Shown: in pieces, positions 1 to 64,000 of the stretch | How the letters are laid out: each line of letters opens with the position of its first letter | How positions within the stretch are numbered: the stretch's first letter is position 1 | DNA from: Acidobacteriota bacterium | Lineage (GTDB): Bacteria > Acidobacteriota > UBA6911 | DNA: 64,000 bases | Assembly: GCA_031271905.1 (NCBI GenBank) | Contig: JAISUT010000048.1 | Span: 1-64,000, forward strand | Direction of reading: 5' to 3' | Program-made: the position numbers and the translations under genes | Notes under the pieces: generated by a model | Databases searched by the model: none | What the model was told of the DNA's origin: nothing | What the model saw: only the letters and a program-made list of their open reading frames with translations

Positions 1-2616
1 AGGGAATTTACGGACTGTTCACGCTCGCGATGGGGGGCGCTGCGCAGACGTCTCAATCCCCTTTAATCGGGGCAAGGGAATTTACTTGCGCCGTAAACTC
101 GACCGTATCATCTACGGTCAGCAACGTCTCAATCCCCTTTAATCGGGGCAAGGGAATTTACACGGTTCCCAATGAATATCGGGACTACGACGACCTGTCT
201 CAATCCCCTTTAATCGGGGCAAGGGAATTTACATGAGGGAATCGACCGCGATTCCGACAACTGGATTGTCTCAATCCCCTTTAATCGGGGCAAGGGAATT
301 TACTGATTGACGCGATTCTTAATTTGAAGCCTTGGAGGTCTCAATCCCCTTTAATCGGGGCAAGGGAATTTACAAAAGACTAGATAAACAATCCAACGTA
401 TTTACCGTTGTCTCAATCCCCTTTAATCGGGGCAAGGGAATTTACTCCGCTCGGACGGCAATCGGAGGTCGCGATGAAAACAGTGTCTCAATCCCCTTTA
501 ATCGGGGCAAGGGAATTTACGTCAGAGTAAACTCCAATCCATCCACCAAAGCAAAGTCTCAATCCCCTTTCATCGGGGCAAGGGAATTTACGTTTCCGCT
601 TCACGCTTCACGCTTCACGCTTGTTTTGTCTCAATCCCCTTTAATCGGGGCAAGGGAATTTACTGGTTGCCCAGCAACGTGTTTGACGATTTTATCGCCG
701 TCTCAATCCCCTTTAATCGGGGCAAGGGAATTTACATCCTAGGATTTTGTACTAGTCCCTTAGACCCGTCGCGTCTCAATCCCCTTTAATCGGGGCAAGG
801 GAATTTACCCAGAGGAGACCAATTGGCTGATCGAAGGCTACGCGTCTCAATCCCCTTTAATCGGGGCAAGGGAATTTACAAAGTAAATGAGCATGGAGTT
901 TACGGAGGATTGTTTTCTCAATCCCCTTTAATCGGGGCAAGGGAATTTACGCAGAACTTCCGATTAAGTTTGGTTTCAACAAAAATTTCTCAATCCCCTT
1001 TAATCGGGGCAAGGGAATTTACACAGCAAATGGAAAAGAAAACATACACGCTGACCATTTCTCAATCCCCTTTAATCGGGGCAAGGGAATTTACTCACAC
1101 CGAAAAATGGGGTTTCTGGCGCCGAGAACATTTCTCAATCCCCTTTAATCGGGGCAAGGGAATTTACCCGTTAAATGAACGGAATCGCATTGGAGGTAAT
1201 TTTCTCAATCCCCTTTAATCGGGGCAAGGGAATTTACTGAAAGCGATTGAGACAGAGAGGAGCCAGAACGGTCGCTTCTCAATCCCCTTTAATCGGGGCA
1301 AGGGAATTTACCTCCCCGCTATCATCCACGCCATCCAGTCGTGGGGGTTCTCAATCCCCTTTAATCGGGGCAAGGGAATTTACTCCCCAAAACCTTTTGG
1401 TAAAACTTCTTGAAACTGATCTCAATCCCCTTTAATCGGGGCAAGGGAATTTACACGAAAAGCGTGGGCGCGTCAATGAGTTAGCAATGGATCTCAATCC
1501 CCTTTAATCGGGGCAAGGGAATTTACGGATTATGGCAATCGACATCAGCAAAATGAAGTTGATCTCAATCCCCTTTAATCGGGGCAAGGGAATTTACAGG
1601 GCCAAGACGCTAGAAAAGCGCGGATTGGCCGAATCTCAATCCCCTTTAATCGGGGCAAGGGAATTTACAATATGGCAAAACAAAAGTTCGACAGAGTGGC
1701 AGTTCATCTCAATCCCCTTTAATCGGGGCAAGGGAATTTACCCTATCTCTAAACGGTTGATTCTAAAGGGTTTAGGGAAATCTCAATCCCCTTTAATCGG
1801 GGCAAGGGAATTTACTTAGAGTAACACCCCGGTGGCGGGTGGAGAATGCCATATCTCAATCCCCTTTAATCGGGGCAAGGGAATTTACAAATTATCAAAG
1901 CAGTACCCCGGTGGCGTCTTGAGAAATCTCAATCCCCTTTAATCGGGGCAAGGGAATTTACTTCGATATTTTGGGTGGTTTCCGCGATTTTTTCCAGCAT
2001 CTCAATCCCCTTTAATCGGGGCAAGGGAATTTACTTAAACACACAAAACCCATAAAAACGGGAGGCGAATAATCTCAATCCCCTTTAATCGGGGCAAGGG
2101 AATTTACCTATCCCCTTAGGGCCCTATCAAGGCCCTAATCAAATCTCAATCCCCTTTAATCGGGGCAAGGGAATTTACCCGTAAATAAAAAGGCAAAGAA
2201 AAAGGCATCCAAGCCATCTCAATCCCCTTTAATCGGGGCAAGGGAATTTACACCGACCAGTCCGTTTTCTTTTCTGCTCCAAGCTCATCAGATCTCAATC
2301 CCCTTTAATCGGGGCAAGGGAATTTACGAGCTATTTCCGCTGATTTCTTCCATCCTGACGACATCTCAATCCCCTTTAATCGGGGCAAGGGAATTTACGC
2401 AGGATTTCTTCATCGGTGCTAAGTAATGGCTTGTCATCTCAATCCCCTTTAATCGGGGCAAGGGAATTTACTGAGCGTTTCGTAGTTTTTCATCGGGGCG
2501 CCTCATCAATCTCAATCCCCTTTAATCGGGGCAAGGGAATTTACACAAGTCCGACCTCGTGAGCGCGATCAACGAGGTGAATCTCAATCCCCTTTAATCG
2601 GGGCAAGGGAATTTAC
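1..2616 (-). CRISPR. Type III-A associated CRISPR array, 36 complete repeats, open at left edge
   Basis: A partial repeat lies at 1-11, followed by 36 complete 36-nt repeats; the first is 50-85 and the last 2581-2616. They alternate with 36 unique spacers of about 34-40 nt. The plus-strand repeat begins (G/T/A)TCTCAATCCCC and ends GGGAATTTAC. Read on the minus strand it ends in ATTGAGA plus one variable base, close to the ATTGAAAC-type 5' handle of type III crRNAs, so I infer minus-strand transcription, the same direction as the cas operon. The leader should then be at 2617 onwards and the newest spacers at the right end. Repeats are almost identical; the repeat at 556-591 has one internal A-to-C change. 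The first plus-strand base is G in the first 12 repeats, T in the next 7 and A in the last 17. Confidence 0.98.
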
Positions 2617-3002
2617 AGTATCCTCCGAAAATATGCGTCAAACCTAGTTGTCAAAGAACCCTTGCGGGCGGTGTCGGCGCAAATGCTATAACGTATGATC
2701 TTGCAGTCCTCAGCACCCACGCAAACATTTGAAATATAACACAAAATCGTCACGCGAACACCTCCCGGCAAGGAAATTGCCGTCCCAGCGCCATTGATTC
2801 ATCCTATCTTGCTGAAAACGAAGGAGAACCAAAACATCCCCCTCGTTAGCCAGCCCATGTCGCCAAAATACCACCTAGGCGCTCGCGCCAGAAAAAACTC
2901 ATCTCCCGTTCGCATCGCCCATCTTGGCTTGGAAACGACGCAATGCCACGCACATATCACGCTTCGACCACGAACGCCCTTCCTATTTCGACATCCCGCA
3001 GT
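2617..3002 (-). promoter_or_regulatory. Inferred CRISPR leader / intergenic region
   Basis: This 386-bp stretch without a convincing gene separates the last repeat from the end of the AAA-nuclease gene. It is richer in A+T than the cas genes, and its position fits a leader for an array read on the minus strand. A weak minus-strand promoter-like pair, TTGACA (2649-2654) and TATTTT (2628-2633) with a 15-bp gap, lies next to the first repeat. A 6-bp inverted repeat, CGGCAA / TTGCCG with a 5-nt loop, lies at 2766-2782. The short open frames here have no recognisable product. The leader assignment rests on repeat polarity and the location of the cas genes, not on a known leader motif. Confidence 0.6.
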
Positions 3003-4571
3003 TCAACATCCCAAGACGGTCACATCACCATGCTTTTTCCATTGGATGCGACGCGACCAAGGAAGCCTCTTCGACCGGGAGCGCCGATCAAAAATGACCA
3101 GGTAGCAGGGAACACCCTTGCCAAACCTGTCACGGTATTCGCGCACCTGCAAAAGCCCCTCCGCTAAAACATCCTTTCTGGAGTCGCGGTCGCGCAGGAG
3201 CTTTATTTCGACGATGTTCCTCTCGCCGCCATACTCCACCAGCAAATCCATCCGCCCGCGCCCGGACGCGCACTCCCGATCGATGCGCCCGCCTCCGTTG
3301 GTCACCCGTTGCAGGAATGCCATCAGGAGGAGGTGGGGGAACGCTTCCGTGTATTCCGCCGTCCCCTCCCAGATTTCGGAATGCCGCCTCCAGAATTTCT
3401 GGAATTCGCGGAGCAACCCGTCCATGTCCAGCGAACCGTCCTCTCGCCGCCAAGAGGACGCTGGCGGCGGGGTGGCGTTGTCGTGATAGCGGGAATTGAG
3501 GTTGCGGGTGAGGATTTCCGCGTAGATCGGATTCGCGATGGTGAAGTTCGTTTCCGGCGTCCACCGCACCAGCCCCAAGTCCAGCACATACTGCACGTCG
3601 TCGTCCTCTCTGCCGAAATCGCCGAGGTCGCCCGTCAGGATCGTCTGGATGACGCGCTTCACGCGGGGGTCGGAAAGCCGCTTGCCAAGGGCGTCAAGAT
3701 GCGTCTCACGGGCTTCGATCATCTGGGCGCGGGTTTCCTCCAGATGCCGGAGCGTCACCGTCTCCGCGCTGTCCGGCGGCAACAGGCGCATTGTCGCCCG
3801 CATGAACAGCGAGTTGACTATCCACGGCTGCCCACACGATTGCGCCCAAGCGTAATCCAGCGCCTCGTCGGTTATCTCCTGCCCGGTCTCCCGTGTGCGC
3901 TGCGCAAACAGGCGCGCGATGTCCGGGCGGGTGAAATTGCCAAGAACTGCGGAGTCGGCTTTGACGTTGAAAGGCGAGCCGGGGTTGGGCGCGACGCCTC
4001 CCTTGGCGGCGGTGATGTAGTCGCGCAGGTCGCGCATCCCCACCAAGGCGATGGACGTGGGGAACTTCCCGACGCCGCGCGTGGCGAAGCCTTCACGCAA
4101 CAACCGCAAGAAGGTGATGAGCGCCTCGTCTTGGAGCACATCCACCTCGTCAAAGAGCACGACCAGTTTCTTGGGCGCGACCATCGCGGCCCAGGAAGCC
4201 AGCATCTCCCCCATCATGACTTCCGGGATGCCTTCGGGGAGATCGGGGACGGGGATGTCCGTGGCGATGGCAGAGTCCCGGATGGCGGAGCATACGGCGG
4301 GAATCGCGCGTTTCGCGTCGGGGAAAGATTGGCAACGCTCCACGCTCACATAGCAGGCGAGCGCCTCCGTCCCGGCGTTGATCTCGCGCATCCAGTTTTG
4401 CAGGAACGTGGTCTTGCCCGTCTGCCGCGGCGCGTGGAGCACCCAGTAGAGGTTGTCGCTGATATAGCGGCCTAGTTGCGCCCCGACCAGCCGTTCCTCC
4501 GGCGGCAGCATGTAGTGGTCGTCAGGGTTGCACGGCCCGGTGGTGTTGAAAAATCGGACGGCTCGTTTCAT
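3003..4571 (-). CDS. AAA ATPase fused to PD-(D/E)XK nuclease-like domain, in the CRISPR operon
   Basis: A 522-aa protein. Residues about 20-350 form a P-loop ATPase of the AAA-ATPase-like type (similar to AAA_35): Walker A APRQTGKT at 47-54 and Walker B LVVLFDEVD. Near the C-terminus the pattern GRMDLLVE...IVEIKL is the D...ExK core of a PD-(D/E)XK nuclease fold. The start at 4571 was chosen because it follows the csm5 stop by 32 bp; upstream starts would run into csm5, although no good ribosome binding site is visible. It is the last gene before the leader, in line with the csm genes. ATPase/nuclease proteins of this family also occur away from CRISPR, so an accessory interference or defence role is inferred from location only. 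Confidence 0.8.
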   Translation of the reverse strand: MKRAVRFFNTTGPCNPDDHYMLPPEERLVGAQLGRYISDNLYWVLHAPRQTGKTTFLQNWMREINAGTEALACYVSVERCQSFPDAKRAIPAVCSAIRDSAIATDIPVPDLPEGIPEVMMGEMLASWAAMVAPKKLVVLFDEVDVLQDEALITFLRLLREGFATRGVGKFPTSIALVGMRDLRDYITAAKGGVAPNPGSPFNVKADSAVLGNFTRPDIARLFAQRTRETGQEITDEALDYAWAQSCGQPWIVNSLFMRATMRLLPPDSAETVTLRHLEETRAQMIEARETHLDALGKRLSDPRVKRVIQTILTGDLGDFGREDDDVQYVLDLGLVRWTPETNFTIANPIYAEILTRNLNSRYHDNATPPPASSWRREDGSLDMDGLLREFQKFWRRHSEIWEGTAEYTEAFPHLLLMAFLQRVTNGGGRIDRECASGRGRMDLLVEYGGERNIVEIKLLRDRDSRKDVLAEGLLQVREYRDRFGKGVPCYLVIFDRRSRSKRLPWSRRIQWKKHGDVTVLGC

Positions 4572-4603
4572 GCGATTGAGTCTACCATACGCGAAATCTG
4601 GTT

Positions 4604-5791
4604 TTAAGGAACTATCTGCACGAAAACCCATCCAAAAGGTTTTAGTCGATCCCACTGATTTTTTCGATCTGCCGCAAGCCACAAGGTTGTGGTTTTCTCT
4701 GCGTAGGAAGCGTGTTGCCCTCGGCCTTTCATGATTTTGATGGAACGTGGAGCATCGACCGTCACGCTTTCCGCACCAGAATGTCGTCCGACACGGAGCA
4801 AAAAACCTTCCCTCTTTTTTACCAACTCATCCAATTTGCCTCCAAGTTTCAGATGATTTTCAATACTGTGCACCCAGTTGTCGGCATAATGGTTTTCCTC
4901 TAAAACAGCGCATTCAGCTTTAAAACGATCATAATAGAATGTGTGACAAGCTTCGGCTATGCCTGAAAAATCAAACTGCAATTTTGGCAATTGTCCGCTA
5001 TTACCATCTTTCATTTCAATCGACCATTGTGTCGTGAAAAACTGATTCATATTGCCTGAAATGCACTCTAACAGCGTGTTGATGTTGCCCCCGGCCCTGT
5101 AGTTGTTCGGATGTTTTTTCCGATTGACTTGGAAGCAGATTCGCGTACGTATTGTTTCCTGCGATGCGCCATCTCCGATTTTAATGAAACGCAGAGGGTC
5201 GGTAAAAAAATCCTCGTTTTTTTGAAAACGATCTTGTATCATGAGTTGGCATTGTCGTTCGGCTTCTTTTCGTATTTCACGATCAGGTAAATCTCGAATT
5301 CCTTCCTTTGTTTTGACTACATAGCGTTTGTCATTACGGCACTTGTCCAACAATGCAGTACGAATCGCGCCTTTGACACTAGAGCCAGGCAGGATGGGTT
5401 GATTATTGCAGGGATTGAACGCCGTCCGTGCAATTTCCAATTTATTCAAGACAGTATCCTCTCGTTGCGTTATTTTACCTATTCGACTGTCATAAAACTT
5501 TTGCGCCTCTTCGACAACATCCGCATTGGACACGCCAATTCTGAGAGCAGTCTCTTTGTATTTATAGAAAAACTCCTGTATCTCACGCAATGAATTGTTC
5601 TTATCGACAATGCACGAGAATTCACGGCGCGCCTCGTCACCGAGGCTCAATAAGAGTCGCACTGGATCGAAGGTATAAAGTTTCTTTTTGTCGATCACGT
5701 AGTTGGTCGGCTCGAAATCCTCCCCGCAACCGATGTGGATGGGAGAGAGCGGAGTGACGCGGATGGTGTACGTTTTCAAAAATTCCTTCAT
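4604..5791 (-). CDS. csm5: Type III-A RAMP protein Csm5
   Basis: A 395-aa RAMP-superfamily subunit of the Csm complex, which caps the crRNA 3' end and is needed for crRNA maturation in studied systems. The N-terminus has the typical Csm5 opening (VTPLSPIHIGCGEDF), and the glycine-rich LPGSSVKGAIRTALL segment lies near residue 135. The start ATG at 5791 overlaps the csm4 stop by 4 bp (ATGA), so translation is probably coupled. The gene is visibly more AT-rich than its neighbours, with many A- and T-rich codons, which may reflect faster divergence or separate acquisition. Identity is firm from the motifs and from its place after csm4. Confidence 0.95.
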   Translation of the reverse strand: MKEFLKTYTIRVTPLSPIHIGCGEDFEPTNYVIDKKKLYTFDPVRLLLSLGDEARREFSCIVDKNNSLREIQEFFYKYKETALRIGVSNADVVEEAQKFYDSRIGKITQREDTVLNKLEIARTAFNPCNNQPILPGSSVKGAIRTALLDKCRNDKRYVVKTKEGIRDLPDREIRKEAERQCQLMIQDRFQKNEDFFTDPLRFIKIGDGASQETIRTRICFQVNRKKHPNNYRAGGNINTLLECISGNMNQFFTTQWSIEMKDGNSGQLPKLQFDFSGIAEACHTFYYDRFKAECAVLEENHYADNWVHSIENHLKLGGKLDELVKKREGFLLRVGRHSGAESVTVDAPRSIKIMKGRGQHASYAEKTTTLWLAADRKNQWDRLKPFGWVFVQIVP

Positions 5792-6771
5792 GCCGAAACC
5801 TCCACTCCCGCCAGCTTGATGCCGACGACCGGCGCGTATCCTTGCGCGACCGCTTCGGGCTGGCTGAAGGAAACACCGTTCAACCCCTGGCCGATGAAGC
5901 GTCGCGGCTCCGACATCCCGTCCTGCGGCGTGAACACGGCACCCGTGCGTGCCAACAGCAGCGGGCGCTTGAAGGGGTTTTCCGACAGCGCCGCCACGTC
6001 GCCGTGCCGCCCGAACCGGGTGAGCGGATGATAAAAACTTTTCGTGCGGTCGAAGCCCTGCCCTTGCGGGGCGCAGGGGGCGAGCGTCAACCATGCGTCG
6101 GCTCGGTCTGTCTCCGGCAGGGGGGCTTCCGCGCCTTCGATGTCGAACTTCCCCAGACCGATGGACGCATCGCGCCCGAAACCGCCCAGCCCGACGGCGG
6201 CGAGCGTTTCCAGCAGTTCCGCGGCAGACAGGCGGGCTTCGTCGAACACGGCGTGAAGGTCGAAGCGCATATCCGGGTGAAACCATATCTGCGGTTGGCT
6301 GTACGGCGCGAACATATCCTTGCCCGTAGTCCCAGTCAGCCGGTTGATGGTGTTGTGCGGTTGCGCGACGGTTTTTTGCACTGCCGTCGTTTTGGCGTGG
6401 CTGGAGTCAAATTGGCGCAGGATCGCATCGGCGGCTTCTGTGTCGTTATACGCCAGCCGTTGCCACGAGCGAAAATCGGACTCAAGTTCTTCCATCGGCA
6501 ACCAGCGCTTCTTCTTGAGCGCCTTGCGGTCTTCGGAGTTCGTTTCCCAAAACGATGACGGCACGGTCGGCAACGGCAGGAAGCCTTGCGGGAAGGCGTC
6601 GGAAAGCACTAAGAACGGACGGTCTTCGCCGTAGCCCTGCAAGCGTTCTGTGAGCCAGTCGTCGCCTAGGCGGTGCCGGAACGTCCAGCAGGCTTGGCCG
6701 AACAGGGTGTCCCCCGCAAGCGGCGTGCCGAAGGCGGTGCGGGGATGGATGGTGTAACGCGCTGTTTGCAT
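5788..6771 (-). CDS. csm4: Type III-A RAMP protein Csm4
   Basis: A 327-aa RAMP subunit that binds Cas10 and the crRNA 5' handle at the foot of the Csm complex. The N-terminus HPRTAFGTPLAGDTLFGQ is the characteristic Csm4 start, followed by a typical FLPLPTVP segment, and a glycine-rich GLGGFGRDASIGLG stretch lies near the middle. The stop overlaps the csm5 start, and the gene begins 13 bp after csm3. The handle it would contact varies in its last base along this array. Order and motifs make the call secure. Confidence 0.95.
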   Translation of the reverse strand: MQTARYTIHPRTAFGTPLAGDTLFGQACWTFRHRLGDDWLTERLQGYGEDRPFLVLSDAFPQGFLPLPTVPSSFWETNSEDRKALKKKRWLPMEELESDFRSWQRLAYNDTEAADAILRQFDSSHAKTTAVQKTVAQPHNTINRLTGTTGKDMFAPYSQPQIWFHPDMRFDLHAVFDEARLSAAELLETLAAVGLGGFGRDASIGLGKFDIEGAEAPLPETDRADAWLTLAPCAPQGQGFDRTKSFYHPLTRFGRHGDVAALSENPFKRPLLLARTGAVFTPQDGMSEPRRFIGQGLNGVSFSQPEAVAQGYAPVVGIKLAGVEVSA

Positions 6772-6784
6772 GGTTCACCTAGGT

Positions 6785-7522
6785 TCAATTTTCTTTCAGA
6801 TCGGGGAATGCTTTCACTGTTTCAAAATCAGCGGACTTATCCACGCCGTTGATTTTGAGTCCGGCGAATCGCACCTTGCCGTAGCCGCGCGAACCGGAGC
6901 CGCCCAGGCTGTCCAGCTCGATGAGCTTCAAGCCTTCGAGAACAGTTTGCAACAGCGCGTCACCGTCGCCGTCCAGTTGCTTGAGCGAAAGTTTGAAAAC
7001 GAACTTCGCGCCCGCTGGAACGCGCTCGGTGTGACGCGGATGGTCGGCCACGCCGCTGATGCGGTTGATGACGTTCTCGCTTTTGACTTCGGTCAGCAAC
7101 TGGTTGTCCTCGCGCACCCTGTTCTTCCATCCTTCCTCCAAGGCGCAATCCCAGAAGGCGAGCCGCGAAGGGCCGAGTTCTTTTACCAGCGTCTTGTCGT
7201 CCTTGGCGTCGCCGCCGCCGATGCCGAACAGTTGCAGGATGGGCTTGATGGCGTCCTTCTGTGCTTCCGATGCTGTTGGATTTGTATAGTCTTTCGCCCC
7301 CAGCGGTTTTTCCTGCACCGCGCCGCTACGCCATTCCAGCAGGCTGCGCATCTTCCCCTTGAGGCTGGAGCCGGGGATGTACGGCTCGCCGGTGAGAGGA
7401 TGCTTGATGACGGTGTTGTCCACGCCGCCGATGTGCATTTCCGAATCGCCCGCTCCGATGCGCAGACCGGTCAGCACTTCCAAGGCGGCTTCGATGGTTA
7501 CGATATTGGTTAGTTGCGGCAT
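6785..7522 (-). CDS. csm3: Type III-A RAMP protein Csm3, target-RNA cleaving backbone
   Basis: A 245-aa Csm3, the repeated backbone subunit that cuts target RNA at 6-nt intervals. The family motif HIGGVDNTVIKHP carries the catalytic aspartate at residue 35, and IPGSSLKGKMRSLLE follows, so the ribonuclease site looks intact. A C-terminal glycine-rich loop, LGGSGSRGYGKV, is also typical. The gene starts 2 bp after the csm2 stop. Length matches the usual Csm3. Confidence 0.97.
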   Translation of the reverse strand: MPQLTNIVTIEAALEVLTGLRIGAGDSEMHIGGVDNTVIKHPLTGEPYIPGSSLKGKMRSLLEWRSGAVQEKPLGAKDYTNPTASEAQKDAIKPILQLFGIGGGDAKDDKTLVKELGPSRLAFWDCALEEGWKNRVREDNQLLTEVKSENVINRISGVADHPRHTERVPAGAKFVFKLSLKQLDGDGDALLQTVLEGLKLIELDSLGGSGSRGYGKVRFAGLKINGVDKSADFETVKAFPDLKEN

Positions 7523-7524
7523 GG

Positions 7525-8031
7525 TTATCTCTCCTCCGCTTTGTAAAAGCCCATGAAGGCTTCCATGAAAAGTTTTGCTTGTTTCAACGTTTCCGGGCTG
7601 ACGATAGCGCGAACGACATGGGTTAAAAGCTTCTCGAAGCCTTCACCCACATGCTCACGGCCCTTGGCGTAAGTGACCTTGGCGCACAACATCTTGATGA
7701 AGGGCGCAAGTTCGGTGTATTTCGCACTACGGTCGACGCCGTGCTCGAACACTTTGTCGTGCCACATGACCAATTCGTCGTAAAACTTGCGGAGTTGGCT
7801 GGATTTGTTCTTTCCCAAGTTTTTTTCCCGCTTCCAGCCTTCCCGTCTCTTTGACCAATGGCCATCTTCAAAGATGGCCTGCGCCATGCTTTGCGCAATT
7901 TCATCAAAGAGTTTTGCATTGATGTTTTCACCAAATATGACTTGCGCAGTATCGACCGCGGGCGGTTGAGCACGGTCGTAACCGCCGCCTTGTTGTGAAC
8001 GGCTGCCTTGCGGGCGTTGTTGATAGTTCAT
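7525..8031 (-). CDS. csm2: Type III-A small subunit Csm2
   Basis: A 168-aa mostly alpha-helical small subunit of the Csm complex, which lines the target-RNA channel. The first 25 residues are Gln/Gly/Arg-rich and probably disordered. The rest matches Csm2, including the conserved SSQLRKFYDELVMW segment and a C-terminal LKQAKLFMEAFMGFYKAEE helix. It lies 9 bp after cas10 and 2 bp before csm3. Confidence 0.95.
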   Translation of the reverse strand: MNYQQRPQGSRSQQGGGYDRAQPPAVDTAQVIFGENINAKLFDEIAQSMAQAIFEDGHWSKRREGWKREKNLGKNKSSQLRKFYDELVMWHDKVFEHGVDRSAKYTELAPFIKMLCAKVTYAKGREHVGEGFEKLLTHVVRAIVSPETLKQAKLFMEAFMGFYKAEER

Positions 8032-8040
8032 ACTGGCTCC

Positions 8041-10689
8041 TTATCGTTTGCTGTAAAAATAGTTGAATAGCGGAATGCGGAATCGCCCTTTCAATTTCCC
8101 GATGTTCTCGCCGAAAACCTTGGTCAACTCGATTTGCGCCGCATCCCGCTTGTCCTTGTCGAGCTTGTCCACCACGTAGCGCCGGGTGCGGTAGGCGAAG
8201 CGGCTGTGCCACATGACCGACTCCGGCGTGTCCCGCCCGGCCAATGCAACCAGTTGCAACAGGCCGTAGATGTAGCCGGTGGAGAGGTTGTACACGGTGG
8301 CGCAACGCCTCGCTTCCTTTTCTAGCGCGGCGAGTTGCTGCCAGTCCTTCCAAGGGACGACCTCGTTATACAGGCAGACCGAGTTCTTTGCCTTCCGACC
8401 GCCCGACTCATAGCCCTTGGCCGCGTCCAGCGCCTCTTCCGCGCGTTCTGCCAAGGCATGCACCGGGTGCTTGGGCTTGGTCATGACCAGCCCCGCCGAG
8501 AAATGGATTTCCGGGTTTTCCGTGACGTAGGCTTTGAACCGTTCCGCCATGTCGGCGGCAAGCTGTTGCGTGCGGTGCCAAGGGCCGACCATGAAGAAGT
8601 CGTCGCCGCCGGCGAAGACGGTGTAGACGTCGGGGTATTTCTCCTTGCAAAACGCCGGCAGCCAAACGGCGAAAAAGGCGTTCATCTGACGGGAGAGTGC
8701 CGCCATTTTCGCGAAAGTGCTTTTCCTGCCCAGCCCTTTCTGGAAAATCTGGCCGAGGTTATCGACATCGCCTTTCAAAGTGGAAAGGGCGACCTGCCCG
8801 ACCCACTTTTCCACGCCGTCCGCCGTCTTTTCCAAGCGCCTGTCCTCGCAGGCGATGTGGCCGAAAGTCTTTGGGGCGCCGACTTGGATGTTCTCGTCGT
8901 CATCGCCGTCAATCCCTTGGTACTTGCCGCCGACTTGTTGGTCTTGCCGCGTGAAGTGCGGCACGTAGGCATTGATGTAGCGGCGGGCGTAGCCGTGCCA
9001 GAGCGTGTCGGAAAGGTTCTCGGGCAGGCTGAAATCCCAGCAACGCGGCAACCTGCCGCTTGCCGCCAGTTCGCCGAACCTGCCCGTTTCATCCTCGTCG
9101 TGCGTGAAGCCGATGCGGTAGCCGAAGACGGTCGTTTCCAGCACAGTGACGCTGTTTGCGCGCAGTTCGGCGTCGTCGCGCACGACAAGCAGGCGGTCTT
9201 TGCTTGCAACGGACTCGCCGATTTTTATCTGGTCGCGGGAAAGCGCCGCAGAACCCGATTCGTCAGCGGGCAGGTGGTTGTTGTATTTGCAAACCCCGTG
9301 CGGATAGGCGACATTGAAAACGGCATGTGGCGCTTCCGTTGCGGCCAAGTCGAAGCGCGTCAGCTTCTCCCGCTCCAAATCTTCGAACAGGGCTGTCATC
9401 AAGCCCGCGAACTTTTCCGCCAAGAAATCGTTGCAACTGGCGGCCTTAACTGCCAATCCCAACCCCGCTTGCCCGAAGGCGTGCCGCAAAAACCAGCCGT
9501 TCAGCTCCCCGCGCACAGCTTGCAGCCGTTCCCGCGCGTCATCGGTGTTGGGCGCGACTATCAGGAACTTGCCCGCCGCGTTGACGATCTGCGACGTGGA
9601 GGGGAGCTCCAACGCCTCCAGAACGCGCAACGCCGCCAGCTCCGTGAAAAGCGACACCATGAAGGAGCGTCCGCGCAGGAGCTTCGCCGCGTTCTTGTTG
9701 GTTTCCGCGTCATCGGAAAATATGAAATCCTGGATGCCGAAAAAGTCGCCCTGCACCAGCAGGAATTTCTCATCGCCCCAGTCGGCGCGGGTCTCGTGAC
9801 GGCGGACGGCATCTTCGCCGGACAAGCCGTCCTGCGCGATATGCCAGCGCCAAAGCGCCGTAGCGAAGGCCGCCGTCGCCTTGGAATGGTCGTAGAGCGA
9901 GACTTCCGGCCTGACGCCGAAGGCTGTGGCCGATGGGATCGCCTGCGTGTAGCTTTGCCAGAGCGTGTCGAAATGGTCGAGCCACAGCGGCCACGACTTG
10001 CGGTGCGATGCCGGGATGTTTCGTAACGCCGCGAGGAATCCATCCCACAGTTCTTTGTATTCCTGTTGCGCCGGTTCGTTCTCCGCCGGTTCATAACCGT
10101 CGCGCTTCACAGGGAAAAGGTTTTCCGGCGCGAGCGGTTTCAACAGATAGCGCCAATCGAACCGGAGAGGCGCTTGCGCCTCCAGTCGCACTTGTTCGAA
10201 CAGGGCCAGTTGCCGCGCCTGGTAATGGTTGCGACCGGTTGTTTCGTTCGGCTTTGTGTCGTCGCCGTCGTTGTATTCGTCGAACTCCTCGCGCTCGAAG
10301 CCGGAGGCGAGGCGGTCGGCAGTGGCGATCATCCATTGCAGGAGCGTCTGCGGGCGGTGGTGCATGGCGGCGGCGTTGATGATGGAGTCGGTGATGTCCC
10401 GGTCGGCATCCCGCCTGCCCGCGAACGGGAACGTCTCTGCCCGGATCAGGTCGGGCGCGCTTTTTTCGACCTCGTCCATGAACAGGCCGGTGAAGGCGGC
10501 GTGCCTGTGGCTGTGGTAGCCTCCCCGCTCGTGCCATTTGCAATACAGCGTGACATGCGCATCCAGCCGGTCGTTGCGTAGCGCAGCGCGTTCGGCGAAT
10601 TTGCCCAGGTCGTGCGCGAGGGCGGCAAACGCGACGCGGCAAGAGGCGTCCAGCATGTCAGGCGTTGGAATGTTGTCGATGTTCCCCAC
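8041..10689 (-). CDS. cas10: Cas10/Csm1 with HD nuclease and GGDD cyclase motifs
   Basis: The 882-aa large subunit of the Csm effector. An N-terminal HD motif (ALAHDLGKF, His26-Asp27) predicts single-stranded DNase activity. The Palm domain keeps an intact AGGDDFF motif at residues 694-697, predicting cyclic oligoadenylate synthesis on target-RNA binding. The start is a GTG at 10689, chosen because GGAGAAC sits 4-10 bp upstream; the frame stays open further up, but those residues do not resemble Cas10. The gene lies 70 bp after cas6 and just before csm2. The cyclic oligoadenylates it should make match the CARF-HEPN gene at the head of the operon. Confidence 0.96.
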   Translation of the reverse strand: MGNIDNIPTPDMLDASCRVAFAALAHDLGKFAERAALRNDRLDAHVTLYCKWHERGGYHSHRHAAFTGLFMDEVEKSAPDLIRAETFPFAGRRDADRDITDSIINAAAMHHRPQTLLQWMIATADRLASGFEREEFDEYNDGDDTKPNETTGRNHYQARQLALFEQVRLEAQAPLRFDWRYLLKPLAPENLFPVKRDGYEPAENEPAQQEYKELWDGFLAALRNIPASHRKSWPLWLDHFDTLWQSYTQAIPSATAFGVRPEVSLYDHSKATAAFATALWRWHIAQDGLSGEDAVRRHETRADWGDEKFLLVQGDFFGIQDFIFSDDAETNKNAAKLLRGRSFMVSLFTELAALRVLEALELPSTSQIVNAAGKFLIVAPNTDDARERLQAVRGELNGWFLRHAFGQAGLGLAVKAASCNDFLAEKFAGLMTALFEDLEREKLTRFDLAATEAPHAVFNVAYPHGVCKYNNHLPADESGSAALSRDQIKIGESVASKDRLLVVRDDAELRANSVTVLETTVFGYRIGFTHDEDETGRFGELAASGRLPRCWDFSLPENLSDTLWHGYARRYINAYVPHFTRQDQQVGGKYQGIDGDDDENIQVGAPKTFGHIACEDRRLEKTADGVEKWVGQVALSTLKGDVDNLGQIFQKGLGRKSTFAKMAALSRQMNAFFAVWLPAFCKEKYPDVYTVFAGGDDFFMVGPWHRTQQLAADMAERFKAYVTENPEIHFSAGLVMTKPKHPVHALAERAEEALDAAKGYESGGRKAKNSVCLYNEVVPWKDWQQLAALEKEARRCATVYNLSTGYIYGLLQLVALAGRDTPESVMWHSRFAYRTRRYVVDKLDKDKRDAAQIELTKVFGENIGKLKGRFRIPLFNYFYSKR

Positions 10690-10759
10690 AGGCGTTCTCC
10701 TTCGTTTTCCAAGCTCCTTGTGTTCGAGCGGTGCCGAGAGCCACGGGCGCGAGGCCGCC

Positions 10760-11731
10760 TCACAGCGGCTGCACTTCGACCTGTCCCAGCCCGAACAAGG
10801 TCTGCTTGCCCAAGTGCACCTTTTCGGCATATCGCAGCAAAGGCATGAATTCTGTCAAACTTCCTTCGTACAGCGCCTCGCCGCACATGCCGCTGAGCGA
10901 GACCTTCTGCCGCTGCCGGTTGCTGTAGCGTTGCAACTCCCGCCAACGCAGCCGGGACTCGGCCAGCCGCACCGATTCGGCGCGGCGCGCAAGGCCGCCG
11001 TAGTCGAGCTCCGGCGCCCCGGCGCCGTATGCCGCCTCCAGCGCCGACACCCGCCGCAACGCCGCCCGCACCAGCACATGGAAGGGGAGTTCGTCCTGCA
11101 GGCTGTTCTCCTGCTTCAGGCGCAACGGCGTGCGCAGACGGACGCGGAGCCGCCCCACCGGTTCGTCCGGCGGCGCGCCCATGCCGATTTCCGTCCCCGG
11201 CGCGTCAGACCGGAACATGCCGCTCGCCGCGTCATACGCCAGCTCCTTCCCCGCCATGATCTTTTCCAAGGCGAACCGTCCCGCGCCGCGCTTCGTCCAA
11301 GGGCCGACCCCCGACTCCCCCATCGCCTGGACGCTGCGAACGAGATAGGGGAGGAACTCCCTCCCGCGCCCGAACACCAGCAGGGAGAACTCCCACGCCT
11401 CGCCAGCCTTGCCGGAACCGTCGCCGCGCCGTTCGGGTCGTCCGTCCAACCGCCGGTCGGGATCGCCAGGCCGGATGACCAGCGGATGGGGCCGGGCGTT
11501 GACCGTGCCGCCATGCTCCCGCCCCTCATACGTCTCCGTCGCGAAAAGCCATGCGTAGGCGCAGGTCTTGCCCAAGACGCAGGTGGGGCATTGCTGGCTG
11601 CGCAGCATGCACGTCGTCTGTCGCAACGCCCAGCCGAAGGCACCACGCAGGGTGGATCCGGTGTAGCCTTGCAGGAACGCATCGGACGTCCAGCGGCAAC
11701 GGAATGTGTATGTGTGCAAAAGAACGCTCAC
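10760..11731 (-). CDS. cas6: Cas6-type pre-crRNA processing endoribonuclease
   Basis: A 323-aa RAMP endoribonuclease of the larger PF10040-type Cas6 family. The N-terminus has LQGYTGSTLRGAFGWALR followed by a cysteine cluster (CMLRSQQCPTCVLGKTC) typical of that family. The C-terminal glycine-rich loop LGKQTLFGLGQVEV is the RAMP signature. It should cut the repeat transcript to leave the 8-nt handle. It starts 13 bp after the CARF-HEPN stop. The catalytic residues cannot be assigned from sequence alone. Confidence 0.9.
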   Translation of the reverse strand: MSVLLHTYTFRCRWTSDAFLQGYTGSTLRGAFGWALRQTTCMLRSQQCPTCVLGKTCAYAWLFATETYEGREHGGTVNARPHPLVIRPGDPDRRLDGRPERRGDGSGKAGEAWEFSLLVFGRGREFLPYLVRSVQAMGESGVGPWTKRGAGRFALEKIMAGKELAYDAASGMFRSDAPGTEIGMGAPPDEPVGRLRVRLRTPLRLKQENSLQDELPFHVLVRAALRRVSALEAAYGAGAPELDYGGLARRAESVRLAESRLRWRELQRYSNRQRQKVSLSGMCGEALYEGSLTEFMPLLRYAEKVHLGKQTLFGLGQVEVQPL

Positions 11732-11744
11732 GAGATACCGCCGA

Positions 11745-13025
<1,281 letters not shown>

Positions 13026-13048
13026 TCACGACGGAACAACATGCCCAT

Positions 13049-13080
13049 TGTATAACAAAATTTGAAATGCCGTACACGGC
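13049..13080 (-). promoter_or_regulatory. Candidate promoter of the csm operon
   Basis: On the minus strand an extended -10 element TGTTATACA has its TATACA hexamer at 13049-13054, about 80 bp before the CARF-HEPN start. The surrounding stretch is AT-rich compared with its flanks. A small inverted repeat GCCGT/ACGGC (13069-13080) lies just upstream and could be a regulator site. No clear -35 hexamer is present at 16-18 bp, which is compatible with an extended -10 promoter. Confidence 0.45.
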
Positions 13081-13211
13081 AAAACAACGCCAGCGGCTTC
13101 GGGTCTGCGGCTTCAGGCTTGTTTTGGAGGGCGGCATCTTAGGATAGTGGAATCGCACTGGCGGCGGGTCTGCGCACGGCGGCCATGTCGCGACCGCCGT
13201 GCGGCGTCCGG

Positions 13212-13229
13212 GGTTGTTCATGAACAACC
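13212..13229. promoter_or_regulatory. Perfect 18-bp palindrome
   Basis: The sequence GGTTGTTCATGAACAACC is an exact 18-bp palindrome with no spacer. It sits 2 bp beyond the stop codon of the DUF2911 remnant and about 240 bp upstream of the csm operon start. Perfect palindromes of this size are typical of operators bound by dimeric regulators. A loopless hairpin is unlikely to act as a terminator, and no T-run follows. Confidence 0.45.
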
Positions 13230-13231
13230 GC

Positions 13232-13460
13232 TTACTGGACGACGATCTCGAAGGGAACCTTCAGTTCCTCCCATTGCAGGTAGCCGACCGCGCCGGTGTC
13301 GGACAGCTTCTCGAAGCCGTATTGCAGCCATTCCGTGAACGGGGCCTTGACCGGGGTGACCGTCACCCGCAGCGCGTCCTCCGCCTGTTTGTAGGCGAAG
13401 CTGCCCCAGATCTTGCGCCCTTTGACACCGGGACGGTTGCAGTTGACGGTTTGGGAGCGC
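13232..13460 (-). pseudogene. DUF2911 family remnant, no start and internally deleted
   Basis: Reading the minus strand to a TAA at 13232-13234 gives a fragment of about 75 residues containing NRPGVKGRKIWGS, then YKQAEDALRVTVTPVKA, then WEELKVPFEIVVQ. These are the opening (RPGVKGRKI), middle and closing segments of DUF2911 proteins, but the roughly 60 residues usually between KGRKI-G and the middle part are missing in frame. No ATG, GTG or TTG start is found near the front; the frame runs back into the glycosyltransferase gene. I read it as a decayed gene that has lost its N-terminus and an internal block. Confidence 0.7.
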
Positions 13461-13469
13461 GACGGACGG

Positions 13470-14429
13470 CTACTTCTCTTTCCTGACGATGTAGGGGGGG
13501 CGTCGCTTCACCTCGGTGTACGCCTTGGAGAGGTATGCGCCCAGGATGCCGGTGGTGAAGAGCTGCACGCCCGAGCAAAACAGGATGATGCAGACCGTGG
13601 ACGCCCAACCAGCCACCGGGTCGCCGTAGATGATCCGCCGGACGGCGACGATGGCGACCAGCGCGATGGCGACCAGGAAAAGCACCATGCCGATGACGCT
13701 GGCGATGGCCAGCGGCTTGGCGGAAAACGCCATGATGCCGTCCAGCGAATAGCGGAACAGCTTCCAGAACGACCATTTGGTCTCCCCCGCCGACCGCCTC
13801 ACATTCTCGTACTCGAACCACTTGACCCGGAAGCCTATCCACGGCAGGATGCCTTTCGAGAACCGCCCCCGCTCCGGCAGGCGCAGGATGGCGTCCACGT
13901 AGGCGCGGCTCATCAACCGGAAGTCGCGGGCGCCGTCCACCAGATCGACGTCGGCGAGCATCCCCATGACACGGTAGAACATCCGGGCGAAGAACGAGCG
14001 GATGCGGGGCTCCCCCTTCCGCGTCACCCGGCGGGTGCCTGCGCAGTCGAACTCCCCGGAAAGCACCGCGTCCAGCATCCGGGGGATCATCTGAGGTGGG
14101 TCCTGGCCGTCGGCGTCCAGCGTCGCCACGACCTGACCCCGGGCCTTCTCCAACCCCGCCAGGAGCGCCGCCTCCTTGCCGAAGTTCCGCGAGAACGACA
14201 GGTAGCGCACCCGCGCGTCCCGTTCGCCCAGGCGTTCGCAGACCGCCACCGTCCCGTCTTTCGAGCCGTCATCGACGAAGACGAACTCGCCGACGACGCC
14301 CCGCCCCTGCAACGACTCCAAGACCGCGCAGGCGTCCTTGTAGAAAATCGGCAGCGTGGCCTCCTCGTTGTAGCAGGGGATCACCAGTGAAAGCAACGTC
14401 GGCGGCGCAGTCATGTCGGTCATCGTCAT
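13470..14429 (-). CDS. Family 2 glycosyltransferase, polyprenyl-phosphate type, with C-terminal membrane segments
   Basis: A 319-aa GT-A enzyme. Residues 12-230 carry the GT2 motifs VIPCYNEE, FVDDGSKDGT and the metal-binding ATLDADGQDPP. Two long hydrophobic segments near 235-262 and 275-297 anchor it in the membrane. The layout matches the GtrB/DPM1-like group that loads a sugar onto undecaprenyl phosphate for later transfer to surface polymers. It lies 34 bp after the OYE-family gene on the same strand. The donor sugar cannot be deduced. An ATG five codons downstream is an alternative start. Confidence 0.88.
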   Translation of the reverse strand: MTMTDMTAPPTLLSLVIPCYNEEATLPIFYKDACAVLESLQGRGVVGEFVFVDDGSKDGTVAVCERLGERDARVRYLSFSRNFGKEAALLAGLEKARGQVVATLDADGQDPPQMIPRMLDAVLSGEFDCAGTRRVTRKGEPRIRSFFARMFYRVMGMLADVDLVDGARDFRLMSRAYVDAILRLPERGRFSKGILPWIGFRVKWFEYENVRRSAGETKWSFWKLFRYSLDGIMAFSAKPLAIASVIGMVLFLVAIALVAIVAVRRIIYGDPVAGWASTVCIILFCSGVQLFTTGILGAYLSKAYTEVKRRPPYIVRKEK

Positions 14430-14463
14430 CTCCGGGCGAAATCGCCTCCGGGCGGAACCGGGC

Positions 14464-16485
14464 TCAGATGTAGGCGGCGGCGCGGAAGGCGGAGCGGACG
14501 GCGGTCGCTATCGTCCCCACCTCGGCGGCGTCGCCCACCACGAAGACCTCGGTCTCGGGGGCGGCGTGGCGCAACGAGTCGGCGAGCGCCGCGCGGGACG
14601 CCATGCCGACGGCCAGGAGCACCGTGTCGGCGGGGAACTCCACCTTTTCGCCCGAATCCACATCGCGGCAGACCACCTTGTCGTCCGCCACCTCCTCAAG
14701 CTTGCAGCCATGCGCGACGGGGATCTTCAACTCCTCGACAAGGGCGGTCAACTCGAAAGCCGCCGCCCCGCCCGCCGAACGCGACAGGTTCGACAGGTCG
14801 CGCGCCATCTCGACGATCCGCACGTCCTTCCCCATGCGTCGGAGCCCGATGGCGCTTTCGACCCCGACCGCGCCCGCGCCGACGATGACGATCTTGTCGC
14901 CGACCGTCACCCGCCCGCTGTCCGCCTCCGGCGCCCAGTGGACGTGGTTCTTCTGGATGCCGGGCACGTCCGGGACGACCGGCTCGGAGCCGACCGCGAC
15001 GACGAGCGCGTCGTAACCCTCTGCGGCGAGCAGCTCCGACGTCGCCTCGGTGTTGAACAGGATGCGCGCGGGCGCCTTGCCCGCCTGCCTGCGCAGGTAG
15101 CGGAGGTAGTCCAGCACGTCCTGCTTGAAGGGGAGCGCGGATGCGGGGACGACATGGCCGCCCAACTGGTCGGTCTTCTCATAAAGCGTCACGTCGTGGC
15201 CGCGCTCGCACAAGGTGATGAGCGCCTGTATGCCCGCCGGCCCCCCGCCGACCACGGCGACGCGCTTGCGCGCCTCGGCCTTGCGCACGCGGGCTTCGGG
15301 GAACTCGGTCTCGTTGCCGAGGAAGGGGTTGACGGCGCAGTTGATGACGGCGGGGATGATCAGGCGCAGTCCGCAATATTGGCAGCGCAGGCAGGGGCGG
15401 TGGTCGTCCTCGCGGCCGAGGGCGTACTTGCGCGGCATCTCCGGGTCGGCGAGGATGGGACGGCACATCGCCACCAGATCCGCCTTGCCCTCGGCGAGGA
15501 TCCCCTCGGCGTCCGCCACGTTCATGATCGAGCCCACGGTGCAGACCTTCAGCCCCGGGAACGCCTTCTTGACGTCGGCGGCGTAATGGACGTTGTACAT
15601 CCGCGCCATCAGGTAGTTCTGCCACCAGTTGCGCATGTATTGCAGGTCGCCGTGCAGTCCGGCGGAGACGTGCAGGATGTCGATCTTGTCCTTGATGATG
15701 CCGATGAACTCCAGCGTCTCCTCGAAGCGCATCCCGATGGGGTGTATCTCGTCGGCGGAGATGCGGTACTCGATCACGAAGTCCTCGCCGCACAGCTCGC
15801 GCACCCGCGTGAGCACCTCCACGGCGAAGCGCGCCCGGTTCGCCAGCGGCCCGCCGTACTCGTCGCGCCGCTTGTTGTACAGGGGGCTGACGAACTGCGG
15901 GATCAGGTTGCCGTGCCCGCCGTGGATCATGCACATCTTGAAGCCCGCCCGCTTGCAGCGCAGCGCCGCCGCCGCGAATTTCTCGACCGTCTCCCCGATC
16001 TTCGCGCGATCCATCTCAATGGTGGGGACGGGCTCGCGCCCCGCCTGGCGCGCGCGCGCCAGCTCCCCGCCGGGGATGAAGGAGGAGGAGCTGTAGGCCG
16101 CCCGCCCCGTCTTCTCGAACTGGGAGTCCTTGCCGTTGTGGTTGATCTCCAGCGACGCCAGCGCGCCGTAGCCGTGGCACATCTCGACGAAGCGCGTCAA
16201 GGGCAGGATGCACTCGTCCGAACCCAAGTCGAGCTGGCGCTCCTCGTCGCACGCCTCCTTGATATCGACCACGGAGTTGCCGACGTGGAGCACCGCCACG
16301 CCCCCTTGGGCGATGGGCCGGAAGAAATCGACGAACTCGGGGGTGACCTTGCCGTCCTTGCTCGCGAGGTTTGGGGAGGGCGGCGCCAGCTCCAGGCGGT
16401 TCTTGAGGACGACGCCGCGAATCCTCAACGGCTCAAACACATGCCTGTATCTCGATCCCCCGTGTCCCATTCCCATCGCGCACAT
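14464..16485 (-). CDS. Old-yellow-enzyme/FAD-NAD(P) fusion oxidoreductase (dienoyl-CoA reductase / BaiCD type)
   Basis: A 673-aa two-part flavoenzyme. Residues about 10-360 form the FMN-binding TIM barrel of the OYE family, including MIHGGHGNLIPQFVSP and the YNKRRDEYGG motif. The cysteine cluster CLRCQYC...NCAVNP should hold a [4Fe-4S] cluster. The C-terminal half has an FAD site (VAVVGGGPAGIQA) and an NAD(P) site (IVIVGAGAVGVES). Relatives reduce C=C bonds of enoyl-CoAs, bile-acid intermediates or cinnamate in anaerobes; the substrate here is unknown. An ATG at 16476 is an equally good start, with AAAGG 9 bp upstream. The promoter region carries a tandem repeat (16582-16613). Confidence 0.9.
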   Translation of the reverse strand: MCAMGMGHGGSRYRHVFEPLRIRGVVLKNRLELAPPSPNLASKDGKVTPEFVDFFRPIAQGGVAVLHVGNSVVDIKEACDEERQLDLGSDECILPLTRFVEMCHGYGALASLEINHNGKDSQFEKTGRAAYSSSSFIPGGELARARQAGREPVPTIEMDRAKIGETVEKFAAAALRCKRAGFKMCMIHGGHGNLIPQFVSPLYNKRRDEYGGPLANRARFAVEVLTRVRELCGEDFVIEYRISADEIHPIGMRFEETLEFIGIIKDKIDILHVSAGLHGDLQYMRNWWQNYLMARMYNVHYAADVKKAFPGLKVCTVGSIMNVADAEGILAEGKADLVAMCRPILADPEMPRKYALGREDDHRPCLRCQYCGLRLIIPAVINCAVNPFLGNETEFPEARVRKAEARKRVAVVGGGPAGIQALITLCERGHDVTLYEKTDQLGGHVVPASALPFKQDVLDYLRYLRRQAGKAPARILFNTEATSELLAAEGYDALVVAVGSEPVVPDVPGIQKNHVHWAPEADSGRVTVGDKIVIVGAGAVGVESAIGLRRMGKDVRIVEMARDLSNLSRSAGGAAAFELTALVEELKIPVAHGCKLEEVADDKVVCRDVDSGEKVEFPADTVLLAVGMASRAALADSLRHAAPETEVFVVGDAAEVGTIATAVRSAFRAAAYI

Positions 16486-16581
16486 CCTTTCCGAGCCTCC
16501 GAGCCCCCGCCCCCAGCGACCCGCCGGGAGACGCCTTCCTATGGTAACCGCAAAACGCCTTCCATGGGGAAAATAATTTCC

Positions 16582-16613
16582 GAGGGTTCCCGCACTTCGG
16601 GGAGGGTTCCCGC
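16582..16613. promoter_or_regulatory. Tandem 12-bp repeat upstream of the OYE-family gene
   Basis: GAGGGTTCCCGC occurs twice in the same orientation, at 16582-16593 and 16602-16613, 20 bp apart start to start (two helical turns). Each copy contains the small inverted unit GGG-TT-CCC. The pair lies about 100 bp upstream of the OYE-family start, in the gap to the preceding methyltransferase gene. Spacing and placement suit an activator or repressor binding as two dimers. Confidence 0.45.
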
Positions 16614-16651
16614 GCCCCGGGCGCGCCGCCGGCCATCCGCGCCCTACGGCG

Positions 16652-17473
16652 TCACCGGCGCTCCCAAGGGGGTTCGTCGCCGAGGCGCGGCGCCGGGGCG
16701 GCGGCCGCCCCCGCCGCCTCCGCCAGCCGCTCCAGCGCCGCGCGGGCCCGCGCCATGCGCCCCGGCTCGCCGACCCGGCGGGCGCGCCACAGGAGGTTGT
16801 GCGGCGTGACGGTCGGCGCGACCATCTCCACCACCTCGGTCTCGTAGCCCGCCGCCTCGAGGCGCCAAGTCCGCTCCGCATCGACCACCGACTGGATGAA
16901 GCGGCGGCGCACGGCGGCGTGGCGGGGTACGCCGAGCGTCTCCGCCAGCGCGTCCGCGAGGCCTGCGGCGGCGACGCCCCCGCCGGTGCAACAGGGGACG
17001 AGCAGCAGCGCCCGCGCCCCGGAGGCGACGGCGCCCGCGATGACGGCGTCCGACGCCCCCCCGCAGGCGTGCAGCGCCACGACCAGCGACGGGGCTTGCG
17101 GCCAACACCCCCGGTCGGCGACGTCGGCTTGGACGCACTCGACCGGGACGGGGGAGTCCAGCAACGCCGCCGCCGCACGGCTGAGGGCGACGCGCCCCGG
17201 CTCGCGCTCGATCGCGAGGACGCGGGCGTCCCGCCCGTCCCGCCCCAGGACGAGCTTCGCCGCCAGCAGCCCGGCATACGCCTTCCCCGCCGCCGCGTCC
17301 ACCAAGGTGAACGGCCGTTTGCGCGACGCCCGCCCTAGGGCGCGCTCGACCTCCTCCAAGAGCGCCGCGACCTCCACCGCCTTGCGCAAGTCCTCGGCGC
17401 GCAGCCTCGCGCCGGGCTCCGCGACGTAGAGCCGGTGCAACCACCCCTGCACCTCCGCCAAGCGCCTAACCAT
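16652..17473 (-). CDS. SAM-dependent methyltransferase (Methyltransf_32 type)
   Basis: A 273-aa class I methyltransferase. The SAM-binding segment TLVDAAAGKAYAGLLAAKLVL sits near residue 55, and the LHACGGASDAVI and LLLVPCC motifs match the Methyltransf_32 group, whose substrates are mostly uncharacterised. The start overlaps the DUF4416 gene by 8 bp, so the two are probably translated together with queC upstream. The composition is very rich in Ala, Arg and Gly, as expected from the local GC content. A nucleic-acid substrate is possible given the queC neighbour, but this is a guess. Confidence 0.75.
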   Translation of the reverse strand: MVRRLAEVQGWLHRLYVAEPGARLRAEDLRKAVEVAALLEEVERALGRASRKRPFTLVDAAAGKAYAGLLAAKLVLGRDGRDARVLAIEREPGRVALSRAAAALLDSPVPVECVQADVADRGCWPQAPSLVVALHACGGASDAVIAGAVASGARALLLVPCCTGGGVAAAGLADALAETLGVPRHAAVRRRFIQSVVDAERTWRLEAAGYETEVVEMVAPTVTPHNLLWRARRVGEPGRMARARAALERLAEAAGAAAAPAPRLGDEPPWERR

Positions 17474-18062
17474 GGCTTTCCGCCGCCCCCCTGCGGCGGG
17501 ACCGCCCGGGGAGGCGCACCTTGAAGCCCGCCGCGTCCAGTTGGCGGCGGTAGCGCTCCCGCAACGCCGTGAAAAACGGGTGGTAGCGCCCCGCGCCGTA
17601 GTCGGGGAAAGTCCACGGGAAGGATCGCCATCCGCCGTCCCTGTAGTGGAGCGTCACCTCGGCGTAGACGCCCCGCGCGACCAGCACCCGGTGGAAGAAG
17701 TTCTTCGTGGACGCCAGCACGACCTTCGCCTGCTCCATGTAGCCGGGGTCGAGGTTGACCGGCCGCGCCGCCGAGGGGAAGCGCGCCCCCAGCTCCGCCT
17801 CCATCCCGTTGGTCGCCACCTTCGCCTCCGCTATCCGCTCCGGCGCGACGAGCCGTTCGAAGCCCAGGAACAGCCGCCAGATCGGCGCGCCCATCTCCGC
17901 GTCGTAGTAGTGCGTCCCGTCGAAGGGGAAAAGGTCGCTGCGGGCGTCGATGCCGCCGAACGCCGCCGTGAGCATATCCTCGACGGCGGGAAGCAGCTCC
18001 GGCGCGGAGGTGAGCACGCCGACGAGCAGTTTGACCGGGAGCGGTTCGCGGATGGCGCCCAT
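17466..18062 (-). CDS. DUF4416 family protein
   Basis: A 198-aa protein with the family signature: an opening PVKLLVGVLTS, then YYDAEMGAPIWRLFLGFERL, the RPVNLDPGYMEQAKVVLAS segment and FPWTFPDYG. The function of DUF4416 is not established. It sits 6 bp after queC and overlaps the methyltransferase, so it is in a three-gene operon. No signal peptide or membrane segment is present, so it is probably cytoplasmic. Confidence 0.85.
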   Translation of the reverse strand: MGAIREPLPVKLLVGVLTSAPELLPAVEDMLTAAFGGIDARSDLFPFDGTHYYDAEMGAPIWRLFLGFERLVAPERIAEAKVATNGMEAELGARFPSAARPVNLDPGYMEQAKVVLASTKNFFHRVLVARGVYAEVTLHYRDGGWRSFPWTFPDYGAGRYHPFFTALRERYRRQLDAAGFKVRLPGRSRRRGAAESHG

Positions 18063-18068
18063 GGCAGG

Positions 18069-18791
18069 TCACCGTGCGGGGCGGGAGGGGGCGTAGCGGG
18101 TCGGGTCGGGGACGCCCGCCTCCCCGAACCCCTTGCGGCGCAAGATGCAGGAGTCGCAGACGCCGCATGCCAGCCACTGCGCCCCCGCCGCCCCGCCTTG
18201 CGGCACGGGGTCGTAGCAACTGTGCGTCAGCGAGTAATCGACCCCGGCGCCGACCCCCGCGCGGATGATCTCCGCCTTGGTCATGCGCAACAGCGGCGCA
18301 TGTATCTTGAAGGCGGAGCGCCCCTCCACCCCCGCCTTGGTGCCAAGGAGCGCCAGCCGCTCGAAGGCGTCCAGGAACTCCGGGCGGCAGTCGGGGTAGC
18401 CGGAATAGTCCACGGCGTTGACGCCGATGAAGATGTCCTCCGCGCCGAGGACTTCGCACCACGCGAGGGCGACGCTGAGAAAGACGGTGTTGCGCGCCGG
18501 GACGTAGGTGACCGGTATCTCCTCCGCCATGCCGCGGACTTCCCTGCCCTTGGGCACGGCGATGTCCGCCGTCAGCGCCGAGCCGCCGAAAACCCGCAGG
18601 TCGATCGGGACGACGACGTGCTCGCGCACGCCCAGCGCCTGCGAGACGCGCCGCGCGGCGTCCAGCTCGCAACGGTGGCGCTGGCCGTAGTCGAAGCTCA
18701 AGGCATGGACGTCGAAGCCCCACCCTATCGCGAGGGCGGTCGCCGTCGTGGAGTCGAGGCCGCCGCTCGCCAATGCCACCGCTTTCCTCAT
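18069..18791 (-). CDS. queC: 7-cyano-7-deazaguanine synthase QueC
   Basis: A 240-aa ATP-dependent enzyme that converts 7-carboxy-7-deazaguanine to preQ0 in queuosine synthesis. The PP-loop ASGGLDSTT is at the N-terminus, [15 protein letters not shown] follows, and the C-terminal zinc site is C-x7-8-CGVCDSC. Length is normal for QueC. It heads the queC, DUF4416, methyltransferase run. No other queuosine or dpd (deazaguanine DNA modification) gene is present in the window. Confidence 0.95.
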
Positions 18792-18819
18792 GCCTCCCCC
18801 CTCTGACGGCGCCCCGCGG

Positions 18820-19209
18820 TCATTCGGACGCTGGCGGAGCCTGCCGCTTCTTCTCCTCCGGCAGCGACTCGGAGACCTTGTGGGCGAAGCGGATGAAGCA
18901 TTGGAGGGTGCTCTCGGTCCCCCACTGCCTCGCCATCTCCTCGTCCGCAGGCTCGTCCTCCGTCATGTCCAGCATGTGCAACATGTGCTCCGGCTCCGCC
19001 CGGTTCAATCGGCAATCGAGGGCGAGGCAGTGGTCGCCCGTCTGGCAGGAGTCCCCGTCGACGAACACGTGCCGCACGAACGTGCGCCGCACCGGGTCTT
19101 GCCCGATGTACATGTGCCGGACCTTCCCGGAATAGCCGCAGACGGCGACGGAGAAGTCCTGACCGGAAGGAAGCTGGTAATCCACCCACTCTGTCAGATA
19201 TTTCGGCAT
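18820..19209 (-). CDS. Hypothetical protein, cysteine-containing
   Basis: A 129-aa soluble protein with no family I recognise. The first half looks like small beta strands ([16 protein letters not shown]), the middle has a Cys-rich stretch ([12 protein letters not shown]), and the C-terminal third is acidic and probably helical. The start ATG follows the outer-membrane protein stop by 8 bp on the same strand. The C-x5-C-x4-C spacing could bind a metal, but this is untested. Confidence 0.6.
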
Positions 19210-19217
19210 GGCGCCCC

Positions 19218-19850
19218 CTAGAACCTGAAGGTCAGGCCGGCGGTGTAGACCATGCCGGAATCCACGCTCTCGCGCCCGTCCAGATCCGTCAAGTTCGGCA
19301 GCCCGTTCAGTATCTGCGAGACGTCCAGCGCCACCCCTATGCGCTTGTTGAGCCAGACATCGGCACCCCCGCCGTAGCCCGCGCTGAACCGCGTGCCGCT
19401 CACGTCCCCGTAGCCCGTGCCGAAGCTGTAATAGGTGAAACCCGCCCCCGCCTTGCCGTAGAAACGGAACGGGCCGTAGGGCTTGGTCTGGTAGCGGATG
19501 CCTTCGAGGTTGTTGATGAGGCGGACGCTGTTCTCGTACTGGACGCCGTAATAGCTGTAGTCCGTCACCTGCTTATGGTTCCCGTAGACGGTCAACTGCG
19601 TCCAGAGGGCGAACCAGTCCGCTAGGTTGCGCGCCACGGAAAAGCCCACGCCCCCCAGCTTGCCGGGGGCGAAGTCGAGCGAGGATTCCCCGGTCTTGAA
19701 GCTGAAGTCGCGATACTGCTGGTAATAGGCGGTGACCTCGGTGGTCCCCGCGATCTCGTCCTCGGCAAAGCCGTTTGCGGCGAAGCAGACGATCAGCGCC
19801 CCGACGAGCGCCAGTGTGAAAAGACCCCTTACCGCCGATTGCTTTCCCAT
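19218..19850 (-). CDS. Outer-membrane beta-barrel protein (OmpA/OmpW-like)
   Basis: A 210-aa protein starting at the ATG at 19850, which has AGGAGGGGG just upstream; an in-frame ATG 21 codons earlier lacks such a site. Residues 1-30 are a signal peptide ending near ANGFAED. The rest alternates aromatic and polar residues in short strands (VTAYYQQYRDFSF, FRFYGKAGAGFTYYSFG) and ends in LTFRF with a terminal Phe, the usual beta-barrel sorting signal. Likely an 8-stranded barrel in the outer membrane; ligand unknown. Confidence 0.75.
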   Translation of the reverse strand: MGKQSAVRGLFTLALVGALIVCFAANGFAEDEIAGTTEVTAYYQQYRDFSFKTGESSLDFAPGKLGGVGFSVARNLADWFALWTQLTVYGNHKQVTDYSYYGVQYENSVRLINNLEGIRYQTKPYGPFRFYGKAGAGFTYYSFGTGYGDVSGTRFSAGYGGGADVWLNKRIGVALDVSQILNGLPNLTDLDGRESVDSGMVYTAGLTFRF

Positions 19851-20038
19851 GCCCCCTCCTTTGGCAAACCCATGAATAAAGACCACGCATCCAATAAAAG
19901 TTAGACGCCGCATAGTCTAACTTTTTCTCACCGCTTTGGCGAGAACTTAAAGCACTTCGGGACCCCGCGCGGAGCATCCCCCGCCCGCCGTCGCGCCCCT
20001 TCCCCGCCACCCGCCGCGACGGGCGACGCGGGCGTCGC

Positions 20039-20839
20039 CTAGCCCATGAACTCGCAACGGCGGAACCCGGGGGTCAGGCCGTGCTTGGCGGCGAGGCGGT
20101 GGAACTCCCGCAAGCCGTCCAGGTGCTCCGCGCCGAGGTCGAAGTCGATGTTGCGCTCCAGGTAGCCCCGCAGGAAATCCGCCGGGAGGTTCAGCGACCG
20201 GGCGTACGCTGCGCAGATCTCCGGGATGCGGCGCAGGCCCCAGTCGCGCGCGGCGTGGAAGGTCGCGACCATGCCCTCCGGGTATTCCACCCCCTTGCGG
20301 CCCGCCCATACGGCGCAGACGAACGGCTTCTTCTGCCACCCGACCCACGCCTCCACCAGGTCGATGGTGTCGTAGTCCTCCATCCGCACCTGAAGCGCCG
20401 CGTCCCCGATCAGCAGCGCCGCGTCGCAACGGCCGAGCATCCGGGGCAGATCCGGCGGGTGCGGGACGAACTCCGGGGCGAGCCCCATCCGCTCCGCCAG
20501 CAATATCCGCGTCAGCGCCACCGTCGTGCGGGAACTGGTGTCCAGCGCCACGGAGCGCACCCCGTCCCACGGCCTCCCCTTCGGCTTGATCAAAAGCAGG
20601 CTGCGCACCTTGTCCAGCGAGGCGATGGCGATGCCGGGGATGACGGCGAGCCCCGGAATTCGTTGAACCTCCACACTAGGAATCAGACCGATGTCGGCAT
20701 GTCCATTAGCTAATTGATCCGCGCAAACCGACGGGGCGGAAGGGATCACCTCGAAGCCTTCCTGGAACGGGCCGTGGAGGAACCCCCAGCCCAGCGGCGC
20801 CGAGTTGAGGAAATGCACCAGGGAAATTCGAATCGCCAT
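20039..20839 (-). CDS. mqnA: Chorismate dehydratase MqnA (futalosine menaquinone pathway)
   Basis: A 266-aa protein with the periplasmic-binding-like fold of MqnA. Matching features are the opening ISLVHFLNSAPLGWGF, the SVCADQLANGHADIGLIPSVE segment and SSRTTVALTRILL. MqnA turns chorismate into 3-enolpyruvyl-benzoate, the first committed step of futalosine-route menaquinone synthesis. It stands alone, divergent from dprA across a 287-bp gap. The MqnD paralogue is shaped similarly but lacks this N-terminal pattern. Confidence 0.88.
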   Translation of the reverse strand: MAIRISLVHFLNSAPLGWGFLHGPFQEGFEVIPSAPSVCADQLANGHADIGLIPSVEVQRIPGLAVIPGIAIASLDKVRSLLLIKPKGRPWDGVRSVALDTSSRTTVALTRILLAERMGLAPEFVPHPPDLPRMLGRCDAALLIGDAALQVRMEDYDTIDLVEAWVGWQKKPFVCAVWAGRKGVEYPEGMVATFHAARDWGLRRIPEICAAYARSLNLPADFLRGYLERNIDFDLGAEHLDGLREFHRLAAKHGLTPGFRRCEFMG

Positions 20840-21126
20840 GCAACCCTTTCTTCATTTTTCCGTAAAAAAAACCAAACGCCGGGAGATATTCCGACCTCCC
20901 GCGCAACTATATCAGGTGACGGCCCGCGACCGGGCGCCCGCCGTCGGGTGCGCGCCATGGGCCGTCAGCCACGGCAAAAAAAAGGTGATTATACGATGAT
21001 CGTCACCATCTGTCAGCGGGTTGCGGCGCACCGGATGAAAAAGGCGCCCCCGCCATCCGCGAAACACCGTCGGATCGCCGTGACGCCGCTGGACGCCGGA
21101 CGGATCGGGAGGCTGGCACATAAAAA

Positions 21127-22266
21127 ATGATGAACCGCGCGGACGAAGAGACGGTCAGATTGGCGGTCGAGCTCACGCTCTTGCCGGGGGTGGGGAGCCT
21201 GACGCAGATCCGCCTCTGGAAATCACACGACTTACGGAAATTGTTCGCCATGAAGGAACAGGGGCTGGCGGCGGCGGGCGTCCCCCAAAAGGCGCTCACC
21301 CCCCTGCGCCGCCGCGAATTCAAGGCGCGGGCGGAGGAGATCTGCGCCTGGGCGGGACGCGAAGGGGTGCGCATCCTCCTCGCGGGCGCGCCCGGCTACC
21401 CCGGCTTGCTGGGGGAGGTCGCCGACCCACCGACGGTGCTTTACGCGCGCGGCGCACCCGAGGCGCTGCTCCCGCCGCGCGTCGCCGTCGTGGGGACACG
21501 CCGCCCGACGCTCTACGGGCAGCGGGTGGCGGAGGAGTTCGGCGCGGCGCTGGGCGAGCGCGGCGTCGCCGTCGTCTCGGGGCTGGCGCGCGGCATCGAC
21601 GCGGCGGCGCATCGCGGCTGCCTCGACAAAGGGGGGGTGACCGTCGCCGTGCTCGGCAGCGGCATCGACGTCATCTATCCGAGGGAGCACCAGCGCCTCG
21701 CCGCGCAGATCGCCCAAACAGGGGCGCTCCTGTCGGAGTTCCCGCCGGGAACCGCCCCCGCCCCGCACAACTTCCCCCTGCGCAACCGCGTCGTCAGCGG
21801 CTTGTCGCTCGGCACCCTGGTCGTCGAGGCGGGGGAGCGGAGCGGCTCGCTCATCACGGCGCGCCTCGCCGCAGAGCAGAACCGGGAGGTGTTCGCCGTC
21901 CCCGGCAACATCACCGCGCCGCAGAGCCTCGGCCCCAACTACCTGATCAAGCAGGGGGCGAAGCTCGTGCAATGCTGGCGCGACGTCGCCGACGAGTTGC
22001 CGGAAGATGTCCGGCGCCACATATTGTTAAAGGAAGAGGCTCTGTCGCACGATGTGCCTGAGTCGGACGCGGTTCCGCCCGAGGCGGCGCGGGCGCTGGA
22101 GCTGTTGCGGGAGGACGAGGCGACCCACTTCGAGCAGCTTTTGACACGGCTTCCGGCGGGCGGGGACGCGGACGTCGCGCGCCTGGGCGCCCTGCTGCTG
22201 GAGCTGGAAAGTTCGGGGCATGTCCGGCAGCTCCCCGGCAATCTCTATGTAAGGCTAAGGAAATAA
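21127..22266 (+). CDS. dprA: DNA processing protein DprA
   Basis: A 379-aa protein that loads RecA onto incoming single-stranded DNA during transformation. The Rossmann-fold core has VAVVGTRRPTLYGQRVAEEF, VSGLARGIDAAAHRG and LGSGIDVIYPREH, followed by FPLRNRVVSGLS and SGSLITARLAAEQNREVFAVPG. A C-terminal winged-helix segment starts near residue 310. The start could also be the next codon, a second Met. It precedes topA, a common arrangement. Confidence 0.95.
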   Translation: MMNRADEETVRLAVELTLLPGVGSLTQIRLWKSHDLRKLFAMKEQGLAAAGVPQKALTPLRRREFKARAEEICAWAGREGVRILLAGAPGYPGLLGEVADPPTVLYARGAPEALLPPRVAVVGTRRPTLYGQRVAEEFGAALGERGVAVVSGLARGIDAAAHRGCLDKGGVTVAVLGSGIDVIYPREHQRLAAQIAQTGALLSEFPPGTAPAPHNFPLRNRVVSGLSLGTLVVEAGERSGSLITARLAAEQNREVFAVPGNITAPQSLGPNYLIKQGAKLVQCWRDVADELPEDVRRHILLKEEALSHDVPESDAVPPEAARALELLREDEATHFEQLLTRLPAGGDADVARLGALLLELESSGHVRQLPGNLYVRLRK

Positions 22267-22307
22267 ATGGGATATATGATGCCTACGAATTTCTTTGGCA
22301 CTTTTCC

Positions 22308-22336
22308 CTTGGAATTTCTTCCAAGATTGGTATATT
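22308..22336 (+). promoter_or_regulatory. topA promoter overlapped by an inverted repeat
   Basis: TTGGAA (22309-22314) and TATATT (22331-22336) are separated by 16 bp and end 10 bp before the topA ATG. The -35 hexamer lies in one arm of a perfect inverted repeat, CTTGGAA-tttc-TTCCAAG (22308-22325). A protein bound there would block the promoter, or the supercoil-sensitive hairpin could tune it. With the start so close to the -10, the transcript would be leaderless or nearly so. Confidence 0.5.
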
Positions 22337-22346
22337 TGCGCACTTT

Positions 22347-24779
22347 ATGGGCAAAGCACTGGTAGTCGTAGAGTCCCCGGCCAAGGCGAAGACGATCGGC
22401 AAATACCTTGGCAGGAATTACATCGTCAAGGCTTCGGTCGGCCACATCAAGGATCTCCCCAAGAGCAAGCTCGGGGTGGACGTCGAGGACGGTTTCGCCC
22501 CGCAGATCGTCGTCATCCCCGGCAAAGCCAAGGTCATCAAAGAGTTGAAGACCGCCGCCAAAGGCGTCAGCGACATCTACCTCGCCGCCGACCCTGACCG
22601 CGAGGGGGAGGCCATCTGCCAGCACCTGTCCGACGAGCTGGCGGGCAAGTCCAAAAACGTCTACCGCGTGCTCTTCCACGAGATCACCAAGCCAGCCATC
22701 CAGGACGCCTTCAAGCACCCGGGGCAGATCAACGCCAACAAGGTCGATGCGCAGCTCACGCGCCGCATCCTGGACCGGCTGGTGGGCTACAAGGTCAGCC
22801 AACTGCTTTGGAAAAAGGTGCGCTACGGGCTCTCGGCGGGGCGGGTGCAGACGGTGGCGCTGCGGCTGATCGTCGAGCGCGAACAGGAGATCAAGGCGTT
22901 CCAATCCGAGGAATACTGGACGCTGGACGCGCGGTTGCTGGGCAAGCTGCCGCCGGAGTTCACCGCCAGGGCGCGCCAGCTCGACGGCAAGAAGTGGGCG
23001 GTCGCCGACCAGGCGACTTCCGACGCCGTCGTCGCGGGGTTGCGGGGCGAGCGTTTCGTCATCGAGAGCATCCGGCGGCGGGAGAAGAAGAAGTTCCCGG
23101 TGCCGCCCTTCATCACCAGCAAGCTCCAGCAGGACGCCGCGCGGCGGCTCAACTACACGGTCAAGCGGACGATGGCGCTGGCGCAGCGCCTCTACGAAGG
23201 CATCGACATCGGCCCGGAAGGCTCGGTGGGGCTCATCACCTACATGCGCACCGACTCCACCCGCGTCTCGGAGACCGCCTTGGGGGAGGTGCGCGAGCTC
23301 ATCCGCACCCAGTACGGCGAGGACTACCTGCCCAAGCACCCGATTTATTACAAGGCGGGCAAGGCGGCGCAGGAGGCGCACGAGGCGATACGCCCGACAT
23401 CGGTGGCGCGCACGCCCGAGAGCCTGAAAAACGTGCTGGAGCCCGAGCTCTGGAAGCTTTACGCCCTCATCTGGACGCGCTTCGTCGCCTCGCAGATGAA
23501 CCCGGCGGTCTTCGACCAGACGGAGGTCAACATCAAGGCGGGGCGCGTCGATTTCCGCGCCACCGGCTCCATCATGAAGTTCGTCGGCTTCCTCGCCGTG
23601 TACCAGGAGTCGAAGGCGGGGAGGGACGACGGCGCGCCGGACGAGAAGGGTGGCGCCAAGGACGCGGACGAGGAGACGGCGCTGCCGGAGCTCCACGAAG
23701 GCGAGGAGCTGGCGCTCCAGGCGCTCGCCCCCGCGCAACACTTCACCCAGCCGCCGCCGCGCTACAACGAGGCCGCGCTGGTCAAGGCGCTGGAGTCGCG
23801 CGGCATCGGCAGGCCCAGCACCTACGCCTCCATCCTGAGCACCATCCAGAACCGCGAGTACGTGGACAAGCGCGAGGGCAAGTTCTATCCGACCGCGACG
23901 GGCGAAGCGGTGCTCGAATGGCTGGTCAAGAACTTCAAGGAGCTGTTCGACTACGAATACACCGCCCGCATGGAGGACGACCTCGACCGCATCGAGTCGG
24001 GCAGGGAGGCGCGGGGGAAGGCGCTCGGGACGTTTTACACCGGCTTCGCCGGCGATCTGGACAAGGCACAGGGCGCCCCGGGGCTCAAAGACGAGGTGGA
24101 GGAGACCGACGAGGTCTGCGAAAAGTGCGGCGGGAAGATGGTCATCAAGTGGGGCCGCTTCGGCAAGTTCATGGCGTGCGCGAACTATCCCGAATGCAAG
24201 AACACGCGGGAGATCGGGACGTCCGGCGCGGACGGGGAGGGCGCGGGCGCGCCGGAGATCGAGGAGATCGCGTGCGAGAAGTGCGGCAAGCCGATGGTCC
24301 TCAAGCGCGGGCGCTTCGGCGAGTTCATGGCGTGCTCCGGCTACCCGGAATGCAAGAACACCAAGAAGATCGTCAAGTCGGCCGAGAGCGTCACCGTCAA
24401 GCAGGACATCCCATTGGAGGAGGCCTGCCCCGCCTGCGGCAAGAACCTCGTCATCAAGCACGGGCGCTTCGGCGAGTTCACCGCCTGCTCGAACTACCCC
24501 GACTGCAAGTACATCAAGCATAAGGGCACCGACGTGCGCTGCCCGAAGGAAGGCTGCACGGGGGAGATCGTGGAGCGCAAGTCGCGCCGGGGGAAGGTGT
24601 TCTACGGCTGCTCGAACTACCCCGACTGCGACTTCGTGCTGTGGAACCTGCCCGTCCCCGAGCCTTGCCCGCTGTGCGGCGCGAAGTTCACCATCCAGAA
24701 GACCACCAAGCGCGACGGCACGGTGCGCTATTGCAACAACGAGGACTGCGACTTCAAAGAGTCCGTGGACCAACCATAG
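22347..24779 (+). CDS. topA: DNA topoisomerase I with five C-terminal zinc ribbons
   Basis: An 810-aa type IA topoisomerase that relaxes negative supercoils. The Toprim domain starts at residue 2 (ALVVVESPAKAKTIGKYLG) with the acidic DPDREGE motif. The catalytic tyrosine is in YMRTDSTRVSE. After residue about 585 come zinc-ribbon repeats of the C-x2-C...C-x5-C kind: three near-identical (GRFGKFMAC, GRFGEFMAC, GRFGEFTAC), a fourth with C-x4-C, and a fifth degenerate one ending CNNEDCDF. Five ribbons is on the high side for the family. Confidence 0.97.
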   Translation: MGKALVVVESPAKAKTIGKYLGRNYIVKASVGHIKDLPKSKLGVDVEDGFAPQIVVIPGKAKVIKELKTAAKGVSDIYLAADPDREGEAICQHLSDELAGKSKNVYRVLFHEITKPAIQDAFKHPGQINANKVDAQLTRRILDRLVGYKVSQLLWKKVRYGLSAGRVQTVALRLIVEREQEIKAFQSEEYWTLDARLLGKLPPEFTARARQLDGKKWAVADQATSDAVVAGLRGERFVIESIRRREKKKFPVPPFITSKLQQDAARRLNYTVKRTMALAQRLYEGIDIGPEGSVGLITYMRTDSTRVSETALGEVRELIRTQYGEDYLPKHPIYYKAGKAAQEAHEAIRPTSVARTPESLKNVLEPELWKLYALIWTRFVASQMNPAVFDQTEVNIKAGRVDFRATGSIMKFVGFLAVYQESKAGRDDGAPDEKGGAKDADEETALPELHEGEELALQALAPAQHFTQPPPRYNEAALVKALESRGIGRPSTYASILSTIQNREYVDKREGKFYPTATGEAVLEWLVKNFKELFDYEYTARMEDDLDRIESGREARGKALGTFYTGFAGDLDKAQGAPGLKDEVEETDEVCEKCGGKMVIKWGRFGKFMACANYPECKNTREIGTSGADGEGAGAPEIEEIACEKCGKPMVLKRGRFGEFMACSGYPECKNTKKIVKSAESVTVKQDIPLEEACPACGKNLVIKHGRFGEFTACSNYPDCKYIKHKGTDVRCPKEGCTGEIVERKSRRGKVFYGCSNYPDCDFVLWNLPVPEPCPLCGAKFTIQKTTKRDGTVRYCNNEDCDFKESVDQP

Positions 24780-24786
24780 GCTCGAC

Positions 24787-25215
24787 ATGCAGGGGCGCAT
24801 CCTCGCGGTGGATTACGGGAAGGCGAACATCGGGTTGGCGCACAGCGACCCGTTGCGCCTGACCGTGTCGCCGCTCCCCTCCCTGCCCAACCGCGGCAGG
24901 AAGGACTTCCTCCGGCGGATGCGGGAGCTGGCCGGGCGGTTGGAGGCCGTCGAGCTGGTGCTGGGGATGCCCTTCGGCATGGACGGCTCGCGCGGGGACG
25001 CGGCGCAGGCGATGGAGAAGGTGTCGCGCTCGCTCGCGGGCGCGCTGGGGTTGCCGGTCTCAGAGACGGACGAACGCCTCTCCACCGTCGAGGCGATGGA
25101 GATATGGCGGGAGATGTCGCCCCGGCAAAAGAAGCGCTACCGCACCGTGGACTCCTTGGCGGCGGCATTGATATTGGAGAGGCGTTTGGAAGACCATCGC
25201 ACCGCTGGGGTGTAA
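24787..25215 (+). CDS. ruvX: Putative pre-16S rRNA nuclease / RuvX (YqgF)
   Basis: A 142-aa RNase H-fold protein. Conserved acidic sites are in ILAVDYGKANIGLAHSD at the N-terminus, LVLGMPFGMDGS in the middle and ETDERLSTVEA, with a final VDSLAAALILERRL. YqgF-family proteins mature the 16S rRNA 5' end and were once thought to be Holliday junction resolvases. It lies 7 bp after topA and just before mltG. Confidence 0.93.
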   Translation: MQGRILAVDYGKANIGLAHSDPLRLTVSPLPSLPNRGRKDFLRRMRELAGRLEAVELVLGMPFGMDGSRGDAAQAMEKVSRSLAGALGLPVSETDERLSTVEAMEIWREMSPRQKKRYRTVDSLAAALILERRLEDHRTAGV

Positions 25216-25228
25216 GACGGGGTGTAAC

Positions 25229-26245
25229 ATGGGGCGCCGACTGTTGTTGATCTGCCTGGCTCTGCTGGCCGCGCTCGCGGTCTTCGGCGGCCTGTTCCTG
25301 GTCGAGCTCCACCAGCCCTACCAGAGCGACGGCGGGGGCGAAGAGACGGAGACGTTTGTCACCATCCCGCCGGGGGCCGGGGCGCGGGACGCCGCCGAGC
25401 GGCTCCGGGCGGGCGGCGCCCTTCACACGCGGCTGCCGTTCATCCTCTGGCTCCGCTACCGCAACGCGGACCGCGCCATCAAGGCGGGCGAATACCGCTT
25501 CACCGGCGCGGACAGCCCCATCGACGTCGCCGACAGGATCACCCGCGGCGACACCTACTACCGCGCCATCACGATCCCCGAGGGGTTGACGGCGGAGGAG
25601 ACCGTCGGGCTCCTGGCGCGCAACGGCTTTGGCGACATCGAAAGGTTGCAAGAGTCGCTCACGCGCACCGAGTGGGTCCGGGACATCGCCCCGGCGGCGC
25701 GCGACCTCGAAGGCTTCCTCTTCCCGCAGACCTACCGCTTCGGGCACTTGGACGACGAGGACGAGGTCGTCCACGCCATGGTCCGGCAGTTCCGCGAGCA
25801 GATGGACGCCATAGCGGCAAGGACGCCGTTGCCGGACGGCTGGACGGTGTCGCGCGTCGTCACGCTGGCGTCGCTGATCGAAAAGGAGGCGAAGGCGTCC
25901 GAGGAGCGGGCGTTGGTCTCCTCCGTGCTGGTCAACCGCCTCGACCGCAACATCGCCCTCGGCTGCGACGCCACCATCATCTACGCCATGAAGCTGGCGG
26001 GCACCTGGGACGGCAACATCCGCAAGTCGGACTTGCAGATGCCCTCGTCGTACAACTCGTACATCCACCGCGGCCTGCCGCCGGGGCCGATCTGCAACCC
26101 GGGCGCGGCGTCGATCGAGGCGGCGCTCGCCCCCGCCCGCACCGACTACCTCTACTACGTCTCCAAGAACGACGGCACGCACCAGTTCTCGCGCACCCTC
26201 GGCGAGCACAACGCGGCGGTCAACCGCTACCAACGCCGCCGCTGA
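25229..26245 (+). CDS. mltG: Endolytic peptidoglycan transglycosylase MltG
   Basis: A 338-aa inner-membrane protein. Residues 5-26 form a single N-terminal transmembrane helix, followed by a LysM-like segment and the YceG-fold catalytic domain. Signature stretches are VVTLASLIEKEAK, with the catalytic glutamate, and SYNSYIHRGLPPGPICNPG. MltG cuts nascent glycan strands and sets their length. It starts 13 bp after ruvX and is the last gene of the run, facing the ABC operon tail to tail. Confidence 0.95.
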   Translation: MGRRLLLICLALLAALAVFGGLFLVELHQPYQSDGGGEETETFVTIPPGAGARDAAERLRAGGALHTRLPFILWLRYRNADRAIKAGEYRFTGADSPIDVADRITRGDTYYRAITIPEGLTAEETVGLLARNGFGDIERLQESLTRTEWVRDIAPAARDLEGFLFPQTYRFGHLDDEDEVVHAMVRQFREQMDAIAARTPLPDGWTVSRVVTLASLIEKEAKASEERALVSSVLVNRLDRNIALGCDATIIYAMKLAGTWDGNIRKSDLQMPSSYNSYIHRGLPPGPICNPGAASIEAALAPARTDYLYYVSKNDGTHQFSRTLGEHNAAVNRYQRRR

Positions 26246-26305
26246 CCCCGCCGGCGGCAGTCACGCGCCTTCCACTTAAAACGGCCGGAAAGCGCCAGGT
26301 CGGGC

Positions 26306-27076
26306 TCACTGCGCGTAGCAGACGCGCCGCCCGTCCACATGCACGGTTTTCACGGGGACGCCGTAAAGCGAGGTGAGCAGCTCGTCGGTGAGGACGGCCT
26401 CGGCCGCGCCGACGACCACCGCCTTGTCGCGGGTGAACACGGCGACCTCGCCCCCCAGGAACAGCGGGTGGTCGGGGACGTGCGTCGTGAGGACGACCGC
26501 GTAGCCTTCTTCCGCCAGCGACCGGATCAGGCGGATCGCCCGCATCTGGTTGCCGTAGTCCAGGTGCGCCGTCGGCTCGTCCAGCAGGAGTATCTTCGGC
26601 TCCTGGGCGATGGCGCGGGCGATGGTGGCCAGTTGCCGCTCGCCGCCGCTGATCTCGGTGTAGGGCTTGTCCATGATGTGCGCCACGCCCAGGCGCGCCA
26701 GCGCGTCCTCGGCGACGGCGTAGTCCCCGGCGCGGGGCGAGCCGAACGCGCCGATGTACGGCGTCCTGCCCATGACCACGTACTCGCGCACCGGGTAGGC
26801 GTAGGCAGGGTTGTGCGTCTGCGGCACGTAGCCGATGAAGGTCGCCACCTCCCGGAACGACATCTCCGCGCTGTCCCTGCCGCCGAGGTAGACCGCGCCC
26901 GCCTTCGGGCGGGCCAGCCCCGCGATGCAGTTCAGCAGCGTGCTCTTGCCCGCGCCGTTGGCCCCCAGGATGGTGAGGACGCCGCCCGCCCGCAGCTCGA
27001 AGCCCACCCCGCTGAATATCGTCGGGCCCTTGAAATAGTTGAAGCCGAGGTCGGCGACTTTCAGCACGGCGTTCAC
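26306..27076 (-). CDS. ABC transporter ATPase, FecE/BtuD type (locus A)
   Basis: A 256-aa ATPase for uptake of an iron-chelate or corrinoid. Walker A is GANGAGKST, the signature is SGGERQLATIARA, and Walker B is ILLLDEPTAHLD, followed by the switch His in TTHVP. The start is the GTG at 27076, which overlaps the permease stop by 4 bp (GTGA) with GGAGG 8 bp upstream; a GTG one codon earlier is possible. With the permease and binding protein it forms a complete type II importer. Substrate undetermined. Confidence 0.92.
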   Translation of the reverse strand: MNAVLKVADLGFNYFKGPTIFSGVGFELRAGGVLTILGANGAGKSTLLNCIAGLARPKAGAVYLGGRDSAEMSFREVATFIGYVPQTHNPAYAYPVREYVVMGRTPYIGAFGSPRAGDYAVAEDALARLGVAHIMDKPYTEISGGERQLATIARAIAQEPKILLLDEPTAHLDYGNQMRAIRLIRSLAEEGYAVVLTTHVPDHPLFLGGEVAVFTRDKAVVVGAAEAVLTDELLTSLYGVPVKTVHVDGRRVCYAQ

Positions 27077-28137
27077 CACAGGCTCCTCCGCTGCTTCAGG
27101 AGGATGAAGAAGAAGAACGGCGTGCCGATGATGCCGGTCAGGACGCTGATGGGGATGTCGGTGGCGGCCAGGGTCCTCGCCAAGATGTCGATGACCATCA
27201 TGAAGATGCCGCCGGTGAAGGTCGCCAGCGGCAGCATCCTCTTGTTGTCCGGGCCGACGATCATGCGCGAGATGTGCGGGATGACCAGCCCCACCCAGCC
27301 GATGGTGCCCGCGATGCTGACCGAGGAGGCGGTCAGGAGCGTCGAGGCGAGGATCACCGCGACGCGCATGCGCCCCACGTTCACCCCCAGGCTCTTGGCC
27401 TCGGCATCGCCGAGCGAGAGCACGTTGAGCCGGTAGCGGAACAACAGCAGCGCCGCCACGCCCAGGACGATGACCGGCCCGACCGCGCCGACCTCCCGCA
27501 TCTTCACGCGCGCCAGCGAGCCCATCGTCCAATAGGTGATGTCGGCCAAGGTGGTCGCCGGGTCGGCGACCATGCGGATGACGCTCATGACGGAGGAGGA
27601 GAGCCCGCCGACGATGATTCCCGCCAAGACCAGTATGACGATGGAGTGGTTGCGTATCAGCTTGGGGATGAGCGTCGTCAGCATCACGGCGGCGACCCCG
27701 CCCGCGAACGCCCCCAGCTCCACCCAGACGATGTTCGCGCTGACCAGGATGGCGAGCGCCGCCCCCACGGTCGCCCCCGACGATACGCCCAGGATGTCGG
27801 GCGAGACCATCGGGTTCTTGAACATGCTCTGGTATGCCGCGCCCGCGACGGAGAGCGCGCTCCCTATGAGCAGCGCCGCCAGCGTCCGGGGCAGGCGGAT
27901 GGCGACGACGGCGATGCCTTCCGCGCTCGACCAGCTCCTCTCGACGGGGAACATGCCGAACGGGAGCGCGTCGGCGACCTCCGCGAAGACGATCTTGACC
28001 ACGTTGCCGAAGGGGACGCGGTAGATCCCGATGGAGACGGACAGCACGAAGACGGCGCAGGTGAGCACCGCCGCCCCCAGGAGGACGAGCCTCCACGCAT
28101 ACTCCCCGGATTGCGAACCCTTCATGTCGCGCCGCAT
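27073..28137 (-). CDS. FecCD-family ABC permease (locus A)
   Basis: A 354-aa integral membrane protein with about ten hydrophobic segments. It has the FecCD/BtuC hallmarks: IRLPRTLAALLIGSALSVAGAAYQSMFKNPMVSPDILG near residue 80-117, LLFRYRLNVLSLGDAEAKSLGV, and IGWVGLVIPHISRMIVGPDN. The start ATG has AAGGGG 5 bp upstream. It transports iron-siderophore, heme or cobalamin-type cargo in known relatives. It follows the binding-protein gene by 16 bp. Confidence 0.94.
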   Translation of the reverse strand: MRRDMKGSQSGEYAWRLVLLGAAVLTCAVFVLSVSIGIYRVPFGNVVKIVFAEVADALPFGMFPVERSWSSAEGIAVVAIRLPRTLAALLIGSALSVAGAAYQSMFKNPMVSPDILGVSSGATVGAALAILVSANIVWVELGAFAGGVAAVMLTTLIPKLIRNHSIVILVLAGIIVGGLSSSVMSVIRMVADPATTLADITYWTMGSLARVKMREVGAVGPVIVLGVAALLLFRYRLNVLSLGDAEAKSLGVNVGRMRVAVILASTLLTASSVSIAGTIGWVGLVIPHISRMIVGPDNKRMLPLATFTGGIFMMVIDILARTLAATDIPISVLTGIIGTPFFFFILLKQRRSLW

Positions 28138-28153
28138 GGGATCCCCTTGTGGG

Positions 28154-29491
28154 TCAGCGCGCCGGACGCCGAGGGGGGGCCTGCACCGGCGGGGCGGGGG
28201 GATAGACCGTCCCGACGGACGCCGGCGGCCTGCCGTCCAAGATGGCGTCCACCTCCGCGTCCGTGACCGGATACCCCGCGAAGTCCGTGTAAAACGCCTT
28301 CGTCTCTTTACGCATGTCGATGTAATCCGGGCTTGACGGGTCGGCGAAGACTTCGGGGTGGATGTTCGCCGCCGCCCAGAGTATCTGCAAGACGCTTTCC
28401 GCGCCGAACCGCCCCCAGTCGAACAGGGCGTAGGGCATGTACTTGACGTTGTCCGGCCCCAGGTCGGCGAGGATGCCCGCCCAGGGGTTGCTGGCGCCGT
28501 CCCTGTCGGCGAGGACGGCGTCCAGCGCCGCGCGCCGCCCGCCGCCGATGAACACCTTCTGCGGCGGGTACTTCAAGACCAGCTCCATGTTCACGCCGGT
28601 CTGCCCGGCGACGTCCACGATGTCCTCCTGCCGCAACACGCGCATCAGCTCCGGCCAGTATTTGCCCCCGGCGTAGCCGGTCCACTCGTTCATGACGACG
28701 GAGCCTTGCGAGGACGGCATGGTGGAGCCGAGGCCCCCCATCCCCCCGGCGCTGTAATAGACCACGGGGCGCACGGAAGTCTTCGCCAAGCCCTTGGCGA
28801 TGCGGTCGATGTTGGCTTGCAGCGCCCGCCCCCACGCCTCCGCGTTCTCCTCGACCTTGCCGCCCAGGATCTTGCCGATCACGCGGTAGGTGACTTTCAT
28901 CTCCTGGTAGGTCTTGAAATTGACGTTGACGACGGGGAGCTTCTTGCCGCGGTATTCGATGCCGCGCAGGTTGGCGATGCTCGAAGGATGCCCGATGACA
29001 AGGTCCGGCTCCAGCGCCATCAACGCCTCCGCGTTGGCCGGGCCCGCCTGCGGCCCCACCTGCGCCGTCAGGGCGGCGTAGGCGGGGAACATCGCCTCCT
29101 GCCAGGGCGTGGTCATCCCGCCCAGCTTGGCGACGAAGAACTTCTCCGCGCCCAGCGCCAATATCCCCGACGTGTTGGCGGGCCAGAGGTTGACGATCCG
29201 CTTCACGCTCCCCTTCTTGAAGGTGAACGGCAGCCCGTCGGCGTCGTAGACGGTGGCGACGTCGCCGTCCTCCGTGTAGTAGCCGTAGCTGCCGGGGACG
29301 GACGTGTCCAGGTCCTCGCCGCCGTAGGCGACGGCGACGCCCTGCGCCCAAGACGGCTCCTCCAGCACGACCCCGCCCGGGGCGAACGCCCCCGCCGAGT
29401 CCCCTTCGCCGCCGCCTTTGTTGCAGGCGGACGCGAGCAGGATGGCGAGGACGGGGACCGTCAGTTTGCAAACCACGCGGCGCGTTCCCAT
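28154..29491 (-). CDS. Periplasmic metal-complex binding lipoprotein (locus A)
   Basis: A 445-aa substrate-binding protein. The N-terminus is a lipoprotein signal with the lipobox LLASAC at about residue 18-23, followed by a Gly/Ser/Glu linker. The body is a class III helical-backbone binding fold: VKRIVNLWPANTSGILALGA, ALEPDLVIGHPS and an extended C-lobe. At 445 aa it is longer than BtuF or FhuD (about 260-300); extra length sits at the front (residues 40-95) and at a proline-rich tail. It delivers cargo to the adjacent permease. Confidence 0.88.
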   Translation of the reverse strand: MGTRRVVCKLTVPVLAILLASACNKGGGEGDSAGAFAPGGVVLEEPSWAQGVAVAYGGEDLDTSVPGSYGYYTEDGDVATVYDADGLPFTFKKGSVKRIVNLWPANTSGILALGAEKFFVAKLGGMTTPWQEAMFPAYAALTAQVGPQAGPANAEALMALEPDLVIGHPSSIANLRGIEYRGKKLPVVNVNFKTYQEMKVTYRVIGKILGGKVEENAEAWGRALQANIDRIAKGLAKTSVRPVVYYSAGGMGGLGSTMPSSQGSVVMNEWTGYAGGKYWPELMRVLRQEDIVDVAGQTGVNMELVLKYPPQKVFIGGGRRAALDAVLADRDGASNPWAGILADLGPDNVKYMPYALFDWGRFGAESVLQILWAAANIHPEVFADPSSPDYIDMRKETKAFYTDFAGYPVTDAEVDAILDGRPPASVGTVYPPAPPVQAPPRRPAR

Positions 29492-29525
29492 GGCACAGTG
29501 CCTTTCCCTGAAAGATTGAAGAATT

Positions 29526-30380
29526 TTAGAAGAACTTCTTGTTGTCGATCATCCACCAGATGACGGCAGAGCGCGTCTCCATGAAAAACGTCACGCCGCC
29601 CGCGTCGTTCGCGCGCAGAAACGGGGCGAGGTTCTTTTTGAACACGTCCGCCTTGTCCGCGTCCACCTTGCCGAGCGTGACGATGTCCGCCTCGGCCTCT
29701 TCCCGCGAGGCGTAGGTTTTGGAGAAGCCGTCCTCCACGACGCGGACGTTGGGCTCGTACCCCAGGTCGTAGGCGATGTTGAACAGCACGTTGTAGTTGA
29801 CCTTCCGGTCGATGCCGTGCTGCATGAAAGGCGGCCGGGGCTCCGCGCTCGCGTCCTTGAACACGCCCGACAGCAGGTGCGGGATCGTCGGGGCGTTGGC
29901 GAAGGTGACCACCGCCGCCATGCGCTTGGCGAAAGTCGAGAGCTTGCGCAGGTCGCCCAAGGCGACCGAGCGCGAGCAGATCACCACGTCGTGCTTCTCC
30001 ACGTTCCCCCCGGCGACGGCGTCGTGGAAGTCCAGCTTCTTGGTGAGGAGGTTCCCCGCACCCGCGGCCTTGGCGTTCGCCTCGCAGTGGCGCAACACGG
30101 CGTCGGACACGTCCAGAGCCGTGACGCTTTTGACACGCGCCGCCAGCGGCACGGAAAGGCGGCCCGGGCCGCAACCCATGTCGAGCAGCGTGTCCTCGGG
30201 CAGGAGCGGCAGGGCGTTCACCTGGTTCGGGGTGTATGCCGTCTCCATGGCCGCCATCCGGTTGTAAAAGTCGGCGAAGCGTTGCTCCCCCTCGGCGTCG
30301 GGCTTGTGGCGCGCCCCCTCCCGCATCATGGGCGGCATGGACAGTTTGTGGATGGCTTCCCAGTTGACCAACGATTCCAT
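29526..30380 (-). CDS. Class I SAM methyltransferase in the locus A uptake operon
   Basis: A 284-aa methyltransferase with motif I LLDMGCGPGRLSVPLA near residue 65, motif II ALDVSDAVLRHCEANA and HDVVICSRSV. The start at 30380 is preferred because GGGGGA lies 4 bp upstream; another ATG is at 30392. It lies 34 bp upstream of the binding lipoprotein and downstream of the TonB receptor, inside a metal-complex uptake cluster. A second methyltransferase with the same general layout sits at the end of locus B. The substrate is unknown; a metallophore or corrinoid is a contextual guess. Confidence 0.85.
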   Translation of the reverse strand: MESLVNWEAIHKLSMPPMMREGARHKPDAEGEQRFADFYNRMAAMETAYTPNQVNALPLLPEDTLLDMGCGPGRLSVPLAARVKSVTALDVSDAVLRHCEANAKAAGAGNLLTKKLDFHDAVAGGNVEKHDVVICSRSVALGDLRKLSTFAKRMAAVVTFANAPTIPHLLSGVFKDASAEPRPPFMQHGIDRKVNYNVLFNIAYDLGYEPNVRVVEDGFSKTYASREEAEADIVTLGKVDADKADVFKKNLAPFLRANDAGGVTFFMETRSAVIWWMIDNKKFF

Positions 30381-30418
30381 AGCTTCCCCCATCGGGCCGT
30401 CCGCGACGACCCTGCAAA

Positions 30419-30481
30419 GGGAGCCTCTAAAAACCCCGGACGCTGCGCTGCGCCTTGTCTGCGAGCTTTTTAGAGGCTCCC
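30419..30481. repeat. Intergenic hairpin repeat, short copy
   Basis: Perfect 15-bp arms GGGAGCCTCTAAAAA (30419-30433) and their reverse complement (30467-30481) enclose a 33-nt GC-rich centre. The element sits between the TonB receptor end and the methyltransferase start. It is homologous to the longer element at 53912-54030 read in reverse, but lacks about 50 bp that lie between two CGCCTTG direct repeats there. It could also fold as a transcript-end hairpin with a T-run on either strand. Confidence 0.75.
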
Positions 30482-30589
30482 AAAAGTCAGTGCCCCGGCA
30501 ACCTGCCGTCAGCCGTCGGTTCGCCCCTATTTTAGCGCGACCGGCGGCCGGCGGCTGACAATTAAAACGGCTGGCGGGATCCCGGCTGG

Positions 30590-33115
30590 CTAGAAGCCGA
30601 CCTGCATCGACGCCATGAACGTGCGCGTGGGGCCGAGGAACGCGGACGCGGTGCTACCCGTCCCGTCCGTGCTGCCCGGGAAGATCGACGCCCAGTAGAA
30701 GCTGTTGCCCACGTTGTCCACCTCGAAACGCCAGGTGATCGGGAACCGCTCCTCGAGCCTGGTGGTGAAGCGCGCGCCGAGGTCCACCGTGTGATAGCCG
30801 GCGGCGTACATCGTGTTGAAGTCGTTGGCGGCGCGCTTGCCGGTGTGGTGCCAGTTCATGTTGAGCGAAAGCCCGGGGATCTGGTGCAGGCGGTATTCCA
30901 GCAGCAGGTTGGCCTGGACCTTGGGCGCGCCGACCACCCATTTGTTGCTGGTGGCCACGATCCCCGTGTCCTTCAGCCTCGGGTCGAGCAGCGTGATGCC
31001 GCCGTAGGCGGTCAGGTCGTCGAAGATGTCGCCGGTCGCCATGATCTCCAACCCGAAGTTGCGCTGGGTGCCGGCCTGCTTGAACACGTTGTCGGCAGGG
31101 TCGGTGTAGGCGAAGGGGCGTTCGATGCGGAACCCGGCGAGCGTGAAGCTGGCGCGCGACGAAAGCTCCGCCTTGATCCCCGCCTCGTGCGAGTTGCTGC
31201 GATAGGGGGGGAGTATCTCCCCGGGGTTCTGGATGAGCGGGTTCTGCGCCGTGGTGGGCGCGGACTTCCCCGCCTCCAAGGTGTCGGCGTAGGTGTAATA
31301 GACCGTGATGTTCTTCACGGGCTTGTACATCAGGCTCGCGCCATAGCCCATGCCGTTGTCGGAGTAGGTGCTCCGGCTGTTCCCCGACGCATCGAAACTG
31401 TGCGAGGAGAGCCAACTGTGGTTGATGGAGAGCAGGGCGCTCCACTGGTCGTTGAACGTGATGGTGTCGCTGAACGACAACGCCTGCCGGACGGTGTCGC
31501 CGCTCTTGGCGACGGAACTCCCGGCGGGCACGGAAAGGTCTGGGCGGTCGAACACGGTGGGGGTGTTGATGTTGCCCGTCCCCAACACGATCTGGCGGCT
31601 GGCCGAGGCGCCGAAGGTGCGCCAGACGAAGCCGTTGGTCCCGGCGGAGATCTCATGCTTGACATCGCCCGTGGCGAACGCGCCGTTGACGTAGGCGATG
31701 TTGCTGGTGGCCTCGTGCCGTCCGGCGAGGCCGACGCTGACCGTGCCCCGGTACCCGCCCGCATTGTTGGTCAACGCCAGGGTCGGGGTGGTGAAGCCGC
31801 GCTCGGCGCTCTGGTTCAAGACGCCCGCCGTCAGGTGCCAGTTCTGGTTGAAGTCGTGGCGGACGCGCCCGCTCTCCGTATGCGTGTAGAGCTCCGACCC
31901 GCCCCACTTCTGCCCGTAGCCGGGGGTCGAGGCGTCGAACGCTTCGGGAAGGGCGATGCGCTCCCCGGTCGCCGCATTGACGCCGCCGAAGGAGAAGCCG
32001 CCCGGGAAGCCCATCTTCTCAAAGGCGTAGTAGCTGAAGTTGACCTCGGCGACCGTGTGCTTGAGGAAGCGCCAGTCGAAGGCGAGGCTCGCCAGGCCGC
32101 GCCGCAGGTCGCTGCCGTCCACGAACCCTTCGCCGTCGCCGTAGAGCGCCACCAGCCTGTAGCCGAATTGCTTGTCCTTGCCGAACTTCCCGCCGAAGTC
32201 GCCGATGACCGACGGGCTGTTCTGGTTGTCGTATTTGACCGTCACCTGGCGCAATGGCACGTCGGTGGGGCGCTTGACGATGAAGTTGAACGAGCCCGCC
32301 GGCTGCGCCGGACCGTTCAAGCTGCCGGAAAGCCCGTTGAGCACCTCCAGGCGGTCGAACATCTCCATCGGGTGCGCCGTGGTGGCGACGATGTTCATGC
32401 CGTCGAAACGGGCGTTGGCGACGACGTCCCCCTCGAAGCCGCGCGTCTGCGGGCGTCCCACGTCCGAGCCGCCCCGCTCCTCGATCTGCACCGAGGGCAT
32501 GTACTTGATCAATTCCCTGAGGCTCGTGGCCTGCTGGTTCTCGATCAGCTCGGCGGGGAGCACGGTGACCGAGAAGGGCAGGTCGGAGAGCTTCTTGCCC
32601 GGCAGCGGGCCGATGTTGATGTCGGTGTCGGGGATGTTGGCGATGGTGGCCTGCACGTTGACCTCCGTCCCCACCGAGCGGATGGCGAGCCGGACGTCGA
32701 GCGTCTGCGGCTTCCCGGCGGCGACCTCGACGTCGCTCGTGACCTTGGCGCTGAAGCCTTGGGCGCGGGTGGTGACCTGGTACGTCCCGACGGGGATGGC
32801 GGGGATGGCGAACCGCCCCTCCGCATCGGTCTGCGTGAGGCGGCGTATCTGCGTGACGACGTTGAGCGCCTCGACGGAGGCGCCGGGGACGGCCGCGCCC
32901 GAGGGGTCGGTCACGGTGCCGTGCAGCCCCCCCCCCGACGCATCTTGCGCGGGCGAGGGCGACGGTGGCAAAAACGCCGCGAACATGGCGGCGGCGACGA
33001 GCGGAAGCATCCGCTTGGCGGTTGACGAAACCGGTTGCAACAGACAGCGCAGGACGCGCGACGCCGCTGCGCGGCAGGCGAACGGACTGGCTTTACGAAC
33101 ATCCATCCCAGACAT
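30590..33115 (-). CDS. TonB-dependent siderophore-type receptor with carboxypeptidase-regulatory-like N-domain (locus A)
   Basis: An 841-aa outer-membrane receptor. A long basic leader precedes the hydrophobic signal (MLPLVAAAMFAAFLPP, residues 36-51). Residues about 60-145 are a carboxypeptidase-regulatory-like Ig domain (LHGTVTDPSGAAVPGASVEA). The plug follows (LSDLPFSVTVLPAELIENQ, RGFEGD), then a 22-strand barrel ending in SMQVGF with a terminal Phe. The plug resembles FhuA/FpvA-type receptors more than BtuB. The start has GGAGG 10 bp upstream. It heads locus A, with a consensus-like promoter at 33197-33225. Confidence 0.92.
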   Translation of the reverse strand: MSGMDVRKASPFACRAAASRVLRCLLQPVSSTAKRMLPLVAAAMFAAFLPPSPSPAQDASGGGLHGTVTDPSGAAVPGASVEALNVVTQIRRLTQTDAEGRFAIPAIPVGTYQVTTRAQGFSAKVTSDVEVAAGKPQTLDVRLAIRSVGTEVNVQATIANIPDTDINIGPLPGKKLSDLPFSVTVLPAELIENQQATSLRELIKYMPSVQIEERGGSDVGRPQTRGFEGDVVANARFDGMNIVATTAHPMEMFDRLEVLNGLSGSLNGPAQPAGSFNFIVKRPTDVPLRQVTVKYDNQNSPSVIGDFGGKFGKDKQFGYRLVALYGDGEGFVDGSDLRRGLASLAFDWRFLKHTVAEVNFSYYAFEKMGFPGGFSFGGVNAATGERIALPEAFDASTPGYGQKWGGSELYTHTESGRVRHDFNQNWHLTAGVLNQSAERGFTTPTLALTNNAGGYRGTVSVGLAGRHEATSNIAYVNGAFATGDVKHEISAGTNGFVWRTFGASASRQIVLGTGNINTPTVFDRPDLSVPAGSSVAKSGDTVRQALSFSDTITFNDQWSALLSINHSWLSSHSFDASGNSRSTYSDNGMGYGASLMYKPVKNITVYYTYADTLEAGKSAPTTAQNPLIQNPGEILPPYRSNSHEAGIKAELSSRASFTLAGFRIERPFAYTDPADNVFKQAGTQRNFGLEIMATGDIFDDLTAYGGITLLDPRLKDTGIVATSNKWVVGAPKVQANLLLEYRLHQIPGLSLNMNWHHTGKRAANDFNTMYAAGYHTVDLGARFTTRLEERFPITWRFEVDNVGNSFYWASIFPGSTDGTGSTASAFLGPTRTFMASMQVGF

Positions 33116-33196
33116 ACTTTCACTTCCTCCAAAACCCCAGGCGAGCCCCCGCGTGACGCCGCAGGGCCAGCCGGAAAATTGACAAATTGCGCCTAT

Positions 33197-33225
33197 TTCT
33201 TACTCCTGTGCGCTGAATATGTCAA
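33197..33225 (-). promoter_or_regulatory. Promoter of the locus A TonB receptor
   Basis: On the minus strand, TTGACA (33220-33225) and TAAGAA (33197-33202) are separated by exactly 17 bp, about 80 bp upstream of the receptor start. The -35 is a perfect sigma-70 consensus. No Fur-like or B12-riboswitch sequence is recognisable in the short leader. Confidence 0.6.
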
Positions 33226-33289
33226 ATTCAAACGACAGCGACAAAACTAAAGCATGTCACGACGTGACGACGGTGTGGTGTTTGGCGGC

Positions 33290-34399
33290 CTACTCCGCCA
33301 CGGCTTGCGCAGCCGCCTGCGGCGCCCGGAGGTCGTAGGAGAAGGAGTCCGGCACCTGCCATGAGACCTCGCCGCCGGGGCCGCCGGGATCGACGATGGC
33401 CCGCCACTCCACCGTGGCGCGCGGACCATCGACGGTGACCAGCAGATAGCCGTGGTGCCGCTCGCTATGGCCCTCGCCGCGCACGCGCGGGTCGGGATAG
33501 CTCCCCGGCCAGGACTTGAGCGCGCCGCCCCCGGTCCCCGCGATGACCTGGCGTATCTCCCGCCCCTGGCGGTCGGCGACGGCGGCGCGGTTGTAGATGT
33601 GGTCGTGGCCGCAGAAATAGACGCGCGCCCCCGCCGCCCCCAGGCTGTCCCAGAACCTGTCGCGCGCCTCGGGGAAAGCCGCGAGGTTGTCCTTGTGGAT
33701 GGTCTCGAACGCCGGTTCGTGGCCGTAGGCGAACACGTGGCGGCCGTCCGCGCGGGCGAGCTGCGCGTCGAGCCACGCCTGCGGGACGCGGTGCTCGCCC
33801 CCCGCGTACTCGTCCAGCGCCACGACGAGGGCGTTCTTGTGGACGAAGCCGTAGGTCAACCCCTTCGCCCCGGCGGGCCCGTTCCCCGGCAAGCCGCCCG
33901 TCACCGCCTCGCGATAGGCTTTCTCGAGGCGCTCCAGGTCGCCGGGCGCGGGCTCGTGTTGCGCAGGCAGGGGCGGCAGCACCGTGCGCTCCGGGCCATG
34001 GTCGTGGTTCCCCCGGACGGGGAAGATGCGGACGCCGCCTTGCAGGAGCGGCGCCATCGCCCTCTTCCAAATGGCGTATTGCTCCGGGAAGGAGACCCCG
34101 CCGTTGCGGAACCAGCCGTTCACCAGGTCGCCGCCCATCAGCACGAAATCGACGCGCTCGCGGACGATGTCCTCGGCGATCGTCCGCGCCACCGCCTCGT
34201 TCACCACCGTCCCATCCCTGGGGTTCCCCTGCGTGTCGCAGACCACGGCGAACCTCCATGCGGCGGCGCCCCCGGTCGCGACGGCGGCGCGTTTGCCGCA
34301 AGCCCCCGCCAGCAGCGACGCCAGGAGCGCCGCGACCGCGAACAACCACGCCCGCCGCGACGCCATGGCGCCCGCCCCGGCCCATCTCCCCGATTTCAT
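33290..34399 (-). CDS. Calcineurin-like metallophosphoesterase lipoprotein
   Basis: A 369-aa exported phosphoesterase. The start at 34399 follows AAAGGGGG. The signal peptide ends in a lipobox LLAGAC, so the protein is membrane-anchored on the periplasmic side. Metal-binding motifs of the calcineurin fold are present: FAVVCDTQG (variant of DxH), FVLMGGDLVNG (GDxxxxG), VRGNHDHG (GNHD), FAYGHEPAF and YFCGHDHIYNR (GHxH). The first motif has Gln where His is usual (DTQ), seen in some family members. It is a single gene; substrate unknown. Confidence 0.85.
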   Translation of the reverse strand: MKSGRWAGAGAMASRRAWLFAVAALLASLLAGACGKRAAVATGGAAAWRFAVVCDTQGNPRDGTVVNEAVARTIAEDIVRERVDFVLMGGDLVNGWFRNGGVSFPEQYAIWKRAMAPLLQGGVRIFPVRGNHDHGPERTVLPPLPAQHEPAPGDLERLEKAYREAVTGGLPGNGPAGAKGLTYGFVHKNALVVALDEYAGGEHRVPQAWLDAQLARADGRHVFAYGHEPAFETIHKDNLAAFPEARDRFWDSLGAAGARVYFCGHDHIYNRAAVADRQGREIRQVIAGTGGGALKSWPGSYPDPRVRGEGHSERHHGYLLVTVDGPRATVEWRAIVDPGGPGGEVSWQVPDSFSYDLRAPQAAAQAVAE

Positions 34400-34488
34400 C
34401 ACCTGATCCCCCTTTCCGGCGGCGATCCGCCGCCCGCGCAACGGAAGTTTGGCGCAAAGAACGACGAAAAGAACAACGAAAGCCGTTA

Positions 34489-34517
34489 TTGTAATTCATA
34501 ACCATGTAATGTATAAA
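34489..34517 (+). promoter_or_regulatory. Promoter of the radical SAM operon
   Basis: TTGTAA (34489-34494) and TATAAA (34512-34517) are separated by 17 bp and lie 36 bp before the radical SAM start. The region is AT-rich against a GC-rich background. Confidence 0.55.
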
Positions 34518-34553
34518 CACCCTTTGTAAAATTTTTCTGCAAGCGAGGCGTCT

Positions 34554-35594
34554 ATGGAATGCACATACTGTGAATGGCGTTGCAAACTCGGCGAGGAGTC
34601 TTTCGGCGTCTGCCGGATGTACCATGCCGTCGGCGGCAAGGTCGTGGAGCGCTTCCCCGACCGCTGGTCTTACACATCCTCGCGCATGGAGGCGTTGCCG
34701 TTCTACCACGCCTGGCCCGGGGCGAGGACGCTCACCATCGGCACGCGCGGCTGCAACTTCAACTGCCGTTATTGCTCCAACGCCTACGTGGCGCTGGCGG
34801 ATCCGGCGGCGGGCGCGGACGACGGCACCCACATCCACGCGATGACCCCGGAGGAGCTGGTCGCGATGGCGCTCAAGCTCGACTGCCGCAACATCGTGTT
34901 CAACGTGAACGAGCCGACCGTCTCCATCCCCGGCCTTTTGCGGCTGCGCGAGGAGGCGACGCGGGCGGGGCTCCCGATGGGCTGCCTGACCAACGCCTAC
35001 GGCACGGAGGAGTCCACCGAGGCGTTGGCGGGGATATTCGACTTCCTCAACGTCGGGCTCAAGGGGTTCACATCGTCCTTCTACGGGGAGTACATCGGCG
35101 TCCGGGACGTGGGGCCCATATTGCGCAACCTCCGCACGCTCGCCCGACGGCGCCACGTCGAGGTGACGACGCCCGTCATCCAAGGGGTCAACGACGGCGA
35201 CCTGGACGACATGGCGGACTACCTGGCCGGCATCGACCCGGAGATCCCCTGGCATGTGTTCCGGCTGCTCCCGGAATACGAGATGAAGGATCACGCATAC
35301 CCGAGCATCGACGCCATCAGCCGGAAGCTGGAGGCGGCGCGCAAGAAGCTGCGCTACGTCTATTTCCACAACTTCGTCGGCTCCGAGTGGGTGAACACCG
35401 TCTGCCCGGAGTGCGGGATGGAGGTCGTCGAACGCCTGAGCCTCGGCTGCGGCGGCGACAAGCTGGAAGGCTTCCATTGCACCGGGAACCGCTGCCCCCG
35501 GTGCGGGCGCGCCATCCGCATGTGCGGGGAATACGCCCCGACGGCGGACCGCGCCACGGCGGCCTGCGCCGCGGAAAGCGAGGCGACGGCATGA
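34554..35594 (+). CDS. Radical SAM protein, AmrS/PFL-activase-like
   Basis: A 346-aa radical SAM enzyme. The SAM [4Fe-4S] motif is GCNFNCRYC (C-x3-C-x2-C) near residue 66. An N-terminal CTYCEWRC...GVC set and C-terminal cysteine pairs (CPECG, CPRCG) resemble the AmmeMemoRadiSam radical SAM protein AmrS. AMMECR1 and Memo partners are not present. The stop overlaps the next start by 4 bp (ATGA), so the two products are made together; the neighbour is the obvious candidate partner or substrate. Confidence 0.85.
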   Translation: MECTYCEWRCKLGEESFGVCRMYHAVGGKVVERFPDRWSYTSSRMEALPFYHAWPGARTLTIGTRGCNFNCRYCSNAYVALADPAAGADDGTHIHAMTPEELVAMALKLDCRNIVFNVNEPTVSIPGLLRLREEATRAGLPMGCLTNAYGTEESTEALAGIFDFLNVGLKGFTSSFYGEYIGVRDVGPILRNLRTLARRRHVEVTTPVIQGVNDGDLDDMADYLAGIDPEIPWHVFRLLPEYEMKDHAYPSIDAISRKLEAARKKLRYVYFHNFVGSEWVNTVCPECGMEVVERLSLGCGGDKLEGFHCTGNRCPRCGRAIRMCGEYAPTADRATAACAAESEATA

Positions 35595-36742
35595 GCCTGG
35601 CCATCGTCGATGCGAGGGAGTGGCAGAACCTCTTGGATCTGCGCACCGGGAAGAAGGTCAAGGACGACGACCCGCGCGTGCAAGCGCCGCAGACGGCGAC
35701 GCTGCGCGACGTTTTGCGGCGGCACCCCTATCCCGGCGACTCCGACCCGCGGAGCAACCGCTGGGTGACCGACAGCGCCCTGGACCTTGTGGCCGCCTAC
35801 GAGCCGCAACTGGCCTGCGTGGTCTACGGGCACCAGTATTTCGCCGGACGATACACGCCGATGACGGACGTGCAGCGCAAGGGGATGATGGAGGAGCTGT
35901 TCGCCGAGATAGACCGCTTCGTCGCCCGGTCCGGCTACGAGCCGGTGGTCGTCGGCACCGGGGACATGGTCCCGCTCGAAGGGGAGATAGACCTCGGCAA
36001 GCTGGAGGGCCTCGCCATCTCCAGCCACTGGTCGGCGCGTTACGCGGGGCTGCACCGCGCCACGCCGCGCGACCTCGACCATGTGCGGTCGCTCGCCAAG
36101 GTGGAGCGGGTCGTCGGCCGCGACGAATGGCTGGCGGCATTCCCGGACGCCGAGGCCGTGCCCGCGCGGGTGCCGGAGCACCTGCTGCTGGCGGAGGAAG
36201 GCTGGACGTTCGTCACCACGGGGACGCCGATGCGCCGGCCGGTACGGGTTCCGGGCCGGGGCTTCCGCATCCCGCTTTCGACCCGTCTGGGCGCGGCGCC
36301 GTCGCTCCTCGACATACGAGGTTTGGTCCTCTCCGGCGCGGCGGCGGGGAAGAAGGTCGCGCTCATCGTCGCGGAGGGGGTGGGCATGAACGACTTCCTC
36401 CTGCCGTTCACCCCTTGCGCCAACCAGACCGGCTGGCACTACTACGAGCCGGGCGACGGCTTCTACCTCACGCTCTCGACCGGGCGGCACCAGGTGTTCG
36501 CCTATCCGAGCGGCTACAACTACCTGGACGAGACCGACGAGAAGAAGGACTTGCCGTTTTCCGGCTATTTCTTGGACTTTCCCGCCCATGCCCTGGGCGA
36601 CGACTTTCCCGGCAAGAGCGTCGCGGCGGGCAACCACAGCATGTTCGTCCATATGGTGTTCGGCGCGGACGTGTGCATGGAGTGTTTCGCCCGCAACCTT
36701 TACAACCAGGGGGGCTTCGGCGTGATCCACCGCTTCCGTTGA
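35591..36742 (+). CDS. Unknown protein translationally coupled to the radical SAM gene
   Basis: A 383-aa soluble protein without a recognised family. Visible features are a GTGDMVPLEGEIDLGKLEGL segment, LSGAAAGKKVALIVAEGVGMND, an FTPCANQTGWHYYEPGDGFYLT stretch and a final CMECFARNLYNQGGFGVIHRF. Some of it loosely recalls alkaline-phosphatase-type folds, but the catalytic pattern is not there. Coupling to an AmrS-like radical SAM protein through an ATGA overlap suggests joint action. No signal peptide is seen. Confidence 0.7.
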   Translation: MSLAIVDAREWQNLLDLRTGKKVKDDDPRVQAPQTATLRDVLRRHPYPGDSDPRSNRWVTDSALDLVAAYEPQLACVVYGHQYFAGRYTPMTDVQRKGMMEELFAEIDRFVARSGYEPVVVGTGDMVPLEGEIDLGKLEGLAISSHWSARYAGLHRATPRDLDHVRSLAKVERVVGRDEWLAAFPDAEAVPARVPEHLLLAEEGWTFVTTGTPMRRPVRVPGRGFRIPLSTRLGAAPSLLDIRGLVLSGAAAGKKVALIVAEGVGMNDFLLPFTPCANQTGWHYYEPGDGFYLTLSTGRHQVFAYPSGYNYLDETDEKKDLPFSGYFLDFPAHALGDDFPGKSVAAGNHSMFVHMVFGADVCMECFARNLYNQGGFGVIHRFR

Positions 36743-36812
36743 CTTGCGCCCGATGGTGTTTTTTCCGTACTTTCGTCATTTTCGCGAACATTTGTCTTGC
36801 ATAAGTTCCAAC

Positions 36813-36841
36813 AGAATGATAATGAATACACTCGTCATTCT
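36813..36841. promoter_or_regulatory. Fur-box-like inverted repeat
   Basis: AGAATGA (36813-36819) and TCATTCT (36835-36841) form a perfect 7-bp inverted repeat that includes TGATAATGA, close to half of the classical GATAATGATAATC Fur site. It sits 17 bp before the start of the helical-repeat protein gene, whose overlapping downstream gene encodes an iron-complex-type binding protein. Iron control is plausible, not shown. Confidence 0.45.
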
Positions 36842-36857
36842 TTAATGGAGGCTTCTC

Positions 36858-38246
36858 ATGGCAACCGAACTGGCAGCAACGGCAGACACGTTCGCCGAAT
36901 TCGGCGGCGCTCCCGCCGGGCATCCGCTCCCGGCGGCGCCCGACAACCGCCGTCCCACCATCGCCACGGACATCACCTTCCGCAGCGTCCTCCGCAAAGG
37001 CTCCTGGGAGGCGATGCGCCGATACGTCGAAACGCACCGGGAGCACGTCGGCGCGATCTTGGAAAAACGCCTGGGCGTCGATGTCTCGCTTGCGGCGGCC
37101 ATGCCCCCGGAGGGGCGGGTCTATGACGAATCCACATCCGGCGGCGCGGTCGAAGGCGCGTTCATACAAGGTTGCGCCGCCTTGGACGCGGGCGACTTCG
37201 CGCAAGCGGCCGAGCACTTCGAGCGCTCGTCGGCCGCATCGACGGGGATGAACCGCGCCACGGCGGAAAACCACCTGGCGTATGCGCTGCTCCTGCAAGG
37301 GGAGACCTTGCGGGCGCGCATGACGCTGTCGCCGCTGGTCTCGGGCCGCTGCCCCTTCCCTTCCGCGTATTGGAACCTGGCGTGCGGCATGGCGGAGGAG
37401 CAGCGGGAGGGGCGGCTGGCGGTGCTGGCGGCGGGCATCGGCAAGGCGCCGCACATGCGGTTGCTGCACGGGGCGGTCGTCCTCGGGCTCAGGTTCGGGC
37501 ACGCCTCCTTGGCGGAATGGCTGCTCTGCCTCCCGCTCGTGGAGGCGCAACTGCTCGCGAGCAGCCTGGCGGCGGACGCGACGCCCCCGTCGGCCAGGGA
37601 GACGGCGCTCCTGCGCATAGGGAGCTACGTCTACGAAGGGGAGCCCGAAGTCCCCGACCCGTTGGAGCACCTGCTGCCGCCGGCGGCGGTCAAGGCGTTC
37701 TTCCAAGCCATGCTCCGCCATCAGCGCCACGCGGAGCCGGTGGACTTCTGGTTCCGCTGCCGCCGCCGCATCGCCTTCATGCGTTACGATTTCTGGAAGA
37801 TCAAGGCCGACTACTACGAGCTGTTCGGGCGCAGGAACAGGGCGGTCAACGCCTTCAAGACCGAGCTCTACTGCCGCCTGAGCGCGCTCACGGGCAAGGA
37901 GCAGTTCCGCAGCAACAAGCTGTTCCTGGACGCCACCCGGACGCGCGTCGGCATCTACCTGTGCCGGTGCATGACCCCGGCGCTCCAGGTGCAGGGCCGC
38001 GCCATCCACCGCATGGCCGGCCGCTTCGCGGACGAGTACGGCATCTCGCTGATCCCCCCGGACTTGAACCTGCAAAAACTGTACGGGCCCAGGCGGGACG
38101 GCGACGTCCCGTCCGCCGCGACGGCCGGCAGGGGGCGCGGGCGGACGGGACGCGGCGACGATGACCGCCCGCACCGGCAGACGGGGCGCGGCAGGGGCGT
38201 CTGGCACCCTTCCGACGCCTTGCAACAGGGGGAGGGGGTGTTATGA
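36858..38246 (+). CDS. Helical-repeat (TPR-like) protein with Arg/Gly-rich tail, coupled to a binding protein
   Basis: A 462-aa protein. Residues about 95-300 look like TPR-type helical pairs (GCAALDAGDFAQAAEHFERS, AENHLAYALLLQGE). The last 60 residues are Arg/Gly/Asp-rich (AGRGRGRTGRGDDD) and probably disordered. No signal peptide is seen. Its stop overlaps the start of the downstream binding-protein gene by 4 bp (ATGA), tying a seemingly cytoplasmic protein to an exported one. Function unknown. Confidence 0.7.
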   Translation: MATELAATADTFAEFGGAPAGHPLPAAPDNRRPTIATDITFRSVLRKGSWEAMRRYVETHREHVGAILEKRLGVDVSLAAAMPPEGRVYDESTSGGAVEGAFIQGCAALDAGDFAQAAEHFERSSAASTGMNRATAENHLAYALLLQGETLRARMTLSPLVSGRCPFPSAYWNLACGMAEEQREGRLAVLAAGIGKAPHMRLLHGAVVLGLRFGHASLAEWLLCLPLVEAQLLASSLAADATPPSARETALLRIGSYVYEGEPEVPDPLEHLLPPAAVKAFFQAMLRHQRHAEPVDFWFRCRRRIAFMRYDFWKIKADYYELFGRRNRAVNAFKTELYCRLSALTGKEQFRSNKLFLDATRTRVGIYLCRCMTPALQVQGRAIHRMAGRFADEYGISLIPPDLNLQKLYGPRRDGDVPSAATAGRGRGRTGRGDDDRPHRQTGRGRGVWHPSDALQQGEGVL

Positions 38247-39283
38247 GCAGGCGCGTCAAGACCATCGTCTCCGGCTTGCCGCTGGCGTTCCTGGCGGCGG
38301 CGCTCATGTCCGCGCCGCTCCAGGCGCGGGAAATCACCGACATGTACGGCCGCAAGGTGACGGTGCCCGACAAGATCACCCGCGTGTACACCATCAGCCC
38401 GTCCGTGATGCTGATGCTCTACTCCATCGACCCCGACCTCATGGTGGGCATACCGAGGGCGTTGCAGGAGGAGCAGAAGCCGTTCTTCAAAAAGTCCTTC
38501 CAAGACCTCCCGGCGCTGGGCGGCTCTTCGGGGGAGGGCTTGAACCTGAACCAGGAGCTGCTCCTCAAGGTCAAGCCCGACGTCCTGATCGTCTGGGGCG
38601 ACGACGGCTCTTACAACCAAAAGACCGCCGCGAGCTTCGAGAGGCTGGGCATCCCGGTGGTCGCGGTCGAGGCCGACAGCGTGGAGCAGTACGCCGACAC
38701 CTTCGACTTCCTGGGCAAGCTCCTCGGCAGGGAGAAGCGCGCCGGGGAGTTGTCGGGATACGCCCGGAAAACCTTGGCGGAGGTGAAGGCGGCCGTCGCG
38801 AAAATCCCGGCGTCCAAGCGGGTCACGGTCTACAACACGCGGACGGGCGGCCTGACCTCCGCGTGCCAGGAGTCGCACCACGCCCGGATGATCCCTCTGG
38901 CGGGGGGCGTCAACCCGGTTCCGTGCGTCTCGAAGGTGTTCACCGGCATGGAGAAGATGAACATAGAGCAGGTGCTGCTCATCAACCCGGAGGTGATCCT
39001 GACGCTGGACGCGGCGTTTGCGCAGGACGTCTACCGCGACGCGCGCTGGGCGGGCATCCGGGCGGTGAAGTCGAAACGGGTCTACCTGGCGCCCCGGGTC
39101 CCCGTCAACTGGTTCGACGGCCCGCCGTCGCACATGGGGCTCCTGGGGTTGCAATGGCTCACCAACCGCCTGTATCCGCAGGCGTATCCCAAGGACATCG
39201 AAAAGGAGGCTGCGGCCTTCGTCAAGCTGTTCTTCCAGATCGACGTCCCGCGCGAGGAATTGCGCAAGATCATCGGGAAATGA
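38243..39283 (+). CDS. Periplasmic iron-complex/corrinoid binding protein (locus C)
   Basis: A 346-aa class III binding protein with a signal peptide cut near APLQAREI. The body starts with ITDMYGRKVTVPDKITRVYTISPS and includes LKVKPDVLIVWGDDGS, the pattern of FhuD/FepB/BtuF-like proteins. No permease or ATPase gene is adjacent. Locus B, 7.6 kb further on, has a permease and ATPase but no binding protein, so this may be its missing component. Confidence 0.88.
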   Translation: MSRRVKTIVSGLPLAFLAAALMSAPLQAREITDMYGRKVTVPDKITRVYTISPSVMLMLYSIDPDLMVGIPRALQEEQKPFFKKSFQDLPALGGSSGEGLNLNQELLLKVKPDVLIVWGDDGSYNQKTAASFERLGIPVVAVEADSVEQYADTFDFLGKLLGREKRAGELSGYARKTLAEVKAAVAKIPASKRVTVYNTRTGGLTSACQESHHARMIPLAGGVNPVPCVSKVFTGMEKMNIEQVLLINPEVILTLDAAFAQDVYRDARWAGIRAVKSKRVYLAPRVPVNWFDGPPSHMGLLGLQWLTNRLYPQAYPKDIEKEAAAFVKLFFQIDVPREELRKIIGK

Positions 39284-39349
39284 GTCCGATGCGTCCGTCC
39301 GGCGAAGGGGCTGGCGGCCAACCGCCCCTGCGCCCGCGGGAGCGGCGCT

Positions 39350-39745
39350 TCAGGGCATGCAGCCGGGGACGCGGCATGGCGGAGGCGTCGCCGCCTCGCC
39401 GCGACCGCCCGCGAAAAACCCCGCCACGACCTGGAAGGCGCGCCGGAGCGCCAGCGCCGTGCGCAACGGCGACGGCAACTCCCCTTGCGCCAAGCCGGCG
39501 AGCAACTTCCGCCCATGCTCGCACCCCTCGCCGTCGATGGCGTAGTAGTGCCAGCGCCCCTCCCTGCGGCTTTTCACGATCCCCGACTGGGTGAGTATCT
39601 TCATGTGGTGGGAAAGCGTCGGCTGTCCGATCTTCAGCTCGTCGAGCAACACGCAGCCGCATTGCTCCCCTTGGCAAAGCAACTCCAAGATGCGCACCCG
39701 GTTCGCGTCGGAAAACGCGCGAAACACCCGAAACCATTCGTTCAT
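39350..39745 (-). CDS. ArsR/SmtB-family transcriptional regulator with cysteine pair
   Basis: A 131-aa winged-helix repressor. The DNA-binding part has RVFRAFSDANRVRILELL and KIGQPTLSHHMKILTQSGIV. Cysteines in LLCQGEQCGCVLLDEL sit where arsenic sensors carry their C-x-C site, and a second pair (CRVPGCMP) is at the C-terminus. The start at 39745 gives the usual ArsR length; the frame stays open upstream through a repeat tract. It lies downstream of the G3E GTPase and aquaglyceroporin, and probably controls them. Confidence 0.85.
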   Translation of the reverse strand: MNEWFRVFRAFSDANRVRILELLCQGEQCGCVLLDELKIGQPTLSHHMKILTQSGIVKSRREGRWHYYAIDGEGCEHGRKLLAGLAQGELPSPLRTALALRRAFQVVAGFFAGGRGEAATPPPCRVPGCMP

Positions 39746-39812
39746 GCCGTCCCTCCCATGTGACAAAGCGACGTGCATAGTTTCGTGCATGGGCCGAGAC
39801 GAATCAACATAA

Positions 39813-39859
39813 TTCGCACTTCGGGCTTCGCACTTCGCACTTCGGGCTTCGGGTTCGCC
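39813..39859. repeat. Heptanucleotide tandem repeat
   Basis: About seven units of TTCGCAC or TTCGGGC in series, in the gap between the ArsR and G3E GTPase genes. Units vary only at positions 5-6. Such heptamer tracts are prone to slipped-strand copy changes. A CRISPR spacer in this window (592-627) is built from a similar heptamer, GCTTCAC. Confidence 0.8.
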
Positions 39860-39932
39860 AAGCGGCGGGAAGCGCCGGCGCAGGCCGCCGCGCCGGGGCG
39901 TCTCGGCCGTCATCGGGTCATCATCGAATATC

Positions 39933-41045
39933 CTACGGCGCGGCGACGACCTGGGTGAAGCGGTGCGTCGGGTTGGGGCGGCCCGGTTGCAAGCAACGCC
40001 ATGCTTTGACTTCGCCGTCGAAGCCGCCCGCCCGGCACTCCTGCAAAGCTTCGCGCACCAAGGCGTCGAGTTTTTCCGGCGACGTCTCCACGCGGGCGTT
40101 GACCGTGAGTTTCGCCGTCCCGCCCGAGCCGGCGTCCCCGCGCAGGGACAGGGTGTCTCCCTTCCCGGTCAGGTTGCCGGCGACTTGCAGCCCGTCGCCA
40201 CCCTCGCGCTCCAAGAGCGTCTTCACATGGCCGACCGCGTAACCGGCTTCGTCCAGACGCCGCGCCAAGGCTTCGAGGAGGCGGCGTGAGAAGGCGTTCC
40301 AGTCGCCGTCGCCGCCTTTCAGCTCCACCGTGCCGTTGAGCCATCCGAGGACGGCCTCGCCGTGCGCGTACAGGTCGTAATCGACTTCGGCGATGTGTGC
40401 CCCGGCCGGCGAATGCCCGCCGAGCGCCTGGTCCAGCCATGCGTCCACGCCGGCGCCGGTGGCGGCGCTCACCGGCGACACCCGGGCGAGGGGGAACGCC
40501 GCGCGCGTCCTCCCGAGCAGGGACTGCGCCTCGCCCTGCGAGAGCTTGTCCGCCTTGGCGAGCAGGATGATGTCGGCCTCTTCCAACTGCTTGCGGAAGA
40601 TGTAGGCGGCGTCGGCGTGAAGCCCCGCCCGCCCCCCGTCGAGGATGGAGGCAAGGCGGCCGGGGTCGGCGAGCACCGAGAGCGGGGCGACCGACAGCTC
40701 CCGGCCCCAGTCCTGCTTCAGCGGCTGCATGATGGTGGCGGAAAGGTCGGTGCAACTGCCGACCGGCTCGGCGACGATGACGTCGGCGTCCGCTTCTCCG
40801 CCGACCTTCCTCAAGGCGGCGAGCAACCCGTCGAAGTTGCAGCAGAAGCAACTGCCGCTCACCTCGGCGACCTTCAACCCCTTTTGCGACAGCCAGGCGG
40901 TGTCCACCAGCTCCGACGCCTGGTCGTTCGTGACCAAGCCCACCCGCAACCCGCGCTTCGCCAACCGTTCGGCCGCCGCCCACAGCAACGTCGTCTTCCC
41001 CGCGCCAAGGAACCCCCCGACGAAAACAATCCGCACCGCCTTCAT
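39933..41045 (-). CDS. G3E-family (COG0523/CobW-like) metallochaperone GTPase
   Basis: A 370-aa P-loop GTPase. Walker A is GGFLGAGKTTL, and the metal-binding C-x-C-C motif is GSCFCCNF. Further G-motifs are VAEPVGSCTD and LLAKADKL. The C-terminal third does not look like a standard CobW_C domain. Family members insert or traffic Zn, Co, Ni or Fe into proteins or cofactors. It sits between an ArsR regulator and an aquaglyceroporin on one strand, 53 bp after the latter. Which metal or metalloid it serves is open. Confidence 0.88.
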   Translation of the reverse strand: MKAVRIVFVGGFLGAGKTTLLWAAAERLAKRGLRVGLVTNDQASELVDTAWLSQKGLKVAEVSGSCFCCNFDGLLAALRKVGGEADADVIVAEPVGSCTDLSATIMQPLKQDWGRELSVAPLSVLADPGRLASILDGGRAGLHADAAYIFRKQLEEADIILLAKADKLSQGEAQSLLGRTRAAFPLARVSPVSAATGAGVDAWLDQALGGHSPAGAHIAEVDYDLYAHGEAVLGWLNGTVELKGGDGDWNAFSRRLLEALARRLDEAGYAVGHVKTLLEREGGDGLQVAGNLTGKGDTLSLRGDAGSGGTAKLTVNARVETSPEKLDALVREALQECRAGGFDGEVKAWRCLQPGRPNPTHRFTQVVAAP

Positions 41046-41098
41046 GCCACGCCCCCCTTCCTATTATGGAGCCCCTGAGCTCCGACCATTGCACCCGA

Positions 41099-41896
41099 TC
41101 ATTCCACCCGGCGGCAGCCTCCCTTCAACGCGCGTTTCATGAGCGGCTCGAGCGCGACCGCCACGAGCCCCCCCGCCACGGGCGCGAGGATGTAGACCCA
41201 GAAGAAGCCGCCGACGTCGTCCGGGAATGCCGCGTCGCCCCAGCCTGCGAGCCACGCCACGAGGCGCGGGCCGAAATCGCGGGCGGGGTTCAGCCCCGCC
41301 TGCGTCAGCGGCGCGACCAGCCAGATGACCGAGGAGACCGTAAGGCCGATGAACAGCGGCGTCGTCGAGCGGCCGGGCCCTCCCGTGTTGGCGTCCTCGG
41401 TCAGGCCGAAGATCGCCAGCACCAGCAGGAACGTGCCGAAAGCCTCCGCCGCGATGGCGAGCGGCATCGAGACCACCGCGCCCCCGCCGGGGTTGGGATA
41501 GAACTCGCCGAACATCTTCGCGGTCGCCACCGACGCCTCCGATCCCCGGACGATCTGGTGCGCCGACTCATACGCGGCGATGGAGGGGGAGAACAGCAGG
41601 AACACCGCCAGCCCCGCCAGGGTCGCGCCCAACAGTTGCGCCCCCAGGTAGAGGGGCGCCTTGCCCGCGCCCATGCGGCGGCTGGCGACCATCGCCAGCG
41701 TCACCGCCGGGTTCAGGTGGGCGTTCGACAGGTGGCGCGTCAAGTAGATCGCCAGCGTCACGCCGACGCCCCAGGCGAACCCGACCTGGAAGATGCCGCT
41801 GTACTCGCCGAACAGCACCGCGACCGCCACCGAGCCGCATCCGAACAGCACTAGGACGAACGTCCCCAGCGCCTCCCCCATGAATTCCGCCTTCAT
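41099..41896 (-). CDS. MIP-family aquaglyceroporin
   Basis: A 265-aa channel with six hydrophobic helices and both half-helix motifs, NAHLNPAVT and QAGLNPARD. The Asp after the second NPAR marks the glycerol-type branch (GlpF/AqpS), which also passes arsenous acid. The start at 41896 has GGAGG 9 bp upstream. With an ArsR gene in the same run, metalloid movement is as likely as glycerol uptake. A promoter with an embedded inverted repeat is upstream (41940-41968). Confidence 0.9.
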   Translation of the reverse strand: MKAEFMGEALGTFVLVLFGCGSVAVAVLFGEYSGIFQVGFAWGVGVTLAIYLTRHLSNAHLNPAVTLAMVASRRMGAGKAPLYLGAQLLGATLAGLAVFLLFSPSIAAYESAHQIVRGSEASVATAKMFGEFYPNPGGGAVVSMPLAIAAEAFGTFLLVLAIFGLTEDANTGGPGRSTTPLFIGLTVSSVIWLVAPLTQAGLNPARDFGPRLVAWLAGWGDAAFPDDVGGFFWVYILAPVAGGLVAVALEPLMKRALKGGCRRVE

Positions 41897-41939
41897 CGAC
41901 GACAACCTCCCCGTGGTCAACCGCATTGGAAACAGATCG

Positions 41940-41968
41940 AATTTAATCGATGTATCGAAATAAATCAA
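41940..41968 (-). promoter_or_regulatory. Promoter with embedded ArsR-like operator
   Basis: On the minus strand, TTGATT (41963-41968) and TAAATT (41940-41945) are exactly 17 bp apart. The spacer holds TTCGATACATCGAT, an imperfect palindrome with two TCGA half-sites, where an ArsR-type dimer would block RNA polymerase. It lies about 45 bp before the aquaglyceroporin start. Confidence 0.55.
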
Positions 41969-42335
41969 TATATTTTTTTCCATTCGAGGGCGAGATTTTC
42001 ATCCCTGAGAGCCCGCATGGGGGGGTGTGCGTCGTCCCCGTCGATTTCCTGAAGCCATAGCCGGGCAGCCAAAACCACGGGATGAAGTTCGCGGCCGACC
42101 GGCACGCGCACGAAGCGAGCCGCGGCGGGGCATGGCTCCCCCCCGCCGCGTCGTTGGCTAGAAGCACTACCCCGTCAACTACAGGCACCCGCCTCCCGTT
42201 TTCTGATTGGCTTCGCACGGCACGCCCCAATTCCCCATTTATTTAAATATTACGGGATTGCGATACCGTGATTTGTGCGATAGACTGGACACGAAGTATC
42301 CGAGGGCATTCGGGAGCATTTGGGGGGGGACGGCC
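41969..42335. other. Intergenic region with no recognised gene
   Basis: The divergent gap between the aquaglyceroporin promoter and the DUF4143 ATPase. An AT-rich run (T tract near 41973-41980) is followed by ordinary GC content. I see no supported coding frame, RNA gene or repeat. A GGGGGGGG tract at 42322-42329 serves as, or overlaps, the ribosome binding site of the ATPase. Confidence 0.5.
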
Positions 42336-43460
42336 ATGATACCGAGAACCATCGAAAAGGATATTGTAAACGCCGTGCGCGACGGCAAAAAGGCGGTCGT
42401 CCTGCTCGGGGCGAGGCAGGTGGGCAAAACCACGCTGTTGCGTTCGTTGTTTGCGGACGACGCCGACGTGCTCTGGCTCAACGGCGACGCAGCGAACACC
42501 CGCTCGCTTCTAACGGCGCACAGCGTGGAGCGACTGCGCGTCATGATCGGCAAACATACGGTGCTCGTCGTCGACGAGGCGCAGCGCGTCCCGGACATCG
42601 GCATCGTATTGAAGCTGGTCATCGACAACATCCCGAATGTCAAAGTCGTCGCCACGGGCAGCTCGTCGCTTGACCTCGCGAGCCAAACCAACGAACCGTT
42701 GACTGGTCGCAAGCGGCAGTTCCGCTTGTTTCCCCTGTCGTTCGCGGAGATGGCGGCGCATCACGGGCTGCTCTCGGAGAACAACCTGTTGTCGCATCGG
42801 CTTGTTTTCGGCTACTATCCGGACGTCGTCAACTCGCCGGGCTCGGAGCGCGAATTGCTCGCGGATCTGTCCGACAGCTATCTTTACAAGGACATTTTGG
42901 TGCTGGATAGAATCAAAAAATCCGAACAGCTCACAAGGTTGCTCCGGGCGTTGGCGTTCCAAATCGGCTCGCAGGTTTCGTATACCGAGCTCGGCCAATT
43001 GTGTGGTTTGGACAACAAGACGGTTGAAAGGTATATCACGGTTCTGGAACAGGCTTTCGTCGTTTTCAGGCTCGGCACGTATTCGCGCAACCTGCGCAAT
43101 GAGTTGAAAACAAGCCGTAAAATCTATTTCACCGACAACGGCATCCGCAACGCGCTCATCGCCGATTTCCGCCCGCTGGATTTACGCGACGACATCGGCA
43201 AGCTATGGGAGAACTTCCTGGTCGGGGAACGTTTCAAGCGCAACGTTTACGCGGGCATCTACGCGAATCCGTTCTTTTGGCGCACGACGGCACAGCAAGA
43301 AATAGACTATATCGAAGAAAAAGACGGGCGGTTGTCCGCCTTTGAATTCAAGTGGAACCCCCAAACGAAGACGAAGCTGCCCAAGGCGTTCGCGGGAGCG
43401 TATCCGGACAGTTCCTTTGCTATTGTACACAAAGATAATTTCATGGATTTCGTGATGTGA
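42336..43460 (+). CDS. AAA_14/DUF4143 ATPase
   Basis: A 374-aa protein. The N-terminal P-loop ATPase has Walker A LLGARQVGKTTLL and Walker B VLVVDEAQRVPD, with ATGSSSLDL after it. From about residue 185 it matches DUF4143, which contains a winged-helix (ELGQLCGLDNKTVERYITVLEQ) and a PD-(D/E)XK-like end (QEIDYIEEKDGRLSAFEFKW). The start at 42336 was chosen for the G-rich tract upstream. These proteins are common, often variable between strains, and of unknown role; some are linked to mobile or defence islands. Confidence 0.85.
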   Translation: MIPRTIEKDIVNAVRDGKKAVVLLGARQVGKTTLLRSLFADDADVLWLNGDAANTRSLLTAHSVERLRVMIGKHTVLVVDEAQRVPDIGIVLKLVIDNIPNVKVVATGSSSLDLASQTNEPLTGRKRQFRLFPLSFAEMAAHHGLLSENNLLSHRLVFGYYPDVVNSPGSERELLADLSDSYLYKDILVLDRIKKSEQLTRLLRALAFQIGSQVSYTELGQLCGLDNKTVERYITVLEQAFVVFRLGTYSRNLRNELKTSRKIYFTDNGIRNALIADFRPLDLRDDIGKLWENFLVGERFKRNVYAGIYANPFFWRTTAQQEIDYIEEKDGRLSAFEFKWNPQTKTKLPKAFAGAYPDSSFAIVHKDNFMDFVM

Positions 43461-43639
43461 ATGCCGTTCTATGGGAAAAACCGGGGAAGAAAAACGGGGG
43501 GGAAGCGGCAAGGAGGACTCAGGCCGCGAATATGCGGGGGGATGCGTCACGCCGCGCCCCCGCGCCGCCACGGGGCGTGGACGGCTCAGGGCGCGGCGCC
43601 ATCCGCCGGTTCGACGTTAGACGCCGGCGGTTCACCGGG

Positions 43640-44173
43640 TCATTTCTTCCCCAGTCCGTCAGAGAGCTTGATGCCGTCCACCAGCGTGATTCCCGTGATG
43701 CCGAAGATGCGCCGGTCGCCGCCCTCGGTCAGCAACTTGAACGGGGCGTCCTGCCCGGAGAGCGGCTTGCCATCCTCCTCCACGACCAGCAACGTCTTGT
43801 TCTCCTCGCCGCGCTTGGACAGCTCCGCCATGGAGAAGAAGGCGCGATAGCCGTCATGGGCTTCGAGGATCACGATGAACGACAGGTCGTAATGCTTGGG
43901 GGTCGGGGCGGTCTTGAGCTCCGCAGCCTTGATCACGGAGACCAGGGGGACGCCGACGGCGGTCTTCTCCTGCTTGTCATGCCCCGCCGTGTATTTGGTG
44001 CTGTGCAGTTCTGCGGCGAACTGCTTCTTGACATCCTCCGGCGTCAGGACGCCAGGCTTCTGCACGTCGCCGCGAACCGTCAGGGACGTGGGGGGCGCCG
44101 GGGTTTGCGCCAACGCGCCGACGGCAAGGCCAAGCGACACCACGGCGACGGCGCAGCGAAACAACGTTTTCAT
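43640..44173 (-). CDS. Secreted molybdopterin-oxidoreductase-like domain protein
   Basis: A 177-aa exported protein. A signal peptide ends near VGALAQTP. The rest, with LTVRGDVQKPGVLTPEDVKKQF, GVPLVSVIKAAEL and EAHDGYRAFFSMAEL, resembles the sulfite-oxidase-type molybdopterin-binding fold in reduced form. The conserved cofactor Cys is not present, so it may not bind the cofactor. It lies downstream of the locus B TonB receptor, past two strong hairpins. Confidence 0.65.
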   Translation of the reverse strand: MKTLFRCAVAVVSLGLAVGALAQTPAPPTSLTVRGDVQKPGVLTPEDVKKQFAAELHSTKYTAGHDKQEKTAVGVPLVSVIKAAELKTAPTPKHYDLSFIVILEAHDGYRAFFSMAELSKRGEENKTLLVVEEDGKPLSGQDAPFKLLTEGGDRRIFGITGITLVDGIKLSDGLGKK

Positions 44174-44306
44174 ATCGAATTTCCTTTCTGCATTTCCACA
44201 TTGGGGTGGGGGGCGCGCCCCGCCTCGGCGGGTGAACGCGACCAGATCCCTTTTCAGCGGCTTTCGGCGCCCGAGGGCCTGCCATGCCGGATGGCGCCTG
44301 AGGCCG

Positions 44307-44381
44307 GGGTGGCGCGGACGCCCTTCTTCACCGCGCCACCCCGACCGAGGCGCGGCGGGAAAAGGGGCGACCCGCCGCGCA
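44307..44381 (-). terminator. Two tandem strong hairpins after the locus B receptor
   Basis: Two perfect inverted repeats follow the receptor stop on the minus strand: GCGCGGCGGG arms at 44351-44360 and 44372-44381 (11-nt loop), then GGGGTGGCGCGG arms at 44307-44318 and 44332-44343 (13-nt loop). Neither is followed by a T-run, so they may act as Rho-linked ends, RNA stabilisers or attenuators before the small secreted protein gene. Confidence 0.5.
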
Positions 44382-44391
44382 GGGGAAAAGC

Positions 44392-46635
44392 CTACAGCTT
44401 GTAACGCACGTTGGCGTAGATGTAACGGCCCGGAGTCGGATACTGCTCGCGATTGGTGCCGTTGTAAGTGCCCCAGCCGCGATAGTCGGTGTCGAAGAGG
44501 TTCTCGGCGCCGATGTTGAAGCTGAGGTTCCGGTTCTCCGGCGGGGAGATGGTCAACTTCAAGTCGACCAGCGCCGTGCCGGGGCTGTAGTTCCAGCGGT
44601 TGGCGCCGGACGTCCCATACCGGCTCTTGGCGTAATAGTCGAGCGCCGGGACGAGTTCCGCCCAGGAGTTCAGCCGGACGCTGGCGTAAAGCGAGCCGTT
44701 GTACGCCGGATTCGTGAACCGGTACGCCTCGTCGTCCCGGTTGACCGAATGGATGTAGCTGAAGCTGGTCCCCACGAGCAACTTGTCGGTCATGGTGAAA
44801 TTGACGCCGAGGTCCAGCCCCTGGCGACGCACGTCGCCGGCGATGTTGACGACTTGCCGCACCGCGAACCCGGGATAGCTGGCGGTGTCCACGTCCGTGC
44901 GCCCGATCATGTCGGCGTGCTTGCTGTAAAACCAGTCCACGTCGATCGACAGGCGGTTCAGGAACTCGCCGTCCCAGCCGACCTCATGGTGCAACGCCTT
45001 CTCCGGCTTCAGGTCGGGGTTGGGGATCGCCAGCAACGGCAACCCGCTGCCCGAGTCGATCTGCCCGGAACCCATGTTCGAATACTGCTGCCGAATCGAC
45101 GGGAAGCGGGTCTTCTTGGCGATGGAATAGTGCAGCGCATGCTTCTTGTTCAGGTTGTAGAACACGACCGCCTCGGGATCCAAGGCGTCGATGGAAGGCT
45201 CCGCCTCAAAGCCGGCGGAGGGGTTGGCGGCGATCAGGTCGGCGACCTTGTCCCCGGCGAGGGTGGTGTGGCGGCGGCTGTAAAGCAGGCCTCCCTGGAC
45301 CATCCAATGATCGTTGATCTTGTAGGTGTCCTCGATCGCCACGAAGAACACCTGCTCGTCTTCCTTCTGGTCCTTGCCGGCGATGTGGGCGCCGTCGTTG
45401 GCGCGCCCGGCAACGCTGTATTCCTTGTGCTGGTCGAATTTATAATCGAACTTCGCCTTCAGCACGTTGTTTTCGATGGCTTCCGTACCGATCTCCAGCG
45501 AGCCGCCCCAGGCGTAGTCGTCGTATATGCCGGTCTCTTGGTCCCGACGCGCGTAGGACTGCCCCCAGCCGTACAGCCCGTTGTCGTACTTGTCATAGTA
45601 GACGCGCGGCTTGATGTAGAAGTTCTTGAAGTTCGTGGTGGAGACGAAGGAGACGGTCTCCCTGTCCCAGTACGGCCATTCCCACCAAGTGTCCATGTAG
45701 CCGGGCGCCCAGCACTCGGCGTTGGTGCCTCCGTAGCCGTCGGTGCAACCGGTCGCGCCGTCCGGGTTGTGGCGGGGGCCCTTGCGCCCGGTCTGCTTGA
45801 GATAGCTCACCACGTATTCGTCGGTGGCGTTGGGCAGGTAGCCGAATTTGAACTCCATCTTCTTGTCGCTGGTGCCGTAATTCTTCCTGTCGGTGTCCTG
45901 CGACACGCCCAGCGCGTCCGTCCCCTTGTAGTTCTCCGCCATGCGGATGTAGTCGCGGTTCAACAGGGAGAACGCCGCCTGCGCGTACCATTTGTTCTGC
46001 AACGTGCCGACGACGCCATTGGCCTCGATCGTGTCGCCGAGCCCCATGCCGACGGTGATGTTGCCGTAAAGGGGCTTGTTGGGGCGCTGGGACACGATGT
46101 TGATGGCGCCGCCTAGGGCGTTGGGGCCGTACAGCACGGAGCTGTAGCCCTTGGAGACGCTGATGGTCGAGACGCCGCTGGTGGTGAAACGCCCCATGTC
46201 CATGACGTAGTCGTAAGGCACGTACGCCGGGATGCCGTCGATGAACACGGGCACCGAAGGCGTGCCGTTCCCATACGCCTGGAACCCGCGCACGAACACG
46301 CCGGACTCATAACGCCCGCCGCTCGGGCGTCCATAGCGCACCCCGGGCGTCCGCCCCAGCGCGGTGCCGATGTCCTTCTTTTCAAACAGCTCGATGTCGG
46401 TCTTGGTCACCAACGTCTCCAACCGCTCCGCGGCGTCCAGCGACTTGCCGTCCACCGAGACCCGGTAGACGGTCCCCAGCGTAAAGACGTCGCTCTCGTC
46501 GCCGCCGTCCTCCTGCGCCGCCAGCGGCAAAGCCGCCAGCGCCAGCGCCAGCGCCGTCAAAATCGCCAGACGGGGGCGAAGCCCCGCAGGCGCACTCCGA
46601 GAATCCCGCCAACACGTATTGCGTTTTTGCTTCAT
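44392..46635 (-). CDS. TonB-dependent receptor (locus B)
   Basis: A 747-aa outer-membrane receptor. The start at 46635 has GGAGG 8 bp upstream. A signal peptide ends near LPLAAQED. The TonB box region follows, then a plug with VTKTDIELFEKKDIGTALGR and RGFQAYGNG, VSKGYSSVLYGPNALGGAINIV, and a barrel ending in ANVRYKL. It looks closer to metal-siderophore or cobalamin-like receptors with a short plug than to the locus A receptor, and has no Ig-like front domain. It is divergent from the permease gene. Confidence 0.92.
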   Translation of the reverse strand: MKQKRNTCWRDSRSAPAGLRPRLAILTALALALAALPLAAQEDGGDESDVFTLGTVYRVSVDGKSLDAAERLETLVTKTDIELFEKKDIGTALGRTPGVRYGRPSGGRYESGVFVRGFQAYGNGTPSVPVFIDGIPAYVPYDYVMDMGRFTTSGVSTISVSKGYSSVLYGPNALGGAINIVSQRPNKPLYGNITVGMGLGDTIEANGVVGTLQNKWYAQAAFSLLNRDYIRMAENYKGTDALGVSQDTDRKNYGTSDKKMEFKFGYLPNATDEYVVSYLKQTGRKGPRHNPDGATGCTDGYGGTNAECWAPGYMDTWWEWPYWDRETVSFVSTTNFKNFYIKPRVYYDKYDNGLYGWGQSYARRDQETGIYDDYAWGGSLEIGTEAIENNVLKAKFDYKFDQHKEYSVAGRANDGAHIAGKDQKEDEQVFFVAIEDTYKINDHWMVQGGLLYSRRHTTLAGDKVADLIAANPSAGFEAEPSIDALDPEAVVFYNLNKKHALHYSIAKKTRFPSIRQQYSNMGSGQIDSGSGLPLLAIPNPDLKPEKALHHEVGWDGEFLNRLSIDVDWFYSKHADMIGRTDVDTASYPGFAVRQVVNIAGDVRRQGLDLGVNFTMTDKLLVGTSFSYIHSVNRDDEAYRFTNPAYNGSLYASVRLNSWAELVPALDYYAKSRYGTSGANRWNYSPGTALVDLKLTISPPENRNLSFNIGAENLFDTDYRGWGTYNGTNREQYPTPGRYIYANVRYKL

Positions 46636-46664
46636 GCCTTGTTCCTCCTTGTCCAAGCTCGCAA

Positions 46665-46693
46665 TTTATATACGACTTTCATAAAACAAACAA
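46665..46693 (-). promoter_or_regulatory. Promoter of the locus B receptor
   Basis: On the minus strand, TTGTTT (46688-46693) and TATAAA (46665-46670) are 17 bp apart, about 30 bp before the receptor start. The surrounding 80 bp are strikingly AT-rich. Confidence 0.55.
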
Positions 46694-46798
46694 GACATGT
46701 TTTTAAAATATTTGAAGATTTTTTAATTTACAATGCGGACGGCGCGGGAAGCGGCGACGAAACCGGGGGCCACGCCCCATTTCACCTAATTTTAAACG

Positions 46799-46827
46799 TT
46801 GAACTTGCAACACTGTCATGGTTAAAT
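46799..46827 (+). promoter_or_regulatory. Candidate promoter of the locus B ABC operon
   Basis: TTGAAC (46799-46804) and TTAAAT (46822-46827) are 17 bp apart on the plus strand. If used, transcription would begin after the first in-frame ATG (46818), which supports a later start for the permease. Confidence 0.45.
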
Positions 46828-46889
46828 TACAGCTTCGCGGCGACAGGCGGGGCGGGGCGGGCGGTTTTTTCCACCGGGGTTCTACGTTT

Positions 46890-48020
46890 ATGTCTTACGG
46901 GTTCTGGCGGTTTGCAAGAAGGCTCGGCGGCGGGCGCAGCCCGCAGGGGTTGCGGGAGGCGCCGCCGCCGGAAGTCCGCCGGCCGCGGTCGCGCTCCATG
47001 TCCGCCCTGCCCAGGGCGCTCTCCTGGGCGGGCGGGGCGGCGTTGCTCGGCGTCGTGGCGCTGGTCTCGATGTGCCTGGGCAAGTACCCCGTCTCCCCGA
47101 AGGACATCTTGGCGTTCCTCGCCCAATCCTGGTTCGGCGCGTCGTATTTTTCCAACGAACAGATGTCTGTCTTGGAAAACGTCCTCTGGAACATCCGCCT
47201 CCCGCGCGTCCTGGCGGCGGCGCTGATCGGCTCGGCGCTCTCGGTCTCCGGCGCGGCGTACCAGGCGATGTTCGTGAACCCCCTGGTCTCGCCCAGCCTG
47301 CTCGGCGTGCTGGGGGGGGCGTCGCTGGGGGCGGCGGCGGGCATAGTATTCCTCAAAAGCTGGTACGCGGTGCAACTCACGACCTTCGCCGGGGGGATCC
47401 TCGCCGTGGGGGTCGCCGTCGGCATCGCCCGCGTCTACCGCGTCAACTCCACCATCATGCTGGTGCTGGGCGGCATCATCAGCGGGGCGCTGTTCACCTC
47501 GATGCTGGAGCTGGTGAAATACGTGGCGGACCCGTACAACGAGCTGCCCGCCATCACCTACTGGCTGATGGGCAACCTGTCGCAACCCGACCGCGAGACG
47601 ACGCTGCGCGCCGCCGTCCCGATCTGCCTCGGGATCGGCGCGCTCGTCTTCCTGGGGCGGCACCTGAACGTCCTCAGCATGGGGGACGAGGAGGCGCGCG
47701 CCCTGGGGGTGAACGCCCCGAGGATCCGCCTCGCCGTCATCGTCTGCGCCACCGTCGTCAGCGCCACGACGGTCGTCATCGCCGGCAGCATCGGCTGGAT
47801 CGGGCTGATCATCCCGCATTTCACCCGCATGGTCGCAGGGCCGGACAACGACCGCCTGCTGCCCGCAGCCGCCGTCATCGGCGCCGCCTACCTCATCGTC
47901 GTGGACGACGTCTGCCGGCTGGCGTTCTCTTTCGAGCTGCCCATCGGCATCGTCACCTCGCTGGTGGGCATACCCTGTTTCGCGTTTGTCTTGCGCAACG
48001 CGCGCAAAGGATGGAGTTGA
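46890..48020 (+). CDS. FecCD-family ABC permease (locus B)
   Basis: A 376-aa membrane protein if the ATG at 46890 is used; an ATG at 46998 would give a more usual 340 aa, and neither has a strong ribosome binding site. The FecCD pattern is clear: IRLPRVLAAALIGSALSVSGAAYQAMFVNPLVSPSLLG, FLGRHLNVLSMGDEEARALGV and IGWIGLIIPHFTRMVAGPDN. About ten transmembrane segments. It is paralogous to the locus A permease. The ATPase gene follows at once. Confidence 0.9.
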   Translation: MSYGFWRFARRLGGGRSPQGLREAPPPEVRRPRSRSMSALPRALSWAGGAALLGVVALVSMCLGKYPVSPKDILAFLAQSWFGASYFSNEQMSVLENVLWNIRLPRVLAAALIGSALSVSGAAYQAMFVNPLVSPSLLGVLGGASLGAAAGIVFLKSWYAVQLTTFAGGILAVGVAVGIARVYRVNSTIMLVLGGIISGALFTSMLELVKYVADPYNELPAITYWLMGNLSQPDRETTLRAAVPICLGIGALVFLGRHLNVLSMGDEEARALGVNAPRIRLAVIVCATVVSATTVVIAGSIGWIGLIIPHFTRMVAGPDNDRLLPAAAVIGAAYLIVVDDVCRLAFSFELPIGIVTSLVGIPCFAFVLRNARKGWS

Positions 48021-48021
48021 C

Positions 48022-48798
48022 ATGGCGCTCATCGAAATCTCCCACCTCTCGTTCGGCTACCGGCGCGCGCCGGTCATCGAAGACCTCGACCTCTCGATAG
48101 AGGGCGAAGGGGTCACGGCGCTCCTGGGCCCCAACGGGAGCGGCAAGACCACGCTCCTGAAGCTGCTGCTCGGGCTGCTGGCGCCGACCGCCGGACGCAT
48201 CCGCATCGGCGGCGACGACATCGGCGACCTGACGCAGAAGGAGCTCGCCTGCCGCCTCGCCTACGTGCCGCAGGTCCACAAGGAGACCTTCGGCTACAGC
48301 GTCTTCGACGTGGTGTTGATGGGGCGGATGCCGCGCACGTCGTTTTTCGCCCGCTACGGCGACGCCGACCGGGGCGCGGCGCGGGAGGCCCTGGACAAGC
48401 TCTCCATCGCCCACCTCGCCGACCGCCCCTACACGGAGATCAGCGGCGGCGAGCGGCAGATGACCCTCATCGCGCGCGCCCTCGCCCAGGGCGCGGACAT
48501 CTTCGTCATGGACGAGCCGACCAACGGCCTGGACTACGGCAACCAGCTCCGGCTGCTCGACCGGATAGGGCGGCTCGCCGCAGAGGGGTACACGTTCATC
48601 TACACGACGCACCACCCGGATCACGCGCTGGCGGTCGCCGACCGCGTGGTGATGATGAAGGACGGGAGGGTCGTGCGGGAGGGCGCGCCGCAGGCGGTGT
48701 TGACGACGCAGGGCCTGGCGGAGCTGTACAACCTGTCCGACCGGCTCTGCACCTGCTTCGGCGCCCCGTCCAGGACGCCGTTGCGCGCGGCGCTGTGA
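48022..48798 (+). CDS. ABC transporter ATPase, FecE/BtuD type (locus B)
   Basis: A 258-aa ATPase. Walker A is GPNGSGKTT, the signature SGGERQMTLIARA and Walker B IFVMDEPTNGLD, followed by TTHHPDHA. The ATG lies 1 bp after the permease stop, with GGAG 5 bp upstream. Paralogue of the locus A ATPase. It pairs with the permease; no binding protein is adjacent. Confidence 0.93.
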   Translation: MALIEISHLSFGYRRAPVIEDLDLSIEGEGVTALLGPNGSGKTTLLKLLLGLLAPTAGRIRIGGDDIGDLTQKELACRLAYVPQVHKETFGYSVFDVVLMGRMPRTSFFARYGDADRGAAREALDKLSIAHLADRPYTEISGGERQMTLIARALAQGADIFVMDEPTNGLDYGNQLRLLDRIGRLAAEGYTFIYTTHHPDHALAVADRVVMMKDGRVVREGAPQAVLTTQGLAELYNLSDRLCTCFGAPSRTPLRAAL

Positions 48799-48871
48799 GA
48801 CGGGCCGCCGCACTTCCAAGCTTCTAAATGGCGCGGCGCAATGCGCGTCGCGATTCGAAACGGAGGAGACC

Positions 48872-49663
48872 GTGAAGGCTGAGAACGACGCAGGACGGGG
48901 AGGCACGAGTCCGCAGAAGCATTCGCGCGACCTGGAGTTCTGGGAGAAGCGCGCGCCCTCGTTCGCCGACCATGCGAAAAAGACATACTACCCCAGCGAG
49001 TTCATCAAGCTGGTCCGCCCCGAGCCGGACTGGACGGTCTTGGACATGGCATGCGGCGGCGGGACGCTGGCGATCCCGCTGGCGCCTCTGGTGAAGAAGG
49101 TCACGGCGGTCGATTTCTCCCCCAGCATGATCGACATCGTCAAGCGCTCCTCCGCCGAGCGGGACATCACGAACATCGAGGCGATCCTCGGCGAGTGGGA
49201 CGACGACTGGGCGGCGCTCGGCATCGGGACATACGACGTCGCCATCGCCTCCCGCTCCCTGCGCGCGGAGGACAGCGCCCCCTACATCCAGAAACTCCTC
49301 GGCGCGGCGCGGCGCAAGGTCTTCATCTCGGCGCCGGTGGGGAGCGGGCCGATAGACACGCGGATGCTGGAGTTCGCGGGGCGCGAGGCGGGCGAGAAGT
49401 CGGACTACCGGAAGTTCCTGGGGGTGTTCGAGGGGCTGGGCGTCAGGGCGAACATCGACTTCATCGAGGAGAGGCACGCCAACTGTTGGCCGTCGGTGGA
49501 CGCGGCGGTCGATGACAACCGCTGGATGTTCTTCGGCATGACCCCCGAGGAGGAAGGCAAGCTGCGGCTTTACATGGAAAGGCACCTGCACGAGACCGGC
49601 GACGGCTGGCGGCTCGACTACGAGCGCGTCTGCGCCTGGGCGGTCATGTGGTGGGAGAAGTAG
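48872..49663 (+). CDS. Class I SAM methyltransferase in the locus B uptake operon
   Basis: A 263-aa methyltransferase with motif I VLDMACGGGTLAIPLAPL near residue 52, then AVDFSPSMIDIVKRS and YDVAIASRSL. The front (SRDLEFWEKRAPSFADHAKKTYYPSEF) is a typical lid region for small-molecule methyltransferases. It follows the ATPase by 73 bp on the same strand. Its DxxCGxG-L-xxPLA and ASRS/CSRS motifs parallel those of the locus A methyltransferase, so both uptake clusters carry one. Substrate unknown. Confidence 0.85.
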   Translation: MKAENDAGRGGTSPQKHSRDLEFWEKRAPSFADHAKKTYYPSEFIKLVRPEPDWTVLDMACGGGTLAIPLAPLVKKVTAVDFSPSMIDIVKRSSAERDITNIEAILGEWDDDWAALGIGTYDVAIASRSLRAEDSAPYIQKLLGAARRKVFISAPVGSGPIDTRMLEFAGREAGEKSDYRKFLGVFEGLGVRANIDFIEERHANCWPSVDAAVDDNRWMFFGMTPEEEGKLRLYMERHLHETGDGWRLDYERVCAWAVMWWEK

Positions 49664-49795
49664 CCCCCGTCCCCGGGTGCGACGCCTTATCCCCACCCCC
49701 CCTGCGCACCCGGCGTCCTCGTCGCCCCCCGCGCCCGCCGCCATCCGTCCCCGGCCGCGACGGCGGAGCCCGGCGGGGTCGCGCCAAGTTTGCGC

Positions 49796-49851
49796 TTTAC
49801 ATCCTGCGTTTCAAGGTTACTATGGAACTCCGTCCGGCGTCGCGCCGGACG
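49796..49851 (+). promoter_or_regulatory. Promoter and 5' hairpin of the GH3 gene
   Basis: TTTACA (49796-49801) and TACTAT (49818-49823) are 16 bp apart. Just after, CGTCCGGCG (49831-49839) and CGCCGGACG (49843-49851) form a perfect 9-bp hairpin with a 3-nt loop, which would sit at the very 5' end of the mRNA and could protect it. Confidence 0.5.
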
Positions 49852-49910
49852 CATGACGACGGGTTGGCGCCGCCAATCCGCCTTTACAGGATATATAGGA
49901 GGCCCTGCGC

Positions 49911-52900
49911 ATGAAGAGTCCCTTGAAAGCGCGAAACCGCGCATGTCGCAACTGGTTCGCCGTGCTCCCCCCGGTTTGTCTGGCCGCACTCTGGCTGTGC
50001 GCCTCCGGCGCGGACGCCCGTGGCGAGACCATCCGTCATCCGTACCAGGACGAGTCGCTGCCCTTCAGCGTGCGCGCCGCCGACCTCGTCTCGCGCATGA
50101 CGCAGGAGGAGAAGGCGGCGCAGTTCGCCTCCACCCTGTACAACCAGAGCCAGGGGCAGGCGGCGCCCGCGATACCGCGCCTGCAACTGCGCACATACAA
50201 CTACTGGTCCGAGGCCCTGCACGGCGTCGCCCGCGAAGGGGCGGCCACCGAGTTCACCACGGGCCTGGGCATCGCCTCCACCTGGGACCGCGCCCTCGTC
50301 CGCGCCGTGACCGACGCCATCGCCGACGAGGCGCGGGTGAAGACCAACGACTGCTACAAGCTCGACGCCTCCGGCCGGCCCACCGCCGCCGTCACCGAGC
50401 AGTGCAAGGGGCTGACCTACTGGTCGCCGACCATCAACCTGGCGCGCGAACCGCGCTGGGGCCGCGCCGAAGAAGGCTACGGCGAAGACCCCTTCCTCGC
50501 CGGGGAGATCGCCGGGCAGTTCACCCTCGGCCTGCAAGGCGGCGACGCCTCCAAACCCGATTCCGTCGGCCTGCACCTCAAGGCCGTGGCGACGCCCAAA
50601 CACTACATCGCCAACAGCTCCGAGGTGAACCGCCACACGGGGACATCCAACCTGTCCGACCGCTCGCTGCACGAGTATTACGCGGCGCACTTCGGGCGCG
50701 TGATGCGGAAATACGGCGCGAAGTCGTACATGACCTCCTACAACGCCATCAACGTCGATGACGACTACACGGGGTTGCACGCCCCGCCGGTCATCCGCAA
50801 CGGCAAGGAGGCGCAGTTCCGGGGCGTCGAAACCACGACGGACCCCGCCGTCACCACCCCGGTCCCGGCCAGCAACTACGCCAACAACACCTTGATGCGC
50901 CGGATGTACGGCTTCGACGGCTTCGTCACCTCCGACTGCGGCGCGACGAACAACGTCTATGGGACAGGCCCCGGCTTCGGCGGCGGCCATAACTGGGCGC
51001 CCGCGGAGATCGGCCGCCAGGTCACCCCGGCGGAGGGCGCGGCATACGCGCTCAAGGCGGGGACCGACGTCGATTGCTGGGCGTCGGTCTATCCGAAATT
51101 CCTGCCGGAGGCGCAGGACCTGGGGCTCGTGACCGAACAGGACATGGACGTCGCCCTCACGCGCGCCATCACCGTGCGGATGCAGCTCGGCGAGTTCGAC
51201 GTCGCGAACCCGTACCGCACCGCCGAGTACACCACGGCCGCCGCATCGGCGAAATCGATCAACTCCGCCGCGCACCAGGCGCTGGCGCACCAGATGGCTC
51301 TGGAGGCCCCGGTGCTGCTGAAAAACGACGGCGCGCTGCCGCTGGCGGACACGGCCGGCAAGACCCTGGTCTACGGCTATTACGGCTCGCAGGCGGTGCA
51401 CGGCGACTATTCGCCGACCAGCACCGCCCGCCCGACGATCAGCGCCGCCGAGGGGCTGGCGCGGCGTCTGGGCGCGGACAAAGTCGCCGCCGTCCCCGAC
51501 GCCGACCTGACCTTCTACGGCAATCCCGCCCCCGCCGCGCCGGGCGCGCCCCGGGGCTTCGGCGCCATGTTCTCCCCGGTCGGCCTGTATTACCATGACG
51601 CCGCGGGGGAACAAGCCGGGCTCCTGCCGCTGGACAAGGCCAACGAGGGCAACTGGGCCGCCGACGGCGACGGCTTCGTGATCTCCCGGCAGGACATGAA
51701 CTTCTGGCAGGAGGGGCTGGTGCTGGTCAACCTGCGGGCGGGCGACCGCCTCGGCGGCTGGTTCTCGGTCAAAGCCTCGAAAATCCCGGACGGCGCCGAC
51801 CAAGTCGTGCTGCACCTGCAAGGGACGCCGCTGCCCCGCGACGCCTCCGCGCAATACGCGCGGGACTGCGCGACGCCGAACGACGCGACCGGATGCAAGA
51901 CCATCGGGGTGTTCACCGTCTCCGCCGGCGGCAAGGCCGTGACCAAGGACGTGCATGTGCGCTATGTGCAGGACGAATCCACGGGGTCGAGCGTGCAGGC
52001 GCGCTACGCCCCGGTCGCGGTCAAGCTCTCCGAGTTCGGGCTCAAGGCGGGCGACAGCGCCGAGTTCCGCTATGACTTCGGCGTCACCGGCATCCGCTCC
52101 GGCTCCGCCTCCGGCTTGAACATCTCCACCTGCGCCGCGCCCGACTGCTCTGCGGCAAACGACGCCTCTTCCGACGAAGGCAGGATAGCGCAAGCCGCCA
52201 ACATCGTCGTCTACCTCGGCACCAACGAGAACGACTCGGCGGAAGAGCAGGACCGTCCCTCCGTCGATTTCCCGCACATGCAGGCGGAGATGGCGGCCAG
52301 AATCATCGAGCTGGCGCACAAGCATGGGAAAAAGGCCGTGGTGTGGGTGCAGGCCGTCGGCCAGATGAACCTCGCCCCGTTCAAAGACGCGGCGGACGCC
52401 ATCGTCTGGTCCACCTACAACGGCGAGTTCCAAGGGGAGGCCGTGGCGGAGCTGCTGTTCGGCGCCGACGTGAAGCTGGAGGACGGGCGCGGCATGCCCG
52501 CCAACCCGTCCGGCAAGCTCGTCTTCACCTATTACTCCGACGTGGCGAAGCAGCTCACGCAATCGACCGACTACGCCCTGACCACGGCGGAGTACAAGGC
52601 GACCACGGATCCGGCGGGGAGCGTCTGCGGGCGCACCTACTGGTACTACTCCGTCGGCGCGAAAAAGGAGTGCGCGCCGCCCGACTACCCCTTCGGCCAC
52701 GGCCTCTCCTACACGGACTTCGCCTACGAGAACCTGCGCCTCTCGAAAAAATCCGCCACGCCGAAAGACACGGTCACGGCGACGGTCACGGTCAGGAACA
52801 CGGGGCGGCGCGCAGGCCGCGAGATCGTGCAACTGTACGCCTCCGCGCCGAAGGCCGACGGGAAGAACCGCCCGTGGAAGCAACTGAAGGGCTTCGCCAA

Positions 52901-53732
52901 AACCGGCGTGTTGCAACCGGGGGCGTCCGAAGACGTGGCCATCGAGCTGCCGGTCGAGGAGCTCTGGTTCTGGTCTGACAAACAAGCGCGCGTCTATGAC
53001 GAGGGGGCGTGGACCATCCAGGTCGCGCCCTCTTCCGCGGACAAGGCCGGGTTGGCGGCGAAGCTGTCGGTCTCCGGCGCGCGCGAGGCCCGCCACGGCG
53101 TCGATGTGGTCGCCGCCATCCCCGACGGCGTGGCGCTCAACCTGAAGACCCCCGACAACGTCATCCATCCGCAGTTGTCCGCCACGCGCCACGACCAGTC
53201 GTTCTGGGACCTCGACGCGGCGGGGAGCGCGCTTTCGGTCGAGTATTCCTCGGCGAACCCGCAGGTGGCGACGGTCGGCAAAGACGGCGCGGTACACGCC
53301 GCGGGCGTCGGCGCGACGCTGGTCACCGCGACCGTGACGGCCGGCGGCGAGTCGAAATCCACCTCGTTCCCCGTCGTCGTGCATGACGGCGTCCCGACCG
53401 AGGGGGCGGTCATGACCGACGCCAACGGCGTCAAGTACGGCGCGACGGCGACGAAATATAATTTCCTGGTGAACTTCGGCGACCCGAAGCCGCGACTGGC
53501 GCAGGCGAAAAAGGGGGTCCAACTGGCGGCCGGCGTCTACCCCGCCGCGCCGGGGGCGTCTTACAAGTACCTGATCGCGCCGATGGACCTCAACGAAATC
53601 GGGGCGACGGTGACGGAGGGCGGCGTGCTCACGGCGCAAAAGCCCGGCAGGGTGCGCGTGACGGTCGTCGCCACGGTGGGCGGCGTCCCGGTCTCGCGCT
53701 CCGCGCTGGTCCACGTCCTCGCCGACCGGTGA
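49911..53732 (+). CDS. Very large secreted GH3 glycoside hydrolase with C-terminal Ig-like domain
   Basis: A 1273-aa exported enzyme; signal peptide to about residue 37 (GADARGET). The GH3 N-domain spans about 45-440, with GLTYWSPTINLAREPRWGR and the nucleophile Asp342 in FVTSDCGA. The GH3 C-domain is split by a long insert of about 200 residues (near 550-740) that looks like a beta-sandwich carbohydrate-binding module. FGHGLSYTDFAYENL and a fibronectin-III-like domain follow, then a bacterial Ig-like (Big_2) domain at about 1115-1165 and a final strand-rich region. The layout fits beta-xylosidase/beta-glucosidase of GH3. The start has AGGAGG upstream. It is a single gene. Confidence 0.92.
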   Translation: MKSPLKARNRACRNWFAVLPPVCLAALWLCASGADARGETIRHPYQDESLPFSVRAADLVSRMTQEEKAAQFASTLYNQSQGQAAPAIPRLQLRTYNYWSEALHGVAREGAATEFTTGLGIASTWDRALVRAVTDAIADEARVKTNDCYKLDASGRPTAAVTEQCKGLTYWSPTINLAREPRWGRAEEGYGEDPFLAGEIAGQFTLGLQGGDASKPDSVGLHLKAVATPKHYIANSSEVNRHTGTSNLSDRSLHEYYAAHFGRVMRKYGAKSYMTSYNAINVDDDYTGLHAPPVIRNGKEAQFRGVETTTDPAVTTPVPASNYANNTLMRRMYGFDGFVTSDCGATNNVYGTGPGFGGGHNWAPAEIGRQVTPAEGAAYALKAGTDVDCWASVYPKFLPEAQDLGLVTEQDMDVALTRAITVRMQLGEFDVANPYRTAEYTTAAASAKSINSAAHQALAHQMALEAPVLLKNDGALPLADTAGKTLVYGYYGSQAVHGDYSPTSTARPTISAAEGLARRLGADKVAAVPDADLTFYGNPAPAAPGAPRGFGAMFSPVGLYYHDAAGEQAGLLPLDKANEGNWAADGDGFVISRQDMNFWQEGLVLVNLRAGDRLGGWFSVKASKIPDGADQVVLHLQGTPLPRDASAQYARDCATPNDATGCKTIGVFTVSAGGKAVTKDVHVRYVQDESTGSSVQARYAPVAVKLSEFGLKAGDSAEFRYDFGVTGIRSGSASGLNISTCAAPDCSAANDASSDEGRIAQAANIVVYLGTNENDSAEEQDRPSVDFPHMQAEMAARIIELAHKHGKKAVVWVQAVGQMNLAPFKDAADAIVWSTYNGEFQGEAVAELLFGADVKLEDGRGMPANPSGKLVFTYYSDVAKQLTQSTDYALTTAEYKATTDPAGSVCGRTYWYYSVGAKKECAPPDYPFGHGLSYTDFAYENLRLSKKSATPKDTVTATVTVRNTGRRAGREIVQLYASAPKADGKNRPWKQLKGFAKTGVLQPGASEDVAIELPVEELWFWSDKQARVYDEGAWTIQVAPSSADKAGLAAKLSVSGAREARHGVDVVAAIPDGVALNLKTPDNVIHPQLSATRHDQSFWDLDAAGSALSVEYSSANPQVATVGKDGAVHAAGVGATLVTATVTAGGESKSTSFPVVVHDGVPTEGAVMTDANGVKYGATATKYNFLVNFGDPKPRLAQAKKGVQLAAGVYPAAPGASYKYLIAPMDLNEIGATVTEGGVLTAQKPGRVRVTVVATVGGVPVSRSALVHVLADR

Positions 53733-53774
53733 CGGCGCCAAGCGCCCCGCGTCGATGCGACGCGCACCGGACAG

Positions 53775-53827
53775 GCGAGGGGGGGGAGGGGGAGCCCGCC
53801 GGGGCACCCCCCTTCCCTCCCCCTCGC
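53775..53827 (+). terminator. G-rich/C-rich hairpin after the GH3 gene
   Basis: GCGAGGGGGGGGAGGGGG is matched by a near-complementary C-rich arm ending CCCCCTCGC, with a short GC loop, 43 bp after the stop. No T-run follows. The G tracts could also fold as a quadruplex on the plus strand. Confidence 0.5.
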
Positions 53828-53911
53828 TGACGGCGGGAACGCGCCGGGGTCGGCGAATCCGCCAAATACCCTTATGCGTTCCCGCCGCTTTTATAGTATT
53901 GTTTTACTTCT

Positions 53912-54030
53912 GGGTGCCTCTAAAAACCTCGCCGGCAAGGCGTCGCCGCAGGTCGAAAAGCGGAGTTTACCGAGGTGAAAGAGCATTTTCGACCAAGGCG
54001 CAACGCGGCATCCGGTTTTTTCGAGGTTCC
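53912..54030. repeat. Intergenic hairpin repeat, long copy
   Basis: A 119-bp element with nested inverted repeats. The outer arms are GCCTCTAAAAACC near the left end and an imperfect partner GGTTTTTTCGAGG at the right. The inner arms are GGTCGAAAA (53951-53959) and TTTTCGACC (53986-53994). Read in reverse, its two ends align closely with the 63-bp copy at 30419-30481. It lies in the 435-bp gap between the GH3 and glycyl radical enzyme genes; no gene is supported there. Confidence 0.75.
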
Positions 54031-54167
54031 TTTCTTGACGACTCGGCGGCGTCCGGCGCGGCATGGTTCCATGCCTTTACAATGTGCTGTCGCAAAGGCG
54101 GCCGCCGGCCGATGAGTGAACCGGGTATGTTGGAGCCTACCCCTTCCCGAATTAGGAGGCGTTCCCC

Positions 54168-56585
54168 ATGTACGAACTGAGCCCCGTCGCCGACCGCGTC
54201 GCCCGCATCCGCGAGAAATACCGCACCTCGCGCCCCGGCATCTGCATCGCACGCTATAAGATCGTCACCGACTTCTACAAGGAGAACCCCCAGCTCGAAG
54301 GCGTCCTCAAACGCGCAGAGAACTTCCGCAACCTCTGCGAGAACATCCCGGTCGTCATCAACCCGGACGAGGTGATCGTCGGCACGCAGGTCACGAAATA
54401 CCGCGCCAGCGCGCTCTACCCGGAGATGTCCTTCGGCTGGTTCCTGGACGAGCTCAAGTCGGGATCCATCCCCTTGCGCGACACCGACCCCTACGACGTC
54501 GATCCCGAAGACGCCGAATACCTGTTGGAGACCGGCGACTTCTGGCGCAAGGAGTGCCTCAGCGCCAAGGTGGACGCCCACATCCCGCTCGGCTACTTCG
54601 ACGCGGCCGGCAGCGGCGTCACCTACTTCGGCACGGAGGGGACGTGCTCCTTCCCGGTCGGGCACTTCACCGCCAATTTCGAGAAGGCTTTGCACAAAGG
54701 GTTCGCCGCCATCCGCGCCGACGCGCAAGACCGGATGGAGGCGCTCGAAGGGCGCCTGTTCGGCGACGGCGCCGCCCGCTACACCTTCTACCGCGCCGTC
54801 ACCGTCGTCTGCGACGGCATGATCATCCTCGCCCAGCGTTACGCCGCCGAGTGCGCGTGGCTGGCGTCGATGGAGGGCAACCCGGCGCGCAAACGCGAGC
54901 TGGAGGAGATGTCCGAGTGCCTGAACCGCATCATGTCCAACCCCTGCCGCACCTTCCATGACGCCATCCAGTGCATGTACCTGTACCAGATCGGCCTGTG
55001 CCTGGACGCGCAGCAGCACGGCATCAGCTTCGGCCGCGTCGACCAGTACCTGGGCGGCTTCTACGACGCCGACATCGCCGCCGGGCGCGTCACGCACGAG
55101 CGGGCGCAGGAACTGCTCGACCTTTTCTACCTGAAGGTCGCCGAGATGAACAAGATCTGGCCTTACATCGCCACCCTGTCCGGGCCGGGCTACACCAGCG
55201 GCCAGCTCATGACCATCGGCGGGGTCACGCCCGGGGGCGAGGACGCCACCAACGCGGTCTCCTACATGATGCTGCAATCGGCGGGGCGGCTGGTGCTGCA
55301 CGACCCGCCGCAGTCGCTGCGCATCCACAAGGGGACGCCCCCCGAGCTGTGGGATGCCGCCATCGAGACGACGAAGATCGCCGGCGGCGTGCCGACGTTT
55401 GAAAACGACGACGTCATCATCCCGGCCCTCCAGGCGCGCGGACTGCCCCTGGAGAGCGCGCGCAACTACTGCCTCATCGGCTGCGTGGAACCGCAGGGGT
55501 GCGGCGACGAATGGGCATGCCCGGGCGGCACCGGCTCCGAGGCGTTCTTCAACCTGCTGAACGCCTTCCTGCTCGCGATCAACAACGGGCGCAACCCGAT
55601 GCCCGGCTTCGACGGCAAGCCCGCGCCGCAGGCGGGTCCGCAGACCGGATACCTCTACGAGATGGAGACCTTCGACGAGGTGCTGGCGGCGGTCAAGACG
55701 CAAATCGAGTATTTCGCCAACTGGCATGTCAGCCTGGTCAACATGTGGGAGTACGTCGCCTCCGAGCATATGCAGTTGCCGCTGCTCTCCGCGACCGTGG
55801 ACGGCTGCATGGAGTCGGGCAAGGACGTGATGAAGGGGGGCGCGAAGTACAACTCGACCGGCAACGCCGGCATCGCCATCGGCAACATCGCCGACAGCCT
55901 GGCCGTCGTCAAGCACCTGGTCTACGACACCAGGCAGGTCTCGGCGCGCGAGCTGTACGACGCCATCATGGGCGACTGGGAGGGGAAAGAGGACTTGCGC
56001 CAGATGATCCTCGGCCAGGCGCCGCATTACGGGAACGACGACGCCTATGCGGACGAGTTCGCCCGCTGGGCGTCGGACGTCTACGGCGACGCCATCAACT
56101 CCGCCACCGGGCCGCGCGGGCGCTACGCCGCCGGACTCTACCCGGTCACGGCGCACGTCCTGTACGGCATGATCACGGCGGCGTCCCCGGACGGCCGCAA
56201 GGCGGGCGAGCCGCTATCGGACGGCATCTCGCCGGTGCAGCAGATGGACAAGCTCGGCCCCACCGCCACGCTGAAGTCGGTCGCGGTCATCGACCAGGAG
56301 AAGTTCTCCAACGGCACGCTCCTGAACATGCGCTTCCACCCCACGGCGCTCAGCAGCGAGTCGGGCAAGGAGAAGCTCATCGCCCTCATCCGCACCTACT
56401 TCGCGATGGGCGGCATGGAGACGCAGTTCAACATCGTCAGCGCCGACACGCTGCGCAAGGCGCAGGAACGCCCGGAGGACTACCGTGACCTGGTGGTGCG
56501 CATCGCGGGGTTCAGCGCCTATTTCGTGGAGCTGTACAAGGCGAGCCAGGAGGACATCATCCACCGCACCGAGCTGAGCTTCTAG
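54168..56585 (+). CDS. Glycyl radical enzyme, dehydratase/lyase type
   Basis: An 805-aa glycyl radical enzyme. The radical-bearing Gly781 lies in VRIAGFSAYF near the C-terminus, and the thiyl Cys439 lies in GCVEPQGCG, with Glu441 two residues on as in eliminating members such as glycerol, propanediol and hydroxyproline dehydratases. The sequence after the Cys (DEWACPGGTGSEAFFNLL) does not match the glycerol dehydratase pattern I know, so the substrate is uncertain. A ribosome binding site (TTAGGAGG) precedes the start. The activase gene begins 4 bp after its stop. Confidence 0.9.
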   Translation: MYELSPVADRVARIREKYRTSRPGICIARYKIVTDFYKENPQLEGVLKRAENFRNLCENIPVVINPDEVIVGTQVTKYRASALYPEMSFGWFLDELKSGSIPLRDTDPYDVDPEDAEYLLETGDFWRKECLSAKVDAHIPLGYFDAAGSGVTYFGTEGTCSFPVGHFTANFEKALHKGFAAIRADAQDRMEALEGRLFGDGAARYTFYRAVTVVCDGMIILAQRYAAECAWLASMEGNPARKRELEEMSECLNRIMSNPCRTFHDAIQCMYLYQIGLCLDAQQHGISFGRVDQYLGGFYDADIAAGRVTHERAQELLDLFYLKVAEMNKIWPYIATLSGPGYTSGQLMTIGGVTPGGEDATNAVSYMMLQSAGRLVLHDPPQSLRIHKGTPPELWDAAIETTKIAGGVPTFENDDVIIPALQARGLPLESARNYCLIGCVEPQGCGDEWACPGGTGSEAFFNLLNAFLLAINNGRNPMPGFDGKPAPQAGPQTGYLYEMETFDEVLAAVKTQIEYFANWHVSLVNMWEYVASEHMQLPLLSATVDGCMESGKDVMKGGAKYNSTGNAGIAIGNIADSLAVVKHLVYDTRQVSARELYDAIMGDWEGKEDLRQMILGQAPHYGNDDAYADEFARWASDVYGDAINSATGPRGRYAAGLYPVTAHVLYGMITAASPDGRKAGEPLSDGISPVQQMDKLGPTATLKSVAVIDQEKFSNGTLLNMRFHPTALSSESGKEKLIALIRTYFAMGGMETQFNIVSADTLRKAQERPEDYRDLVVRIAGFSAYFVELYKASQEDIIHRTELSF

Positions 56586-56589
56586 GCAT

Positions 56590-57555
56590 ATGACGGAAAC
56601 GCTTACGGGGAAGGTCTACGACATCCAGGGGTTCTCCATCCAAGACGGGCCGGGCATACGCACCACCGTCTTTTTAAAAGGATGCCCGCTGCGCTGCCCG
56701 TGGTGCCACAGCCCGGAGTCGCAGCTTTTCCAGGCGCAGTTGAGCTGGATGGCGATGCGCTGCCTCGGCGTCGAAAAATGCGGCAACTGCATCCCCCTCT
56801 GCCCCAAGCAGGCGATCTCCCCCGGCAAGGCGGTCCAACACGCCGTGACGGGGGAGGACGTCCGGCACGTCCGCGTGGATCGCGCCCTGTGCGACAACTG
56901 CGGCGCCTGCACCGCAGGCTGCCACCCCAAGGCGCTGGCGATTTGCGGCACGGACTACACGGTGGAGGAGCTGGTCGGGCGCGTCTCCAAGGACAAGCCG
57001 TTCTACGACCACTCCGGGGGCGGGGTCACGCTGTCGGGGGGCGAGCCGCTGTGCCAGCCGGATTTCGCCGTGGCGTTCCTCGGCCGGTTGAAGGAGTGCG
57101 GCATCCACACGGCGCTGGACACGACCGGCTACGTCCCTTACGAGGTCTTCGAGCGCGCGCTCCCGCACACGGACCTGTTCCTCTACGACCTGAAGCACAT
57201 GAAAAGCGACGACCACCGCATCGTGACGGGGGTGCCGAACGAGCTGATCCTGGAGAACGCGCGCAAGCTGTCACGCGACGGGGGGAGGTTGCAGATCCGC
57301 GTCCCGGTCATCCCCCATTTCAACGACTCGCCGGAAGCCATCGAGGCGACGGGCGCCTTCTGCAAGTCCCTGGGGGACGCCGTGGAGATGGTGCAATTGC
57401 TGCCGTATCACAACCTGGGGGTCATGAAGTACCAGCGCATCTACGATCCCGAAGCCGGGGGGAAGGCGTTGGAGGCTGCGCCGCCCACGGAGGGCGAGGT
57501 CGCCGCGTTGAAAGCCATCCTGGAGGGGCAGGGGCTGCCCGTCACCGTCCATTGA
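56590..57555 (+). CDS. Glycyl radical enzyme activating protein
   Basis: A 321-aa radical SAM activase with the pattern GPGIRTTVFLKGCPLRCPWC, whose C-x3-C-x2-C binds the SAM cluster. A ferredoxin-like insert follows (CGNCIPLCP and CDNCGACTAGCHP), giving two extra [4Fe-4S] sites, the layout of GRE activases of the dehydratase group. It installs the glycyl radical on the enzyme encoded just upstream. Confidence 0.95.
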   Translation: MTETLTGKVYDIQGFSIQDGPGIRTTVFLKGCPLRCPWCHSPESQLFQAQLSWMAMRCLGVEKCGNCIPLCPKQAISPGKAVQHAVTGEDVRHVRVDRALCDNCGACTAGCHPKALAICGTDYTVEELVGRVSKDKPFYDHSGGGVTLSGGEPLCQPDFAVAFLGRLKECGIHTALDTTGYVPYEVFERALPHTDLFLYDLKHMKSDDHRIVTGVPNELILENARKLSRDGGRLQIRVPVIPHFNDSPEAIEATGAFCKSLGDAVEMVQLLPYHNLGVMKYQRIYDPEAGGKALEAAPPTEGEVAALKAILEGQGLPVTVH

Positions 57556-57747
57556 CCGACCATCGCCCGTCCCGCCGCGACGCGGGGCGTCTGGCGCAAG
57601 CGCCGCTTCCATCTTGCAAAATCCCGCGATAGAATTCAGGCATCGAGTATGGGGCGGGCCGGGGGCGGCGGCGCACGACCGTTGATGGTGACGGTCGCGG
57701 CGACGCGCCAGGACACGCCGGGCCCGCCGTCGCAAAGGAGGTTCCCC

Positions 57748-58767
57748 ATGTCCCTGACCTATCAGAAACCCGCCTATCAGAAACTTGAGAGAGCGTCGCA
57801 AAGCTATGAAGAGATCTGCCTCCTCGGCGCGGCGGCGGAGCTGGACCTGTTCACGCCGCTGACCCAGGGGGCGATGACGGCGGCGGAGCTTGCGACCTGT
57901 CGCGAGGCGGACTTGCGGGCGGCGACGATGGCGCTCGACGCCTTGGCGGCCCTCGGCTTCCTCGAAAAGTCGGACGAGGCGCCGCCGCGCTATCGCGTCG
58001 CCGGCGAGTATCGCGAGCTGCTCGACATCGGGCATCCGAAGACGTTCGTGCCGATGCTGCGGCATCGCATGAACTGCATCCGGCAATGGGTGGATCTGGC
58101 GCGGACGCTCCGGTCGGGGAAGCCGGAGGTTTGCGGGACGAGCCTGCTCGGCGCGGAGGAGGACTACCGCTCGTTCGTGCTGGCGATGAACTCGGTCGGG
58201 ATCGGGTTCGCCGCGAAGGTGGTGGACGACCTCGGCGAAGCCGGACTCCTCGGATTCAAGCATCTGCTGGACGTCGGCGGGGCGTCGGGGACTTACACGC
58301 TGGCGATGTTGGAGCGGAACCCGTCGGCGCAGGCGACGATCTTCGACCGCCCTGCGGCGATCGAAGAGGCGAAGAGGCGGTTTGCGGGGACGCGCTTCGA
58401 GGCGCGGCTGCGTTTCGCGGGCGGCGACTTCGACCATGACGAGCTGCCGCCGGGCGCCGATTTCGCGTGGGTCAGCGCGATCATCCACCAATTCGGGCGC
58501 GAAGCGTCGCAAGCGCTCTATCAGAAGATCCACCGCGCGCTCCAACCGGGCGGGACGGTCGCCGTCCGCGACTTCGTCATGGATCCGACGCGCACGAAAC
58601 CAACCGGCGGCGCGCTGTTCGCGATCAACATGCTGACCGCGACGCCGACGGGCATGTGCTACACATTCGAGGAGATCAAGGAAGACCTGGAACTCTCCGG
58701 CTTCACCGGCGTCCGGTTCGCCGTGCCGACCGACGACATGGGCTCGATCGTCATAGCGAGGAAATGA
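57748..58767 (+). CDS. O-methyltransferase family 2 protein (hydroxyneurosporene/acetylserotonin-like)
   Basis: A 339-aa methyltransferase. The N-terminal winged-helix dimerisation domain (AAAELDLFTPLTQGAMTAAELA) is followed by the SAM domain with LLDVGGASGTYTLAMLE and VSAIIHQFG. The start at 57748 has AAAGGAGG upstream. It lies 192 bp after the activase on the same strand, with no strong terminator seen between. The natural substrate is unknown; the family methylates O, and sometimes other, atoms of small molecules. Confidence 0.85.
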   Translation: MSLTYQKPAYQKLERASQSYEEICLLGAAAELDLFTPLTQGAMTAAELATCREADLRAATMALDALAALGFLEKSDEAPPRYRVAGEYRELLDIGHPKTFVPMLRHRMNCIRQWVDLARTLRSGKPEVCGTSLLGAEEDYRSFVLAMNSVGIGFAAKVVDDLGEAGLLGFKHLLDVGGASGTYTLAMLERNPSAQATIFDRPAAIEEAKRRFAGTRFEARLRFAGGDFDHDELPPGADFAWVSAIIHQFGREASQALYQKIHRALQPGGTVAVRDFVMDPTRTKPTGGALFAINMLTATPTGMCYTFEEIKEDLELSGFTGVRFAVPTDDMGSIVIARK

Positions 58768-58812
58768 GCGGATGCGCAGCGGGGGGCATGTCCGCCCCCC
58801 GTTGCGCGCCGT

Positions 58813-59046
58813 TCAATGGCCGCCGCAGGTGGAGCAGTTGGACGAGCCGCAGGATGCGCATCCGCCGGAGGACGTGATCGGGCGCGTGCTGCCGTCGCCG
58901 GCCCGGGCGACGCCGCTGAACGCGGAATAAAGCTTCTCGACCTCGACGGAGTCGCAACCTGGGCAATGCACGTCCGCATCGGCGCCGAACACCAGCTTCT
59001 CAAACTCTGAATCGCACTTCTGACATCTGTATTCGAAAATCGGCAT
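58813..59046 (-). CDS. FmdB-type zinc ribbon protein
   Basis: A 77-aa protein starting MPIFEYRCQKC, the standard FmdB opening, with the second half-site HCPGC. A Gly/Ser/Cys tail (GGCASCGSSNCSTCGG) adds four more cysteines. The family is a putative small regulator with unsettled function. It lies 21 bp downstream of ribD. Confidence 0.9.
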   Translation of the reverse strand: MPIFEYRCQKCDSEFEKLVFGADADVHCPGCDSVEVEKLYSAFSGVARAGDGSTRPITSSGGCASCGSSNCSTCGGH

Positions 59047-59067
59047 ACCAGACAACCCCCTGTGAAA

Positions 59068-60234
59068 TCATTCGTCCAGCCAAGGGGAGACTATCGAGCG
59101 GGACGTGGCGGGATAGGCTTCCAGCACCATGTCGTCCCCGACCTGCCACCGCCCGCGCATGCGGAACCTTGGCGCGGTCGCCGTCGCCTCATACCCCCTG
59201 CCGCCCACCACCGGAACCGCCCCCGCCCCCCCCAAGACGATGGGCGAGACGATGAAATAAAAGACATCGACCAGGTTGCGCGCCAAGAACGAGCCGTGGA
59301 TCCGGCTCCCCCCCTCGACCAGCACGCTCAGGACGTTCCTCCGCCCCAGCTCTTTCAAGACCTCCGGCAGCTTCAGCTCGCCGCCGCGCCCGGACACCGC
59401 GACGACCTCCGCCCCGGCGGCCTCCAGCGCCGCCTGACGCTCCGCCGGAGCGCCTGCCGCGCAGAAAAGCAGCACTGGCGCCTCGATGCCGTCCCCGCCT
59501 CCATCCGCCCGCCGGGCGAAGAGCCGGGCGGCGGGCGGCGTCCGCAACGCCGAGTCCAGCACCACGCGCAGGAGCGGACGCCCCTTGGGGAGCCGCCCGC
59601 GCCAAGTCAACGCCGGGTCGTCGGCGAGCACCGTCTCCACGCCGACCAGGATCGCGTCCGCGCCCAGGCGCAACAACTGCCCGAACTCCCGCCCCGCCGG
59701 GGACGAGATCGCCTTCCCCTCCGGGAAGCCGGTCCCGATCTTGCCGTCGAGCGACATCCCCGCCTTGGCGACGACCAAGGGCAAGCCCGTCGTCACATGG
59801 CAGGCGAAGCCTTCGACGACCTTCCCCGCCGCGTCGGCGTCCAGCCCCACATCGACGATCACACCCGCCCGCCGCAGTTTTTCAAACCCCCGCCCCGCCA
59901 CCTTGGGGTTCGGGTCGCCGACGGCCGCCACCACGCGCCGCACCCCCGCCTGGACGAGCCTGTCCGCGCACGGCCCCGTCCGCCCCTGATGGGAGCACGG
60001 CTCCAGCGTCACGTATGCGGTCGCGCCGCGCGCGGCGCCCCCCGCCTTGGCGAGCGCCACCACCTCGGCGTGATCCTTGCGGGCGTATTCGTGCCAGCCG
60101 CGCCCCACGACGGCGCCGTCCTTGACGACCACGCAACCCACGCTCGGGTTGGGGCTCGCAAGCCCCAGCCCCTTCTCCGCGAGCCGGAGCGCCTGCCTCA
60201 TGAATCTGCGGTCGTCTGCGTCAAACATCGTCAC
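59068..60234 (-). CDS. ribD: Bifunctional riboflavin deaminase/reductase RibD
   Basis: A 388-aa two-domain enzyme for steps two and three of riboflavin synthesis. The deaminase zinc site is HAEVVAL and EPCSHQGRTGPC near residues 50-85. The reductase half begins about residue 155 (LVVAKAGMSLDGKIGT) with VEGGSRIHGSFL. Length is normal. No other rib gene and no FMN riboswitch are seen nearby. Confidence 0.96.
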   Translation of the reverse strand: MTMFDADDRRFMRQALRLAEKGLGLASPNPSVGCVVVKDGAVVGRGWHEYARKDHAEVVALAKAGGAARGATAYVTLEPCSHQGRTGPCADRLVQAGVRRVVAAVGDPNPKVAGRGFEKLRRAGVIVDVGLDADAAGKVVEGFACHVTTGLPLVVAKAGMSLDGKIGTGFPEGKAISSPAGREFGQLLRLGADAILVGVETVLADDPALTWRGRLPKGRPLLRVVLDSALRTPPAARLFARRADGGGDGIEAPVLLFCAAGAPAERQAALEAAGAEVVAVSGRGGELKLPEVLKELGRRNVLSVLVEGGSRIHGSFLARNLVDVFYFIVSPIVLGGAGAVPVVGGRGYEATATAPRFRMRGRWQVGDDMVLEAYPATSRSIVSPWLDE

Positions 60235-60301
60235 TCAAGATAGCCCACCCGGGGCGAACGGTCAAAGACTCGCGACAAACACGGCGCGACGCGACGCGAC
60301 C

Positions 60302-60403
60302 TTACTTGCCGTGGCGGCGCAACACGCCGACGACGGTGACGATGCCCAAGACCAGCATGATGCCGCACAGATAATAGGCGACACCGGTGTCGAGCGTCAG
60401 CAT
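60302..60403 (-). CDS. Mini membrane protein, 33 aa, after the symporter
   Basis: A 33-aa protein: a short polar start, one transmembrane helix (YYLCGIMLVLGIVTVVGV) and a basic end (RRHGK). GGAAGG lies 6 bp before the ATG. It is downstream of the symporter and of a second mini protein on the same strand. Small single-helix subunits that accompany SSS-type symporters are known, which is the likely role. Confidence 0.65.
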   Translation of the reverse strand: MLTLDTGVAYYLCGIMLVLGIVTVVGVLRRHGK

Positions 60404-60455
60404 AGACGTCCTTCCTTTGCGAATTTCAAGCAACCGATCCCCATGGCGCGCGCGG

Positions 60456-60563
60456 CTACCACTTCTTGCCGCGGTGCGCCAAGCGCCAGATGATGTAAAA
60501 GACCAGCGCGCTCCCCATCGTGATGCCGAGCTGCATCGCGAGGATTTTGTATGGCCAAGACAT
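60456..60563 (-). CDS. Mini membrane protein, 35 aa, symporter small subunit candidate
   Basis: A 35-aa protein starting MSWPYKILAMQLG, with one hydrophobic helix (ITMGSALVFYIIWRLA) and a basic tail (HRGKKW). A strong ribosome site GGGAGGAGGGG lies before the ATG. It starts 54 bp after the SSS symporter stop. Aromatic start, single helix and basic tail match small accessory proteins of SSS symporters. Confidence 0.7.
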   Translation of the reverse strand: MSWPYKILAMQLGITMGSALVFYIIWRLAHRGKKW

Positions 60564-60617
60564 CCGCCCCTCCTCCCGCGGGCCGGGCGCGCCTTGCCGC
60601 GCGCCCCCCGCATGTTC

Positions 60618-62102
60618 TCAATTGCCGCTTTCCTGCTTCTTCGCCTTCAACTGCCTCAGATACCCCGGCTGGCCGGGGAGCACCAGGTTCAGGACGACGC
60701 CGAAGCAGATCGTGGCGAAAATCGTCAGATAGACGTTCTGCACGCTCGGGCCGATCTGGCCGGGGAGCCAGCCCACCTTGGCGAACGTCCCGTAGAAGTT
60801 TGCCGCATACCCCGCCAGGAGCGTCGTCCAGGCGGCGACCTTGTTGACCTGCCAAAGCATCCCGATCAGGTAGACGCCGAAGACCGGCACCGCGAAGGAG
60901 AAGACCCAGTACAGCAACGGCAGGATGCCGGGGAGCCTCAGGGCGGGTATGATCACCAGGAGGGCGCAGACGACGATCATGGCGCGGGTCAGGACGAGGA
61001 ACGTCTTGTCATCCATCTTGGGATGGAGCGCGCGTTTCAGGATGTCGTTCACGATGATGTGCGACGCGCCCAGGATCAGCCCGCCGGTGGTCGAAAGCGT
61101 CGCCGCCAGGAGCGAGGTCATCAGGATGCCCAGCAACCAGGGGGGGAACGCCATCTGCGCGAAGGCGGGCACGGAGAGGTTGGGCGCGACCGCGAGGACC
61201 GGGAGCGCCATCCCCACCAAGCCCAGGATGACCCACGGATAGGCCGCCATGCTGTTGATGAACGCCGCCCAGAAGACGCCGCGCCGCACGTCCGACTCGG
61301 AGCGCGCCAACAGCATCGGCTGGTTCTGCACCTGCGAGGCCGACTGCATGAAGATGGTGAGGATCAGGCAGGGGATGATCAGGGTGAAGACGACATCCGG
61401 CGAGAAGTTCATCAGGGTCGTCTTCCACGCCTCGCCCGCCCCGGCGTAGTGCGCCGCTATCCCCTCGTAGCCGCCGTAGCCGTTGTCGGAAAGCCAGCCG
61501 CCGGTGTAGAAGACCGCGACGAAGGAGCCGAGGATCAGCATGGTGGCGTTGAACAGGTTCATCCACGCCGCCTGCATCAAGCCGCCGACGAAGATGTACA
61601 GGATGGTCAGCACGATCGCCAGGATGATGTAGCGCGCGGGGAGGACGTCTTCCTTGCCGCCGGCGAGCGCGTAGAAGGCGGTCGCGGTCGCCAGCACCTC
61701 CGCGATGCAGATGCCCAGGAGCTGCGCGGGGAAGACCGCCGAGATGACCCAGCCGATCTTCTCGCCGAAGATCTTCCCCATCCCCTCGGGGAAGGTCTGC
61801 ACGCCCAGGCGCCGGAACCAAGGCCCGAACCAGAGCAGGAACAGCGGCACCATCAGGCCGCCCGACATGATGGCCCACCAGAGCACCGCCGCGCCCAGCT
61901 TGGACGAACTCTCCCAGAGGGAGAGGGTGTGCCCGCTGCCGAGCGGCGCAAGGACGAAGCCCGCCATGACCAGGGGCCATGCGAGCGCCCCGCCGCCGGT
62001 CACGAAGTCCCTGCCCGATTTGACGCGCTTGCGCGCCCAGAGGCTGACGCCGCCGCTCAACACCAGGAAATAGGCCAGAGCGATGATCAATGCTGTTGAC
62101 AT
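60618..62102 (-). CDS. Sodium/solute symporter (SSS family)
   Basis: A 494-aa permease with about 13 transmembrane segments. Family features are the opening LIIALAYFLVLSGGVSLWARKRVKSGRDFVTGGG, FPEGMGKIFGEKIG in the third helix region and SLLAATLSTTGGLILGASHIIVNDI, which holds the Na2-site Ser/Thr. The start at 62102 has GGGAG upstream. It probably imports an organic acid, amino acid or similar compound with sodium. Two mini membrane protein genes follow it. Confidence 0.92.
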   Translation of the reverse strand: MSTALIIALAYFLVLSGGVSLWARKRVKSGRDFVTGGGALAWPLVMAGFVLAPLGSGHTLSLWESSSKLGAAVLWWAIMSGGLMVPLFLLWFGPWFRRLGVQTFPEGMGKIFGEKIGWVISAVFPAQLLGICIAEVLATATAFYALAGGKEDVLPARYIILAIVLTILYIFVGGLMQAAWMNLFNATMLILGSFVAVFYTGGWLSDNGYGGYEGIAAHYAGAGEAWKTTLMNFSPDVVFTLIIPCLILTIFMQSASQVQNQPMLLARSESDVRRGVFWAAFINSMAAYPWVILGLVGMALPVLAVAPNLSVPAFAQMAFPPWLLGILMTSLLAATLSTTGGLILGASHIIVNDILKRALHPKMDDKTFLVLTRAMIVVCALLVIIPALRLPGILPLLYWVFSFAVPVFGVYLIGMLWQVNKVAAWTTLLAGYAANFYGTFAKVGWLPGQIGPSVQNVYLTIFATICFGVVLNLVLPGQPGYLRQLKAKKQESGN

Positions 62103-62366
62103 GCGACACTCTCCCAGACACCTGCCCAAAACCCGGATGCCGCGTCACGCCCCGCCGCCGGCGCCTGCCGAGCGCGCCCGCCCGGCGCGCCCCCGTGCCG
62201 CCATGCATCCCGCCCAAAAAACAATTGATCTTACGACAAACCGGGGGGAGATGCACCATGGATTTTTGGCGGGCGCCGCCCACTTTCGCCGCAGGGGCGC
62301 GCCGCCTCGCGCAGCGCCGGCTGGGAAGGCGGTGCGTCCCGGCCGGCTCCGGCCCGCGCCCCGCCG

Positions 62367-63164
62367 CTACCTTTCGGGGGCGGGGTCGATCTGGGAGAGT
62401 TCGCGCACCTTGATCTGGACGGTCTGGCGCTGGCCGCCGTCGCCGAAGAAGACGCCGCGCTCGATGGGGCAGTCGTCGAAGTCGCGCCCCACCGAGAAGC
62501 GGATGTAGTCGTCGCCCACGGCGCTGTCGCGCGTCGGGTCGAACCCCACCCAGCCGTCGTCGATGTACGCCTCTGCCCAGGCGTGGCTCGCCCCCTCACC
62601 CAGCACCAGCCCGTTGGCGTAGCGCGCCGGGATGCCCGCCAGCCGCGCGAGGGCGACGAAGACGTGCGCGTAGTCCTGGCAGACCCCGGCGCGCCCCGCG
62701 AACACCTGCGCCGCCGTGGTATGCACGTCGGTGCTGCCGGGGCTGTAGGCGATGTGCGCGTGCACGGCGGAGGAGATCGCCTGGGCGACGGCGTGGCGGC
62801 CGCCCTCCAGGGGGAGCGCCTTCAAGAACGCCGCCATCTCCGGCGTGGGCGCCGTCAGGCGCGACGGGTAGGCGAACGCCGGGTTGAGCGCGCACCTGTC
62901 CTTGTTGTCGGGGGAGACGAAGACTTCGCCGTGCGCGGAGTAGTGGAAGGAGTTGTGCTCGAAAAAGACGCAACCCGCCTGGACGGCGTTGCCGAAGCCG
63001 TCCTCCTGGGCGGTGAACGGCACGGCGGGGCTGACCTTGACCTCCGCCTGGACCACGCGCTGGCGGTCGTTTGTCCGGGGCATGCAGCGCAGGACGAACT
63101 GGTGCTCGGTCACCGACCGCTCGAACTCCAGGAAGGTGTCATAGTGAAAGAAAAGCCATTTCAT
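62367..63164 (-). CDS. Transglutaminase-like protease-fold protein
   Basis: A 265-aa COG1305-type protein. The N-terminal beta domain (LEFERSVTEHQFVLRCMPRTNDRQ) is followed by the papain-like core with Cys in RAGVCQDYAHVFVALAR, His in SHAWAEAYIDDGW and Asp in GFDPTRD, so the triad is complete. It starts 23 bp after the alpha-E gene. It belongs to the conserved ATP-grasp / alpha-E / transglutaminase trio, thought to make and cut an unknown peptide. Confidence 0.92.
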   Translation of the reverse strand: MKWLFFHYDTFLEFERSVTEHQFVLRCMPRTNDRQRVVQAEVKVSPAVPFTAQEDGFGNAVQAGCVFFEHNSFHYSAHGEVFVSPDNKDRCALNPAFAYPSRLTAPTPEMAAFLKALPLEGGRHAVAQAISSAVHAHIAYSPGSTDVHTTAAQVFAGRAGVCQDYAHVFVALARLAGIPARYANGLVLGEGASHAWAEAYIDDGWVGFDPTRDSAVGDDYIRFSVGRDFDDCPIERGVFFGDGGQRQTVQIKVRELSQIDPAPER

Positions 63165-63187
63165 CCGTCCGCCCCCCTCCCCCGCCC

Positions 63188-63856
63188 CTACACGGTAAAC
63201 AACGACTCGACCGCGACCAGCAGCGCATTGCCCTCGGGCTCGACGCCCCCGACCACTTTCTGCAGGATGACGTCCCGGTGCCCCGGGTCCACGGGCAGCC
63301 TGGTCTTCGCCATGCGGTAGACCAGCTTCCTCAGCTCCACCCCCGCCTCCTCGCGCTGGACGCCGAGGCGCTCGAACATGCTCACCCGCTCGACGCTGAT
63401 GCCGCACTTGATGATGTTGCGCACCGTCTCGTCCACGATGAAGTCCTCGAACGAGCCCCGGAACGCCATGATGTCGTCCAGCACCCATTGCAGCTCCAGC
63501 GCCGGGCTGCCGCTCTTGGCCGCCAGCCGCAGGGCGTTGACCGCCATCTGCAGGTACGAGAGCGTGGTGCTGCTGATGACCTCGCGCAACACCATGCCGT
63601 TGCCCAGCATCCGGTCTGCGCTCTGGGCGATGGAGTCGGGGTTGGACACGTCGAAGATGAAGCTGCGGAAGAACTCCTCCGCGCAGGAGTACGGGCAGGG
63701 GATGTCCAGGCGCCTGCAAACCTCGGCGTAGTCGGTCGGCGGCCCGTCTATCGAGCGGTCGTAGAGGGCGACGACGAACTTCAGCGAAGTGTAGACGCGC
63801 TCGTTGTAGCGCCCCAGCCAGAAGAGCCGGTTCGTCTTGCTCAGGACAGAACCCAT
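63188..63856 (-). CDS. Alpha-E domain protein (DUF403)
   Basis: A 222-aa all-helical protein with the family start SKTNRLFWLGRYNERVYTSL; it is shorter than the common 310-aa form. The start at 63856 overlaps the upstream ATP-grasp gene by 16 bp. Alpha-E proteins always accompany the circularly permuted ATP-grasp enzyme; their role is not settled. Confidence 0.9.
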   Translation of the reverse strand: MGSVLSKTNRLFWLGRYNERVYTSLKFVVALYDRSIDGPPTDYAEVCRRLDIPCPYSCAEEFFRSFIFDVSNPDSIAQSADRMLGNGMVLREVISSTTLSYLQMAVNALRLAAKSGSPALELQWVLDDIMAFRGSFEDFIVDETVRNIIKCGISVERVSMFERLGVQREEAGVELRKLVYRMAKTRLPVDPGHRDVILQKVVGGVEPEGNALLVAVESLFTV

Positions 63857-64000
63857 GTGTCTTTGAACCCCCCTCCCTGCGACGAGTTGACGATGAAGCT
63901 CACCGGGTCGGTGGAGAAGCGCGTCAGCCCGCTCGCCCACACCTTCACGCCCCCCGCCGCGAGGACGTAGGCGCGGAAGTCGGCCTTGCGCTCCACCCGC
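63841..64000 (-). CDS. Circularly permuted ATP-grasp protein, C-terminal fragment at the window edge
   Basis: Only the last 52 residues are in the window, on the minus strand to a TGA at 63841-63843. The end, with FSTDPVSFIVNSSQGGGFKDTWVL, matches the C-terminus of COG2308 circularly permuted ATP-grasp enzymes (GGG-KDTWVL). The gene continues beyond the right edge. It is the first gene of the trio with alpha-E and transglutaminase. Confidence 0.88.
   Translation of the reverse strand, partial: RVERKADFRAYVLAAGGVKVWASGLTRFSTDPVSFIVNSSQGGGFKDTWVLS

Follow-up and report, generated by a model that had tools for sequence, protein, structure and literature searches.

The base at the spacer-side edge of the repeat in a CRISPR array changes in three pure blocks, which run in order from an ancestral oldest block towards the leader, and this base behaves as a copied position of the repeat. 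Copying of the leader-proximal repeat in an ordinary type III-A array very probably explains these blocks. The array lies at the start of the window (the whole 64,000-nucleotide stretch analysed) and comprises 36 complete repeats (50-2616), each consisting of an edge base N followed by TCTCAATCCCCTTTAATCGGGGCAAGGGAATTTAC.

Blocks of the edge base and direction of the array

On the plus strand, the complete repeats begin with 12 in which N is G, continue with 7 that have T and finish with 17 that have A, with zero reversions (GGGGGGGGGGGG TTTTTTT AAAAAAAAAAAAAAAAA in array order), and a recount reproduces exactly the numbers given by the first-pass annotation of this DNA. With the crRNA read from the minus strand, the oldest block (50-879) carries the handle ATTGAGAC, the middle block (915-1383) carries ATTGAGAA and the youngest block (1419-2616), which adjoins the leader, carries ATTGAGAT. 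The remaining 35 bases of the repeat are invariant in 35 of the 36 repeats, and the sole internal deviation is an A-to-C substitution, carried by the repeat at 556-591 (minus strand); this substitution was not inherited and serves as an internal control. Shuffling the same edge bases would give only three runs with P ~1.4e-14 (6 of ~4.3e14 arrangements). The block pattern is real and clean, and is a fresh example of a known phenomenon. The first base of the window is also the first base of its contig and falls inside a repeat (partial repeat agggaatttac, 1-11, minus strand), so that the array is truncated on its trailer (old) side, its oldest part and trailer are missing and the G block had at least 12 repeats. 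A scan of the whole assembly (3.4 Mb in 67 contigs) for this repeat found no second copy elsewhere. Two neighbouring spacers (1816-1852 and 1889-1925) have the 12 bases ACCCCGGTGGCG in common on the same strand and perhaps correspond to related targets.

To obtain comparison arrays from other genomes, genome contigs were scanned for the pattern of tandem TCAATCCCC..GGGG units; with a few arrays added from this phylum and from viral contigs, the set of similar repeats amounts to 90 arrays and 1206 repeats once duplicates are removed. None of the other genomes or viral contigs searched contains the exact repeat, and neither the array nor cas10 is present in the congener genomes examined. Of the 76 comparison arrays that share this edge geometry, 75 have G as their majority edge base; judged from these sequences, G is therefore ancestral, as carried by the oldest block here, and T and A are derived and lie on the leader side.

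The high-coordinate end of the array carries the leader, and G, T and A thus follow each other from old to young. This direction is drawn from two features of the comparison arrays. Firstly, the right flanks of several of them carry a motif such as CGCGCAAC..CACCTTGAAAACTAA, which resembles by eye the motif CCCGCAAGGGTTCTTTGACAACTAGG in the right flank of our array (leader, 2617-2690, minus strand). Secondly, degenerate end repeats occur mostly at the left end (11/36 at the left versus 4/36 at the right). A promoter scan of the leader gave nothing above chance. The placement of the leader in the first-pass annotation is thus backed by the leader/trailer asymmetry of other arrays, and the time order that it proposed gains independent backing from G being the conserved ancestral base.

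Inheritance of repeat variants by copying

In the copying model, Cas1-Cas2 would duplicate the entire 36-base leader-adjacent repeat at each acquisition, the terminal base on the spacer side of the leader-proximal repeat would have been replaced twice (from C to A and from A to T on the crRNA strand), and each change would pass by copying to all later repeats. The array shows the pattern of copy-inherited variants, in that every repeat on the leader side of a switch carries the derived base with no reversion. The variant at 556-591 left no descendants, as expected if this repeat no longer adjoined the leader when it changed. Block switches, counted only where runs of at least two repeats stand on either side, are also seen at seven internal columns of the comparison arrays (L067, L109, L130 twice, L163, L173 and L176), and inherited changes of the repeat are therefore ordinary. 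The earlier proposal that the leader-proximal repeat is copied, and its changes inherited, is thus upheld, both by the three pure runs and by these seven inherited switches. A precedent comes from a Legionella I-F array, which, when regrown from a last repeat with a different final base, shows that base throughout (PMC7056967). In three of the comparison arrays (L130, L173 and L163) a variant block is followed on the leader side by the original base again, which simple copying does not explain and for which recombination is likely.

At the edge, no such switch occurs in 1022 adjacent repeat pairs of the comparison arrays. Two edge switches within 35 steps are unusual against this background (2/35 versus 0/1022, Fisher p ~0.001), the comparison being post hoc. 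The notion that the edge is a general hotspot of inherited switches was dropped, as none was found in the 90 arrays.

In type I-E systems, the last base of the repeat comes from the prespacer. The first-pass annotation had offered a similar alternative for this array, in which the edge base comes with the incoming prespacer and the blocks reflect a shift in capture preference; on this view there would have been two shifts, either of preference or of the adaptation machinery itself. Such a supply is favoured by the genome's sole Cas1, a Cas4-Cas1 fusion that belongs to a type with PAM selection on the spacer side (PMC10504553), and by a weak dependence of the first spacer base on the block (permutation p = 0.024, uncorrected, with 24 positions tested, among which another position gave 0.007). 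However, there is no block effect at the other spacer positions near the edge, and a base taken from the prespacer would be expected to vary spacer by spacer or to follow one PAM, whereas we observe three pure blocks; supply by prespacers would have to be 100% pure for three successive different bases, the conserved repeat base G among them. Edges that do look prespacer-supplied are intermixed, for example those of L178 (GAGGGGAGA) and, similarly, of the I-E-like L105. We therefore consider per-spacer supply of the edge base highly improbable here. After correction, block-specific spacer composition over the 24 positions is not convincing, including the effect on the first base; this effect, which copying alone does not predict, counts weakly against copying as the whole account. 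Protospacer searches returned no matches or chance-level matches in phage/plasmid records, viral contigs (20-24 base seeds, six spacers) and 15 genomes of the family. In L178, only purines precede CTTCAATCCCC, with G and A intermixed along the array as if supplied by the prespacer, and this array also has an internal G/A block.

The type III-A locus, its adaptation genes and the crRNA handle

The array is part of a complete type III-A effector locus (csm2-5, cas10, cas6 and csx1), all of whose genes are on the minus strand. It comprises csm5 (4604-6286; PADLOC Csm5, 3.9e-35), csm4 (5788-6771; PADLOC Csm4, 1.4e-108), csm3 (6785-7522; PADLOC Csm3, 1.9e-64), csm2 (7525-8031; Pfam Csm2_III-A, 5.2e-10), cas10/csm1 (8041-10830; PADLOC Cas10a, 1.5e-139), cas6 (10760-11731; PADLOC Cas6, 1.3e-82) and a csx1/csm6-type CARF-HEPN effector gene with an RNALAH motif (11745-12998; PADLOC, 1.2e-127). 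The type III-A assignment follows from Cas10/Csm1 occurring together with csm2-csm5, from the HD and GGDD motifs of Cas10, and from the accompanying Cas6 and CARF-HEPN effector. The HD motif is at residue 73 and GGDD at 741, the motifs predictive of DNase activity and cyclic oligoadenylate synthesis, respectively. An AAA ATPase gene (3003-4682, minus strand; Pfam AAA_22) lies between the leader and the csm operon and overlaps the csm5 reading frame by ~80 bases.

Cas1 and cas2 are absent from the csm operon and the surroundings of the array. The single Cas1 in the genome, the above Cas4-Cas1 fusion (L033:9778-12114; contig C65:37777-40113), is of the type I-G kind and is accompanied by a Cas2 gene. 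In the 60 kb examined around it (positions 8-68 kb of contig C65) there is no array, and no recognised effector genes are nearby. This Cas4-Cas1 and Cas2 module presumably serves the III-A array in trans. Homologues of the fusion that are ~70% identical occur in three family members without this cas10. Directly upstream of cas2 (L033:6985-9726) is encoded a 913-residue protein with polysaccharide deacetylase, caspase-like peptidase and TPR domains. At the end of another contig (L049:7315-10900; contig C15), a cmr1-like RAMP gene sits beside the gene for a 692-residue unidentified protein, together with an apparent nucleotidyltransferase/HEPN pair, and this locus is possibly a remnant of type III-B.

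The predicted 8-base crRNA 5' handle, with which the repeat ends on the minus strand, is ATTGAGAN and follows a hairpin. The predicted fold of this hairpin is unchanged by the edge base, and an effect of the edge on the hairpin is excluded at the level of prediction. The first-pass annotation had placed the edge base at a handle position inspected by Cas10/Csm4. This does not agree with the structures of the S. epidermidis and T. onnurineus Csm complexes, where the segment from -5 to -2 is the one inspected and is held ready for pairing, with the -1 nucleotide flipped out (PMC10289348), nor with the Lactobacillus Csm complex, which is activated equally whether the first anti-tag nucleotide matches or not (PMC7214462). 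As the -1 nucleotide is unread in the solved Csm complexes, there is no sign of altered target recognition, and the change of the edge base probably has no effect on interference.

Origin of the two changes and comparison with known systems

Copying explains how each edge base spread, and the origin of the two changes is a separate matter. One account is that two plain point mutations, unlinked to integration, arose in the leader-proximal repeat and were inherited by copying. Other arrays show comparable inherited switches at internal positions, several per 1100 acquisitions, although both mutations would have hit one and the same of 36 positions, which is conserved as G elsewhere and is the position for which the above post hoc contrast was obtained; we judge the chances of this account to be about even.

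Both switches are at the spacer-side edge, the site of the second and less accurate cut by Cas1-Cas2. For type I-G Cas4/1, spacer-side integration is correct in 60-70% of cases versus 80-90% at the leader side (PMC10504553). In S. thermophilus, the second site is displaced by one base in ruler mutants, to position 35 or 37 (PMC6895254). If the second cut were to slip one base inward, the new leader-proximal repeat would consist of r1..r35 followed by the first base of the incoming spacer, a terminal base that ordinary 36-base duplications would hand on. Such a slip would account for the edge being hit and not another position. The spacers at both switches are 35 bases long, on the short side of the array mean of 36.3, yet this length is frequent in the array. 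A one-base slip, in place of two point mutations at one site, is thus plausible but unproven and the weaker part of our reading; the blocks can be explained without it, and were it general, edge switches would be expected elsewhere, so that their absence in 1022 steps counts against it. The fuller scenario, in which the III-A array is served in trans by the I-G-like Cas4-Cas1/Cas2 and occasional slips write a base of the invader into the repeat terminus, which is then inherited, is accordingly put forward as a tentative suggestion.

The changes could also have come about by recombination, either because array segments carrying different repeat variants were fused or because a deletion between repeats moved a variant one next to the leader, with subsequent regrowth through copying. 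Array collapse, regrowth and conversion to a variant last repeat have been demonstrated in Legionella (PMC7056967), and variant blocks flanked on both sides by the original base suggest recombination in L130 and L173. In our genome, however, no second array of this repeat exists, there is no reversion and the order G-T-A runs straight towards the leader, which makes recombination unlikely as the source of these two changes.

Whatever the origin of the switches, copying makes them internal time marks within the array, and at least 23 later acquisitions used repeats without the conserved G. Acquisition can thus go on after loss of the conserved nucleotide that second-site integration attacks, as seen here without experiment. 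If slips are the cause, they would show how repeats and handles drift between systems, and repeats would evolve by acquisition error and not by mutation alone. The interest of the array is modest and lies in the position of the switches and in continued acquisition after loss of the integration-site base.

In its effector gene set and predicted 8-base handle, the locus is like the type III-A (Csm) systems of S. epidermidis and T. onnurineus, but unlike them it has an operon without cas1-cas2, its only Cas1 is the Cas4-Cas1 fusion on another contig, and an AAA ATPase gene stands beside the array. With respect to acquisition, a close counterpart is the S. thermophilus II-A system, in which substitution of repeat position 36, the same position and the nucleotide attacked in second-site integration, lowers the efficiency of that step in vitro (PMC6895254), whereas here at least 23 natural acquisitions took place with T or A replacing G (attacked strand). 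In Legionella pneumophila I-F, a final-base change is likewise inherited by all repeats copied from it, as found by experiment and inferred for the natural strain Alcoy (PMC7056967); there the variant pre-existed in the trailer repeat, which became the template after array collapse, whereas here two successive changes occurred within one continuous array. Single-base repeat variants are likewise found in S. agalactiae CRISPR1 and other arrays (PMC4466440) and in L067, L109, L130, L163, L173 and L176, but all of these are internal, whereas those described here are at the spacer-side edge. Thus, inherited switches of the repeat are known biology, and it is the position of both switches that is less ordinary.
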